Of a stretch of DNA of 50,093 bases, positions 1 to 50,093 are shown one piece after another. The DNA is taken from the NCBI GenBank assembly GCA_019112765.1, contig DXIU01000065.1, positions 1 to 50,093 on the forward strand. The letters run 5' to 3'. Below the pieces are notes generated by a model. That model was not told the origin of the DNA, did not search any database, and was given only the letters and a program-made list of their open reading frames with translations. Made by a program: the position numbers and the translations under genes. The stretch comes from Candidatus Mediterraneibacter norwichensis. Its GTDB lineage: Bacteria; Bacillota; Clostridia; Lachnospirales; Lachnospiraceae. How positions within the stretch are numbered: position 1 is the first letter of the stretch; the number at the start of each line of letters is the position of its first letter.

Positions 1-2
1 TG

Positions 3-791
3 AACATGATCCACTACATGCATGACAAATACTACTATGAGGCGGCTGAGATGGCTCTCATCGACACAAATGTAAGACGTACATTTGCGACAGGTATCGC
101 AGGCTTCTCACATGTAGTTGACTCCTTAAGCGCAATCAAATACGCAAAGGTAAAAGTGATCCGCGACGAAGACGGACTTGCTGTTGACTACGAAGTAGAG
201 GGAGATTTCCCGAGATACGGAAACGACGACGACCGCGCGGACGAGATTGCGGTATGGCTGCTCCGTACATTTATGAGCAAGCTGAAAAAATGCCATACAT
301 ACAGAAATTCCGAGCCTACAACTTCCATCCTTACCATTACATCCAACGTTGTATACGGTAAGGCTACCGGATCTCTTCCGGACGGAAGAAAAGGCGGCGA
401 GCCGCTGGCGCCGGGAGCAAACCCGTCTTACGGCGCAGAGAAGAACGGACTTCTTGCTTCCCTGAACTCTGTTGCAAAACTGCCGTACGAGCAGGCGCTT
501 GACGGAATTTCCAATACACAGACAATCAGTCCGGGAGCACTGGGACATGATGACGACGAGAGAAAGAACAATCTGGTACATGTACTGGACGGTTACTTCG
601 ATCAGGGCGCGCATCATCTGAATGTAAATGTATTCGGTACAGAGAAGCTGATCGACGCAATGGAGCATCCGGAGAAAGAAGAGTACGCAAACTTCACAAT
701 CCGTGTATCCGGTTATGCCGTAAAATTCATCGACCTGACAAGAGAGCAGCAGCTTGACGTAATCGCAAGAACCTGCCACGACAGAATGTAA
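3..791 (+). CDS. pflB: Formate acetyltransferase (pyruvate formate-lyase), C-terminal part, truncated by window edge
   Basis: Glycyl-radical motif RVSGYAVKF near the C-terminus; followed by pflA. Confidence 0.95.
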
Positions 792-926
792 GAATAACAG
801 ATATATCGGAACGATATTGAATGATGAGAGACAGGCGGAACGTAAGTGCCGCCTGTCTTGCTGTAAAAGCGGGTGCAGGCAGGCCGGACCGCGGCGAGCC
901 TGTCTGTGTCCCCGAAAGGAGAAAAT

Positions 927-1673
927 ATGCAAGGATACATTCACTCAACCGAGAGCTTCGGCTCCGTGGACGGACCGGGCGTGCGGTTTGTCATTTTTGT
1001 CAGCGGCTGTCCCATGCGCTGCCAGTTCTGCCACAATCCGGACACATGGAATATGACGGACGGAGAGCTGCGCAGTACAGATGAACTGATTCGAAGTGCC
1101 CTTCGCTATCGGTCTTACTGGAAAGACGGCGGGGGAATTACGGTCAGCGGCGGAGAACCGCTGATGCAGATTGATTTTCTGACGGAGCTTTTCCGGAAGG
1201 CAAAAGAGCAGGGAATTCATACCACCATAGATACAAGCGGCGCGCTTTTTACAAGAGAAGAGCCGTTTTTCGGAAAATTTAATGAACTGATGAAATATAC
1301 GGATCTTCTGCTTGTGGATATCAAACATATTGATGATGAGCAGCACAGAATTCTGACCGGACGGAGCAATAAAAATATTCTGGATATGGCAGAATATCTG
1401 TCGGAGATTGGAAAACCGGTCTGGATACGGCATGTGCTTGTGCCGGAGAGGAATGACACGGACGAGTATCTTGAGAAACTTTATAATTTCATAAAGACAT
1501 TAAATAATGTACAGAAAGTCGAAGTTCTGCCCTACCATACTCTTGGTGAATACAAGTGGAAAGAGCTGGGGTATGATTATCCCCTTGCGGGAATCGAACC
1601 GCCAACAGAAGAGCGGATCAGAAATGCAAATGAGATTCTGCATACAGACAAAGGGACGGACTCCTCTCGCTGA
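927..1673 (+). CDS. pflA: Pyruvate formate-lyase activating enzyme (radical SAM)
   Basis: MQGYIHSTESFGSVDGPGVRFVIFVSGCPMRCQFCHNPDTW with CxxxCxxC; AAAGGA before ATG 927 (the ORF track start at 873 is probably too early). Confidence 0.95.
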   Translation: MQGYIHSTESFGSVDGPGVRFVIFVSGCPMRCQFCHNPDTWNMTDGELRSTDELIRSALRYRSYWKDGGGITVSGGEPLMQIDFLTELFRKAKEQGIHTTIDTSGALFTREEPFFGKFNELMKYTDLLLVDIKHIDDEQHRILTGRSNKNILDMAEYLSEIGKPVWIRHVLVPERNDTDEYLEKLYNFIKTLNNVQKVEVLPYHTLGEYKWKELGYDYPLAGIEPPTEERIRNANEILHTDKGTDSSR

Positions 1674-1720
1674 AATATTCTGACAATATCAGCGAAAGGG
1701 GTCCGTCCCCTTTTCTTCTT
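1653..1720. terminator. Bidirectional hairpin terminator between convergent pflA and MATE genes; left arm overlaps the pflA 3' end
   Basis: GGGACGGAC(1653-1661)/GTCCGTCCC(1701-1709), inner CGCTGAAATATT/AATATCAGCG, then TTTTCTTCTT. Confidence 0.8.
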
Positions 1721-3026
1721 ATTTTCTGAAAATAAATATAATTGACAGAATGCAGACCAGTGCTTCAGTCACCGGAACTGCCATCCAGATGCCGGTCAGG
1801 CCCAGAAGGACTGACAGAAGCCAGGCGATTGGAATGATCAGTACAAATCCTCTCAGGATGGACACGGCGAATGCTTCTTTCGGCCGGTCAGCGGAACTGA
1901 GAAATGCTGCGGCAACTATGTTGATCCCTGAGAAGAACAGGCTGACAAAATAGATCCGCATGCCTTCTGACGCAATCGAGGTAAGGATCGGGGTGTGGTC
2001 CCGGTTGAACAGTTCTGCGATGGGAACGGCGAATATGCCGATCAGACCATAGGCCAGAAGCGCCAGAAGCAGAGAAGCGCAAAGGGCATATCTGCGCAGT
2101 CTGTCCCGCTGCTGCCGGCCGTTTTCGCCGGCGTACCGGCTGACAACGGGCTGGATTCCCTGGCCGATTCCGGTGAAGACAGAGACCAGAACCAGAGCGA
2201 TATTTGCCAGGATTCCATAGGCAGCGACTCCGGTATTGCCGCTCAGTCCAAGAATCAGGAAGTTAAATACAATAATTACAATGCCGGAAGACATTTCTGT
2301 AATCAGAGAAGATACTCCCAGACTGCAGATGTCCTTCCAGCGGATCAGGGAAACTTTTGTCCGTACAGGGCGGAAGTTATTTTTCTTTCTGATAAAATGC
2401 TGAGACATAATCAGCATGCTTACAACAGGGGCGGTTGCCGTGGCTATGGCGGCTCCTGTCATGCCCATGCCGAGAGGATAGATAAATACATAATCCAGCA
2501 CAATATTTGTGAGACTTCCCACGATCATTCCCGTCATGGACAGGCGGGGAGAGCCGTCATTCCTGACAAAACACAGCAGAATATTATTTCCCAGGAAGAG
2601 CGGGGAAAATACGAGGAGGATGCGGATATAGTCCGCGGCATATCCGACCGTATCGGCGTCTGCTCCGAGGAAAGCCGCGATCTGCGAGGGAAACAGCGCT
2701 CCGGCAGAACTGAAAATAACAGCCGCCAGGATCCCCAGATACAGCGCGTGTGTAAAAATGGTACGGTGAACCTTATCGCCGGGTCCCGCGGCAGACAGTG
2801 TATAGCGGGCGGCAGAGCCCATGCCGATCATCAGACCGGTGCCGTTCATCAGGCTGTAGGCCGGAAGAACCAGATTCAGCGCGGCCAGCGCGTCAGCCCC
2901 GATGCCTCTGGCAATGAAAAAGGTGTCTGCCAGGATATAGCAGGAATAGCCGATCATTCCAAGAACATTGGCAGATACATATTTCAGAAAAACAGGGAAA
3001 ATCTTTTCCGTAGATGCAGTACTCAT
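1719..3026 (-). CDS. MATE family efflux transporter
   Basis: 435 aa polytopic protein with MATE-like sequence. Confidence 0.9.
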   Translation of the reverse strand: MSTASTEKIFPVFLKYVSANVLGMIGYSCYILADTFFIARGIGADALAALNLVLPAYSLMNGTGLMIGMGSAARYTLSAAGPGDKVHRTIFTHALYLGILAAVIFSSAGALFPSQIAAFLGADADTVGYAADYIRILLVFSPLFLGNNILLCFVRNDGSPRLSMTGMIVGSLTNIVLDYVFIYPLGMGMTGAAIATATAPVVSMLIMSQHFIRKKNNFRPVRTKVSLIRWKDICSLGVSSLITEMSSGIVIIVFNFLILGLSGNTGVAAYGILANIALVLVSVFTGIGQGIQPVVSRYAGENGRQQRDRLRRYALCASLLLALLAYGLIGIFAVPIAELFNRDHTPILTSIASEGMRIYFVSLFFSGINIVAAAFLSSADRPKEAFAVSILRGFVLIIPIAWLLSVLLGLTGIWMAVPVTEALVCILSIIFIFRK

Positions 3027-3055
3027 AATTTTTTGTTCCTTTCCTGTAATAGAAT

Positions 3056-3109
3056 AAAAAAGGCATTCATACCCGCTCCTGCTGCGGCCTGACGGCGCGG
3101 GATGAATGC
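3056..3109 (-). terminator. Intrinsic terminator in the MATE 5' leader (possible attenuator)
   Basis: Minus strand GCATTCAT-CCCGC...GCGGG-T-ATGAATGC followed by TTTTTT, between a promoter and the MATE SD. Confidence 0.65.
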
Positions 3110-3187
3110 ACTGTACAGTTCCTGCCCGGCGGCAGGAACAGGCATAGTCTTTATAAAATGTGAACTATGTGCTTTAAGTCCTTCGCT

Positions 3188-3216
3188 ATAGTATCACAGA
3201 AATAAAGGGAAATCAA
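3188..3216 (-). promoter_or_regulatory. Sigma-A-like promoter for MATE leader transcript
   Basis: Minus strand TTGATT-N17-TACTAT. Confidence 0.6.
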
Positions 3217-3293
3217 ACCTTTTTTTTGCGGAAAATCCGGTGTAAAATATTCGTGCACGAATGTCTGTATGGGACAGACGAGGAGGATATGAC

Positions 3294-4463
3294 ATGAATA
3301 AGAAGGAAATACTTGAGATACGGAAACAATTTTCGCCGCGGAACTGCGCGATTACAAGAATCTGCGGATGCTATGTGGATCATGAAAAAGTAAAACAGAT
3401 GGAGTCAAAGGACGCGTTTCTTTCTCTCCCCGAAGAAGAGGCATTCAAATATTTCGATATCTTTAAAAAGACACTCTCGGGAACAGTGGGGAAAAATATG
3501 CTGAATCTGGAGTTTCCGCTGGATGCGGAGATGCCCGGCGGCGCCCAGGAATTTCTGCTTAAGCTCCGGGACAGCAAGCTGCAGGATGATATGCTCCTGG
3601 AAGAATTTTATGACAAGGTTATTGCGGCCTATGACTATGGAGAAAACTATTACATAATCCTGATCCATGCAATGTATGATATTCCGGGAAAGGCTTCGGA
3701 CGGCATGGAGATGTTCGACGCGTCAGATGAAGTGTACGAATACCTGCTGATGAGCATCTGTCCGGTTGTCCTGTCAAAAGCCGGACTCAGCTATAACGCC
3801 CAGGATAACCGGATTCAGGACCGGATCCGGGACTGGATTGTGGATATGCCGGACAAAGGATTCCTTTTCCCTGCCTTTAATGACAGAGGAACAGATCTGC
3901 ACAGTGTTCTGTATTATACGAAAAAATCCGAGGATCTTCAGCCGGAGATGATCGAACAGCTTCTTGGGGCTGCCACGCCCATGTCGGCGGATACCCAGAA
4001 GGAGACGTTTCAGACGATTATCGAGGACACCCTGGGTGAGGACGGAGATTACGAGACTGTGCGGAATATCCATGAAACTCTCGCGGATCTGATGGAGGAG
4101 CACAAAGAAGAGCCGGAGCCGCTGACACTTGACTGTACAGATGTGAAGAAGATATTTGAGCAGAGCGGAGTCCCGAATGAAAAGATGGAGACTTTTGAGA
4201 AAAATTTCGCGGAAAACGCGGGAGAGAAAGGGCAGCTGCAGGCCTCCAACATCGCGGAGACGAAGAAGTTCAATATTGAGACGCCGGATGTGATTATCAA
4301 GGTAAATCCGGACAGAGCAGACCTGGTAGAGACAAGGATTATCGACGGAAGACAGTGCCTGGTTATTCCGGTAGATGATCATATAGAAGTAAACGGCATC
4401 AGCGTCAGAACGATTTCCCGCAGACCGGAGCCCGGCAAAGAAGAATCCTCTGCTTCAGAATAG
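3294..4463 (+). CDS. DUF4317 family protein
   Basis: MNKKEILEIRKQFSPRNCAITRICGCYVDHEKV; GAGGAGG SD before ATG 3294. Confidence 0.85.
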   Translation: MNKKEILEIRKQFSPRNCAITRICGCYVDHEKVKQMESKDAFLSLPEEEAFKYFDIFKKTLSGTVGKNMLNLEFPLDAEMPGGAQEFLLKLRDSKLQDDMLLEEFYDKVIAAYDYGENYYIILIHAMYDIPGKASDGMEMFDASDEVYEYLLMSICPVVLSKAGLSYNAQDNRIQDRIRDWIVDMPDKGFLFPAFNDRGTDLHSVLYYTKKSEDLQPEMIEQLLGAATPMSADTQKETFQTIIEDTLGEDGDYETVRNIHETLADLMEEHKEEPEPLTLDCTDVKKIFEQSGVPNEKMETFEKNFAENAGEKGQLQASNIAETKKFNIETPDVIIKVNPDRADLVETRIIDGRQCLVIPVDDHIEVNGISVRTISRRPEPGKEESSASE

Positions 4464-4588
4464 AAAAATCCCGGACCGTATCCTGTGCGTTTCATCTCTG
4501 GAATCGCACGCGGTGCAGCCCGGGATTACTTTTACGTAAAATTTGTGGCCGGGATCTGTGAGAGCGGAGCCGGATTATGCCGGACGTC

Positions 4589-5191
4589 CTATGCGGACGG
4601 AGCGTCAATCGCGCAGAGCAGAATCCGGGCGCATTCATCGGGTGAGAGAACAGAAGTATTCAGCGCCATATCATAATTTTTCTTGTCTGACCAGTCTTTG
4701 TCCGTCCAGAATTTAAAATAGTCCCTCCGTTCCCGTTCTTTCTTTTCCATCATTTTCTTTGCCTGTTCCGGAGTTACGTTTTCTGTGCGGACGATCCGGT
4801 CGATCCGTTTATCCATGTCGGAGGAATAAATAAATACTCTGACTGTACGGGGATTATCCCTGAGAATTTCTGTGGAACTTCTGCCGATAAACACGGCGGG
4901 ACCCTGCATTTCCAGGGCTTTTATTGTTTTCTGCAGCTCATAGTACAGTTCAAATGCCTGTGAATTATTGCGGTTATAGTTGTAACTTGCCAGAAGCCCG
5001 ATATTGTACAGGACACTTCCTGTTCTTTTTTCATCATATTCTTTCAGCATATCAAGAGACAGTCCTTTTGATTCAGCCACCTGGGCTATCAGGCTGCCGT
5101 CATAGCAGGAAATGCCTGCCTTTTCTGCCACCCTTTTTCCGATTTCACGGCCTCCGCTGCCAAATTCCCTTTCAATTGCAAGTGATTTCAT
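4589..5191 (-). CDS. Cytidylate kinase-like family protein
   Basis: MKSLAIEREFGSGGREIGKRVAEKAGISCYD. Confidence 0.85.
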   Translation of the reverse strand: MKSLAIEREFGSGGREIGKRVAEKAGISCYDGSLIAQVAESKGLSLDMLKEYDEKRTGSVLYNIGLLASYNYNRNNSQAFELYYELQKTIKALEMQGPAVFIGRSSTEILRDNPRTVRVFIYSSDMDKRIDRIVRTENVTPEQAKKMMEKKERERRDYFKFWTDKDWSDKKNYDMALNTSVLSPDECARILLCAIDAPSA

Positions 5192-5208
5192 AAAACAAAA
5201 CTCCTTTC

Positions 5209-5631
5209 TTACTTTCCGATATTTCTGAGAACAGCGTCCCGTACAATCCGGATAAATTCTTCCGAGTCTTCCGGCCCCAGAAGTTCCAGAAATTCGGCCA
5301 TGCGGCTGATCACATCTTCGTATCTTCCCTTTACTTCCTGCTTTCCTGCTTCGGTGATATATACCAGAACCTGCCGTTTGTCCTGCGGATTCTGAAGGCG
5401 CCGGGCATAGCCTTTCTTTTCCAGCGTATTCAGAATAGCCGCAGTCCGGGAACTTCTGATATCAAATGCAGAGGTCAGTTCCCCGGCGGAAGCACCGTCA
5501 TGCTGAAATGCAAGATAATAAAGGACAGCCTGTTCCCCTGAGGCCAGGCTGGTCAGATCACGGATCATTGCCGTACGGTTCAGCTGTCTCATATAGTGAA
5601 GGAAATATTCTGCACGATTACGGTAATCCAT
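5209..5631 (-). CDS. MarR family transcriptional regulator
   Basis: wHTH with ...LEKKGYARRLQNPQDKRQVLVYITEAGK. Confidence 0.88.
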   Translation of the reverse strand: MDYRNRAEYFLHYMRQLNRTAMIRDLTSLASGEQAVLYYLAFQHDGASAGELTSAFDIRSSRTAAILNTLEKKGYARRLQNPQDKRQVLVYITEAGKQEVKGRYEDVISRMAEFLELLGPEDSEEFIRIVRDAVLRNIGK

Positions 5632-5864
5632 ACTGTATCTCCTTTATATCTCATACTATGAGATAATATACCACCATACAGGCTGTGATGTCAACAGGCG
5701 GGGCCGGACATTTCTGACAGCATTTCCGGAGCATATCAGCAGAAGAGGCGGAACCCTTCGAAAAATAATTTATCAGCAAAAACTAAATTTATGTAAAAAG
5801 TATGAAAAAAATGTGAAATTATATTTTTTTGCTTGATTTTTTTATGCAATAATACTAGTCTGCT

Positions 5865-5884
5865 ATTTAGTTGCCTAACTAAAT
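5865..5884. promoter_or_regulatory. Candidate MarR operator palindrome
   Basis: ATTTAGTT-gcct-AACTAAAT, perfect 8-bp arms, upstream of MarR gene 5956. Confidence 0.6.
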
Positions 5885-5955
5885 GATTTCTGCTTCCGGC
5901 AGATCGGCTGCCGGATCTGCGGAAAAGATATAGAAATTATTTTGGAGGGAAGGAA

Positions 5956-6408
5956 ATGAGCTGTGAAACAAATGATATTCCGGTGATGGGGATTATGGGC
6001 ATTGTGCTGCATAAGATGTTAAATACAGCGAAGGGAATGTATCAGGAATTTGATCTGAACCGCAGTCAGGCGGCAATTCTTTTTACTCTTCACCGCAGAA
6101 AGTCAATCTCTCAGAAAGAGCTGGCCGGGGAGCTGAATATGACGGCTCCGTCTATTACTTCGGCCATTCAGAAGATGGAACGGGAGAAATATATTACCCG
6201 GGAACCGGATAAATCAGATCAGAGAGTGATGCGGCTTGCTCTGGCGGAGCGGGGAAAAGCCTGCATTCAGCTGGTTAAAGATGTAGGCGAACGAATGGAT
6301 GAAATCATCCTGGGAGGCATGAGCCTGGAGGAGCAGCTTCTGTTCCGCAGACTGATGCTGCAGGTTAAGGATAATCTGGAAAAATATGAAAGGAAAGAAG
6401 AGGTATGA
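5956..6408 (+). CDS. MarR family transcriptional regulator
   Basis: KELAGELNMTAPSITSAIQKMEREKYITREPDKSDQRVMRLALAERGK. Confidence 0.9.
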   Translation: MSCETNDIPVMGIMGIVLHKMLNTAKGMYQEFDLNRSQAAILFTLHRRKSISQKELAGELNMTAPSITSAIQKMEREKYITREPDKSDQRVMRLALAERGKACIQLVKDVGERMDEIILGGMSLEEQLLFRRLMLQVKDNLEKYERKEEV

Positions 6409-8684
6409 AAAACTTATTCAAATATGCGGCGGAGCACTGGAAAGCTCTGATTGCGATCATTGTAATATTGTTCATACAGGCATACTGTGATCTGTCGCTT
6501 CCTGCGTACACATCAGATATCGTGAATGTGGGAATCCAGCAGGGCGGCATAGAGGATCAGATTCCAGAGGCTGTTTCCGCGGATGAGATGGAGAAACTGC
6601 TTCTGTTTGTACCGGCCGGGGATCAGGATACCGTGCTTGACGCCTATGAGGAAGACGACAGCACTTATGATGTGAAAGCCTATGTGCTGAAGGATTCGGT
6701 ATCAGACAGCGACGAAAAAACAGAAGAAATCAGCGGAATCCTTCAGGGGCCCATGATGCTGACCTCCGGATTTGAATCCGGCAGTGATATGACAAAACAG
6801 ATTGAAGAGCAGCTGAAGGCAGATATGCCGGCCCAGACAGATACCGGGGACATGTCCGTCTTCGATCTTCTGAAAATGCTTCCGGAAGAGCAGCGGGAAG
6901 CCATGCTGCAGGGGATGGACGAACAGATGAACGATCTGCCGGATACCATTCTGGAACAGGCGGCGGTGGCATATGTTCAGTCCGCGTATGAAGAACTGGG
7001 AATGGATATGGACAGCATTCAGATACACTACCTGATTGTGACAGGCGGCAAAATGGTAGGGCTGGCCTTCCTTGGAATGGCTGCAAGTATTCTTGTCGGC
7101 TTTCTGGCGTCCCGTGTGGGCGCGGCTACAGGCCGGGATCTGAGAGGCAGAGTATTCCACAAGGTTGTAGGATTCTCAAACAATGAGTTTGATCATTTCT
7201 CCACCGCTTCTCTGATTACGAGAAGCACCAATGATATCCAGCAGATTCAGCTGCTTACGGTAATGCTTCTGCGGATTGTACTCTATGCGCCGATTCTGGC
7301 CATAGGCGGAATTATTCAGGTGTTCCAGACAAATGTGTCCATGTCCTGGATTATCGCTCTTGCCGTAATTCTGATCGCGCTGGTAATTCTGGTACTCTTT
7401 GTTGTGGCTATGCCGAAGTTTAAGATTCTCCAGAATCTTGTAGATAAACTGAACCTGGTTACCCGTGAAATTCTGACCGGACTTTCAGTGATCCGCGCCT
7501 TCAGCACACAGAAGCATGAGGAGGAGAGATTCGATCAGGCCAATCGGGATCTGACCCGGACAAACCTGTTTGTTAACCGCGCTATGACCTTTATGATGCC
7601 GGTCATGATGCTGGTAATGAACGGCATATCCGTCCTTATTATGTGGAATGGAGCCCACGGCATAAGCGAAGGTCAGATGCAGGTGGGAGATATGATGGCA
7701 TTTATTCAGTACACTATGCAGATTATCATGGGATTCCTTATGCTGTGCATGCTTTCCATTATGCTGCCCAGAGCGGCGGTGGCGGCAGACCGTGTGGAAG
7801 AAGTACTGTCCAGCCAGACTGTAATCCATGATCCGGAACATCCGGCATCCTTTGACAGCCGGAAGAAAGGGGTCCTCACATTCAGCCACGTGTCCTTCCG
7901 GTATCCGGGGGCAGATGAAAATGTCCTTCATGATATAACATTTACGGCAGAACCCGGGAAAACTACCGCGATTATCGGCAGTACCGGAAGCGGAAAATCC
8001 ACGCTGGTAAATCTGATTCCCCGCTTCTATGATGTGACGGAAGGTTCCATTACACTGGACGGAGTGGATATCCGCCGGGTAAGCCAGCATGAACTCAGAG
8101 AAAGGCTTGGATTTGTACCCCAGAAGGGCGTGCTTTTCTCGGGAGATATTGCTTCCAATATTCTGTTCGGCAATCCTCACGGAAGTGAAGCCGAGATGAA
8201 GGAAGCGGCAGAAATTGCCCAGGCGGCAGAATTTATTGAGGAAAAGCCGGAGGGCTATAAGAGCCCCATCGCCCAGGGCGGCTCCAATGTATCAGGAGGC
8301 CAGAAACAGAGGCTGTCGATTGCCAGAGCTATCGCAAAACACCCGGAAGTATTTATTTTTGACGACAGCTTTTCCGCTCTTGATTTTAAGACAGATGTTA
8401 CGCTGAGGAAGGCTCTCCGCACGAAAACAAAGGACAGTACCGTGCTGATTGTAGCACAGAGAATCAGTACAATTCTCAATGCCGATCAGATTATTGTACT
8501 GGATGAGGGAAAAATCGCAGGAATGGGAACCCATCAGGAGCTTCTTGAATCCTGCGAAGTATACCGTCAGATCGCCGCGTCGCAGCTGTCTGAATCGGAA
8601 CTGGAAAACCAGGGGAAGAGCAGAGACAGCAGCAAAATGATAACAGACGGCGCAGGAGAAAAGGAGGTGCAGTGCAATGGCTAG
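6405..8684 (+). CDS. ABC transporter ATP-binding/permease (exporter half)
   Basis: Walker A GSTGSGKST, signature VSGGQKQR; long polar segment after TM1. Confidence 0.93.
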   Translation: MKNLFKYAAEHWKALIAIIVILFIQAYCDLSLPAYTSDIVNVGIQQGGIEDQIPEAVSADEMEKLLLFVPAGDQDTVLDAYEEDDSTYDVKAYVLKDSVSDSDEKTEEISGILQGPMMLTSGFESGSDMTKQIEEQLKADMPAQTDTGDMSVFDLLKMLPEEQREAMLQGMDEQMNDLPDTILEQAAVAYVQSAYEELGMDMDSIQIHYLIVTGGKMVGLAFLGMAASILVGFLASRVGAATGRDLRGRVFHKVVGFSNNEFDHFSTASLITRSTNDIQQIQLLTVMLLRIVLYAPILAIGGIIQVFQTNVSMSWIIALAVILIALVILVLFVVAMPKFKILQNLVDKLNLVTREILTGLSVIRAFSTQKHEEERFDQANRDLTRTNLFVNRAMTFMMPVMMLVMNGISVLIMWNGAHGISEGQMQVGDMMAFIQYTMQIIMGFLMLCMLSIMLPRAAVAADRVEEVLSSQTVIHDPEHPASFDSRKKGVLTFSHVSFRYPGADENVLHDITFTAEPGKTTAIIGSTGSGKSTLVNLIPRFYDVTEGSITLDGVDIRRVSQHELRERLGFVPQKGVLFSGDIASNILFGNPHGSEAEMKEAAEIAQAAEFIEEKPEGYKSPIAQGGSNVSGGQKQRLSIARAIAKHPEVFIFDDSFSALDFKTDVTLRKALRTKTKDSTVLIVAQRISTILNADQIIVLDEGKIAGMGTHQELLESCEVYRQIAASQLSESELENQGKSRDSSKMITDGAGEKEVQCNG

Positions 8685-10512
8685 AGGACCAATGGGAAGA
8701 GGAATGCATGGCGGAGCGGCAGGTGAGAGTGCTAAGGACTTCAAAGGCACAATAAAAAAACTGTTCCGGTATATGGGCGCGTTTAAAGTTCATATGTTGT
8801 TTGTCGCTGTTTTTGCCATATGCGGTACGACATTCAACATTGCGGGGCCGAAGATTCTGGGCCAGGCAACAACAGAGATCTTCAATGGCCTGGTCAGTAC
8901 TGTTTCCGGCGGAAGCGGCATGGATTTCGGCAGGATTGGCGAGATTCTTCTGATTACACTTGGACTGTATGTGATCAGCGCGCTGTGCTCTTTCATACAG
9001 GGAATCATTATGACAGGCGTATCACAGAAAACCACTTACCGGCTGCGCAAAGAGATTTCGGAAAAGATCAACCGCATGCCGATGAATTACTTTGACACAA
9101 AACCGGTGGGTGAAGTGCTCTCCCGTGTGACAAATGATGTGGATACACTGGGGCAGAGTCTGAACCAGAGCGCGACCCAGTTGATTACATCTGTAACAAC
9201 GATTATCGGCGTTCTTATCATGATGCTTTCCATCAGCCCGCTGATGACGCTGGTAGCGATTCTTCTGCTTCCGGTGTCGGTACTGCTGATTTCATTTGTA
9301 ATGAAGCATTCCCAGAAATATTTCCGGGGACAGCAGGAATACCTTGGAAATGTAAACGGACAGGTAGAAGAAATCTACAGCGGCCACAGCATTATAAAAG
9401 CGTTTAATAAAGAAGAAGACGTAATCGGAGAATTCAACAGGACAAACGAGAAGCTGTATGATTCCGCATGGAAATCTCAGTTCTTTTCCGGAATGATGAT
9501 GCCGGTTATGCAGTTTGTGGGCAACCTGGGATATGTGGCGGTTGCCATACTGGGCGGCTATCTGACAATCCGGAATACAATCGAAGTCGGCGATATTCAG
9601 TCCTTTATCCAGTATGTCAGAAACTTTACCCAGCCCATCCAGCAGGTGGCGCAGGTCGCCAATATGCTTCAGTCCACGGCGGCGGCATCGGAAAGAGTAT
9701 TTGAGTTCCTGGAAGAGGACGAAGAGGAACAGACAGTTCCAGATCCGGTATCGACAGAAGGACTGGAGGGAAATGTACAGTTTGATCACGTACATTTTGG
9801 CTACAACCCGGACCGGATTATTATTAACGACTTTTCTGCAAATGTAAAAGAAGGCCAGAAGATCGCTATCGTAGGTCCTACCGGAGCAGGAAAAACCACC
9901 ATGATCAAACTGCTCATGCGGTTCTATGATGTGAACAGCGGATCCATCCGGATCGACGGACACGATCTGAGAGAGTTTAACCGCAGTGACTTAAGGGAAA
10001 TGTTCGGAATGGTGCTTCAGGATACCTGGCTGTTCCACGGAACAATCATGGAAAATATCCGCTACGGCAGACTTGACGCCACAGACGAAGAAGTCATCCA
10101 GGCAGCGAAAGCCGCCCATGTACACCGCTTCGTACAGACTCTGCCCGGCGGCTACAACATGGAGCTGAACGAAGAGGCAAGCAATGTCTCTCAGGGGCAG
10201 AAGCAGCTTCTTACCATCGCGAGAGCCATTCTGGCGGATCCGAAAATCCTTATTCTGGATGAGGCCACCAGCTCCGTAGATACAAGAACCGAAGTGCTCA
10301 TTCAGAAGGCCATGGATAACCTGATGAAAGGACGCACAAGCTTCATCATCGCCCACAGACTGTCAACCATCCGCGACGCCGATCTGATCCTGGTCATGAA
10401 AGACGGCGATATCGTAGAACAGGGAAGACACGAAGAACTCCTGGCAAAAGGCGGATTCTACGCAGATCTCTATAACTCCCAGTTCGAATCCGCTGATCAG
10501 AGCTGCGCGTAA
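8677..10512 (+). CDS. ABC transporter ATP-binding/permease (exporter half)
   Basis: Walker A GPTGAGKTT, VSQGQKQLLTIARAIL, DEATSSVD; overlaps upstream gene. Confidence 0.93.
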   Translation: MARGPMGRGMHGGAAGESAKDFKGTIKKLFRYMGAFKVHMLFVAVFAICGTTFNIAGPKILGQATTEIFNGLVSTVSGGSGMDFGRIGEILLITLGLYVISALCSFIQGIIMTGVSQKTTYRLRKEISEKINRMPMNYFDTKPVGEVLSRVTNDVDTLGQSLNQSATQLITSVTTIIGVLIMMLSISPLMTLVAILLLPVSVLLISFVMKHSQKYFRGQQEYLGNVNGQVEEIYSGHSIIKAFNKEEDVIGEFNRTNEKLYDSAWKSQFFSGMMMPVMQFVGNLGYVAVAILGGYLTIRNTIEVGDIQSFIQYVRNFTQPIQQVAQVANMLQSTAAASERVFEFLEEDEEEQTVPDPVSTEGLEGNVQFDHVHFGYNPDRIIINDFSANVKEGQKIAIVGPTGAGKTTMIKLLMRFYDVNSGSIRIDGHDLREFNRSDLREMFGMVLQDTWLFHGTIMENIRYGRLDATDEEVIQAAKAAHVHRFVQTLPGGYNMELNEEASNVSQGQKQLLTIARAILADPKILILDEATSSVDTRTEVLIQKAMDNLMKGRTSFIIAHRLSTIRDADLILVMKDGDIVEQGRHEELLAKGGFYADLYNSQFESADQSCA

Positions 10513-10880
10513 ATCGGGATCTGACGGGATACGGATGGCGGGATGAGGCGTCCGAAAACATCAGAATACAGAACCGGCGAGAAACGTATTCGGAGATCAG
10601 ATGCGGAAATTCTGAACTCCGTTCGGCGGAACAGTAAAACTACAACACCCTGAATACAGGCTAAAAACAGAATTATCAATGGAAACTCACGTTCCGTTCG
10701 AACAGCTCCATTGATAATTCTAACGCCTGTATTCAGGGTGTTAAGTTTTACTAAATTCCGCCTCAAAGTCGCTCAGAATTTCCGCATCTGATCTCCGAAA
10801 GTCGCATCCATCCGTCTGTATTCCGCTGTTTTCTGCGCACATCCGGGCAGCGGTATTCCCGTCAGATTCCGATTCCCGCC
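10511..10880. repeat. Long imperfect inverted repeat (hairpin element)
   Basis: Nested arms: 10519-10529/10857-10867 (11 bp), 10591-10615/10773-10797 (25 bp), 10644-10661/10725-10742 (18 bp), 10669-10683/10707-10721 (15 bp). Confidence 0.9.
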
Positions 10881-11033
10881 AAAACAAAAGAAACCGGACC
10901 CTTTTCCCCTCCATAATTTCGAATTTCACATCTACAAATCTTCTCCCGGATGTGGTATGATCGTTATAGTGTACGGGCCGGGAAAGGCTTTCCCGGGCGT
11001 GTGTTTTATACCGGTGAGAGGGGCGGTGTTTCT

Positions 11034-11633
11034 GTGAACAGGAAGTGCATTTTTAAAAGAGCGGCGTCGGTGTTTCTGGCGTTGTCTGCAATGTTGTGCC
11101 TGACGTCCTGTTCCCAGCTGCGGGCGCTGCAGCTGACGGGGATGATGTCAGAAGAGGCGGAGAAAATTCATCCTATGTCGGAGGAAATTATCCGCTGCCT
11201 GACGGAGCATGACAGGGAAAGGCTGAAAGAACTGTTCTGCGACAGAGTAAAGGAAAATAAAGAGCTTGACGGGCAGATAAAAGAGCTGATGGAGTTTGTT
11301 CAATGTGATGTATATCTTTCCGCTGATATTGAAGATTCTGCATCGGGCGGCCAGTCCATCGAGTCCGGTGAGATTACAGACTGGACGGTCAGGCCCCAGA
11401 TCCCCTATGTAAAAGTGCAGGTTGCTTCGGAAGAGGAGGACGGCCGGGATGCGGTCAGATATTATAAAGTAGCGTACGGATGGAAGATTACAGATAAAGA
11501 AGATCCTTCTATGGAAGGACTGCACTGGATTGAGGCTGAGCTGCTTAACATGGACGAAAAAGTGTGGATCGGAACAAACGGATTTCTGAATGACGCAGAA
11601 GATCTGCAGGAACAGTCCGGGTCAGAAGTATAA
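11034..11633 (+). CDS. Putative lipoprotein, DUF5104-like
   Basis: Lipobox-like AMLCLTSCSQ; start probably GTG 11034. Confidence 0.6.
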   Translation: MNRKCIFKRAASVFLALSAMLCLTSCSQLRALQLTGMMSEEAEKIHPMSEEIIRCLTEHDRERLKELFCDRVKENKELDGQIKELMEFVQCDVYLSADIEDSASGGQSIESGEITDWTVRPQIPYVKVQVASEEEDGRDAVRYYKVAYGWKITDKEDPSMEGLHWIEAELLNMDEKVWIGTNGFLNDAEDLQEQSGSEV

Positions 11634-11651
11634 TAAGGGGGATGATACAGT

Positions 11652-12188
11652 ATGGGCTTCACGCATTTTGATGAAAACGGCAAAGCGGTTATGGTGGATG
11701 TGACCGGCAAGGAGGAAACGCTCCGGGAAGCGTCTGCCGAGGGGAAAATACTGGTCAGCCGGGAAGTATTTCAGGCGGTCAGAGCAGGAACCATAGGAAA
11801 AGGAGACGTTCTCGGCGTGGCGGCCACGGCAGGAATTATGGGAGCGAAGCGGACCTGGGAACTGATTCCCATGTGTCACATTCTGCCCCTGACCAACTGC
11901 AGAATTACGTTTGATATGGATGAGGACGAATACTCGATTACCTGTACCTGTACGGTGAAAGTGACAGGAAAAACGGGAGTTGAGATGGAAGCGCTGACAG
12001 GTGTAAGCGTGGCTCTGCTGACGATTTATGATATGTGCAAGGCGCTGGACAGGACAATGGAGATCGGTGAGATCTGCCTGGTGAAAAAGACAGGCGGAAA
12101 GAGCGGAAATGTGTACAATGACCGTCACGGCGGCAGAGACCGCCGGACGGGAAAAGAGTCCGGCCGCAGAGAAATAGAACTGATGTAG
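11652..12188 (+). CDS. moaC: Cyclic pyranopterin monophosphate synthase
   Basis: GVAATAGIMGAKRTWELIPMCHILPLT; GVEMEALTGVSVALLTIYDMCKA. Confidence 0.95.
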   Translation: MGFTHFDENGKAVMVDVTGKEETLREASAEGKILVSREVFQAVRAGTIGKGDVLGVAATAGIMGAKRTWELIPMCHILPLTNCRITFDMDEDEYSITCTCTVKVTGKTGVEMEALTGVSVALLTIYDMCKALDRTMEIGEICLVKKTGGKSGNVYNDRHGGRDRRTGKESGRREIELM

Positions 12189-12203
12189 GAAGAGGCGGAA
12201 GAA

Positions 12204-12722
12204 ATGGAACAGAAGAGATGGAGAGCAGCGGTTGTAACACTGAGCGATAAAGGATACACAGGAGAACGGGAGGATAAAAGCGGTCCTCTTATCTGTGGTA
12301 TGCTTGGACAGGCCGGCTATGAAGTGGTGGAAACTGTGCTTCTCCCGGATGAAATGGAAGAAATTAAAAAATGTCTTTGTAAATTATGTGACGAGATAAG
12401 AGCTGATATAGTTTTCACAACAGGCGGTACGGGATTGTCGGCCAGGGACTGCACGCCTGAGGCCACGCTGGCGGTGGCTACGCGGAATGTCCCGGGAATT
12501 GCGGAGGCCATGCGAATGGCGTCTCTGCAGATTACGCCCAGAGCCATGTTAAGCAGGGGAGTGTCGGTGATCCGGAACGGGACATTGATTATCAACCTGC
12601 CGGGAAGCCCGAAAGCGGCCAAAGAGAACCTGGAAGCCGTGCTTCCTTCTCTGGATCACGGCCTGGCGGTTCTGACAGGAAGAGCAGGAGAATGTGGAAA
12701 CGAACCGGATGAAACAAAATAA
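12204..12722 (+). CDS. MogA/MoaB family molybdenum cofactor biosynthesis protein
   Basis: TTGGTGLSARDCTPEAT motif. Confidence 0.92.
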   Translation: MEQKRWRAAVVTLSDKGYTGEREDKSGPLICGMLGQAGYEVVETVLLPDEMEEIKKCLCKLCDEIRADIVFTTGGTGLSARDCTPEATLAVATRNVPGIAEAMRMASLQITPRAMLSRGVSVIRNGTLIINLPGSPKAAKENLEAVLPSLDHGLAVLTGRAGECGNEPDETK

Positions 12723-12757
12723 TTTAAAAAGAAAGGAAATTCACGCGGGAGAAAACC

Positions 12758-13756
12758 ATGCAGGATCAGTTCGGCAGAAAAATTGAATATATAAGAGTGT
12801 CTGTGACAGACCGCTGCAACTTAAGATGTATCTACTGCATGCCCCCGGAAGGAGTGCCGGCTGTTCCTCACAGCGAGATTCTGACATTTGACGAGATAGA
12901 GCGGTTCTGCCGGATCGCGGCAGGACTGGGAATATCCCGCATTAAACTGACCGGAGGAGAACCCCTTGTACGCAGGGGGCTTCCTTTTCTTCTGGGAAAA
13001 TTAAAGCAGATCCCGGGAGTGGAACAGGTGACGCTGACGACAAACGGAACACAGCTGAAGGAACAGATCCGGGATCTGGCAGCCAATGGTCTGGATGCCG
13101 TGAATATCAGTCTTGACACACTGGACGCACAACGGTATCATCAGGTGACCCGTGTCGGCAGTCTGGACCAGGCGCTGGAAGGTCTGGACGCGGCTCTCAG
13201 ATGTCCGGGGCTTCCGGTGAAAATCAACTGCGTGCCTCTGGAGGACGGGACAGACAAAGATCTTCTCCGGCTGGCAGGGCTGGCCCGGAAGTGTCCGGTG
13301 GACGTCCGCTTTATTGAGCTGATGCCTTTCGGACCGGGCAGAGAGTCAGCGGGAAGAAGCAATGCGGATATAAAAAAAATACTGGAAAAACAGTTCGGAA
13401 GTTCCAAACCATATGAGAATCTGCTGGGAAACGGACCGGCAGAGTACGTTCTCTTTCCGGGCTTCCGGGGCAGAGTCGGTTTTATCAGCGCGCTCAGCCA
13501 CAAGTTCTGCAGTACATGCAACCGTCTGAGGCTTACCTCGGAAGGACTGCTTAAGCCCTGCCTTCAGTACGGGACAGGAGCGGATATAAAAGCTCTTCTC
13601 CGGGGAGGCGCATCAGACAGACAGATACAGGAGGCTGTCATACAGACAGTTCTCAGCAAGCCTGCCTGCCATCATTTCAATGAAGACAATGATGAAGATG
13701 AAAACGGGGAAGGCGGGCAGAAGGAGAACAGAGAAATGTCCAGGATCGGCGGATGA
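12758..13756 (+). CDS. moaA: GTP 3',8-cyclase MoaA
   Basis: DRCNLRCIYCMPPEGV; C-terminal Cys cluster CSTCNRLRLTSEGLLKPCL; ends MSRIGG. Confidence 0.95.
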   Translation: MQDQFGRKIEYIRVSVTDRCNLRCIYCMPPEGVPAVPHSEILTFDEIERFCRIAAGLGISRIKLTGGEPLVRRGLPFLLGKLKQIPGVEQVTLTTNGTQLKEQIRDLAANGLDAVNISLDTLDAQRYHQVTRVGSLDQALEGLDAALRCPGLPVKINCVPLEDGTDKDLLRLAGLARKCPVDVRFIELMPFGPGRESAGRSNADIKKILEKQFGSSKPYENLLGNGPAEYVLFPGFRGRVGFISALSHKFCSTCNRLRLTSEGLLKPCLQYGTGADIKALLRGGASDRQIQEAVIQTVLSKPACHHFNEDNDEDENGEGGQKENREMSRIGG

Positions 13757-13789
13757 CGGATCCGGAGAAAGAAATGAGGCGTATACAAC

Positions 13790-14239
13790 ATGGGAAAAGT
13801 AATCGCGGTCTGTATAAGTCCGGAAAAAGGCACACAGAAAACTGCTGTGGCAGAAGGGAGTTTTATAGAAGATTACGGGATTGAAGGGGATGCTCACGCG
13901 GGAAAATGGCACCGCCAGGTCAGCCTTCTTTCCTATGATAAAATAGAAGCGTTCCGGCAGAGAGGCGCCCAGGTGGAAGACGGGGCATTCGGAGAAAATC
14001 TGGTGGTGGAAGGAATTGATTTTTCCGTTCTTCCGGTGGGGACAAGACTTGCGTGCGGTGAAGTGATTCTTGAGGTCACGCAGATCGGGAAAGAATGCCA
14101 CCACGGATGCGCGATATTTCAGCAAATGGGCGACTGTATTATGCCCCGGGAGGGCGTCTTCGCGAAAGTAATCCAAGGAGGAAAAATACGCCCGGGGGAT
14201 GAGATGACTTGCATGGAAGATAAAATCGTTGTATCTTAA
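13790..14239 (+). CDS. MOSC domain-containing protein
   Basis: EDYGIEGDAHAGKWHRQVSLLSYDKIE ... FGENLVVEG ... GKECHHGCAIF. Confidence 0.88.
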   Translation: MGKVIAVCISPEKGTQKTAVAEGSFIEDYGIEGDAHAGKWHRQVSLLSYDKIEAFRQRGAQVEDGAFGENLVVEGIDFSVLPVGTRLACGEVILEVTQIGKECHHGCAIFQQMGDCIMPREGVFAKVIQGGKIRPGDEMTCMEDKIVVS

Positions 14240-14345
14240 AATAAGTGAGTTCCGTTCTGTGTACAGAACAGGCGAATTCTCTGCTGCAGACACGCAGCAT
14301 GCAGATTGAGGCGGATCCAGAATAATATTGCGGGAGTATAAAGAA

Positions 14346-15254
14346 ATGACGCTGAAAAAATACAGAGCTGCTGTACTGGTTTGCTGCACAGTGCTGTTTC
14401 TGGCCGGATGCCGGATGCAGGGAGAGGTGACCGGGACAGAAAAAGATAACTCAAAAGGGATTGACATTGAAGAGGAAGATGGAAAAGAAGTCTACTCATT
14501 TGAGGATAAGGAAGGCAGGAAGTACCAGGCAGAGCTGATGGCTGATGTTCCCAGATGTACTTACGATTTCTCCCGTCTTAAGACAGATAAAAAAACAGGC
14601 TATATGTATTATGACGATGAAGAAAACGGAGTGACTTCCAGAACAGGAATTGATGTTTCTGAATTTCAGGGAGAGGAGATTGACTGGAAGAAGGTAAAAG
14701 CCAGCGGAGTGGAGTTCGCGATTATCCGTCTGGGATATCGGGCTTACGGTGAGGATGGCGAGCTTGTGCTGGACGACATGTATGAAAAAAATGTAAAAGA
14801 AGCGCAGGATGCCGGCCTGGAGGTGGGAGTATATTTTTTCTCTCAGGCCATCAGCCCTGCCGAGGCGGTGGAGGAAGCAGAGTATGTTCTGAAACATATC
14901 CGCCGGTATGATATAGACGGGCCGGTAGTATATGACACGGAAGAGATTGAATACAGTGATGCACGGACAGACAGAAATACAAGGCAGGAGTTTACCAATT
15001 ACTGTAAGATTTTCTGTGATACGATTGAGTCGGCAGGCTATGAACCGATGATCTATTCCAACATGAAATGGATGGCCCGCACTCTTATTATGGAAGAACT
15101 TACAGATTATAATTTCTGGTATTCGGATTATCATGCAGTTCCCCAGTGCCCGTATAAGTATGAGATCTGGCAGTACAGTGAGACAGGGGCGGTGCCGGGA
15201 ATCAGCGGCGGTGTAAATTTAAACCTATGGTTTCAGGAGGATGAAGAAGAATGA
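14346..15254 (+). CDS. Glycoside hydrolase family 25 (lysozyme-like) lipoprotein
   Basis: Lipobox LFLAGC; GIDVSEFQGEEIDWKKVKASGVEFAIIRLGYR. Confidence 0.85.
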   Translation: MTLKKYRAAVLVCCTVLFLAGCRMQGEVTGTEKDNSKGIDIEEEDGKEVYSFEDKEGRKYQAELMADVPRCTYDFSRLKTDKKTGYMYYDDEENGVTSRTGIDVSEFQGEEIDWKKVKASGVEFAIIRLGYRAYGEDGELVLDDMYEKNVKEAQDAGLEVGVYFFSQAISPAEAVEEAEYVLKHIRRYDIDGPVVYDTEEIEYSDARTDRNTRQEFTNYCKIFCDTIESAGYEPMIYSNMKWMARTLIMEELTDYNFWYSDYHAVPQCPYKYEIWQYSETGAVPGISGGVNLNLWFQEDEEE

Positions 15255-16204
15255 AGTGGAACAAATTCCGGTTGAAGACAACCACACAGGCTGAGGATAT
15301 TGTAAGCAGCATGCTGATGGAACTTGGGATTCAGGGAGTAGAGATTGAGGACAAGATTCCTCTTTCACAGTCGGACAAGGAGCAGATGTTTGTAGATATT
15401 CTGCCGGAGACAGAGCCGGATGACGGCGTGGCGTACTTAAGCTTTTATCTGGAAGAGGATGACGATAAAGACAGTATTTTAAGTCAGGTAAGACAGGAAT
15501 TAAAAGATATGTCCGCCTATGTGGATGTAGGCGAGTGCCTGATTGAAGAATCTCAGACCGAGGATGTGGACTGGGTGAATAACTGGAAACAGTATTTCCA
15601 CCAGTTTTATGTAGATGATATTCTGATTATTCCTTCCTGGGAAGAGGTGAAGCCGGAAGACAGTGAGAAGATGGTAATTCATATTGATCCGGGCACGGCG
15701 TTCGGAACCGGAATGCATGAAACCACCCAGCTGTGTATCCGGCAGATCAGAAAATATGTGAAGCCGGATACCAGAATACTGGACGTGGGCTGCGGAAGCG
15801 GCATCCTGGGTATGCTTGCCCTGAAATTCGGCGCTGCATACTCTGTGGGAACTGACCTGGATCCCTGCGCTATTGACGCAACCCGGGAAAATATGGCGGT
15901 AAACGGAATCCCTCAGGACAAGTATGAGGTTATGATCGGAAATATCATTGACGACCGGGATGTGCAGGATAAAGTGGGATATGAGTGTTACGATATTGTG
16001 GCGGCAAATATTCTGGCTGACGTGCTGGTGGAACTGACGCCGGTTATCGTTCATCAGCTGAAAAAAGGCGGCATTTACATTACCAGCGGTATTATTGACG
16101 ATAAGGAAGATACGGTTGTAAAGGCAGTGCAGGATGCAGGCCTGGAAGTGCTGGATGTGACATACCAGGGCGAGTGGGTCTGTGTGACAGCGAGGAAGAA
16201 CTGA
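15251..16204 (+). CDS. prmA: Ribosomal protein L11 methyltransferase
   Basis: DPGTAFGTGMHETTQLC; LDVGCGSGILGMLALKFGA; VAANILADVL. Confidence 0.95.
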   Translation: MKWNKFRLKTTTQAEDIVSSMLMELGIQGVEIEDKIPLSQSDKEQMFVDILPETEPDDGVAYLSFYLEEDDDKDSILSQVRQELKDMSAYVDVGECLIEESQTEDVDWVNNWKQYFHQFYVDDILIIPSWEEVKPEDSEKMVIHIDPGTAFGTGMHETTQLCIRQIRKYVKPDTRILDVGCGSGILGMLALKFGAAYSVGTDLDPCAIDATRENMAVNGIPQDKYEVMIGNIIDDRDVQDKVGYECYDIVAANILADVLVELTPVIVHQLKKGGIYITSGIIDDKEDTVVKAVQDAGLEVLDVTYQGEWVCVTARKN

Positions 16205-16959
16205 TGCAGAACTTTTTTATAGAAACTTCGCCGGCAGAGGACGGGATAATCCGCCTGTCCGGCGCAGATGTAAATCATATGAAAAATGTCCTCCGCATGA
16301 AACCGGGAGAGCTGGTGCAGATCCAGGACGGACAGGGTATTACTTACACCTGCCGTATTTCCGGATATGAGGACAGAGAAGCGGTTCTGGAGATTCTTGA
16401 GACAAAAGCCGCGGATACGGAACTGCCTTCCGCCCTTTATCTTTTTCAGGGACTTCCCAAAGGAGATAAGATGGAGTGGATCGTGCAGAAAGCTGTGGAG
16501 CTGGGAGCGGCCGGAATTATCCCCTTTGCGGCGGGAAGATCCGTTGTACGTCTGGACGAGAAAAAAGCGGAGAAAAAGACAGTCCGCTGGCAGGCCATTG
16601 CCAGAAGCGCGGCGCAGCAGTGCGGACGCGCCGTCATACCGGAGGTGAACCGTCCGGTTCCTTTTGCGGAAGCCCTGAGGCAGGCGTCAGAACTGGATGT
16701 GATTCTGATCCCGTACGAACTGGAGCGGGGGATGGAAGAGACGGCAGAGATTATCCGGAATATTCGTCCGGGACAGTCTGTGGGGATTTTTATCGGTCCG
16801 GAAGGCGGTTTTGATGCCGGAGAAATAGAGCAGGCGAAAGCGGCGGGAGCCCGGCCTGTCTCGCTGGGGTCAAGGATTCTGCGTACAGAGACGGCGGGGG
16901 TCACAGCCCTTTCTATCCTGATGTATCATCTTGAGAGCCAGGGACATAATTTAAAGTAA
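16204..16959 (+). CDS. rsmE: 16S rRNA (uracil(1498)-N(3))-methyltransferase
   Basis: IGPEGGFDAGEIEQAK; LGSRILRTETAGVTALSILMY; start codon overlaps the prmA stop. Confidence 0.93.
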   Translation: MQNFFIETSPAEDGIIRLSGADVNHMKNVLRMKPGELVQIQDGQGITYTCRISGYEDREAVLEILETKAADTELPSALYLFQGLPKGDKMEWIVQKAVELGAAGIIPFAAGRSVVRLDEKKAEKKTVRWQAIARSAAQQCGRAVIPEVNRPVPFAEALRQASELDVILIPYELERGMEETAEIIRNIRPGQSVGIFIGPEGGFDAGEIEQAKAAGARPVSLGSRILRTETAGVTALSILMYHLESQGHNLK

Positions 16960-16982
16960 GAAAAAAGAAAAGGAAAGGAACA

Positions 16983-18140
16983 ATGGAAATTTATCTGGAC
17001 AATTCTGCCACGACCATGTGTTATCCGGAAGTGGGAGAACTGGTATATAAAGTAATGTGTCAGGACTATGGAAACCCATCGTCCATGCACAGAAAAGGAG
17101 TGCAGGCGGAGCACTATATCCGTGACGCGAAGGAGACGCTGGCAAAACTGCTGAAAGCAAATCCCGGCGAGATTTTCTTCACATCCGGAGGCACGGAAAG
17201 CGATAACCTGGCTTTGATCGGATGTGCCAGAGCAGGACGCAGGAAAGGGAATCATCTGATTACCACATCCATTGAACATCCGGCAATCCTCAATACCATG
17301 CGGTATCTGGAAGAAGAGGAAGGATTCCGGGTGACCTATCTGCCGGTAGACGCAAACGGAAGGGTAAAACTGGATGCATTAAAGGAAGCCCTCTGTCCCG
17401 AGACAATACTTGTGTCAATTATGTATGTAAATAATGAAGTGGGAACGGTTCAGCCTGTTGCCGAGGCGGCGAAGATTGTCAAGCAGTATAATCCGTCGAT
17501 TCTGTTTCACACAGACGCGGTTCAGGGATTCGGAAAATACCGGATCTGGCCGAAGCGTATGGGAATCGATCTTCTGAGCGCCAGCGGCCATAAAATCCAC
17601 GGTCCGAAAGGCGTGGGATTCCTTTATATCGGATCAGATGTAAAGATCAGACCCATTCTGTTCGGCGGGGAGCAGCAGAAGAATATCCGCTCCGGTACAG
17701 AGAATGTTCCGGGCATTGCAGGACTGGCTCTTGCATCGAAAATGATTTACCGGGATCTGGAAATGAAAACTGCTCTGATGCGGGAACTCAAAGGCCGGTT
17801 TCTGGAAGGAATAAAAAAGATCGACAATACAGTGGTACACGGCCTGACAGATGAGGGAAGCGCGCCTCACATTATCAGTGTGGGAATCGCGGGAATCCGG
17901 AGTGAAGTGCTTCTTCACACGCTGGAAGAAAAAGGAATTTACGTTTCTTCCGGATCGGCCTGCTCCTCCAACCATCCGTCTGTGAGCGGCGTGCTCAAAG
18001 GAATCGGCGCGGCCAGAGAATACCTGGACGCCACCCTGCGTTTCAGTATGTCAGAGTTTACAACAAAAGAAGAAATTGACTATACACTGGAAACACTATA
18101 TAATTGTGTACCGACACTTCGAAAATATACGCGGCACTGA
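16983..18140 (+). CDS. Cysteine desulfurase (NifS/IscS family)
   Basis: YLDNSATTMCYPEV; SASGHKIHGPKGVGFLY; SSGSACSSNHP; adjacent to thiI. Confidence 0.93.
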   Translation: MEIYLDNSATTMCYPEVGELVYKVMCQDYGNPSSMHRKGVQAEHYIRDAKETLAKLLKANPGEIFFTSGGTESDNLALIGCARAGRRKGNHLITTSIEHPAILNTMRYLEEEEGFRVTYLPVDANGRVKLDALKEALCPETILVSIMYVNNEVGTVQPVAEAAKIVKQYNPSILFHTDAVQGFGKYRIWPKRMGIDLLSASGHKIHGPKGVGFLYIGSDVKIRPILFGGEQQKNIRSGTENVPGIAGLALASKMIYRDLEMKTALMRELKGRFLEGIKKIDNTVVHGLTDEGSAPHIISVGIAGIRSEVLLHTLEEKGIYVSSGSACSSNHPSVSGVLKGIGAAREYLDATLRFSMSEFTTKEEIDYTLETLYNCVPTLRKYTRH

Positions 18141-18191
18141 GCAGAAAATATACAGCCGGCCGCCTGTGATATACAGAAAAAGGAGAAAAGC

Positions 18192-19394
18192 ATGGAATTT
18201 CATTCGTTTTTGATCAAATACGGGGAAATCGGCATCAAGGGAAAGAACAGATATATGTTCGAGGATGCCCTTGTGCGCCAGATCCGGTACGCTCTTTCAG
18301 ACGTGGAGGGAGATTTCTGTGTCCATAAATGCCACGGGAGAGTGTACGTGGACTGCAGCGGAGAATATGACTATGAGGAGACTGTGGAGCATATTTCCCG
18401 CGTCTTCGGTATTGTGGGCATCTGCCCGGTTGTGCGAAAAGAAGTAAAGGAAATAGAAGAGCTGAAAAAGGACGTGGTTTCCTATATGGGTGAGATGTAC
18501 CCGGAAGGAAACTGTACTTTTAAAGTAGAAGCAAGACGCGCCAACAAACGGTATCCCATGAATTCCATGGAGATCAACTGCGCTCTGGGTGAGGCCGTGC
18601 TGGACGCGTTTCCGGATATGAAAGTAGACGTTCACAATCCGGATGTACGTCTGAATGTGGAAATCCGGGAGGAAGTCTATCTGTATTCCGAGATTATTCC
18701 CGGTCCGGGGGGCATGCCGGTGGGAACAAACGGAAGCGCAATGCTTCTTCTCTCCGGCGGAATCGACAGCCCTGTGGCAGGATATATGATCGCGAAGAGA
18801 GGCGTGGAGATTGAAGCGGTATATTTCCATGCCCCGCCGTATACAAGTGAGAGGGCAAAAGAAAAGGTTATGGATCTGGCAAAACTTGTTTCCGTTTATT
18901 CGGGGCCGATTAAGCTCCACGTGGTAAATTTTACAGATATCCAGCTTTATATTTATGAAAAATGTCCCCACGAAGAACTGACGATTATCATGCGCCGGTA
19001 TATGATGCGGATCGCGGAGCATTTCGCGAAGAAAGACGGATGTCTGGGACTGATTACCGGCGAGAGTATCGGTCAGGTGGCCAGTCAGACCATGCAGAGC
19101 CTTTCGGCTACAAATGCGGTGTGTACGCTTCCGGTATACCGTCCCCTTGTGGGATTTGACAAGAGGGAGATTGTGGAGATCTCAGAGAAGATCGGCACCT
19201 ACGAAGTATCCATACAGCCCTTTGAGGACTGCTGTACGATCTTTGTGGCAAAACATCCTGTTACAAAGCCGAATCTTGAGCGGATCGAAAAATCCGAACT
19301 CAATCTGACAGAGAAGATTGATGAACTGATGCAGACGGCTCTGGATACGACAGAGACAATTATCATCGGACAGAAAGAGGCAGACTCTTTTTAA
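18192..19394 (+). CDS. thiI: tRNA 4-thiouridine synthase ThiI
   Basis: THUMP region plus LLLSGGIDSPVAGYMIAKRG PP-loop. Confidence 0.95.
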   Translation: MEFHSFLIKYGEIGIKGKNRYMFEDALVRQIRYALSDVEGDFCVHKCHGRVYVDCSGEYDYEETVEHISRVFGIVGICPVVRKEVKEIEELKKDVVSYMGEMYPEGNCTFKVEARRANKRYPMNSMEINCALGEAVLDAFPDMKVDVHNPDVRLNVEIREEVYLYSEIIPGPGGMPVGTNGSAMLLLSGGIDSPVAGYMIAKRGVEIEAVYFHAPPYTSERAKEKVMDLAKLVSVYSGPIKLHVVNFTDIQLYIYEKCPHEELTIIMRRYMMRIAEHFAKKDGCLGLITGESIGQVASQTMQSLSATNAVCTLPVYRPLVGFDKREIVEISEKIGTYEVSIQPFEDCCTIFVAKHPVTKPNLERIEKSELNLTEKIDELMQTALDTTETIIIGQKEADSF

Positions 19395-19403
19395 GAGTCT
19401 GCC
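19379..19403. terminator. Hairpin spanning the thiI stop codon
   Basis: GGCAGACTCTT-ttt-AAGAGTCTGCC. Confidence 0.55.
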
Positions 19404-19420
19404 CCGGTAAGTTTTACGGC

Positions 19421-19462
19421 AAAAAAAGAAGCTGTCTGGGTCAGGCAGCTTCGCGGTTTTTC
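19421..19462. terminator. Bidirectional terminator between thiI and HPr-like gene
   Basis: A-tract, GAAGCTGTCT-gggtc-AGGCAGCTTC, T-tract. Confidence 0.8.
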
Positions 19463-19465
19463 TAT

Positions 19466-19699
19466 TTATTTGATAATGTAGGAATCCAGAGCTGCAAGGA
19501 TGTCGTCGACATTGCCGTCAGCGTGTATGTTCAGATCAATCGGTTTGGAAAGGTCAAGACTGAAAATTCCCATGATTGATTTGGCATCTATAACATATCT
19601 TCCGGATACTAAATCGAAGTCATTGTCATATTTTGTAATTTCGTTGACAAAAGATTTAACTTTGTCGATTGAGTTTAATGAAATCTGTACTGTTTTCAT
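19466..19699 (-). CDS. HPr-like (PTS phosphocarrier fold) protein
   Basis: DAKSIMGIFSLDLSKPI resembles the HPr Ser46 region; GGAGGG SD upstream of MKTVQISLNS. Confidence 0.75.
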   Translation of the reverse strand: MKTVQISLNSIDKVKSFVNEITKYDNDFDLVSGRYVIDAKSIMGIFSLDLSKPIDLNIHADGNVDDILAALDSYIIK

Positions 19700-19813
19700 T
19701 TTAAATTCCCTCCTTGAATTATACAATAAAGTAAGGGCCTTAACCCTACGTATATTCTACGGGATGGGATGGTAAAAGTCAAGAAACAATAAGGAAAAAA
19801 GAGGTAAAAACCC

Positions 19814-21154
19814 ATGAAAAAAGCGGCATTGCACAATCTGGGATGCAAGGTAAATGCCTATGAAACAGAGGCCATGCAGGAAATGCTGGAAAAGGCCGGA
19901 TATGAGATCGTTCCCTTCAGGGAAGGGGCGGATATTTACATCATCAATACCTGTACTGTGACCAATATTGCGGACCGGAAATCCAGGCAGATGCTCCACC
20001 GGGCCAGGAAGATGAATCCGGATGCGGTAGTAGTGGCGGCAGGCTGCTATGTACAGGCGCAGAATACCAGAGAAAATACAGATCCGTGTATTGATATTGT
20101 TCTGGGAAACAATCATAAAAAGGATCTCATAAAAGTGCTGGAGGAATACGAAGCGGAAAAAGCAGCTCAGAAAGAATCTGCGGATGCGGCAGAAAAATCA
20201 GATGTTCGGAAGAATATTCAGGATATTGAAGAAATCGGACAGACAAAAGAGTATGAGAAACTTCATCTGACAAAACCCGGAGAACATACAAGAGCTTACA
20301 TCAAGGTGCAGGACGGCTGCAATCAGTTCTGTACTTACTGCATTATCCCTTACGTAAGAGGAAGAGTTCGCAGCAGAACGGTGGAGGACGTGCTGGATGA
20401 AGTGCGGACTCTTGCCGGAAACGGCTATCAGGAAGTGGTGCTGACAGGAATCCATCTGAGCTCTTACGGCATTGATTTTGACGGAAACCGGCATCTTCTT
20501 TCCCTGATTCAGGCTGTCCATCAGGTTGAAGGAATCCGGAGAATCCGTCTTGGCTCCCTGGAACCGGGAATTATTACAGATGAATTTGCCCGGGCTCTGT
20601 CGGAACTTCCGAAGATGTGTCCCCATTTTCACCTGTCTCTGCAGAGCGGATGCGACGACACATTGAAACGGATGAACCGCAGGTATACCAGCGAAGAGTA
20701 CTATGAGAAATGCTGTATCCTGCGCCGGTATTTTGACAATCCGGCCCTGACCACAGATGTGATTGTGGGATTTCCGGGAGAGACGGAAGAAGAGTTTCAG
20801 AAGTCCAGGGATTTTGTGGACAAAGTTAATTTTTACGAGACCCATATATTCAAATATTCCAGGAGGGAAGGCACCAGGGCCGCTGCTATGGAAAACCAGG
20901 TCAGCGAGCAGGAGAAAGCCCGGCGCAGCGCCGTCCTCATCGAACTGGGGGAGAAGAAACGGAAGGCTTATGAACAGAGTTTCCTTGGAAAAGAAGTGGA
21001 AGTGCTGGTGGAAGAGGAAGCTGTGATTGAGGGGAGACCTATGCAGACCGGACATACGAAAGAATATATCCGGATTGCTTTTGAAGGAGACAAGAGCCTG
21101 AAAAATACCATTGTAAAGGTTCGAGTTGATAATGATTTACAAATTATTCATTGA
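19814..21154 (+). CDS. mtaB: tRNA (N(6)-L-threonylcarbamoyladenosine(37)-C(2))-methylthiotransferase
   Basis: LGCKVNAYETE; radical SAM CNQFCTYCIIPYVRGR; C-terminal TRAM-like region. Confidence 0.93.
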   Translation: MKKAALHNLGCKVNAYETEAMQEMLEKAGYEIVPFREGADIYIINTCTVTNIADRKSRQMLHRARKMNPDAVVVAAGCYVQAQNTRENTDPCIDIVLGNNHKKDLIKVLEEYEAEKAAQKESADAAEKSDVRKNIQDIEEIGQTKEYEKLHLTKPGEHTRAYIKVQDGCNQFCTYCIIPYVRGRVRSRTVEDVLDEVRTLAGNGYQEVVLTGIHLSSYGIDFDGNRHLLSLIQAVHQVEGIRRIRLGSLEPGIITDEFARALSELPKMCPHFHLSLQSGCDDTLKRMNRRYTSEEYYEKCCILRRYFDNPALTTDVIVGFPGETEEEFQKSRDFVDKVNFYETHIFKYSRREGTRAAAMENQVSEQEKARRSAVLIELGEKKRKAYEQSFLGKEVEVLVEEEAVIEGRPMQTGHTKEYIRIAFEGDKSLKNTIVKVRVDNDLQIIH

Positions 21155-21251
21155 ATTTTGCAGGGTATTATATTAGAATTGTAAATAGGGTATCTGGGGC
21201 TTGCCAGAGGAACAGTTAAACAGCATCATGACGTTTAAGGAGGATATAACA

Positions 21252-21515
21252 ATGAGTGATTTAAGCAATACTCAATTCTTTCAGGTAGAGCCGGGACCGC
21301 AGATTTCAGCAAAAGATATTCTTGAGATCGTGTTCAAGGCACTGAAGGAAAAGGGATACAATCCGGTCAATCAGATCGTGGGATACATTATGTCGGGAGA
21401 TCCGACCTATATTACCAGCTACAACGGCGCAAGAAGTCTTGTGATGAAAGTAGAGAGAGACGAGCTGGTAGAGGAACTGTTAAAAGCGTATATCGAACAT
21501 AATTCATGGGAATAA
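21252..21515 (+). CDS. IreB family regulatory phosphoprotein (UPF0297)
   Basis: Small conserved protein ...[27 protein letters not shown]. Confidence 0.92.
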
Positions 21516-21522
21516 TTTCATT

Positions 21523-21969
21523 ATGAGAATTATGGGACTGGACTACGGCACGAAAACCGTAGGCGTGGCTCTGAGCGATCCCCTGGGGATTACGGCTCAG
21601 GGACTGGAAACGATTGAACGCAAAGAAGAGAACAAGCTGAGGAGAACCTGCGCCCGGATTGAAGAGATTATCCGGGAATACGGCGTGGAAAAGATTGTAC
21701 TCGGGTTCCCGAAGCATATGAACAGTGATATCGGGGAACGGGCGGAAAAAAGCCTGGAGTTCCGGGATATGCTTACAAGGCGTACGGGCCTGGAAGTGGT
21801 GATGTGGGATGAACGCCTCACCACAGTTGCGGCGGAGCAGACGCTGATTGAAAGCGGCGTCCGGCGGGAAAACCGCAAGAAGTATATCGACAAGATCGCG
21901 GCGGTGTTTATTCTGCAGGGATATCTGGATTATATCGGCATGCAGAAGCCGGCCGCGGACAGCTTATAA
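21523..21969 (+). CDS. ruvX: Putative Holliday junction resolvase (YqgF/RuvX)
   Basis: [32 protein letters not shown]. Confidence 0.93.
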
Positions 21970-21979
21970 GGGGTTTTAT

Positions 21980-22240
21980 ATGGAAAAAGTAAAATTTGTC
22001 TTCCGGGACGGAAGCGGCGAGGATGAGTTCTTTGTTCTGGAAGAGACGAAGATAAACGGAGCTGCATACATACTTGTGTCGGACTCCGAGGACGATGACG
22101 GCGAATGTCTCATTTTAAAAGAAGTGGAAGAAGAGTCCCAACCGGAAAGCGTCTATGAGATCGTGGAAGACGAAACCGAGCTTGCGGCAGTGTCAAAGGT
22201 TTTTGAAGAACTGCTGGAAGATGTAAGTATAGAAATGTAA
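21980..22240 (+). CDS. DUF1292 domain-containing protein
   Basis: Acidic small protein MEKVKFVFRDGSGEDEFFVLEETKINGAAYILVSDSEDDDGECLILKE between ruvX and fur; ORF track start is too early. Confidence 0.85.
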   Translation: MEKVKFVFRDGSGEDEFFVLEETKINGAAYILVSDSEDDDGECLILKEVEEESQPESVYEIVEDETELAAVSKVFEELLEDVSIEM

Positions 22241-22259
22241 TATCTTCGGATGTTTACAG

Positions 22260-22353
22260 TCTGACACCCCGATGCTGGCATCGAGGTATCAGACCCTCGC
22301 GGCAGTCGCCAAATGGACATGCCTGCATGTCCGCCTGGCTCGTTGCCCGCGGG
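22260..22353. repeat. Structured intergenic element (two stem-loops)
   Basis: TCTGACACCCCGATGC/GCATCGAGGTATCAGA (16-bp arms, 2 mismatches); CCCTCGCGGCA...TGCCCGCGGG enclosing GGACATGC-ct-GCATGTCC. Confidence 0.65.
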
Positions 22354-22391
22354 AATAAATTTATTTACTGCAGGGAGACGAAAGAACACTG

Positions 22392-22853
22392 ATGGAACAG
22401 AAAAAAACAGAAGATCTGCTGAAAGAGAAGTTAAAAGAAAAAGGGCTGAAGGTTACCCACCAGAGGCTTCAGGTTCTGTCGGTGCTGGAACAGAACAGCG
22501 GCGTGCATATGACTGCAGAGGATGTCTATGAGCTGGTGTCCCAGGAGTGCCCGGAGATCGGCCTGGCGACCGTTTACCGGACGCTGCAGCTTTTATGGGA
22601 GATTCAGCTTGTGGACAGGATCAATCTGGATGACGGGTGTGTGAGGTACGAGATCGGGCATCTGATTAAGGGAGATGCGAAACACAACCATCATCATCTC
22701 ATATGCAGAGCGTGCGGCAGGGTGATTCCTTTTGCTGATGATCTGCTGGATGATCTGGAGCATCACATTGAGGAAGCTACCGGATTTCATGTTCTTGACC
22801 ATGAATTGAAGTTCTACGGATTATGCAGAGAATGCAGGGGGAAAAAGGCATAG
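22392..22853 (+). CDS. Fur family transcriptional regulator
   Basis: GLKVTHQRLQVLSVLE; HHHLICRACGRV; YGLCRECRGK. Confidence 0.92.
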   Translation: MEQKKTEDLLKEKLKEKGLKVTHQRLQVLSVLEQNSGVHMTAEDVYELVSQECPEIGLATVYRTLQLLWEIQLVDRINLDDGCVRYEIGHLIKGDAKHNHHHLICRACGRVIPFADDLLDDLEHHIEEATGFHVLDHELKFYGLCRECRGKKA

Positions 22854-22868
22854 TTCTTTTTTCAACGG

Positions 22869-22895
22869 GCAGTTCGCAAAACTGCTGTTCTTTTT
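22869..22895 (+). terminator. Terminator after fur-family gene
   Basis: GCAGTT-cgcaa-AACTGC followed by tgttcttttt. Confidence 0.7.
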
Positions 22896-22975
22896 GTGCC
22901 CGGAAGTAAGTGAAGTTCTGCCGGAATCATACAAAACGGCAGAAGTACATAATAAAAATGGAGGTGTTTCAGAAT

Positions 22976-24646
22976 TTGAAAAAAGAGAAAAATGGAAAAC
23001 TGCGTATCATACCTCTGGGCGGACTGGAACAGATCGGTATGAATATTACTGCCTTTGAGTACGAAGACAGTATTGTTGTGGTGGACTGTGGTCTGGCATT
23101 CCCGGAGGATGACATGCTGGGAATCGACCTTGTAATCCCGGATGTCACTTATCTGAAGGACAATGCGTCCAAGGTGAAGGGATTTGTCATCACCCACGGC
23201 CATGAGGATCATATCGGCGCTCTGCCCTATGTTCTGAAGGAAATTAATCTTCCCATATATACTACAAAACTGACAATGGGAATTATTGAAAATAAATTAA
23301 AAGAGCACAACCTGCTGCGCAGCACAAAACGCAAGGTGGTGCAGCATGGACAGTCCATTAATCTGGGCAGGTTCCGGATTGAGTTTATCAAGACAAACCA
23401 CAGTATTCAGGACGCTTCCGCGCTGGCCATCTATTCACCGGCAGGCGTGGTGGTTCACACCGGAGACTTTAAGGTCGATTACACGCCGGTATTCGGCGAC
23501 GCCATTGATCTGCAGCGGTTTGCCGAGATCGGAAAGAAAGGCGTTCTCGCTCTTATGTCCGACAGTACCAACGCGGAGAGAAAAGGATTTACCCAGTCCG
23601 AGCGGACCGTGGGCATTACTTTTGACCACATCTTCGCGGAGCATCAGAATACCCGGCTGATCATTGCAACTTTCGCGTCCAACGTGGACCGTGTGCAGCA
23701 GATCATCAATTCTGCTTACAAGTACGGCCGTAAGGTTGTAGTGGAAGGCCGGAGCATGGTCAACATTATTTCCACAGCGTCAGAGCTGGGCTACCTGAAC
23801 GTGCCGGACAACACGCTGATTGAGATTGACCAGATGAAGAATTATCCGCCGGAGAAGATGGTGCTGATCACAACCGGAAGCCAGGGCGAGTCCATGGCGG
23901 CTCTGTCCAGAATGGCGGCGGACGTGCACCGGAAGGTGACGATCCAGCCGAACGACACGATTATCTTCAGCTCCAATCCGATTCCCGGAAATGAGAAATC
24001 CGTTTCCAGAGTAATCAACGAGCTGTCCGCAAAAGGCGCGGAAGTGATCTTCCAGGACGCCCATGTGTCAGGACATGCCTGCCAGGAGGAACTGAAGCTG
24101 ATCTATTCCCTGGTGAAACCGAAGTACGCCATCCCGGTTCACGGCGAGTACCGCCACTTAAAGGCGAACGCGGGAGTTGCCAGATCTCTTGGCATTCCGA
24201 AGGAAAATATCTTTATCATCCAGTCCGGAGATGTGCTGGAGCTGGATAAAGACTCTGCGAAAGTAGTGGACAAGGTACACACCGGCGCCATCCTTGTGGA
24301 CGGCCTGGGCGTGGGCGATGTGGGAAATATTGTACTCCGGGACAGACAGCATCTGGCCGAGGACGGTATCATTATCGTAGTGCTGACTCTGGAGCGCAGA
24401 ACAAACCGTCTGCTTGCAGGACCGGATATTGTGTCCCGCGGATTCGTATATGTGCGTGAGTCCGAGCAGCTTATGGGAGAGGCGAAAAAGGCGGTCAGCG
24501 ACGCCCTTGACAAATGCCTGACCGGCAGACATACGGACTGGAACCGGATCAAACTGGTGATCCGCGACGCCATGAACGATTATATCTGGAAAAAGACAAA
24601 ACGGAAACCTATGGTAATTCCGATTATTATGGATGTGGATGTGTAA
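22976..24646 (+). CDS. rnj: Ribonuclease J
   Basis: ITHGHEDHIGALPYVL beta-lactamase/beta-CASP; GGAGGTG upstream of TTG 22976. Confidence 0.93.
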   Translation: MKKEKNGKLRIIPLGGLEQIGMNITAFEYEDSIVVVDCGLAFPEDDMLGIDLVIPDVTYLKDNASKVKGFVITHGHEDHIGALPYVLKEINLPIYTTKLTMGIIENKLKEHNLLRSTKRKVVQHGQSINLGRFRIEFIKTNHSIQDASALAIYSPAGVVVHTGDFKVDYTPVFGDAIDLQRFAEIGKKGVLALMSDSTNAERKGFTQSERTVGITFDHIFAEHQNTRLIIATFASNVDRVQQIINSAYKYGRKVVVEGRSMVNIISTASELGYLNVPDNTLIEIDQMKNYPPEKMVLITTGSQGESMAALSRMAADVHRKVTIQPNDTIIFSSNPIPGNEKSVSRVINELSAKGAEVIFQDAHVSGHACQEELKLIYSLVKPKYAIPVHGEYRHLKANAGVARSLGIPKENIFIIQSGDVLELDKDSAKVVDKVHTGAILVDGLGVGDVGNIVLRDRQHLAEDGIIIVVLTLERRTNRLLAGPDIVSRGFVYVRESEQLMGEAKKAVSDALDKCLTGRHTDWNRIKLVIRDAMNDYIWKKTKRKPMVIPIIMDVDV

Positions 24647-24649
24647 TAT

Positions 24650-25465
24650 ATGATAGTAGATGAACGTATCGTCACATTCATCAATTCTCTGGATACAGAG
24701 AACAGCAGAATACTTGAGGAGATTGAGAAAGAGGCTCATGCTTCGGATGTGCCGGTGATCCGGCGGGAGATGCAGAGCCTCCTCAAGGTTCTCCTTATGC
24801 TCCAAAAACCTATGCGCATTCTGGAGGTCGGAACTGCCATAGGTTTCTCTGCGTTATTGATGAGTGAATACGCACCGGAAGGGTGCAGAATTACAACGAT
24901 TGAAAATTATGAAAAGAGGATTCCTATTGCCCGCGGTAATTTCGCACGGGCAGGGAAGGAAGACGTGATCGCGCTGATCGAGGGAGACGCGGCGCAAGTG
25001 CTGGAGACGCTGGAAGGAACCTACGACTTCATCTTTATGGACGCGGCCAAAGGCCAGTATATTCATTATCTGCCCCATGTTCTGCGGCTTCTTGCGGAGG
25101 GCGGCTGTCTTGTCTCCGACAATGTGATGCAGGACGGGGGCGTGATCCAGTCCCGTTTCGCGGTGGAGCGGCGGAACCGGACCATTCACGCAAGAATGCG
25201 GGAATACCTGTATGAGCTGAAGCACAATCCTCTTCTGGAGACGGCGATTCTGCCTCTGGGCGACGGCGCCGCCATAAGCGTAAAACGGAACGGGGAACAG
25301 CCGGAAGAGGCCCGGCCGGCAGAGCAGGCTCCGGCACAGAAGGATGGGAACCAGGCAGAGCAGGCTCCGGCGCAGAAAGATGGGAGCCAGGCAGAGCAGG
25401 CTCTGGCGCGGCAGGAAGAGCAGGAGCAGCATCAGAAGACAGAAAAGGAAGGAGAAAAACAATGA
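24650..25465 (+). CDS. O-methyltransferase with repetitive C-terminal tail
   Basis: ILEVGTAIGFSALLMSEYAP; DFIFMDAAKGQY; Gln/Glu/Ala-rich tail. Confidence 0.88.
   Translation: MIVDERIVTFINSLDTENSRILEEIEKEAHASDVPVIRREMQSLLKVLLMLQKPMRILEVGTAIGFSALLMSEYAPEGCRITTIENYEKRIPIARGNFARAGKEDVIALIEGDAAQVLETLEGTYDFIFMDAAKGQYIHYLPHVLRLLAEGGCLVSDNVMQDGGVIQSRFAVERRNRTIHARMREYLYELKHNPLLETAILPLGDGAAISVKRNGEQPEEARPAEQAPAQKDGNQAEQAPAQKDGSQAEQALARQEEQEQHQKTEKEGEKQ
25319..25410 (+). repeat. In-frame 36-bp tandem repeat, about 2.5 copies
   Basis: gcagagcaggctccggcacagaaggatgggaaccag repeated at 25355 and 25391. Confidence 0.85.
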
Positions 25466-26691
25466 GCAGACATCCCGAATTACTGATTCCGGCAAGCAGC
25501 CTGGAAGTTCTGAAAACGGCGGTTATATTCGGCGCGGACGCGGTCTATATCGGCGGGGAAGCATTCGGCCTGCGGGCGAAGGCAAAAAACTTTTCCATGG
25601 AAGAGATGAAGGAAGGAATCGAATTCGCCCATGCACATGACGTAAAAGTGTATGTAACGGCAAATATTCTGGCTCACAATGAAGATCTGGAAGGCGTGCG
25701 GGAATACTTCCGGGAACTGAAGGAGATCCGGCCGGACGCTCTGATTATCGCGGATCCGGGAGTCTTTGATATTGCGAAGGAGATCTGCCCGGAGATCGAC
25801 CGTCATATCAGCACCCAGGCAAACAATACCAACTACGGCACCTATAACTTCTGGTACCGCCAGGGGGCAAGCCGGGTGGTGTCGGCCCGGGAACTGTCCA
25901 TGAAAGAAATCAGAGAACTGCGGGAGCATATCCCGGAGGATCTGGAAATCGAGACCTTTATCCACGGGGCTATGTGTATCTCCTACTCCGGCCGGTGCCT
26001 GCTGAGCAATTACTTTACGGGCAGGGACGCCAACCGGGGCGCATGTACCCACCCCTGCCGCTGGAAATACGCGGTAGTGGAGGAGACAAGGCCGGGAGAG
26101 TACATGCCGGTCTATGAAAATGAGAGGGGCACCTATATTTTCAACTCCAAAGATCTGTGCATGATCGAATACATCCCGGAACTGATCGACGCGGGAATCG
26201 ACAGCTTCAAAATCGAGGGGCGCATGAAGACTGCCCTTTATGTGGCTACTGTGGCCCGGACATACCGGAAGGCCATTGATGACTATCAGAAAGATCCGGA
26301 GCTGTACCGGGAAAATATGCCCTGGTATCTGGACCAGATCTCCAACTGTACGTACCGCCAGTTTACCACAGGTTTCTTCTTCGGAAAGCCGGATGAGAAC
26401 ACCCAGATCTATGACAGCAATACGTACCGGAAGGAGTACACTTACCTTGGAATCGTGGGAGAAGTAAAGGACGGGCTGTGCAGGATCGAGCAGCGCAACA
26501 AGTTCTCGGTGGGAGAAACCATAGAGATTATGAAGCCGGACGGAAGAAATATTGAAGCGGAAGTAAAGCGGATCATAAACGAGGACGGGGAAGAGCAGGA
26601 GAGCGCACCCCATTCCAAACAGGTGCTGTATGTGGAACTCACGGAAGCACCGGAGAAGTACGACATCCTGAGGAGAAGTGAGAAGGAGTAG
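25462..26691 (+). CDS. U32 family peptidase
   Basis: ETFIHGAMCISYSGRCLLSNYFTGRDANRGACTHPCRW. Confidence 0.93.
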   Translation: MSRHPELLIPASSLEVLKTAVIFGADAVYIGGEAFGLRAKAKNFSMEEMKEGIEFAHAHDVKVYVTANILAHNEDLEGVREYFRELKEIRPDALIIADPGVFDIAKEICPEIDRHISTQANNTNYGTYNFWYRQGASRVVSARELSMKEIRELREHIPEDLEIETFIHGAMCISYSGRCLLSNYFTGRDANRGACTHPCRWKYAVVEETRPGEYMPVYENERGTYIFNSKDLCMIEYIPELIDAGIDSFKIEGRMKTALYVATVARTYRKAIDDYQKDPELYRENMPWYLDQISNCTYRQFTTGFFFGKPDENTQIYDSNTYRKEYTYLGIVGEVKDGLCRIEQRNKFSVGETIEIMKPDGRNIEAEVKRIINEDGEEQESAPHSKQVLYVELTEAPEKYDILRRSEKE

Positions 26692-26763
26692 GACTGCCGC
26701 AACGTGCTGCAAGAGAAAAGACAGCGGAAAGACAGGAAGATACAGCGGCAGAAAAGGATAACT

Positions 26764-27504
26764 ATGATAGATATTTATCTGTGTGAAGACCAGGCAGAAC
26801 AGCTGCGCTGCCTGGAAAAATGGATCACCCGGTATATTGAGAAGAACGGCACGGAAGCACGCGTTGTCTCAGCGAGAACTCATCCGGAAGAGACGCTGGA
26901 AGACTTAAGCCCCGGCAGCACGCAGCTGTTTTTTATCGACATCCAGCTGGGGAAGGCCGAAATGGACGGCTTCGCGCTGGCCGAGAAAGTGAAAAGGCAA
27001 AACAGGGACGCCTGTATCGTATATCTGACTTCAAAGAGTGAATGGGCATACCGGACCTTTGAATATTCCTTTGACGTGCTGGACTATATTGTCAAGGAAC
27101 CTTCGGAATTTTTGCACGAAGAGCCCGGCGACAGGCTGAAAGAACGGCTGGGAAGGATCTTCAGCCGGATCAGTCAGAAGGAGCAAGAAGAAAATGGTAT
27201 CCTGATCGAGTGCGGAAGCCGGAAAGTCCGGGTGAAAAAAGAGGATATTATAAGCATAGAGGCGATCAAGGGCAGGCATCAGCTGGAAATCATCACGGAA
27301 AAGGAAATGCTGACCTCCCAGATGTCCCTGAAAGCGATTGAGGAAATGCTGGACGACAGTTTCAGCTATGTGAGCAGATCCTGTCTCATATCCAGAAAGA
27401 AAATCCGGGAAATGGACCGGAAAAACCGGTTTATAGTTATGACAAACGGAAAGAAAATCGAGATTTCCTACAGGAAGCTGAAGGAAGTGTGGAGTCTTCT
27501 GTAA
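26764..27504 (+). CDS. LytTR-type response regulator (AgrA-like)
   Basis: Receiver LFFIDIQLGKAEMDGFALAEKVK; C-terminal LytTR-like ...RSCLISRKKIREMDRKNRFIVMTNGKKIEIS. Confidence 0.88.
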   Translation: MIDIYLCEDQAEQLRCLEKWITRYIEKNGTEARVVSARTHPEETLEDLSPGSTQLFFIDIQLGKAEMDGFALAEKVKRQNRDACIVYLTSKSEWAYRTFEYSFDVLDYIVKEPSEFLHEEPGDRLKERLGRIFSRISQKEQEENGILIECGSRKVRVKKEDIISIEAIKGRHQLEIITEKEMLTSQMSLKAIEEMLDDSFSYVSRSCLISRKKIREMDRKNRFIVMTNGKKIEISYRKLKEVWSLL

Positions 27505-27520
27505 CAGTAGGAGGGGAAAG

Positions 27521-28834
27521 ATGGAATCACTTATATCATATCTGGCCTCGGGTGTATTCGTTACTGTGAGCCTGACGGCGCTGCTGACGGAAAAACTGAA
27601 GTACTGGCAGTATATCCTGCTGATTGCATATGTGTCCGGATGGGCTTTTTTATCAGGAATAACGGGCACCGGGCATATTTTCGGGTTCCTGACTATTCCG
27701 GGAGCGCTGATTCTGCTTGCTCTGATGGTGAGAAGATACCGGGTGGAAAATATATGTCTGGCCTGCCTGGGATATCTGGTCGATATTTTTCTGAACAATG
27801 TTCTTCTGGCAGCAATCGCATTCTTGTTCCGGATCAGCGTTGCGGAACTGATCCGCAGCTACGTCATGGGTTTCTGGGCTTTATTTTTTGTTATATTACT
27901 TCTGGCTATGGGGTTGCTGAGGCTTCTTTTATATCGGAAGCTTCATCTGCTCCGGTATCTGGAGGGAGGGAGTATGTTCCGCTATGGCCTGCTGGGAAAT
28001 CTGTTCCTGTATGTGGTGATATTTCTGCTTCTCATCTCAATGGGACAGTGGGCCGGATACAGTACAAGGGCTATTGTGCTGAACTGTGTGCTTTTTTTAC
28101 TCTGTCTGACTGCCAGCAGCATCCTGATTGTCAGGTGCGTGAAGGCTATCCAGAGTGAAGAAAACATGAAGGCAGAGATGCGGCAGCAGGAATTGACGAG
28201 AAGCTACATATCCGGTCTGGAATATATGGTGGACGAGATGAGCGCCTTCCGCCATGATTATAAAAATATTCTCTCTACAATGGCCGGGTTTATCCATGAA
28301 AACCGGATGGATGAACTGAGGGAATTTTTTGAACGTCAGATTCAGGACGCCGTGCCGGATAAGGAAAGCAAAGGACAGGCCTGGAGTTCTTTGCGAAATG
28401 TGGAACCAATGGAACTGAAAGGGTTTCTCTATGAAAAGGTACTGACTGCCATGTTCCGGAATGTGGACGTACAGGTGGGCATTCGCAGAAATATCCGGGT
28501 GTGCTGTAAAAACATGAAAGAAATCATCCGGATCCTGGGAATATTTCTGGATAATGCTATTGAAGCGGCAGAGGATTGTGATCCGGCGGGGGCGGTGTAT
28601 ATCCGGCTGGATCAGACAGACAGAGGAGTGATGATCCAGATCGAGAATACATACAAGGAGAAACCGGAACTGTCGAAGATGTATGAAAAAGGATGGTCCA
28701 CCAAGGGAGAAGGCAGAGGAAACGGTCTGTACCGGACGAAAGAGATGATTGAGAAGCAGGAGAACCTGTATCACCAGTGCAGGATCGGAGACGACTGGGT
28801 GATACAGACACTGGAAATTGAACAACAGGAATAA
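27521..28834 (+). CDS. GHKL sensor histidine kinase (AgrC-like)
   Basis: N-terminal TM segments, MSAFRHDYKNILSTMAGFI, LGIFLDNAIEAAEDC. Confidence 0.88.
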   Translation: MESLISYLASGVFVTVSLTALLTEKLKYWQYILLIAYVSGWAFLSGITGTGHIFGFLTIPGALILLALMVRRYRVENICLACLGYLVDIFLNNVLLAAIAFLFRISVAELIRSYVMGFWALFFVILLLAMGLLRLLLYRKLHLLRYLEGGSMFRYGLLGNLFLYVVIFLLLISMGQWAGYSTRAIVLNCVLFLLCLTASSILIVRCVKAIQSEENMKAEMRQQELTRSYISGLEYMVDEMSAFRHDYKNILSTMAGFIHENRMDELREFFERQIQDAVPDKESKGQAWSSLRNVEPMELKGFLYEKVLTAMFRNVDVQVGIRRNIRVCCKNMKEIIRILGIFLDNAIEAAEDCDPAGAVYIRLDQTDRGVMIQIENTYKEKPELSKMYEKGWSTKGEGRGNGLYRTKEMIEKQENLYHQCRIGDDWVIQTLEIEQQE

Positions 28835-28839
28835 CAGAA

Positions 28840-28877
28840 CGCTGTAAAATTTTTCGGAAGAGGAGAATTTTACAGCG
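28840..28877. terminator. Hairpin after histidine kinase gene
   Basis: CGCTGTAAAATT...AATTTTACAGCG followed by attttaa. Confidence 0.65.
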
Positions 28878-28882
28878 ATTTT

Positions 28883-28949
28883 AACGTTCATGCCGTAAAT
28901 CGCTACGTTCATGCAGAAGTGTTGAAAATGAAAGGACAGACTGTACAAT
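28883..28949 (+). promoter_or_regulatory. Tandem LytTR-type operator plus promoter
   Basis: AACGTTCAT(28883-28891)-N12-TACGTTCAT(28904-28912); TTGAAA(28922-28927)-N16-TACAAT(28944-28949). Confidence 0.75.
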
Positions 28950-29006
28950 AATAGATATGGAAGAAACAGAGGAGATAAGTTCACCAGGTACGGAAACGGT
29001 AAAGTT

Positions 29007-29228
29007 ATGAAAGATTATACACATGAATTATCCCGTGTGATTGGCAGGAAAATGGGCAGGATACAGAATTATTCTGAAGAGAAGGAGGTTGTTGTTACAT
29101 ATGGAATCGAACTGATTCTGAATTCTCTGCTCAAGGCAGTTATTTATATTCTGATCGGAACACTTCTGGGAAAGACGCTGGAAGTCGTAACTGCGATTGT
29201 CGTATTTGCTGCCGTTAGAGTCTTTTGA
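29007..29228 (+). pseudogene. AgrB-like accessory gene regulator, 3'-truncated
   Basis: MKDYTHELSRVIGRKMGRIQ...AIVVFAAVRVF* ends where the conserved GG.H catalytic region is expected. Confidence 0.7.
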
Positions 29229-29255
29229 AAAAAGAAGTAGAAAGAGGTGAAAAAT

Positions 29256-30113
29256 ATGTTTGTAAAAGCAACAGCTGCGCAAATTCGTTTTTTGTTAAGA
29301 CGGAACAGCGCAATTATAACTTTTTTTATTCTTCTGGCAATGGTACTTTTTAATTTTATTTCAAACGTGCTTGCCTTTCAGGGGAAAGATGTGGTTGAAA
29401 TGTATCACCCGATGAAGCTTCTTCTGCTCAGCTGGAATCAGACTTATCTGACGCCGGACCGGACGCTGAATTTTATCCAGCTGTATCCTCTTCTGGTCGT
29501 ATGTCCGGCAGGCTTTGCACTGGCTTCGGAACGGCAGAACGGCGAGGATATTCTGCTGGCGGCAAAGCTGGGGAATATCCGGTATCGTTTCAGTAAGATA
29601 CTGGCTGCATTTGCAGTAACAATGATCGTTTTTACGATTCCGTTTCTCATCGAGATTATTCTGAACTGTCTGGCTTTTCCGCTGTCTGCAGCAGGAGATC
29701 TGATGAATCTGAACTGCTATCAGGAGGAATATTTCAGAATTACTGAAAGCTATCTGTTTACAGGATTGTATCAGGTTTCACCGTACATATATGCTGTGGT
29801 TCTCACACTTTTATTTGGCATACTTTCCGGCATTCTGGGAGCTTTTACAGCAGCAGTTTCATCCCTGTTCTACATTAAGTTCCGGATTTTGCTGTTTCTT
29901 CCTGTATTTGCTCTTCTGAATGTTACCATTATGATATCGGACTGGTTCCATATGCAGAATTCGTCTGTTTCGGCCGCCTGGTACAGTTATTTTCTGCTGT
30001 TTGTTGACAGTAAAACACTATATGGACCGGTATTTGCTCTCGTTGTCCTCCTGCTTATCCTCCTGACTGCAGCGGGAGCATATATAGGAGGGAGAAAAGA
30101 TTGCGTACGATAA
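29256..30113 (+). CDS. ABC-2-like membrane permease
   Basis: Polytopic protein in an operon with an ATPase. Confidence 0.7.
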   Translation: MFVKATAAQIRFLLRRNSAIITFFILLAMVLFNFISNVLAFQGKDVVEMYHPMKLLLLSWNQTYLTPDRTLNFIQLYPLLVVCPAGFALASERQNGEDILLAAKLGNIRYRFSKILAAFAVTMIVFTIPFLIEIILNCLAFPLSAAGDLMNLNCYQEEYFRITESYLFTGLYQVSPYIYAVVLTLLFGILSGILGAFTAAVSSLFYIKFRILLFLPVFALLNVTIMISDWFHMQNSSVSAAWYSYFLLFVDSKTLYGPVFALVVLLLILLTAAGAYIGGRKDCVR

Positions 30114-30934
30114 GCAGCCGGATTACAGTTTCAGCAGTAACAGGTATATCAGGGGGAATATATCTTGCTGTGATGTATATGCAGCCTACAGTGCTCGGGA
30201 ATATCGGATTATCAGATCTGGTCATGCGCCTGAGCGGAAGCAGGGCGCCGGGATTTCCGCTGACTCCTGTAATTTCAGAGCTGCTGTCGCTTACGCTTGT
30301 ACTGGTTCCCTGTTATGTATTTCAGATTTATATGGGAATCGAGGTTTACCGCAGTTTCTGTACAGCAAGCATCTATGTCTTCTCCCGTACACCCAGGCGG
30401 ATCCGCTGGTATCTGGGAGAGATAACCAGCCTGGCCGGCGCTGCGCTGCTGTTCCAGGTTATTCTTGTAGTGTCTGCGTCAGCAGCGGCCGCGCTGATGC
30501 ATCCGTTTTATATAGATACGGCCGGTGTGGTTCTGGCTGTGTATCATATTATTCTTTATACATTCTGGCTGTTTGCTATGTCGCTTATCATCAATCTGCT
30601 TGCTGTTTATCTGGGAAGTAATGCTGCCTTCTTCGTTGTCTGCGGCGCGCAGCTGGTTTTTACATCGTTTTTGATTTTTATTAATATGTTTGAAGAAAAC
30701 AGGCCTTTTGTAACACGGTTTCTTAATCTGAATCCTATGGCTCATCTGGTAATCGGATGGCACAGCAGTGTTGTCCCAATGCTTGACAAAACTGTTCAGG
30801 CGCCTTATGAAGGACTTTATTTCGCTGTTTCCTTTCTGGTAACAGCAGGAACTGCCCTGGCGGCTGCTGTGGCAGGGGCCTTTATCGTAAAACATCATGA
30901 TTTTTTAACAGCTGATCCCGAGGGAGGTGTGTAG
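30101..30934 (+). CDS. ABC-2-like membrane permease
   Basis: Polytopic; overlaps neighbours on both sides. Confidence 0.65.
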   Translation: MRTISSRITVSAVTGISGGIYLAVMYMQPTVLGNIGLSDLVMRLSGSRAPGFPLTPVISELLSLTLVLVPCYVFQIYMGIEVYRSFCTASIYVFSRTPRRIRWYLGEITSLAGAALLFQVILVVSASAAAALMHPFYIDTAGVVLAVYHIILYTFWLFAMSLIINLLAVYLGSNAAFFVVCGAQLVFTSFLIFINMFEENRPFVTRFLNLNPMAHLVIGWHSSVVPMLDKTVQAPYEGLYFAVSFLVTAGTALAAAVAGAFIVKHHDFLTADPEGGV

Positions 30935-30935
30935 T

Positions 30936-31589
30936 GTGAAATTAATTGCAGAAAATATCAGTAAAACAATCAGAGGAAAAAAGATCTTATCAGAAATCAG
31001 CCTTGAGTTAGAAGGCGGGAAAATCTACGGATTTACAGGTCCTAACGGTTCCGGAAAGACCATGCTGTTCCGTGCATTGTCCGGTCTGATGTCTGTTGAT
31101 TCCGGGATAATCCGCTGGAACGGCGGAGTGCTTCGCCGGGATTTTTCCGTTCTGCCCAGTCTGGGAATTATTCTTGAAAATGTCAGTCTGTATCCAAATC
31201 TGACAGGTTTTCAGAATCTGAAATATCTGGCCGACATCAAAGGGAAAATTCATAATAAAGAAATACGGGAAGCTCTGAAACGGGTCGGTCTTGACCCGGA
31301 CGACAGAAGAACGTACCGGAAGTATTCTCTCGGCATGAAGCAGAGGCTTGCCATTGCACAGGCCGTAATGGAAAAACCGGATGTCATTATGCTGGACGAA
31401 CCGACAAATGGACTGGATGATGAAGGCGTCGAAATTGTCCGCCGATTGATTCTGGAAGAAAAAGAAAGAGGTGCCCTGATCCTGCTTGCAAGTCATAACA
31501 GCAGTGATATCAGCCTTCTGACGGACATTGTATACCGGATCAACAATGGTACGCTACGGGAAGTGAAGGGAAAGGGGGAGATAAGATGA
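30936..31589 (+). CDS. ABC transporter ATP-binding protein
   Basis: GPNGSGKTM, YSLGMKQRLAIAQAV, IMLDEPTNGLD; GTG start at 30936 likely. Confidence 0.9.
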   Translation: MKLIAENISKTIRGKKILSEISLELEGGKIYGFTGPNGSGKTMLFRALSGLMSVDSGIIRWNGGVLRRDFSVLPSLGIILENVSLYPNLTGFQNLKYLADIKGKIHNKEIREALKRVGLDPDDRRTYRKYSLGMKQRLAIAQAVMEKPDVIMLDEPTNGLDDEGVEIVRRLILEEKERGALILLASHNSSDISLLTDIVYRINNGTLREVKGKGEIR

Positions 31590-32248
31590 AAATGCGGATA
31601 TTAACGGCAGCTACAGTAGTCATTCTTATAGGAGCTGCAGCGTTTGGCCTGGTAAAACGTCTGACCTATACTGATCTGTGCAGTGAGGAAAATTATCTTG
31701 ACAGGCTGTATGTCGCTGAGGCCATATCGCCCCTTACAGAAAACAGCTGCAGCGATCTTGAGCAGGAGCTTCCGGGTGTTCCTTATATCCTGCGTGTATC
31801 TCCGGCCGGCGAGTTTGAGAATCTTTTTGCGACAAGCCGTCAGAAAGTACAGGTGGAAGAGGTTTATGCAGGAAACGGGCTGCAGAAGGGGGAGGAAATA
31901 TATCTGACTTCCAGTCAGTGGAGAATTGTTGTTGAGCTTCAGCCTTCGGCTCTGGAGTGTTCCTTTGTTAATATAATGAAAGAAGGGAAGGAGTATCTGG
32001 TATTCTTAACGGAAAAGGTCAGGACGGATTCTGAAGTTCTGCCGGTATACAGACTTTACAGCAATTCCATGATTACACCGGTTTTCTGCTATGAAGATAT
32101 GGAAAATGTAATTATCCCCGTAGGAGAAGGACCGACCTATGTACCGTATTTCCAGGTGAAGGATAATGAATTCTTTTCAGCGGATGAAGAAGGGCTGGAG
32201 GCCTGGAACAGCCTGAAACAGAAAATGCTGGCGGCTTATCCGAAATAA
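31586..32248 (+). CDS. Uncharacterised membrane-anchored or secreted protein
   Basis: N-terminal hydrophobic segment, 4-bp overlap with ABC ATPase gene. Confidence 0.6.
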   Translation: MKMRILTAATVVILIGAAAFGLVKRLTYTDLCSEENYLDRLYVAEAISPLTENSCSDLEQELPGVPYILRVSPAGEFENLFATSRQKVQVEEVYAGNGLQKGEEIYLTSSQWRIVVELQPSALECSFVNIMKEGKEYLVFLTEKVRTDSEVLPVYRLYSNSMITPVFCYEDMENVIIPVGEGPTYVPYFQVKDNEFFSADEEGLEAWNSLKQKMLAAYPK

Positions 32249-32440
32249 CTATAAATTGGAGAAGCATTATGAAAAAGCAGACTGTGGGAAAAGAAAGATG
32301 AAATCTTTTAATAGACTGATACAAGGATACAGAAAAGATACAGTTCTTATATATTATAAAAATACAGAAAAAGATATATAAGAAAACCGGCGGCGCTGAA
32401 AAGATCAAACGAACGCCGGAAAGAAAGGAAGTGAAGTGCT

Positions 32441-32920
32441 ATGAAAAAAAAGATTTCATTATTATTAACCGCACTCCTGCTGGGAGCAGTACTGTCAGCC
32501 TGTGGAAACAATACAGAAGAAAAACCGGGGAATGAAAATACAGCCGGGACTTCTGTGGAAGAACAGGTATTGGTGTACCGAAGTAATACCACCCTGGCTG
32601 ATCTGGAGGCATATCTTCTCGAAAAGGGCGTACTGGATGGAGAGAGAACAGAAGTAGACGCAGAGAAGGTCGGAGCGGTCGACGGGTTTGGCTATCAGGA
32701 TTCCAATGTGGAAATCTATGAATATGATACGAACTCCTCTGCATATGATGCACTGGCAACAGGAGGCTGTATCGGTTTTACTTTTCCTGAAACAGAAACC
32801 AAACCTGCCGAAACAGTAGGCCCCATCTCAGCCGAAACTGTAAACAGGCAGTATGTTATGATTGCGACCGGTGATGTTTCCAGAGAACTTCGGAATGCAT
32901 TCGGAAACTTCGACAGATAA
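32441..32920 (+). CDS. Uncharacterised lipoprotein
   Basis: Lipobox LGAVLSACGNN; GGAAG SD. Confidence 0.65.
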   Translation: MKKKISLLLTALLLGAVLSACGNNTEEKPGNENTAGTSVEEQVLVYRSNTTLADLEAYLLEKGVLDGERTEVDAEKVGAVDGFGYQDSNVEIYEYDTNSSAYDALATGGCIGFTFPETETKPAETVGPISAETVNRQYVMIATGDVSRELRNAFGNFDR

Positions 32921-32944
32921 ACTGAGATATTACGCACCTTTCAT

Positions 32945-32981
32945 CAGGGGCCGGATAGGGATTTCTCTTATCCGGCCCCTG
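32945..32981. terminator. Strong hairpin downstream of lipoprotein gene
   Basis: CAGGGGCCGGATA...TATCCGGCCCCTG. Confidence 0.6.
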
Positions 32982-33343
32982 AATTATATCCGGCGCTGTG
33001 AGCTAAAAAAAGCATAGAATAAAACACTTGCACACCATATACATTCAGCGTATAACAGTTCAAGGCCATTCGGCCAGAGGGATCCAAAGATTTAATAAAG
33101 TAAGCGACAAACGAATATCGGGGAGGGATATATGGAGCGCGGCAGTTACTGTCTGTCAGCTTGTTTTTCCTGCTGTATATTGCTACAATGACAGTAAAAT
33201 AAAGAAATTTGTAACGTTCTCCCACCTGAATTTCGTTATATAGAGTAAGAAGGAAAGGATGGATTTTTATCAGTGAAAGCTGCCGGAAATCCTGCACGGA
33301 CCCCGCCGAAGGGAGTCTTGAATGAAAAAGGAGGAAGAACGCT

Positions 33344-33991
33344 GTGAAAAAATTTTATTCTGTTATTTTATGGGGAATCTGTATTGCGGCTGCTGTCGGG
33401 CTGCTGATTCTTCTGGGCAGTCTGATGTCAGATGAATCTATGGTGTCAAAAAAGCCGGTTATTTATCTGTATCCCGAGCAGGAACAGGAAGTGTCGGTTC
33501 GGCTGGAATATGACGGGGAGCTGACCTGTACTTATCCGGAGTACAACGATGGCTGGACGGTGACGGCGGAACCGGATGGGAGACTTGCAGACCGGACGGG
33601 AATGGAATACAATTATCTGTACTGGGAAGGAACATCTGACTGGGAGTATGATTTCTCAGAAGGGTTCTGCGTTGCGGGGAAAGATTCCGCAGAGTTTCTG
33701 GAAGGAGCGCTTGCAGAGCTGGGACTTACCCGAAGGGAGGCCAATGAGTTTATTGTATACTGGCTGCCCAGGCTGGAGGCCAATGCGTACAACCTGATTT
33801 CTTTCCAGACAGAGGCCTATACGGAGCATGCCGGACTTGTCATTGAACCGGAGCCGGATACGGTAATCCGTGTATTTATGGCGTATCAGCCGAAAGACAG
33901 CCGGCAGGAGATACCGGAACAGGAACTTGACGCTCCGGAAAGAACTGGATTTACTGTAGTAGAATGGGGCGGCTGTGAAGTGGGCAAGTAG
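33344..33991 (+). CDS. Uncharacterised membrane-anchored protein
   Basis: N-terminal TM then KKPVIYLYPEQEQEVSVRLEYDGELTCTYPEYNDGW...; GGAGGAAG SD. Confidence 0.7.
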   Translation: MKKFYSVILWGICIAAAVGLLILLGSLMSDESMVSKKPVIYLYPEQEQEVSVRLEYDGELTCTYPEYNDGWTVTAEPDGRLADRTGMEYNYLYWEGTSDWEYDFSEGFCVAGKDSAEFLEGALAELGLTRREANEFIVYWLPRLEANAYNLISFQTEAYTEHAGLVIEPEPDTVIRVFMAYQPKDSRQEIPEQELDAPERTGFTVVEWGGCEVGK

Positions 33992-34042
33992 CATAGCGGA
34001 CTGCGAATATCCGCCTGACTCAGATCAGGCCGGAATAGTATC

Positions 34043-34081
34043 CGCAAAAAGGCGGCAGAGCAGAAATGCCGTCTTTTTGCG
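34043..34081. terminator. Bidirectional terminator
   Basis: CGCAAAAAGGCGGCA/TGCCGTCTTTTTGCG. Confidence 0.75.
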
Positions 34082-34120
34082 ATTGTGACGAGAATTCTGA
34101 GCCGCTGACAGGAGAAAGTG

Positions 34121-34663
34121 ATGATATATCTGCTGATGATAGATTCCGGGGAGGACAGACGGAAGTTTGTAATCCTGTATGAAACATACCGGCACTTTAT
34201 GATGAGGATCGCGCTGGACATACTGAGAGATACTTATCTTGCGGAAGACGCCGTACATGAAGCGTTTATGAAGATTGCCGCGAATATGGACAAAGTGGGG
34301 GAAACCGGATCGCTGAGCACGAAACGGTATCTGGCGATTACGGCAAAACACGCGGCGGTGGACATATACCGGAAGAGAAAGAAACAGTTTGACAGAGAGA
34401 TGTCTGTGGAGGATCTGGATATCCGTATTGAGCCCGCCGCGTACATGGAGTCGGACGCTGACAATGAAGTGCTGGATATTCTGAAAAATCTGCCCGGAAG
34501 ATACCGGGATGTTTTCCTTTTAAAGTACTCGGCAAGGATGGAAAACAAGGACATTGCCGGCATTCTGGATATCCCGGAGGGGACGGTGCGTCAGCGGATT
34601 GCCAGGGGAAAGGTTCTGATACAGGAAGCGCTTGACCGGCTGGAGGAAATGAAAAATGAGTAA
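34121..34663 (+). CDS. RNA polymerase sigma factor, sigma-70/ECF family
   Basis: DTYLAEDAVHEAFMKIA; LPGRYRDVFLLKYSARMENKDIAGILDIPEGTVRQRIARGK; exact start uncertain. Confidence 0.88.
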   Translation: MIYLLMIDSGEDRRKFVILYETYRHFMMRIALDILRDTYLAEDAVHEAFMKIAANMDKVGETGSLSTKRYLAITAKHAAVDIYRKRKKQFDREMSVEDLDIRIEPAAYMESDADNEVLDILKNLPGRYRDVFLLKYSARMENKDIAGILDIPEGTVRQRIARGKVLIQEALDRLEEMKNE

Positions 34664-35345
34664 TATGAAAGTAACAGACGACTGGCTGTATCAGTACATG
34701 CCTGTTGTGGACGAAGCGCTGATCCGGGGAATTGAGGACAGCACGGATTATGAATATCAGTTTTCGGAACAATTTGAAAAAAAGATGGAACAGCTGATCC
34801 GCAGAGAAAGGCGGGACGCGCGGAAAGGCAGATGGAAGGCATTTACAGGCCGCCTGATGCAGAATCTCAGAATGTCCGCCGGTTATATGGCGGCAGCCGC
34901 AGCCTGCGCCGGTCTGCTGATCCTGACAGGCGTTTTGCTGAGACAGCAGGGAAGCAGGGATACAGCAGGCTCAGCCCCGGTTCGGGAAAATCAGGGAGCC
35001 GGGACAGGCTTCCGGGAGAAATCCCCGGCCTGTATGCCGGATGGCTACCGTCTCGTTTCGGAGCAGGAAGATGGAACCTCATATGAGATGGTTTATGAAA
35101 ATGACAGGGGGATGACCTGTACACTGAGACAGGAACCGGAAACAACAGACGGTACGGCTGTTCCGGATCCGGATTTCAGAAGAGAAGAATCTGTACAGCT
35201 TAAAGAGGCTCTGATAGAAATATACTGGTATGAAGATGGTTCCAGTTATTCATACTGCGGGTATGAAAACTGCGCGTATACAGTGGAAGCGGAGCAATTA
35301 GGCACAGAAGAGATAGAAGAGATTTACATGAACTGGATTTACTGA
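34656..35345 (+). CDS. DUF4367-like membrane protein, probable anti-sigma partner
   Basis: Overlaps sigma gene; central TM; DGYRLVSEQEDGTSYEMVYENDRG. Confidence 0.7.
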   Translation: MSNMKVTDDWLYQYMPVVDEALIRGIEDSTDYEYQFSEQFEKKMEQLIRRERRDARKGRWKAFTGRLMQNLRMSAGYMAAAAACAGLLILTGVLLRQQGSRDTAGSAPVRENQGAGTGFREKSPACMPDGYRLVSEQEDGTSYEMVYENDRGMTCTLRQEPETTDGTAVPDPDFRREESVQLKEALIEIYWYEDGSSYSYCGYENCAYTVEAEQLGTEEIEEIYMNWIY

Positions 35346-35353
35346 TAAATATA

Positions 35354-35382
35354 TTGAATGCGAAATGCGTATATGATAAAAT
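35354..35382 (+). promoter_or_regulatory. Toxin promoter
   Basis: TTGAAT-N17-TAAAAT; TSS expected near the left inverted-repeat arm at 35390. Confidence 0.6.
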
Positions 35383-35466
35383 AAAATACAGGGAAACCAG
35401 AGCCGGGCGGCTTACCCTCTGATCTTTCCGGAGGGACAGCCCCTCCGTATAAAAGAAAGGAGGGGG

Positions 35467-35565
35467 ATGCCAGTGAATGTTACATATTCGGACTTGATCC
35501 AGTTGTTAATTTTCATTGTCGCCCTTGTTGGTCTCTGTTACGAGATTTTCAAGGGAAAGAAATAG
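35467..35565 (+). CDS. Putative holin-like small hydrophobic toxin, 32 aa
   Basis: MPVNVTYSDLIQLLIFIVALVGLCYEIFKGKK; AAAGGAGGGGG SD; below the ORF-track length cutoff. Confidence 0.85.
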   Translation: MPVNVTYSDLIQLLIFIVALVGLCYEIFKGKK

Positions 35566-35650
35566 GCCGCCACTACTCCCAATAGTGACGGCTGCCCGTT
35601 AGGGCGGTAGTTTATCGTACGGGGTAAGCCGCTTCTGGTTTCCCTTTTCT
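35566..35650 (-). ncRNA. Candidate antisense antitoxin RNA
   Basis: Minus strand TTGCGT(35685-35680)-N17-TATATT(35662-35657); runs into hairpin GCCGTCACTA/TAGTGGCGGC then CCTATTTCTTT. Confidence 0.6.
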
Positions 35651-35779
35651 ATGTATAATATAGCATATGGCAGACTGACACGCAAGTTTTTTGCGTATTG
35701 TGTCGGGGGATACAGAAAGGATATAATTTTTCTGTATTATTACAGATAGAAGAATTCTTACATCTAAGGGGAAAGAGAC

Positions 35780-36454
35780 ATGAAACTGAAAATTCTGATT
35801 GTGGAAGACGATCTGCTTCTTGCGGAGGCAGTGAGTGATTATTTTGAAGGAAAGGGATGGGAAACGGAGCAGGTTCACGACGGCGTGACCGCTGTGGAGA
35901 AGGTGGAGGCGGACAATTACCAGATGATTCTGCTGGATGTGATGCTGCCGGGGATGAACGGATTTGAAGTGTGCCGGAAGATCCGGCAGAACAGCGATAT
36001 TCCCATATTTTTTATTACCGCCCGGGTACTGGAAGAGGATGAGCTGACCGGGTATGCGGCGGGAGCGGACGATTATATTACAAAGCCTTTTTCGCTTCCG
36101 GCGCTGTATGCGAAGACTATGGCCATGATGGCGCGGCTCCGGGGCGAACGGCCTATGGAGAAACTGAAGAAAGGCGGAGTGGAGATGGATCTTCGCACCG
36201 GACAGGTGATGATCTGCGGGCAGAAGTGTGAGATGCCGCCGAAGGAATATGAGCTGCTCCGGTTCTTTCTGGAAAATCCGGACCGGATCTTTACAAGGGA
36301 TCAGCTTCTGACCCGGTTTTGGGGCTATGATTTCGAAGGAAATGAGCGGGTGGTGGACAACCATATCAAGAAGCTCCGGAGGTTCCTGCAGGGCAGCAGG
36401 TGTATGATACAGACGGTGAGAAAGACCGGGTACCGGATGGAGGTGGAGCAGTGA
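35780..36454 (+). CDS. OmpR-family response regulator
   Basis: LLDVMLPGMNGFEVCRKIR; winged-helix C-terminus. Confidence 0.93.
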   Translation: MKLKILIVEDDLLLAEAVSDYFEGKGWETEQVHDGVTAVEKVEADNYQMILLDVMLPGMNGFEVCRKIRQNSDIPIFFITARVLEEDELTGYAAGADDYITKPFSLPALYAKTMAMMARLRGERPMEKLKKGGVEMDLRTGQVMICGQKCEMPPKEYELLRFFLENPDRIFTRDQLLTRFWGYDFEGNERVVDNHIKKLRRFLQGSRCMIQTVRKTGYRMEVEQ

Positions 36455-38274
36455 AGATCAGTCTGCATATGGGAAAAAAGATATATCTGAGTGTGTTTGC
36501 GGTTTTTATCCTGATCTATCTTCTGAGCATGCTGCTTGTGACCTGGAGAGAAAAAGAAGATATTGAACTGGAATACTTAAGAAAGACCGATGAAGCGGAG
36601 GCAAATTTCCGGGATTATAATATTCGGTTTGAGTCCCGGGGGGTTACGACAATCCTGCCGATTGAACCGGCGGAAAACGAGACTTATCTGCGGAAGGCCA
36701 TGAGTAGTCTGGCAAACGTGGATTCGTCCGGACACTTTCTGCTGTCAGCGGCCGTCTATGACGAGACAGGCAGCCTCCTTCAGCAGATGTCCGGAAGCCA
36801 GATCCAGATAACTCTGTCCGACTTTGGAGAGCTGTTTGGAGAGCTGCAGTTTCCCTACAGCTTTGCAAATCTGGAAGATTATATGACGGAGGAGGAGATA
36901 CGCAGGCTTGCCGGATACGAGGCGGAGAATGGGAAAGACATTAATCATCCGAAATACGAATATCAGGTTATGCTGTCAGATACCAACAGACTTTCGTACA
37001 TGGATGTTATTGAGAATCACTGGAAGTCATATACCGGTACGGAAGAAGAGATCGATCAGATTCTGGATGAATATGAGGCCGGCTGGGGCTGGCCGCAGGA
37101 GGAAGATATACCGCCTTTTGGGACATCCATCGGGAAAGACGGCACGGTTACACTGACAGTAATAACCGAAAAGGAGCGGGTATGGAACTGGGATAATCCG
37201 GATATTAAGAGTGAAAATACAGTATTTGCTCCGCTGGAGGCACAGATTGTATTTCCGGGGATTTCCGCCGGATATCACACATGGGAGGGATGGCTTGAGG
37301 AGCCCTGGCTTCAGGAGTTCCCGGAACAGATTGAACTGAGAGAAGGATACACTACAGAAGGCTGGAAAAGGACCGGAGGGGGCAGCCGGTATCAGATCCG
37401 TACGCTGATCTATCCGCCTTATGTAAACGGAGACGGAAAGCAGTACACGCTGATCCTGCGGATCGAGCAGCATCCGTGGATGGCGGCGCTGGACAGTCTG
37501 AAATACATCTGGGCAGGCAGTTTCCTTTTCCTTGCAGCCTGTGCGGCGCTTACGCTCTGGATTATGGAGCGTACTTACCGGCAGAAAGAACGGCTGGAAG
37601 CACAGAGGAGAGATTTTATCAATGTGATGGCCCATGAGATCAAGACTCCCATCAGTGTGATCCGGGGCTTTTCGGAAAATATGAAGGAGAATCCGGAGAC
37701 GAAAAAGAGGGAGTATTATCTGGATCAGATCATCCGCCAGACCGAGGAAATAGACGATCTTGTCAAAGAGATGATAACCACATCCAAAGCAGCGGACTGG
37801 AAGCAGGTAAAGATCGGGGATGTACTGATATCCGTGAGAAGTGTAATTGAGGATGAAATGGACCGTCTGGAAGTCCAGACCGAGGAGAAGAGACTGAACG
37901 TAACACTTCGGTGCGAGGACGACTGGATGCTTCCGGCGGACCGGAAACTGCTGGAGCAGGCGTTTTTTGCCATCCTCTCCAATGCCGTGTCCTATAACCG
38001 GGAAGAGGGACGCATCCGGATTGTTCTTAAGAAGGGAATCTGTACGATAGAGAATACAGGAGACAATATACCGCCGGAACATCTGCCTCATGTGTGCGAG
38101 ATGTTTTACACCGTAAATCAGAGCAGGGGAGGCCGGGAGAAGCATCTGGGCATGGGACTTTATCTGGCGCGTCAGATCTTTGCCCTGCATGGCGCGGAAC
38201 TGAAGGTGGAGAATACAGAAGAGGGGGTAAGAGTGACAGTAGAGAAAAAAAGGAGTAACAGGGACAAGGCTTAA
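36451..38274 (+). CDS. Sensor histidine kinase
   Basis: MAHEIKTPISVIRGFSENM; GMGLYLARQIFALHG; GTG 36451 overlaps RR stop. Confidence 0.9.
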   Translation: MKISLHMGKKIYLSVFAVFILIYLLSMLLVTWREKEDIELEYLRKTDEAEANFRDYNIRFESRGVTTILPIEPAENETYLRKAMSSLANVDSSGHFLLSAAVYDETGSLLQQMSGSQIQITLSDFGELFGELQFPYSFANLEDYMTEEEIRRLAGYEAENGKDINHPKYEYQVMLSDTNRLSYMDVIENHWKSYTGTEEEIDQILDEYEAGWGWPQEEDIPPFGTSIGKDGTVTLTVITEKERVWNWDNPDIKSENTVFAPLEAQIVFPGISAGYHTWEGWLEEPWLQEFPEQIELREGYTTEGWKRTGGGSRYQIRTLIYPPYVNGDGKQYTLILRIEQHPWMAALDSLKYIWAGSFLFLAACAALTLWIMERTYRQKERLEAQRRDFINVMAHEIKTPISVIRGFSENMKENPETKKREYYLDQIIRQTEEIDDLVKEMITTSKAADWKQVKIGDVLISVRSVIEDEMDRLEVQTEEKRLNVTLRCEDDWMLPADRKLLEQAFFAILSNAVSYNREEGRIRIVLKKGICTIENTGDNIPPEHLPHVCEMFYTVNQSRGGREKHLGMGLYLARQIFALHGAELKVENTEEGVRVTVEKKRSNRDKA

Positions 38275-38670
38275 ATCATGTGCGGCGTTCCTGGATGTGG
38301 ACGATAAGCTGGAAACGCATATATCGGGATACCGCACCCGGTTCCGGGTTGTGGGTATCTTAAAAGAAGGTACGTCAGTTCTCACGGATCAGATATTTTC
38401 CACCGGAGAGGAAGGCGGGCTGGTCCAGACTCTGGATAACGCTTTTCTTGTAGGCCGGTCATGGGGGCGTTTCTTCTGGAGATCCTGCTTGTGATCGCGG
38501 CGGGGATGGCCTTTAATGTGTGGAAGTTCTCGGATATGATGCAGTGGAACCTGATGTTTCTGTGGGTGATCCTGGGGATGGCGCTCCTGGCGGTGCTGAT
38601 CGTATCCGCGGTTTTCGCAAGAAAGCTGATGAAGGTTGATATTGAAGAGATCATAAGGAGTGAGGAATAA
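38275..38670 (+). pseudogene. ABC permease remnant (FtsX-like), frameshifted and N-terminally deleted
   Basis: CAAFLDVDDKLETHISGYRTRFRVVGILKEGTSVLTDQIFSTGEEGG in one frame, then MGAFLLEILLVIAAGMAFNVW...VFARKLMKVDIEEIIRSEE in another. Confidence 0.65.
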
Positions 38671-39335
38671 TGGCATATATCGAAGCGAAAAACATTCATA
38701 AGACATTCGGCAAAGGGGATGCCGCGGTGCACGCACTCCGGGGAGCGTCTCTGTCGGCGGACAAAGGAGAGATGGTAGCGGTTATGGGAAAGAGCGGTTC
38801 CGGCAAGTCCACCCTGCTCAATATCCTGGGCGGCCTGATGACCATGGATGAAGGCGAGCTGCGGGTAGGCGGAAAGAAGGTGGATTTCCGTAAAAAGAAA
38901 TATCTGCTTAACTACCGGAGACGGGAAGTGGGATTTGTGGTTCAGTATTTCGCCCTCATTGATGATATGAACATATATAAAAATGTGTCCCTGCCTCTCA
39001 GATACCAGGGAATCCCGAGAGCAAAGATCAGACAGAGGACCACAAAGATGCTTCGCAATCTGGGGATTGAGGAGAAGGCAAAGGCCTATCCCGGCGAGCT
39101 CTCCGGCGGCCAGCAGCAGAGGGCAGCCATAGCGAGAGCCCTTGTAAAAAACGCGAAGATTATCCTGGCCGACGAGCCTACCGGAGCGCTGGATGAAGAT
39201 ACGGGAAATGATGTAATGAAGCTTTTTCAGAGACTGAAAATGAAGGACCGGGCCATCATTATCGTCACCCATGACAGCAAGGTGGCGGAGTACTGCGACC
39301 GGATCGTTTATCTGAAAGACGGGGCGAATGTGTAA
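38670..39335 (+). CDS. ABC transporter ATP-binding protein
   Basis: GKSGSGKSTLLNILGGL; LSGGQQQRAAIARAL; ADEPTGALD. Confidence 0.93.
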   Translation: MAYIEAKNIHKTFGKGDAAVHALRGASLSADKGEMVAVMGKSGSGKSTLLNILGGLMTMDEGELRVGGKKVDFRKKKYLLNYRRREVGFVVQYFALIDDMNIYKNVSLPLRYQGIPRAKIRQRTTKMLRNLGIEEKAKAYPGELSGGQQQRAAIARALVKNAKIILADEPTGALDEDTGNDVMKLFQRLKMKDRAIIIVTHDSKVAEYCDRIVYLKDGANV

Positions 39336-39378
39336 AAACAGGATGCCATTTTGATGCCTGAATATGCTAATATAATAA

Positions 39379-39415
39379 CAGTCCGTTTTCATACCGGAAA
39401 ACGGGCTGTTTTTGC
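39379..39415 (+). terminator. Terminator after ABC ATPase
   Basis: CAGTCCGTTTTC-ataccg-GAAAACGGGCTG + TTTTT. Confidence 0.8.
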
Positions 39416-39448
39416 TGTGTAACAGATCAGAGTAAAGGGGAGAAAAAG

Positions 39449-40108
39449 GTGATCAGAATACTTATTGCAGAAGACGAGGCGCCCATTGCGAATCTGGTGA
39501 AGCTGAGTCTGAAAAAAGCGGGATATTTGTGCGACTGTGCGTCTGACGGGGAAGAAGCAGTGGAGAAGATCGGCACAAAAGCCTATGATCTGATTCTGCT
39601 GGACGTGATGCTTCCGAAGATTGACGGATTTGAGCTGATGGAATATATCCGGCCGCTGGGAATTCCGGTGATCTTCCTTACGGCGAAGAATGCGGTAAGC
39701 GACCGTGTAAAAGGGCTGCGGATGGGGGCGGAGGACTATATCGTAAAGCCTTTTGAGATTGTTGAGCTGCTGGCCCGGGTGGACGTAGTCCTGCGGAGAT
39801 ACCGGCTTTCGGAAGAAGAGATCCATATCTGCGGACTGGATATAGACACCCGTTCCATGCGTGTGACAAGGGAGGGACAGGAGATTGCCCTTACCAGAAA
39901 GGAGTATGAGCTTCTTCTGTTTTTCGCCCGCAATCCGAATACAGCCCTGTACCGGGAGACCATCTATGAGAGAGTGTGGGGCGGGGAATTTGAATACGGA
40001 AGCAAGACGGTGGACCTGCATGTCCAGAGACTGCGGAAAAAAGTAGGATGGACCCGGGAGCTGCAGGCGGTAAATAAAGTAGGGTACCGGCTGGAGGTGA
40101 AGGAATGA
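39449..40108 (+). CDS. OmpR-family response regulator
   Basis: LLDVMLPKIDGFELMEYI; winged helix. Confidence 0.92.
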   Translation: MIRILIAEDEAPIANLVKLSLKKAGYLCDCASDGEEAVEKIGTKAYDLILLDVMLPKIDGFELMEYIRPLGIPVIFLTAKNAVSDRVKGLRMGAEDYIVKPFEIVELLARVDVVLRRYRLSEEEIHICGLDIDTRSMRVTREGQEIALTRKEYELLLFFARNPNTALYRETIYERVWGGEFEYGSKTVDLHVQRLRKKVGWTRELQAVNKVGYRLEVKE

Positions 40109-41535
40109 AATTCAGGCTGAAGATTACCTTCTGTATGCTGGCACTTCTGAGCATTCTGTTCGGAATCGGAGGCAGCGTGCTGATTGTCAGTTCTTTTCAG
40201 GATACCATGGAGCAGGAGAAGGTTACGGCGGAAAATGCTTATAAAATGCTTCAGTATACGCTGCAGATATCCGGAGTTCAGAAACTGCTCTCAGAGACAG
40301 GCGATATCCGGAATGTGATCGGACAGAGTATAAGACAGAACGGAGGATACTGGGACGATATCCTGCTGACGGCAGACGGGAAGGAGATATACAGCGGCGG
40401 AGAAGAGACAGCCCTTTTAGGAAAACAGGATTTTGCGGAGCAGGGGAAATATCCGGAAGAAGGGACGGGAATCGTTGTATCGGTCCGGAATGACAGCGGG
40501 GAAAATAATCTTTGCGCGGCAGGCACATTTACAGCGGGGGACCGGCAGTTCTCTCTGACGGCGGCCCGGGATATTTCGGATCTGTATCGCAACCGGGACC
40601 GGATGCAGGAAGTGTACCGGATTGTATTTGCCGTTCTGGTGCTGCTGTGTGCTGTTCTGGCCTACAGCATGGCGCTGTTTCTGACAGCTCCCCTGTCCCG
40701 GCTGGCCAGGGGAGCCCGGGAAATCGGAAAAGGCAATTTCGCCTTCCGCTCCCGGGTGCGCTCAGACGACGAGGTGGGCAGCCTGTCCAGGGATTTTGAC
40801 CGTATGGCGGGTCAGATTGAAAAGAATGTCCGGGAGCTGAGAGAGGCGGTAGCGCGTCAGGAACGGTTTGTGGGGAATTTTACCCATGAACTGAAGACGC
40901 CTATGACTTCGGTAATCGGATACGCGGATCTGCTGCGGAGCCGTGAGTTAAGCGATAAGGAGAGACGGGAAGCGGCGGATTATATCTTCCGGGAGGGAAA
41001 GCGGCTGGAGCGTCTGTCCCTGAAACTGCTGGATATCTATGCGGCGGAGCAGACCGAGGGCTCCCTGTCACCGCACAGCCCCGGAAGAATTGTGGAGGAT
41101 ATAGCGGATCATCTCAGGCCGGGGCTGCAGGAACGGGGGATTGTACTGACTGCACGGTGTGAGAAAGGAACCTGCGTGCTGGATCCGGATCTGTTCCGCT
41201 CTCTGGTGCTGAATCTTGTAGACAATGCCGGGAAGGCACTGGGATCCCGGGGACATATCCGGGTGACCGTAAGGATGACCGATGCGGGATGCCGGCTCTG
41301 CGTGGAAGACGACGGGCCGGGAATTCCCGGAGACGCCAGGGAACATCTGACAGAAGCCTTTTACCGGGTGGATAAGAGCCGGTCCAGAAAACAGGGCGGC
41401 GCAGGTCTGGGACTGACCCTGTGTGAGAAAATCGTGAACCTTCACGGCGGGGAGCTCTCTTTTGAAAGTGAGGAAGGGAGAGGTACAAAAGTGACGGCTG
41501 AGCTGAAAGGAGGACGCTGTGAAAAAAAGAATTAA
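40105..41535 (+). CDS. Sensor histidine kinase (HAMP)
   Basis: NFTHELKTPMTSVIGYADLLRS; GGAGLGLTLCEKIVNLHGG. Confidence 0.92.
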   Translation: MKFRLKITFCMLALLSILFGIGGSVLIVSSFQDTMEQEKVTAENAYKMLQYTLQISGVQKLLSETGDIRNVIGQSIRQNGGYWDDILLTADGKEIYSGGEETALLGKQDFAEQGKYPEEGTGIVVSVRNDSGENNLCAAGTFTAGDRQFSLTAARDISDLYRNRDRMQEVYRIVFAVLVLLCAVLAYSMALFLTAPLSRLARGAREIGKGNFAFRSRVRSDDEVGSLSRDFDRMAGQIEKNVRELREAVARQERFVGNFTHELKTPMTSVIGYADLLRSRELSDKERREAADYIFREGKRLERLSLKLLDIYAAEQTEGSLSPHSPGRIVEDIADHLRPGLQERGIVLTARCEKGTCVLDPDLFRSLVLNLVDNAGKALGSRGHIRVTVRMTDAGCRLCVEDDGPGIPGDAREHLTEAFYRVDKSRSRKQGGAGLGLTLCEKIVNLHGGELSFESEEGRGTKVTAELKGGRCEKKN

Positions 41536-42229
41536 AATCATAAGTTTGTCTGCTCTGTTTCTCTGCGTGATCCTGTCGGCGGGAATTCTGATGCCGGAAG
41601 CCGCGGTGCGGATCGCGGACAGGCAGATTGAAAACAAACAGGAAGAATTTGAGACGGGCACGGTGTCTTCCTTCAGTCTGACGGACCGTCTCAGGCTTGC
41701 GGATGCCTATGACCAGGAGATGTATGTTGATGTGGCAGACGGAACCATACTTGAGCGCGGCGATGCGGAACAGATTGCGGACAAAATAACAGAGGAGCTG
41801 GCCCTTTACGGAATTGTGGATCCTATATCCTGCGAAGAACGCTTCGCAGCTCCTTTTATGGCTGTTTCGTCGGAAAATCTGGATGTTGCGCTGCTCTGGA
41901 GATGTACACTGTCAGACGAATACGGGGTCAGAATGACCGTTATTATTGACGATGAGAGCGGAAAAATGCTTGAGTTTCTGTATTATGGAAGCAGCGATGC
42001 GACGCCGGTGAATGAGTCAGGCACTGGGGATATAGGAGCAGAGGCAGAAAAGATGCGTCAGTTCTGCGAGGATTACTACGGATTAAAGGCAATCGGAGGA
42101 GAATACGAAGAAGATACGGATTACGTCAGTGTCCCTTCTGCACAGGTATCATTTATTGATGAAAAAGGAAGCAGAATTACCCTTCATTTTTCACTGGATC
42201 CATGGATGAAAGCCTGCTGGTGGAGTTAA
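41519..42229 (+). CDS. Uncharacterised secreted/membrane-anchored protein
   Basis: Overlaps HK gene; N-terminal signal-like sequence. Confidence 0.6.
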   Translation: MKKRIKIISLSALFLCVILSAGILMPEAAVRIADRQIENKQEEFETGTVSSFSLTDRLRLADAYDQEMYVDVADGTILERGDAEQIADKITEELALYGIVDPISCEERFAAPFMAVSSENLDVALLWRCTLSDEYGVRMTVIIDDESGKMLEFLYYGSSDATPVNESGTGDIGAEAEKMRQFCEDYYGLKAIGGEYEEDTDYVSVPSAQVSFIDEKGSRITLHFSLDPWMKACWWS

Positions 42230-42322
42230 TGAAAATGATGCTGTTCTGATGCCGGAAGATTGCCGGAAGTAAGACATGCCGGGATACAATGCTGTTCAGA
42301 AAACAACAGCGGGGTGAACAGC

Positions 42323-43204
42323 ATGTCTTACAGAAGAACGGCAGAAGGCCGTACAAGAATACCAAAACGATATGGAACAAACAGGATGAAACGAAAAAAA
42401 ATTGCGCTTATAAAAGCAGGAATGGCAGCAGCCGCGGCAATAGCGGGCGCAGTGCTTCTGCTTTTCGGCAGTGTGGAGCTTTACCGGGCAGGCGGAAGTC
42501 TGATCAGGATGCTGTCCCGGAACAGTGAAAAATATGAAACAGCTGTCGTTCCTGCCGATCAGACAGAGGAAGAAGAACGGCAGGACAGCTCACAGGCGGA
42601 AGAAGAGCAGCGGCAGGTCTCATATCAGACGGATGACTGGAATCTGGTGCTTGTAAATCCGTGGAATGAGATACCGGACGGGTATGAAGTGAATCTGACT
42701 CAGCTGAGAAACAATCAGGCTATTGATACGAGATGCTATCCACAGCTTCAGCAGATGATGGACGACTGCAGGGCGGAGGGGCTCAATCCTCTGATCTGCG
42801 CGTCTTACCGCACGATGGAGAAACAGCAGGAGCTTTTTGAAGATAAAAAGCAGCGTGTTATCGCGGAAGGATGTCCGGAAGATAAAGCGGATGAAGAAGC
42901 GGCAAAAACAGTGGCCATGCCCGGAACAAGCGAGCATCAGCTCGGACTGGCAGTGGATATTGTGGACATGGGATATCAGCATCTTGACACGGCTCAGGAG
43001 AATACGCCGGTACAGAGGTGGCTCATGGAGAACAGCTGGAAATATGGATTTGTTCTCCGCTATCCTACAGAGAAAAGTGAGATCACAGGGATTATTTATG
43101 AGCCCTGGCATTACCGGTATGTAGGACAGACAGCGGCAAAGGAAATGTACCGGAAAAATCTGTGCCTGGAGGAATATCTGGCACAGTATTCCGTTTTTCA
43201 ATGA
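42323..43204 (+). CDS. D-alanyl-D-alanine carboxypeptidase family protein (VanY/M15)
   Basis: SYRTMEKQQELFEDK; PGTSEHQLGLAVDIVD; YEPWHYRYVG. Confidence 0.92.
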   Translation: MSYRRTAEGRTRIPKRYGTNRMKRKKIALIKAGMAAAAAIAGAVLLLFGSVELYRAGGSLIRMLSRNSEKYETAVVPADQTEEEERQDSSQAEEEQRQVSYQTDDWNLVLVNPWNEIPDGYEVNLTQLRNNQAIDTRCYPQLQQMMDDCRAEGLNPLICASYRTMEKQQELFEDKKQRVIAEGCPEDKADEEAAKTVAMPGTSEHQLGLAVDIVDMGYQHLDTAQENTPVQRWLMENSWKYGFVLRYPTEKSEITGIIYEPWHYRYVGQTAAKEMYRKNLCLEEYLAQYSVFQ

Positions 43205-43244
43205 ATTTTCAATCTTTCCTGGTAAAATAAAAGGCAGGAGGTGC

Positions 43245-43733
43245 CGATATGAGACGTTTGTGGAGCTGAAAAAGAAATATAAGAAAGTGGTGTATAAACG
43301 CAGAATCTCACTGCCGGAGGAGGAAGCGATGGAGTGGGTGAGCGGAGAGCGGCACTGCCGGCAAGACACGCAGATATCCGGGGAAGTGGACTATTTCCTG
43401 CGTTACTACAGAGGCCTGCGCCCGGTGGGATTTCTCTCTTATGAGAGAGAGGCTTACTATGCGGAAGAGCAGGAGGATTTTCGGGTTACATTTGACGATA
43501 CGATCCTGTTCCGTCAGGAGGATCTCTCCCTGGAATCGGAAGTCTATGGGACGCCCCTGCTTCCGGAGGGCAGCGTGCTGATGGAGATCAAGTGTTCCGG
43601 CGAGATCCCCATATGGATGGTCCGGGCGCTTTCTGAAGAACAGATATACAGAACATCTTTTTCAAAATACGGAACCGCCTACCGGACCATTATATATCCG
43701 AATCTTGCAAAGGAGGAAGCCGCTCATGCCTGA
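43245..43733 (+). pseudogene. VTC-domain polyphosphate polymerase-like protein, N-terminally truncated
   Basis: RYETFVELKKKYKKVVYKRR...; lacks the N-terminal part of the domain; immediately upstream of DUF4956 gene. Confidence 0.65.
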
Positions 43734-44421
43734 ATCACTTTTCCGGGGGCTGTTTGATTCCGATCTTACTGCGATTATCAGCGTATATGATTTTATTCTC
43801 TGTCTGTTTGTATCCCTTATACTGGGCCTGGCGATGACTTTTACATATATGTACCGTACCCGTTATACAAAAAGTTTTGTTGTGACACTTGCCCTTCTTC
43901 CGGCTGTGGTCTGCGTGGTGATTATGCTGGTCAACGGCAACGTGGGAACCGGTGTGGCAGTTGCGGGAGCGTTCAATCTGGTCCGTTTCCGGTCTGTTCC
44001 GGGGACCGCGAAAGAGATCTGCACGCTTTTTCTGGCAATGGGAGCCGGGCTGATTGCCGGTATGGGCTATCTTGGGTTTGCCGTGCTCTTTACCGTGCTT
44101 ATGTGCGCCGTGTTTCTGCTCTATAACCGGCTGGATCTGGGCGCGGCGAAAAACGCGGCCTCTTATAAAACGCTTACTGTTACAATCCCGGAAGACCTGG
44201 ATTACTCGGAGATATTTGACGATATTTTCCAGACCTATACTTCGGCCTGTGAGATGGTCTGTGTGAAGACGACAAATATGGGAAGCATGTTCCGGCTGAC
44301 CTACCATGTGACTCTGAAGAATGTCGCAAAAGAAAAGGAAATGCTGGATAAGATCCGGTGCCGGAACGGAAACCTTGAGATTTCGGTTTCCAGACAGGAA
44401 ACCATGGCGGCAGAGCTTTGA
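43729..44421 (+). CDS. DUF4956 domain-containing membrane protein
   Basis: GNVGTGVAVAGAFNLVRFRSVPGTAKEICTLFLAMGAGL; ORF 43705..44421, internal start near 43726-43729 plausible. Confidence 0.85.
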   Translation, partial: PESLFRGLFDSDLTAIISVYDFILCLFVSLILGLAMTFTYMYRTRYTKSFVVTLALLPAVVCVVIMLVNGNVGTGVAVAGAFNLVRFRSVPGTAKEICTLFLAMGAGLIAGMGYLGFAVLFTVLMCAVFLLYNRLDLGAAKNAASYKTLTVTIPEDLDYSEIFDDIFQTYTSACEMVCVKTTNMGSMFRLTYHVTLKNVAKEKEMLDKIRCRNGNLEISVSRQETMAAEL

Positions 44422-46097
44422 CGGAAGGAGAGTTTATTATGAAAAGACAGTTGGCGGCAGCACTTGCTGTTCTGCTGATTACGGGAACAGCAGCCGGATG
44501 CGGCATATCCGGGTCGGACAGTTCCGGCAAAGAGAATTCCGGTGATTCAGGGACTTCCGCGGACAGTTCCGGGCAGACGGATTTTTCGCAGACCGACGCG
44601 GACATGTTTACAGACCGCGATTATGAGACGGACTATGATGAGAGCAGCAGTGTTCATATTGAGCTGAACGGCAGCACGGCGGAGGCGGATTCTGACAGCG
44701 TTCAGATATCCGGCTCAACGATTACGATTACAGAGGAAGCAACTTATATTATCAGCGGCACGCTGGATGACGGGATGATTATTGTAGACGCGCCGGATAC
44801 CGTAAAGCTTCAACTGGTACTTAACGGAGCCGATATCAACAGTGAGACCAGCGCGCCTCTGTATATTCCGGAAGCGGATAAGGTGTTTGTCACACTGGCA
44901 GATGGAACGGAAAATACACTTTCCAACGGCGGGACATATACGGCAATCGATGACAGCAATATTGATTCTGCAATCTTTTCCAGACAGGATCTGACCCTGA
45001 ACGGCAGCGGGAATGCAGCCAGTGAATCCTCGGATTCCTGGGGGCAGTGGGGCGGCGGCGCGCCCAGACAGCCCGGAGGCCGTGGAGGAGCCGGCGGAGA
45101 CGGCATGAGAGGTACGGATCCCGGCAGTGCCGGAGAAGGAGAAACCGGAGGGGCTCCGGAACAGAGCACTCCGGACCAGGGCGCTTCAGGAAGCGGAGAA
45201 TCTGCCGAGGCCCTTGCGTTTACGGAGTCTCTGACAGCTTCAGATTCAGATGCGTCTGCAGATACGGAGGATGACAGCAGTACCAGTATGAAAGGAATAA
45301 AATCAGACGGAGATATGATGATTTCCGGCGGAAGTTTTACCATTGATTCCGCGGACGATTCTGTTCATACGAATTCATCTGTCACTGTAAGCGGGGGCAC
45401 TTTTGAAATCGCGTCAGGGGATGATGCTTTTCATGGGGAAGATACCCTTACCGTTTCCGGAGGGACAATAAATATAACAGAATCCTATGAAGGCCTGGAG
45501 GCGCTTTCCGTAAGTATACAGGACGGCGATATAACAATTGTATCCACAGACGACGGCCTGAACGCCGCGGGAGGCACTGATTCCAGCGGCACAACAGGCG
45601 GCAGGGACGGAATGTTCGGCGGCGGAGGCGGCATGGGCGGAGAACCCGGAGGAGGTATGTCTTCCAGTTCCGGCGGCAGTATTGAAATCTCCGGGGGAAC
45701 CCTGGATATCAATGCTTCCGGAGACGGGATTGACGCCAACGGATCCCTTGCCATTTCCGGAGGATATACAGTTGTTGCGGGACCGACCCAGGGAGACACT
45801 GCCACTCTGGATTATGATACGACAGCAGAGATTACCGGAGGCACCTTTATCGGAACCGGAGCCTCCGGCATGGCCCAGACATTCAGTGATTCTGAGCAAG
45901 GGGTAATTGCTGTCAGCGTGGGCGGGCAGTCTGCGGGAAACGGGATCACGCTGACGGATCAGAGTGGAAATGAGATCATTTCCTATACGCCGGAACTGTC
46001 TTTTGCCGTTGTGATCTTAAGCAGTCCGGATATAACGTCAGGGGAGACCTATACGATTACAGTAGGAGAAGCTTCCGGTGAATTTGAAGCGTCCTGA
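44418..46097 (+). CDS. Carbohydrate-binding domain-containing (Cthe_2159-like) lipoprotein
   Basis: Lipobox TGTAAGCG; repeated GG(S/T)(F/L)x(I)xS/A pattern; Gly-rich insert. Confidence 0.82.
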   Translation: MTEGEFIMKRQLAAALAVLLITGTAAGCGISGSDSSGKENSGDSGTSADSSGQTDFSQTDADMFTDRDYETDYDESSSVHIELNGSTAEADSDSVQISGSTITITEEATYIISGTLDDGMIIVDAPDTVKLQLVLNGADINSETSAPLYIPEADKVFVTLADGTENTLSNGGTYTAIDDSNIDSAIFSRQDLTLNGSGNAASESSDSWGQWGGGAPRQPGGRGGAGGDGMRGTDPGSAGEGETGGAPEQSTPDQGASGSGESAEALAFTESLTASDSDASADTEDDSSTSMKGIKSDGDMMISGGSFTIDSADDSVHTNSSVTVSGGTFEIASGDDAFHGEDTLTVSGGTINITESYEGLEALSVSIQDGDITIVSTDDGLNAAGGTDSSGTTGGRDGMFGGGGGMGGEPGGGMSSSSGGSIEISGGTLDINASGDGIDANGSLAISGGYTVVAGPTQGDTATLDYDTTAEITGGTFIGTGASGMAQTFSDSEQGVIAVSVGGQSAGNGITLTDQSGNEIISYTPELSFAVVILSSPDITSGETYTITVGEASGEFEAS

Positions 46098-46145
46098 CGG
46101 ATATATGTCCGTTTCCGTAAAAATTGCAGGGCACTGTTATAAAAT

Positions 46146-46430
46146 ATGCCGGAGCTCAGCTACGGAAGCCATATGTTCCAGGATCTGGTAGAAGCGGGAA
46201 TTTTCTACTGCGCGCTGTGGGGAGATGACAGAACGGTAAAATATGACAGAACATTTTTCGAAAAACTGCCGGATCTTTTTGAAAAGATCTGCCCGGACCG
46301 GAAAGAACTGGCCGGCGTGTTCCGGGTGACGGAACCGGAAGATCTGTGGTACTGGAATAACGAACAGACCGGGGAAACCTTATGCGGCCGGCAGCTGCAG
46401 GCGGAGAAAGCGCCGGCTTCAAAAGCATGA
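46146..46430 (+). pseudogene. C-terminal remnant of a PEP synthase/PPDK-like protein
   Basis: PELSYGSHMFQDLVEAGIFYCALW resembles the extreme C-terminus of PEP/pyruvate-binding proteins. Confidence 0.5.
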
Positions 46431-46539
46431 TATAGAATAGAAATTTTCGTTTTTCATAAGATTTTGTTCATATTTCCGCCGGCAATCTGTGTTATTATTG
46501 AAAGAGCGATAAAAGAAAGGACAGGCCAGATGACGGAAG

Positions 46540-47241
46540 ATGAACAGAAGAAGAGGGTACAGCAGATATAACGGCCGGGGAAAAAGCAGGTCCGGAGGCA
46601 GCAGCCGGCGGGCTCGGCAGCAGGCACTGTATATCCGGTCAGGAATTGCGGTTTTACTGATTCTGACAGCCGTGCTCGGGGTATACAGCTGTGTATCCGG
46701 TACGGGAAGGGCATCCGCTCTCGTTGATGTGGACGCTTCCCAGCCGGAGATTGATGTACAGCTGCTGGATGTGAATCCTTATTCCAGGCCGGGAACGGAG
46801 ACGGAAGAGATTACCGGGATTGTGATTCACTATACGGCAAATCCGGGAAGTACGGCGCAGAATAACAGAGACTATTTTAACGGCCTGAAAGACTCTCATG
46901 AGACCGAGGCAAGCAGCAATTTTATCGTAGGGCTGGACGGAGAAATTATACAGTGCGTTCCCACATGGGAGATGGCATATGCGTCAAATTCCAGAAATAT
47001 TGATACCGTTTCCATTGAGTGCTGCCATCCGGATGAGACAGGAAAGTTTACAGATGAGACATACCGGGCTCTTGTTCAGCTGACGGCATGGCTCTGTGTA
47101 AAATTTGATCTGACGGAAGATCAGGTGATCCGTCATTATGATGTAACAGGCAAGAACTGTCCGAAATATTTTGTAGAGAATGAAGACGCGTGGGCTCAGT
47201 TTAAAGAAGATGTAGCGGGAGCAATCGCGAAAGGAAGCTGA
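46540..47241 (+). CDS. N-acetylmuramoyl-L-alanine amidase
   Basis: GIVIHYTANPGSTAQNNRDYF; SSNFIVGLDGEIIQCVP; RHYDVTGKNCPKYF. Confidence 0.9.
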   Translation: MNRRRGYSRYNGRGKSRSGGSSRRARQQALYIRSGIAVLLILTAVLGVYSCVSGTGRASALVDVDASQPEIDVQLLDVNPYSRPGTETEEITGIVIHYTANPGSTAQNNRDYFNGLKDSHETEASSNFIVGLDGEIIQCVPTWEMAYASNSRNIDTVSIECCHPDETGKFTDETYRALVQLTAWLCVKFDLTEDQVIRHYDVTGKNCPKYFVENEDAWAQFKEDVAGAIAKGS

Positions 47242-47244
47242 AAA

Positions 47245-47283
47245 AATCCCCGGGGATGCTGAAAAACGGCATCCCCGGGGATT
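47245..47283. terminator. Bidirectional terminator
   Basis: ATCCCCGGGGATGC...GCATCCCCGGGGAT, A-tract on one side. Confidence 0.8.
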
Positions 47284-47289
47284 ACTGTC

Positions 47290-48488
47290 TTACTGCGCCA
47301 GTGCGTTCATGACCAGGACATCCCCTTCCTGGATCCGGGTGTCTCCTCTGGGAACTACGGTATTCCCGTCTTTGCGCCGAATCAGTACGATCAGCGAATC
47401 GCCGAGGTCACGGATATCCCGGACCCGTCTGCCGATGCGGATATCCCCCGGTTCTATGGTCAGTTCATCCAGGAGCGTGTCGGCGTCTCCGTGATAGATC
47501 TCGCCGCTGAGAACAAGTACGTCTCCCTGCTGAAGCAGAACTTCTCCCCGGGGCATGATCGTTTCATCACCCCGTTCAATCAGCACCACAAGCACGTCTC
47601 CCATATTCAGCTCTTTCAGCCTTTTCCCGATATATCTGTGGCCGGGGGTTAACCGGATCTGGATGAGCTGCATTTCCTGATCATCCTGGTAATCACTGAA
47701 TGTTTTCATAACATTCTGGCTGTCATCCACCATATCCAGTTTTTCTGCGGCAAAGGGCAGCAGGAGGCCCTGAAAGGCTGCAGAGATAATGGCGACACAG
47801 AACACGATATTGTATACATTATATCCGGCATAGCCGGGGCTTACCACAGCAATAATGGCAAACACGGCTGAGGCGGCGCCTCTCAGGCCGGCGAACGCGG
47901 TCAGGGCCTGCTGGTGCCAGGAAGACCGGAAGGGCGTCATTACAAGAAAGACAGCCGCAGGTCTTGCAATAAAGGTCAGTCCCAGGAATACAAGCACTGC
48001 TGTTCCCAGAATCGGAAGGAGCATGGACGGAAAGACCAGAAGGCCCAGCAGAAAGAAGATGAGCATCTGAGCCAGATGATCAAAAATACGGAAGCCGCGT
48101 CCGTAGAACTTAAGACGGCCCCTACAAGAAGTCCTTCCTGCAGGCTCATTCCCGCCACATAGTAACAGAACAGGCCGGTCAGTCCTGCAGTAATAAGAAT
48201 GCCAACGGTAGAGAGAAGAACTGCCTTTGGAAGAATCGGCTTTGCTTCCCTGTAGGAGGTGCCGAACCCGCCGTAGAACATAATAAAGATCAGGGCAGTG
48301 CAGCATATGGTTTCAGCCATCTGGAAGCTGTCAAAGGGAATTTTCACAATGCCTTCACTTCCGGACAGCATACCCAGTCCGATAAAGATGAGAACGGCCG
48401 GAATGCCGAACCGTTTCAGAAACCTGTTGGCCAGAATACAAAGCACGATAACTGCGGAACACATTAAAAGGGCAAAAGCCATACACAT
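47290..48488 (-). pseudogene. Potassium/proton antiporter (CPA1, TrkA-C tail) with internal deletion and frameshift
   Basis: N-part MCMAFALLMCSAVIVL...GAVLSSTDAASVF in one frame; FDHLAQMLIFFLLGLLVFPS...VLVMNALAQ in another; junction ~48080-48090. Confidence 0.75.
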
Positions 48489-48785
48489 TACCTCCTCTGA
48501 AATAATAAAACGGGTTTTTCATGAGATAAAATCTATAGAAGATAAAAATCTGCAGAAAGAAAAATGATAGTAGAATTCCGGATAATAAAAAAGAATGAGC
48601 CTCTGATGATATGGGCCCATTCCCTCAATTCCATTTACAATAAAAAGTATACACTATTTTACGGCGGCATTCAAGGGAAAAATTTCTGATAAAACCTGTC
48701 GGTTTATACCCGGGAACTTATTGTTTCTTCAATCGGACGGGAAACAAGGGTATAATTAAAGCCAGAAAGAAAGGAGAGATCTACA

Positions 48786-49250
48786 ATGCAGAAATTTGTA
48801 TATGAGTACGCGACAAAAGTTTATTTCGGAGAAGGCGCGGCAAAAGAACATCTGGCAGAGAACGGCATTCTGAAAGTCGGCAGAGTAACAGACTTCCAGG
48901 CACATCAGATGGAACATCAGCTGGGAGCCTACACGGACTGCAATCATGGACAGGGGCTGGCTGTAATCCATCCGGCATATTATCGTCATATTGTGAAAGA
49001 TGCGGAAGAAAAATTCCGGAGATTCGGAAAGGAAGTCTTTGGCGTGGACACAGCAGAGGCCGGTGTGGAGGCGCTGGCTGACTTTATCAAAGAATGCGGC
49101 CTTCCCGCAAAGATGGGCGAACTGAAATCCAGAACAGAAATCACACCGGAAATTCTGAGAAGCGTGGCAGATACCGGCAACGTGATCAAGTGTAATCCAA
49201 GAGAGCTGAGCCGCGATGAAATCTATGACATTCTGATGGAGTGTATGTAA
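48786..49250 (+). pseudogene. Iron-containing alcohol dehydrogenase with large in-frame internal deletion
   Basis: MQKFVYEYATKVYFGEGAAKEHL joined to AENGILKVGRVTDFQAHQMEHQLGAYTDCNHGQGLAVIHP. Confidence 0.75.
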
Positions 49251-49276
49251 AACAGTATATAAAACTATTTTCCCGG

Positions 49277-49312
49277 CAGCCGGCGGATGAACGAAGAGAA
49301 ATCCGCCGGCTG
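49277..49312. terminator. Hairpin downstream of Fe-ADH remnant
   Basis: CAGCCGGCGGAT...ATCCGCCGGCTG. Confidence 0.55.
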
Positions 49313-49322
49313 TCCTGATATT

Positions 49323-49766
49323 ATGAGATTTTCTGTGAAGAAAGAGATTTATGTAGATAGAAAAGAGGTTGATCCGGACAGAGTGTACGGGGAAGGATAT
49401 TCCGGCGGCGGAGAGACCATGTCCCGGGTGATGGGAAAGCGGCCGGATCTTTTTACCACGTATCTTCAGTGCAGTTCCCGGTGGGACGGATCATATGAGC
49501 CGGTAGTGCAGAGCCGGACTCCGGTGTATTTTGTCATAGGGGAAGACGACGAATACTACGGCTCCGGTCCTACCCGGGAGGCTTATGAAACGCTTTACAG
49601 TATGTACAGAGAAGAGGGAATGTCCGATGAGGAAATTCAGGAAGTTCTGGTGCTGGATATAAAAGATGCAGACTATTTTGAGAGTCAGGGAGTGACGGCC
49701 CAGCACGGAGGCGGCAATCTGTTTGCCGCGGATCGAGAGATTATGGGATGGCTTTTTGGTAAATAA
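49323..49766 (+). pseudogene. Alpha/beta hydrolase (esterase-like), N-terminally truncated
   Basis: VDPDRVYGEGYSGGGETMSRVMGKRPDLF nucleophile elbow but no upstream hydrolase core. Confidence 0.6.
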
Positions 49767-50093
49767 ATGATTATCATATCCGGTGATATACTTTTTGCCC
49801 GGCAAATGAAAAAAGGGGTTAAATGAGCAGTATTGACAGCCGGGGACAGCTGAACTATAGTTTTATTTGTAATAAGATCGGGCAAGAGAGAATCAGTCAA
49901 AGGAACGCTACGGTGTTTCTGTGGAGGGTTCGGCACGTCTGATGGTGCTGGCTTATGAGCGGAAGTATCAGGCTATCCCACGCCCCGTCCGGGCAGTTAT
50001 GAGGAAGATATTTTCCTCGCCCAGGCTTGTCACGAAGATGTATCGAAAGAAAGACCGGGAGAATACGGAGAACGCTGCAAAATATCCCGGCAG

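What the first reader, a model, noticed from the sequence alone, without database searches (positions are those of the whole stretch)
35354..35696. Unannotated chromosomal type I toxin-antitoxin locus with convergent promoters and mirrored ends
Directly visible: a 32-aa ORF with an SD and a single hydrophobic helix with a basic tail (MPVNVTYSDLIQLLIFIVALVGLCYEIFKGKK); a + promoter (TTGAAT-N17-TAAAAT) and a convergent - promoter (TTGCGT-N17-TATATT) flanking it; and AGGGAAACCAG...CGGCTTACCC (35390-35417) mirrored by GGGTAAGCCG...CTGGTTTCCCT (35622-35645). The predicted toxin mRNA and antisense RNA would therefore start with nearly the same sequence, and the toxin mRNA 5' and 3' ends can pair. 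Established: sequestering end-to-end pairing is common in type I toxin mRNAs. Inference: the antisense RNA ends at hairpin 35566-35592 and is the antitoxin.
Basis: partly seen in the sequence, partly recalled or inferred. Interest (0 to 1): 0.82.

Follow-up and report, generated by a model that had tools for sequence, protein, structure and literature searches.

The report
Conserved type I toxin-antitoxin RNA locus
A 260-base locus in a gut Lachnospiraceae bacterium encodes a tiny membrane toxin and, from the opposite strand, a short RNA that very probably silences it; it is an unrecognised clostridial branch of the Bacillus BsrG/SR4 kind, repeated across the family, and its two matching ends form a predicted RNA switch at the toxin's ribosome-binding site.

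Summary
The ORF, both promoters and the mirrored ends are conserved in 136 aligned Lachnospiraceae loci, and conservation stops at the outer promoter elements. The ORF is under purifying selection (pN/pS 0.15). The two ends co-vary (own pairing -39.5 against -33.5 kcal/mol shuffled; sister pairs 30:5), and mismatches are G-U rather than A-C (155:40), so selection acts on pairing in the toxin mRNA, not on a DNA terminal repeat. Decay is one-sided: in 299 genomes 21 loci kept the antisense gene after losing the toxin; none was found with intact toxin promoter and ORF but no antisense gene. That is the mark of a needed antitoxin. Folding predicts that end-to-end pairing makes the ribosome-binding site easier to open (3.6 kcal/mol), and that occupying the mRNA 3' end frees a leader anti-SD that closes it (8.9). 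The same computation reproduces the shift reported for bsrG/SR4. BsrG and BsrE hit the same Pfam family (Hol_Tox) and also have pairing ends. So this is a divergent, widespread branch of BsrG/SR4-like type I systems, distinctive in that one mirrored arm serves as toxin terminator and antisense 5' end. Expression and toxicity could not be tested.

The parts
35354..35382 (+). toxin promoter: -35 TTGAAT, 17 nt, extended -10 TATG-TAAAAT
   Evidence: TTG and TATG.TA.A.T conserved in the 136-locus alignment
35388..35466 (+). toxin mRNA leader (start inferred from the promoter, about 35388-35390)
   Evidence: conserved block; start site inferred
35390..35417 (+). 5' mirrored arm AGGGAAACCAGAGCCGGGCGGCTTACCC
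   Evidence: covariation
35414..35420 (+). leader anti-SD ACCCTCT; predicted to pair either with the mRNA 3' end or with the SD
   Evidence: folding; inference
35429..35446 (+). inner leader hairpin CGGAGGG/CCCCTCC next to the SD
   Evidence: conserved CGGAGGGg.taaCCCTCC
35457..35465 (+). Shine-Dalgarno AAGGAGGGG
   Evidence: AAAGGAGGG conserved
35467..35565 (+). toxin ORF, 32 aa, one hydrophobic helix, basic tail; remote member of Hol_Tox (PF16935)
   Evidence: pN/pS 0.15 in frame against about 1.45 in the other frames
35566..35592 (-). antisense RNA terminator hairpin followed by CTATTTCTTT
   Evidence: most conserved non-coding element; median -19.3 kcal/mol
35560..35650 (-). predicted antisense RNA antitoxin, about 90 nt; covers the toxin 3' UTR and the stop codon
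   Evidence: covariance model R1 matches here (G000:C135 35558-35688, E 8e-14); ends inferred
35622..35645 (+). 3' mirrored arm; also the toxin terminator hairpin (-8.6 kcal/mol) followed by TTTTC
35657..35685 (-). antitoxin promoter: -35 TTGCGT, 17 nt, extended -10 TGC-TATATT
   Evidence: AATATAgCAtAT and CAAG conserved in the alignment

Best explanation
A chromosomal type I toxin-antitoxin locus of the 3'-overlap, BsrG/SR4-like kind. The + promoter makes a mRNA of about 260 nt for a 32-aa single-helix membrane toxin. The - promoter makes an antisense RNA of about 90 nt complementary to the mRNA 3' end. The mRNA's own two ends are complementary. [quoted passage not shown] In the finished mRNA the 3' end captures that anti-SD, so the SD opens more easily. 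The antisense RNA, whose 5' end has nearly the same sequence as the mRNA 5' end, takes over the mRNA 3' end, releases the anti-SD, closes the SD again, and gives a duplex that RNase III can cut. Shown here: conservation, coding selection, coevolution of the ends on the + strand RNA, one-sided loss. Predicted: transcript ends and the SD switch. Inferred: toxicity, antisense expression, RNase III.
For: Conserved promoters, ends, hairpin and ORF in 136 loci. Coding: pN/pS 0.146 in frame, about 1.45 in other frames. Coevolving ends: own pairing -39.5 against permuted -33.5 (sd 0.34) kcal/mol; G-U 155 against A-C 40; sister pairs 30:5, p = 2e-5. Decay: of 25 antisense hits without an adjacent toxin hit in 299 genomes, 21 have a deleted, frameshifted or interrupted toxin, while all 7 strong toxin hits without an antisense hit are explained otherwise; among ORF-bearing loci 7 lost only the toxin leader/promoter and 0 lost only the antisense end. 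Hol_Tox includes BsrE (47.9 bits) and BsrG (34.5) and all 14 family members tested match it. SD-opening cost 3.6 (full) against 8.9 (3' end removed or shuffled) kcal/mol in 51 loci; the same direction in 15 of 18 distant Hol_Tox loci with different end sequences and in bsrG itself, 5.4 against 8.3, where a 4-to-8 bp extension is reported (PMC6562991).
Against: No RNA-seq, TSS or toxicity data. Promoter and terminator calls in the single sequence are near chance without the comparison. The SD switch rests on thermodynamic folding; an SD that still costs 3.6 kcal/mol (5.0 at the window locus) is not free, and in vivo 3'-end processing could matter. bsrE/SR5 and txpA/RatA are reported to act by mRNA decay only (PMC6562991), so translation control need not apply to every relative. 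The window protein alone is below the Pfam cut-off (18.1 against 23.3 bits).
Confidence: 0.8

Rival explanations
1. A mobile miniature element: the mirrored ends are DNA terminal inverted repeats used by a transposase, and the ORF is incidental.
For: Units recur at several sites per genome with edges near the arms (window 35388-35668 in many genus copies), up to 7 copies and tandem arrays.
Against: Conserved promoter elements lie outside the arms. Arm mismatches are G-U, not A-C (155:40), as expected for pairing in the + strand RNA and not for DNA repeats. The ORF is under strong purifying selection.
Confidence: 0.04
2. A small membrane or antimicrobial peptide gene (the 'holin-like toxin' reading) with a long-range mRNA structure, where the - strand promoter only tunes expression and is not an antitoxin.
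For: Pfam name Hol_Tox; holin-like peptides have been described as antibacterial (Tmp1, cited in PMC9045289).
Against: Antisense gene kept after toxin loss and no toxin-only loci. The one locus with toxin promoter intact and antisense promoter lost (L305) has an Arg inside the membrane helix and a deletion. BsrE and BsrG of the same family are experimentally studied type I toxins.
Confidence: 0.1
3. Type I locus in which the 5'-3' pairing locks the full-length mRNA in an inert form that is activated by 3' trimming, as in Hok or AapA.
For: 5'-3' pairing is reported to do this in aapA/IsoA (PMC6733600).
Against: Removing or shuffling the 3' arm makes the SD harder, not easier, to open in 93 of 102 loci and in 15 of 18 distant relatives.
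Confidence: 0.15

Closest known systems
bsrG/SR4 (Bacillus subtilis, prophage SPbeta)
   Same: Hol_Tox toxin; antisense RNA overlapping the mRNA 3' end; 5' and 3' mRNA ends form a main helix; occupying the 3' end extends SD masking (computed here; reported in PMC6562991).
   Different: In bsrG a separate terminator lies downstream of the pairing arm. Here the 3' arm is itself the toxin terminator and the antisense RNA starts at its outer edge, so both RNAs begin with nearly the same sequence. The toxin is shorter (28-33 aa) and about 20 bits weaker against Hol_Tox.
bsrE/SR5 (B. subtilis and plasmids such as pBS72)
   Same: Hol_Tox toxin (47.9 bits), pairing mRNA ends, 3'-overlapping antitoxin.
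   Different: SR5 is reported not to change the SD region and to act through mRNA decay (PMC6562991).
aapA/IsoA (Helicobacter) and hok/Sok
   Same: Small hydrophobic toxin, cis antisense RNA, 5'-3' long-distance mRNA pairing, masking of the SD during transcription.
   Different: There the long-distance pairing masks the SD and 3' trimming activates (PMC6733600); here the predicted effect is the opposite.
Clostridioides difficile CD2517.1-RCd8 and similar modules
   Same: Convergent, overlapping type I modules in Clostridia (PMC6563280).
   Different: The review says those toxins have no homology to known type I toxins. Here the family is Hol_Tox in Lachnospiraceae; I found no paper describing it.

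Membership tests
Hol_Tox (PF16935) | Protein scores over the curated cut-off | tested here: not met
   Window protein 18.1 bits, cut-off 23.3.
Hol_Tox (PF16935) | Homologous family matches the model | tested here: met
   All 14 aligned family members match at E <= 0.01, best 1.7e-7; BsrE and BsrG match the same model.
Type I TA, 3'-overlap (BsrG/SR4-like) | Short hydrophobic toxin with basic C-terminus, translated | tested here: met
   One hydrophobic stretch plus GKK tail; pN/pS 0.15. Translation itself not observed.
Type I TA, 3'-overlap (BsrG/SR4-like) | Convergent antisense gene complementary to the toxin mRNA 3' end | tested here: met
   Conserved - promoter and - terminator flanking the 3' UTR. 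Transcript not observed.
Type I TA, 3'-overlap (BsrG/SR4-like) | Antitoxin needed whenever the toxin is intact | tested here: met
   21 antisense-only loci against 0 toxin-only loci with intact toxin promoter and ORF. Evolutionary evidence only.
Type I TA, 3'-overlap (BsrG/SR4-like) | Toxin harms the cell; antisense RNA lowers toxin level | not testable with these tools
   Needs experiments.
BsrG/SR4 mechanism | Occupying the mRNA 3' end closes the SD | tested here: met
   Predicted by folding: 3.6 against 8.9 kcal/mol; window locus 5.0 against 10.1; bsrG control 5.4 against 8.3.
aapA/IsoA or hok/Sok mechanism | 5'-3' pairing masks the SD in the full-length mRNA | tested here: not met
   Predicted effect is opposite.
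Fst/par (RNA I/RNA II) | Shared bidirectional terminator between convergent RNAs | tested here: not met
   Each RNA has its own terminator-like hairpin, at opposite sides of the overlap. The par layout itself is recalled, not tested.
MITE / terminal-inverted-repeat element | Arms conserved as DNA repeats at the element's borders | tested here: not met
   G-U against A-C bias 155:40; conserved promoters outside the arms.

The most novel reading that the evidence does not exclude
The antitoxin works as a copy of the toxin's own leader. Both RNAs start with nearly the same sequence; the leader holds an anti-SD, the mRNA 3' end captures it to allow translation, and the antitoxin wins the 3' end back, so the anti-SD returns to the SD. 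The finished, untrimmed mRNA is the active form, opposite to Hok and AapA, and this logic is kept across Hol_Tox systems of Bacillota although the end sequences differ between lineages.
Probability: 0.45. Interest if true: 0.65.

Novelty: new variant of a known kind. Interest (0 to 1): 0.52.

Why it matters
Type I systems are hard to find by sequence. This branch has no Rfam model, scores below the Pfam cut-off in the window, and I found no paper on it in Lachnospiraceae, where about a fifth to a quarter of sampled genomes carry it, often in several copies. The coevolving ends give a sequence-only signature for finding such loci. They also turn a mechanism probed in one B. subtilis system (bsrG/SR4) into a prediction testable across many species, including its polarity relative to Hok and AapA.

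Tried and rejected
Rfam: only chance matches. NCBIfam: none. The search for related loci: query too short. tblastn and blastn of the Lachnospiraceae unit against phage and plasmid collections: no match, so no evidence for a plasmid or sequenced-phage home; six IMG/VR contigs carry the hairpin. A first covariation test on unrefined segments was noisy (own 3' end ranked first in only 12 of 136) and was replaced by element-restricted tests. I considered whether the 5'-3' helix alone is the + terminator with a 200-nt loop; a local 3' hairpin (-11.2 median against -5.4 shuffled) makes that unnecessary. One alignment call was a mistake with no result used.

Full report
WHAT IS THERE. The window lies in a 2.6-Mb genome of 137 contigs (G000:C135); named relatives carrying the same element are mostly Lachnospiraceae. 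The own genome has one copy.

CONSERVATION. A protein search of 299 genomes of the same family found relatives in 65, with up to seven copies per genome and tandem arrays. Together with a pattern scan of named genomes this gave 136 non-identical loci, which I aligned. Conserved, in order: TTG and an extended -10 on the + strand; GGGAAACCA.AG...GGCGGCTtACCC; CGGAGGG-loop-CCCTCC; GAAAGAAAGGAGG; the ORF; the hairpin GCCGCCACTACT...AATAGTGACGGC; gGGTAaGCCG...TGGcTTTCCC; and, read on the - strand, an extended -10 and a TTG -35. Nothing outside is conserved. The ORF frame has pN/pS 0.146; the other two frames give about 1.45. Copies in the genus align from about 35388 to 35668 at many sites, so the unit is modular.

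THE MIRRORED ENDS ARE RNA PAIRING. Restricting the test to the two arms, each locus pairs better with its own 3' end than with those of other loci (mean -39.5 against a permutation mean of -33.5, sd 0.34 kcal/mol). Mismatches that would be G-U in the + strand RNA number 155, those that would be A-C number 40; selection on DNA repeats would not give this bias. To limit the effect of shared ancestry I matched loci into 59 nearest pairs by ORF-region sequence. Of 47 with both arms different, own ends beat swapped ends in 30 and lost in 5 (p = 2e-5). These p-values ignore any remaining relatedness.

THE ANTISENSE GENE BEHAVES LIKE AN ANTITOXIN. A covariance model of the antisense unit, promoter included, searched in the same 299 genomes gave 99 hits at E < 1e-8. 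Twenty-five had no adjacent toxin hit. Reading them, 21 have a deleted, frameshifted, degenerate or interrupted toxin; three are at contig ends and one (L262) has an intact toxin that the protein search missed. Conversely, of 66 strong toxin hits 7 had no adjacent antisense hit: four at contig ends, two of a diverged subfamily with its own ends, and one (L053) without a toxin promoter or leader either. Among ORF-bearing loci scored by separate profiles, 7 lost only the toxin leader/promoter, 3 lost both sides, none lost only the antisense end. The one locus seen with toxin leader intact and antisense promoter lost, L305, has an arginine inside the membrane helix and a deletion. This one-sided decay is what an essential antitoxin predicts. 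Some losses may share ancestry, so the counts are not independent events.

HOW IT PROBABLY WORKS. In 102 loci the cost of opening the SD is 3.7 kcal/mol in the full-length mRNA but 8.8 when the last 45 nt are removed and 9.1 in a nascent leader. In a half sample, shuffling the 3' arm gives 8.9, so the effect is specific to its sequence; in the shortened form the SD is mostly paired with the leader CCCTCT. At the window locus the values are 5.0, 10.1 and 9.8. Eighteen distant Hol_Tox loci with other end sequences show the same direction in 15 and the reverse in none. For bsrG itself the computation gives 5.4 against 8.3 and a lengthened SD stem, matching the reported extension from 4 to 8 bp on SR4 binding (PMC6562991). 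I therefore propose that the antisense RNA, by taking the mRNA 3' end, releases the leader anti-SD. RNase III cleavage of the duplex is likely by analogy with B. subtilis and is inference.

RELATION TO KNOWN SYSTEMS. bsrG and two bsrE-like loci also have pairing 5' and 3' ends, although the simple inverted-repeat score for them is only marginal (21, 21 and 12 of 300 shuffles as good); the Limosilactobacillus locus tested does not stand out (65 of 300). More distant Hol_Tox loci in the phylum and in diverged Lachnospiraceae subfamilies mostly have clear mirrored ends with different sequences; a few do not score. So the architecture is older than this branch. What I did not find described is this branch itself, its scale in Lachnospiraceae, and the fusion of pairing arm, toxin terminator and antisense 5' end. 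The literature search covered open-licence PubMed Central only.

LIMITS. Transcripts, toxicity and antitoxin action are not observed. Start and end sites are inferred. The folding model ignores ribosomes, kinetics and proteins. Whether the window copy is active is unknown, though all its parts are intact.

Noticed in passing
L116, L130, L084/L250, L259, L267, L288: The toxin ORF is cut at the same point by foreign DNA ending ...CT(G/A)GTTTCAT(A/T)C, one with a TnpV-like ORF beside it: a mobile element seems to use the toxin gene as a preferred site.
   Followed up: partly
L019, L271, L274, L282 (contig ends in G114 and G269): Several copies break inside the antisense hairpin at the same foreign sequence (GCCGTCACATAATCACTTACTTTGCGTAAGATCC), as if an insertion sequence targets the hairpin.
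   Followed up: no
L019, L085, L149, L155, L275: A short insert (about ATATCATGCCCTTTGGGTAC) recurs between the inner leader hairpin and the SD; L015 and L190 carry larger inserts in leader loops that leave the stems intact.
   Followed up: no
L002/L057 (G181:C7) and L044 (G280:C11): Tandem arrays of three units, in L044 about 371 bp apart.
   Followed up: partly
L032-L036 (own genome, other contigs): Weak Hol_Tox-like hits elsewhere in the own genome, one over the cut-off but with a stop inside.
   Followed up: no
L197-L202 (IMG/VR contigs): Six viral or prophage contigs carry the conserved antisense hairpin; no match in GenBank phages or PLSDB plasmids.
   Followed up: no
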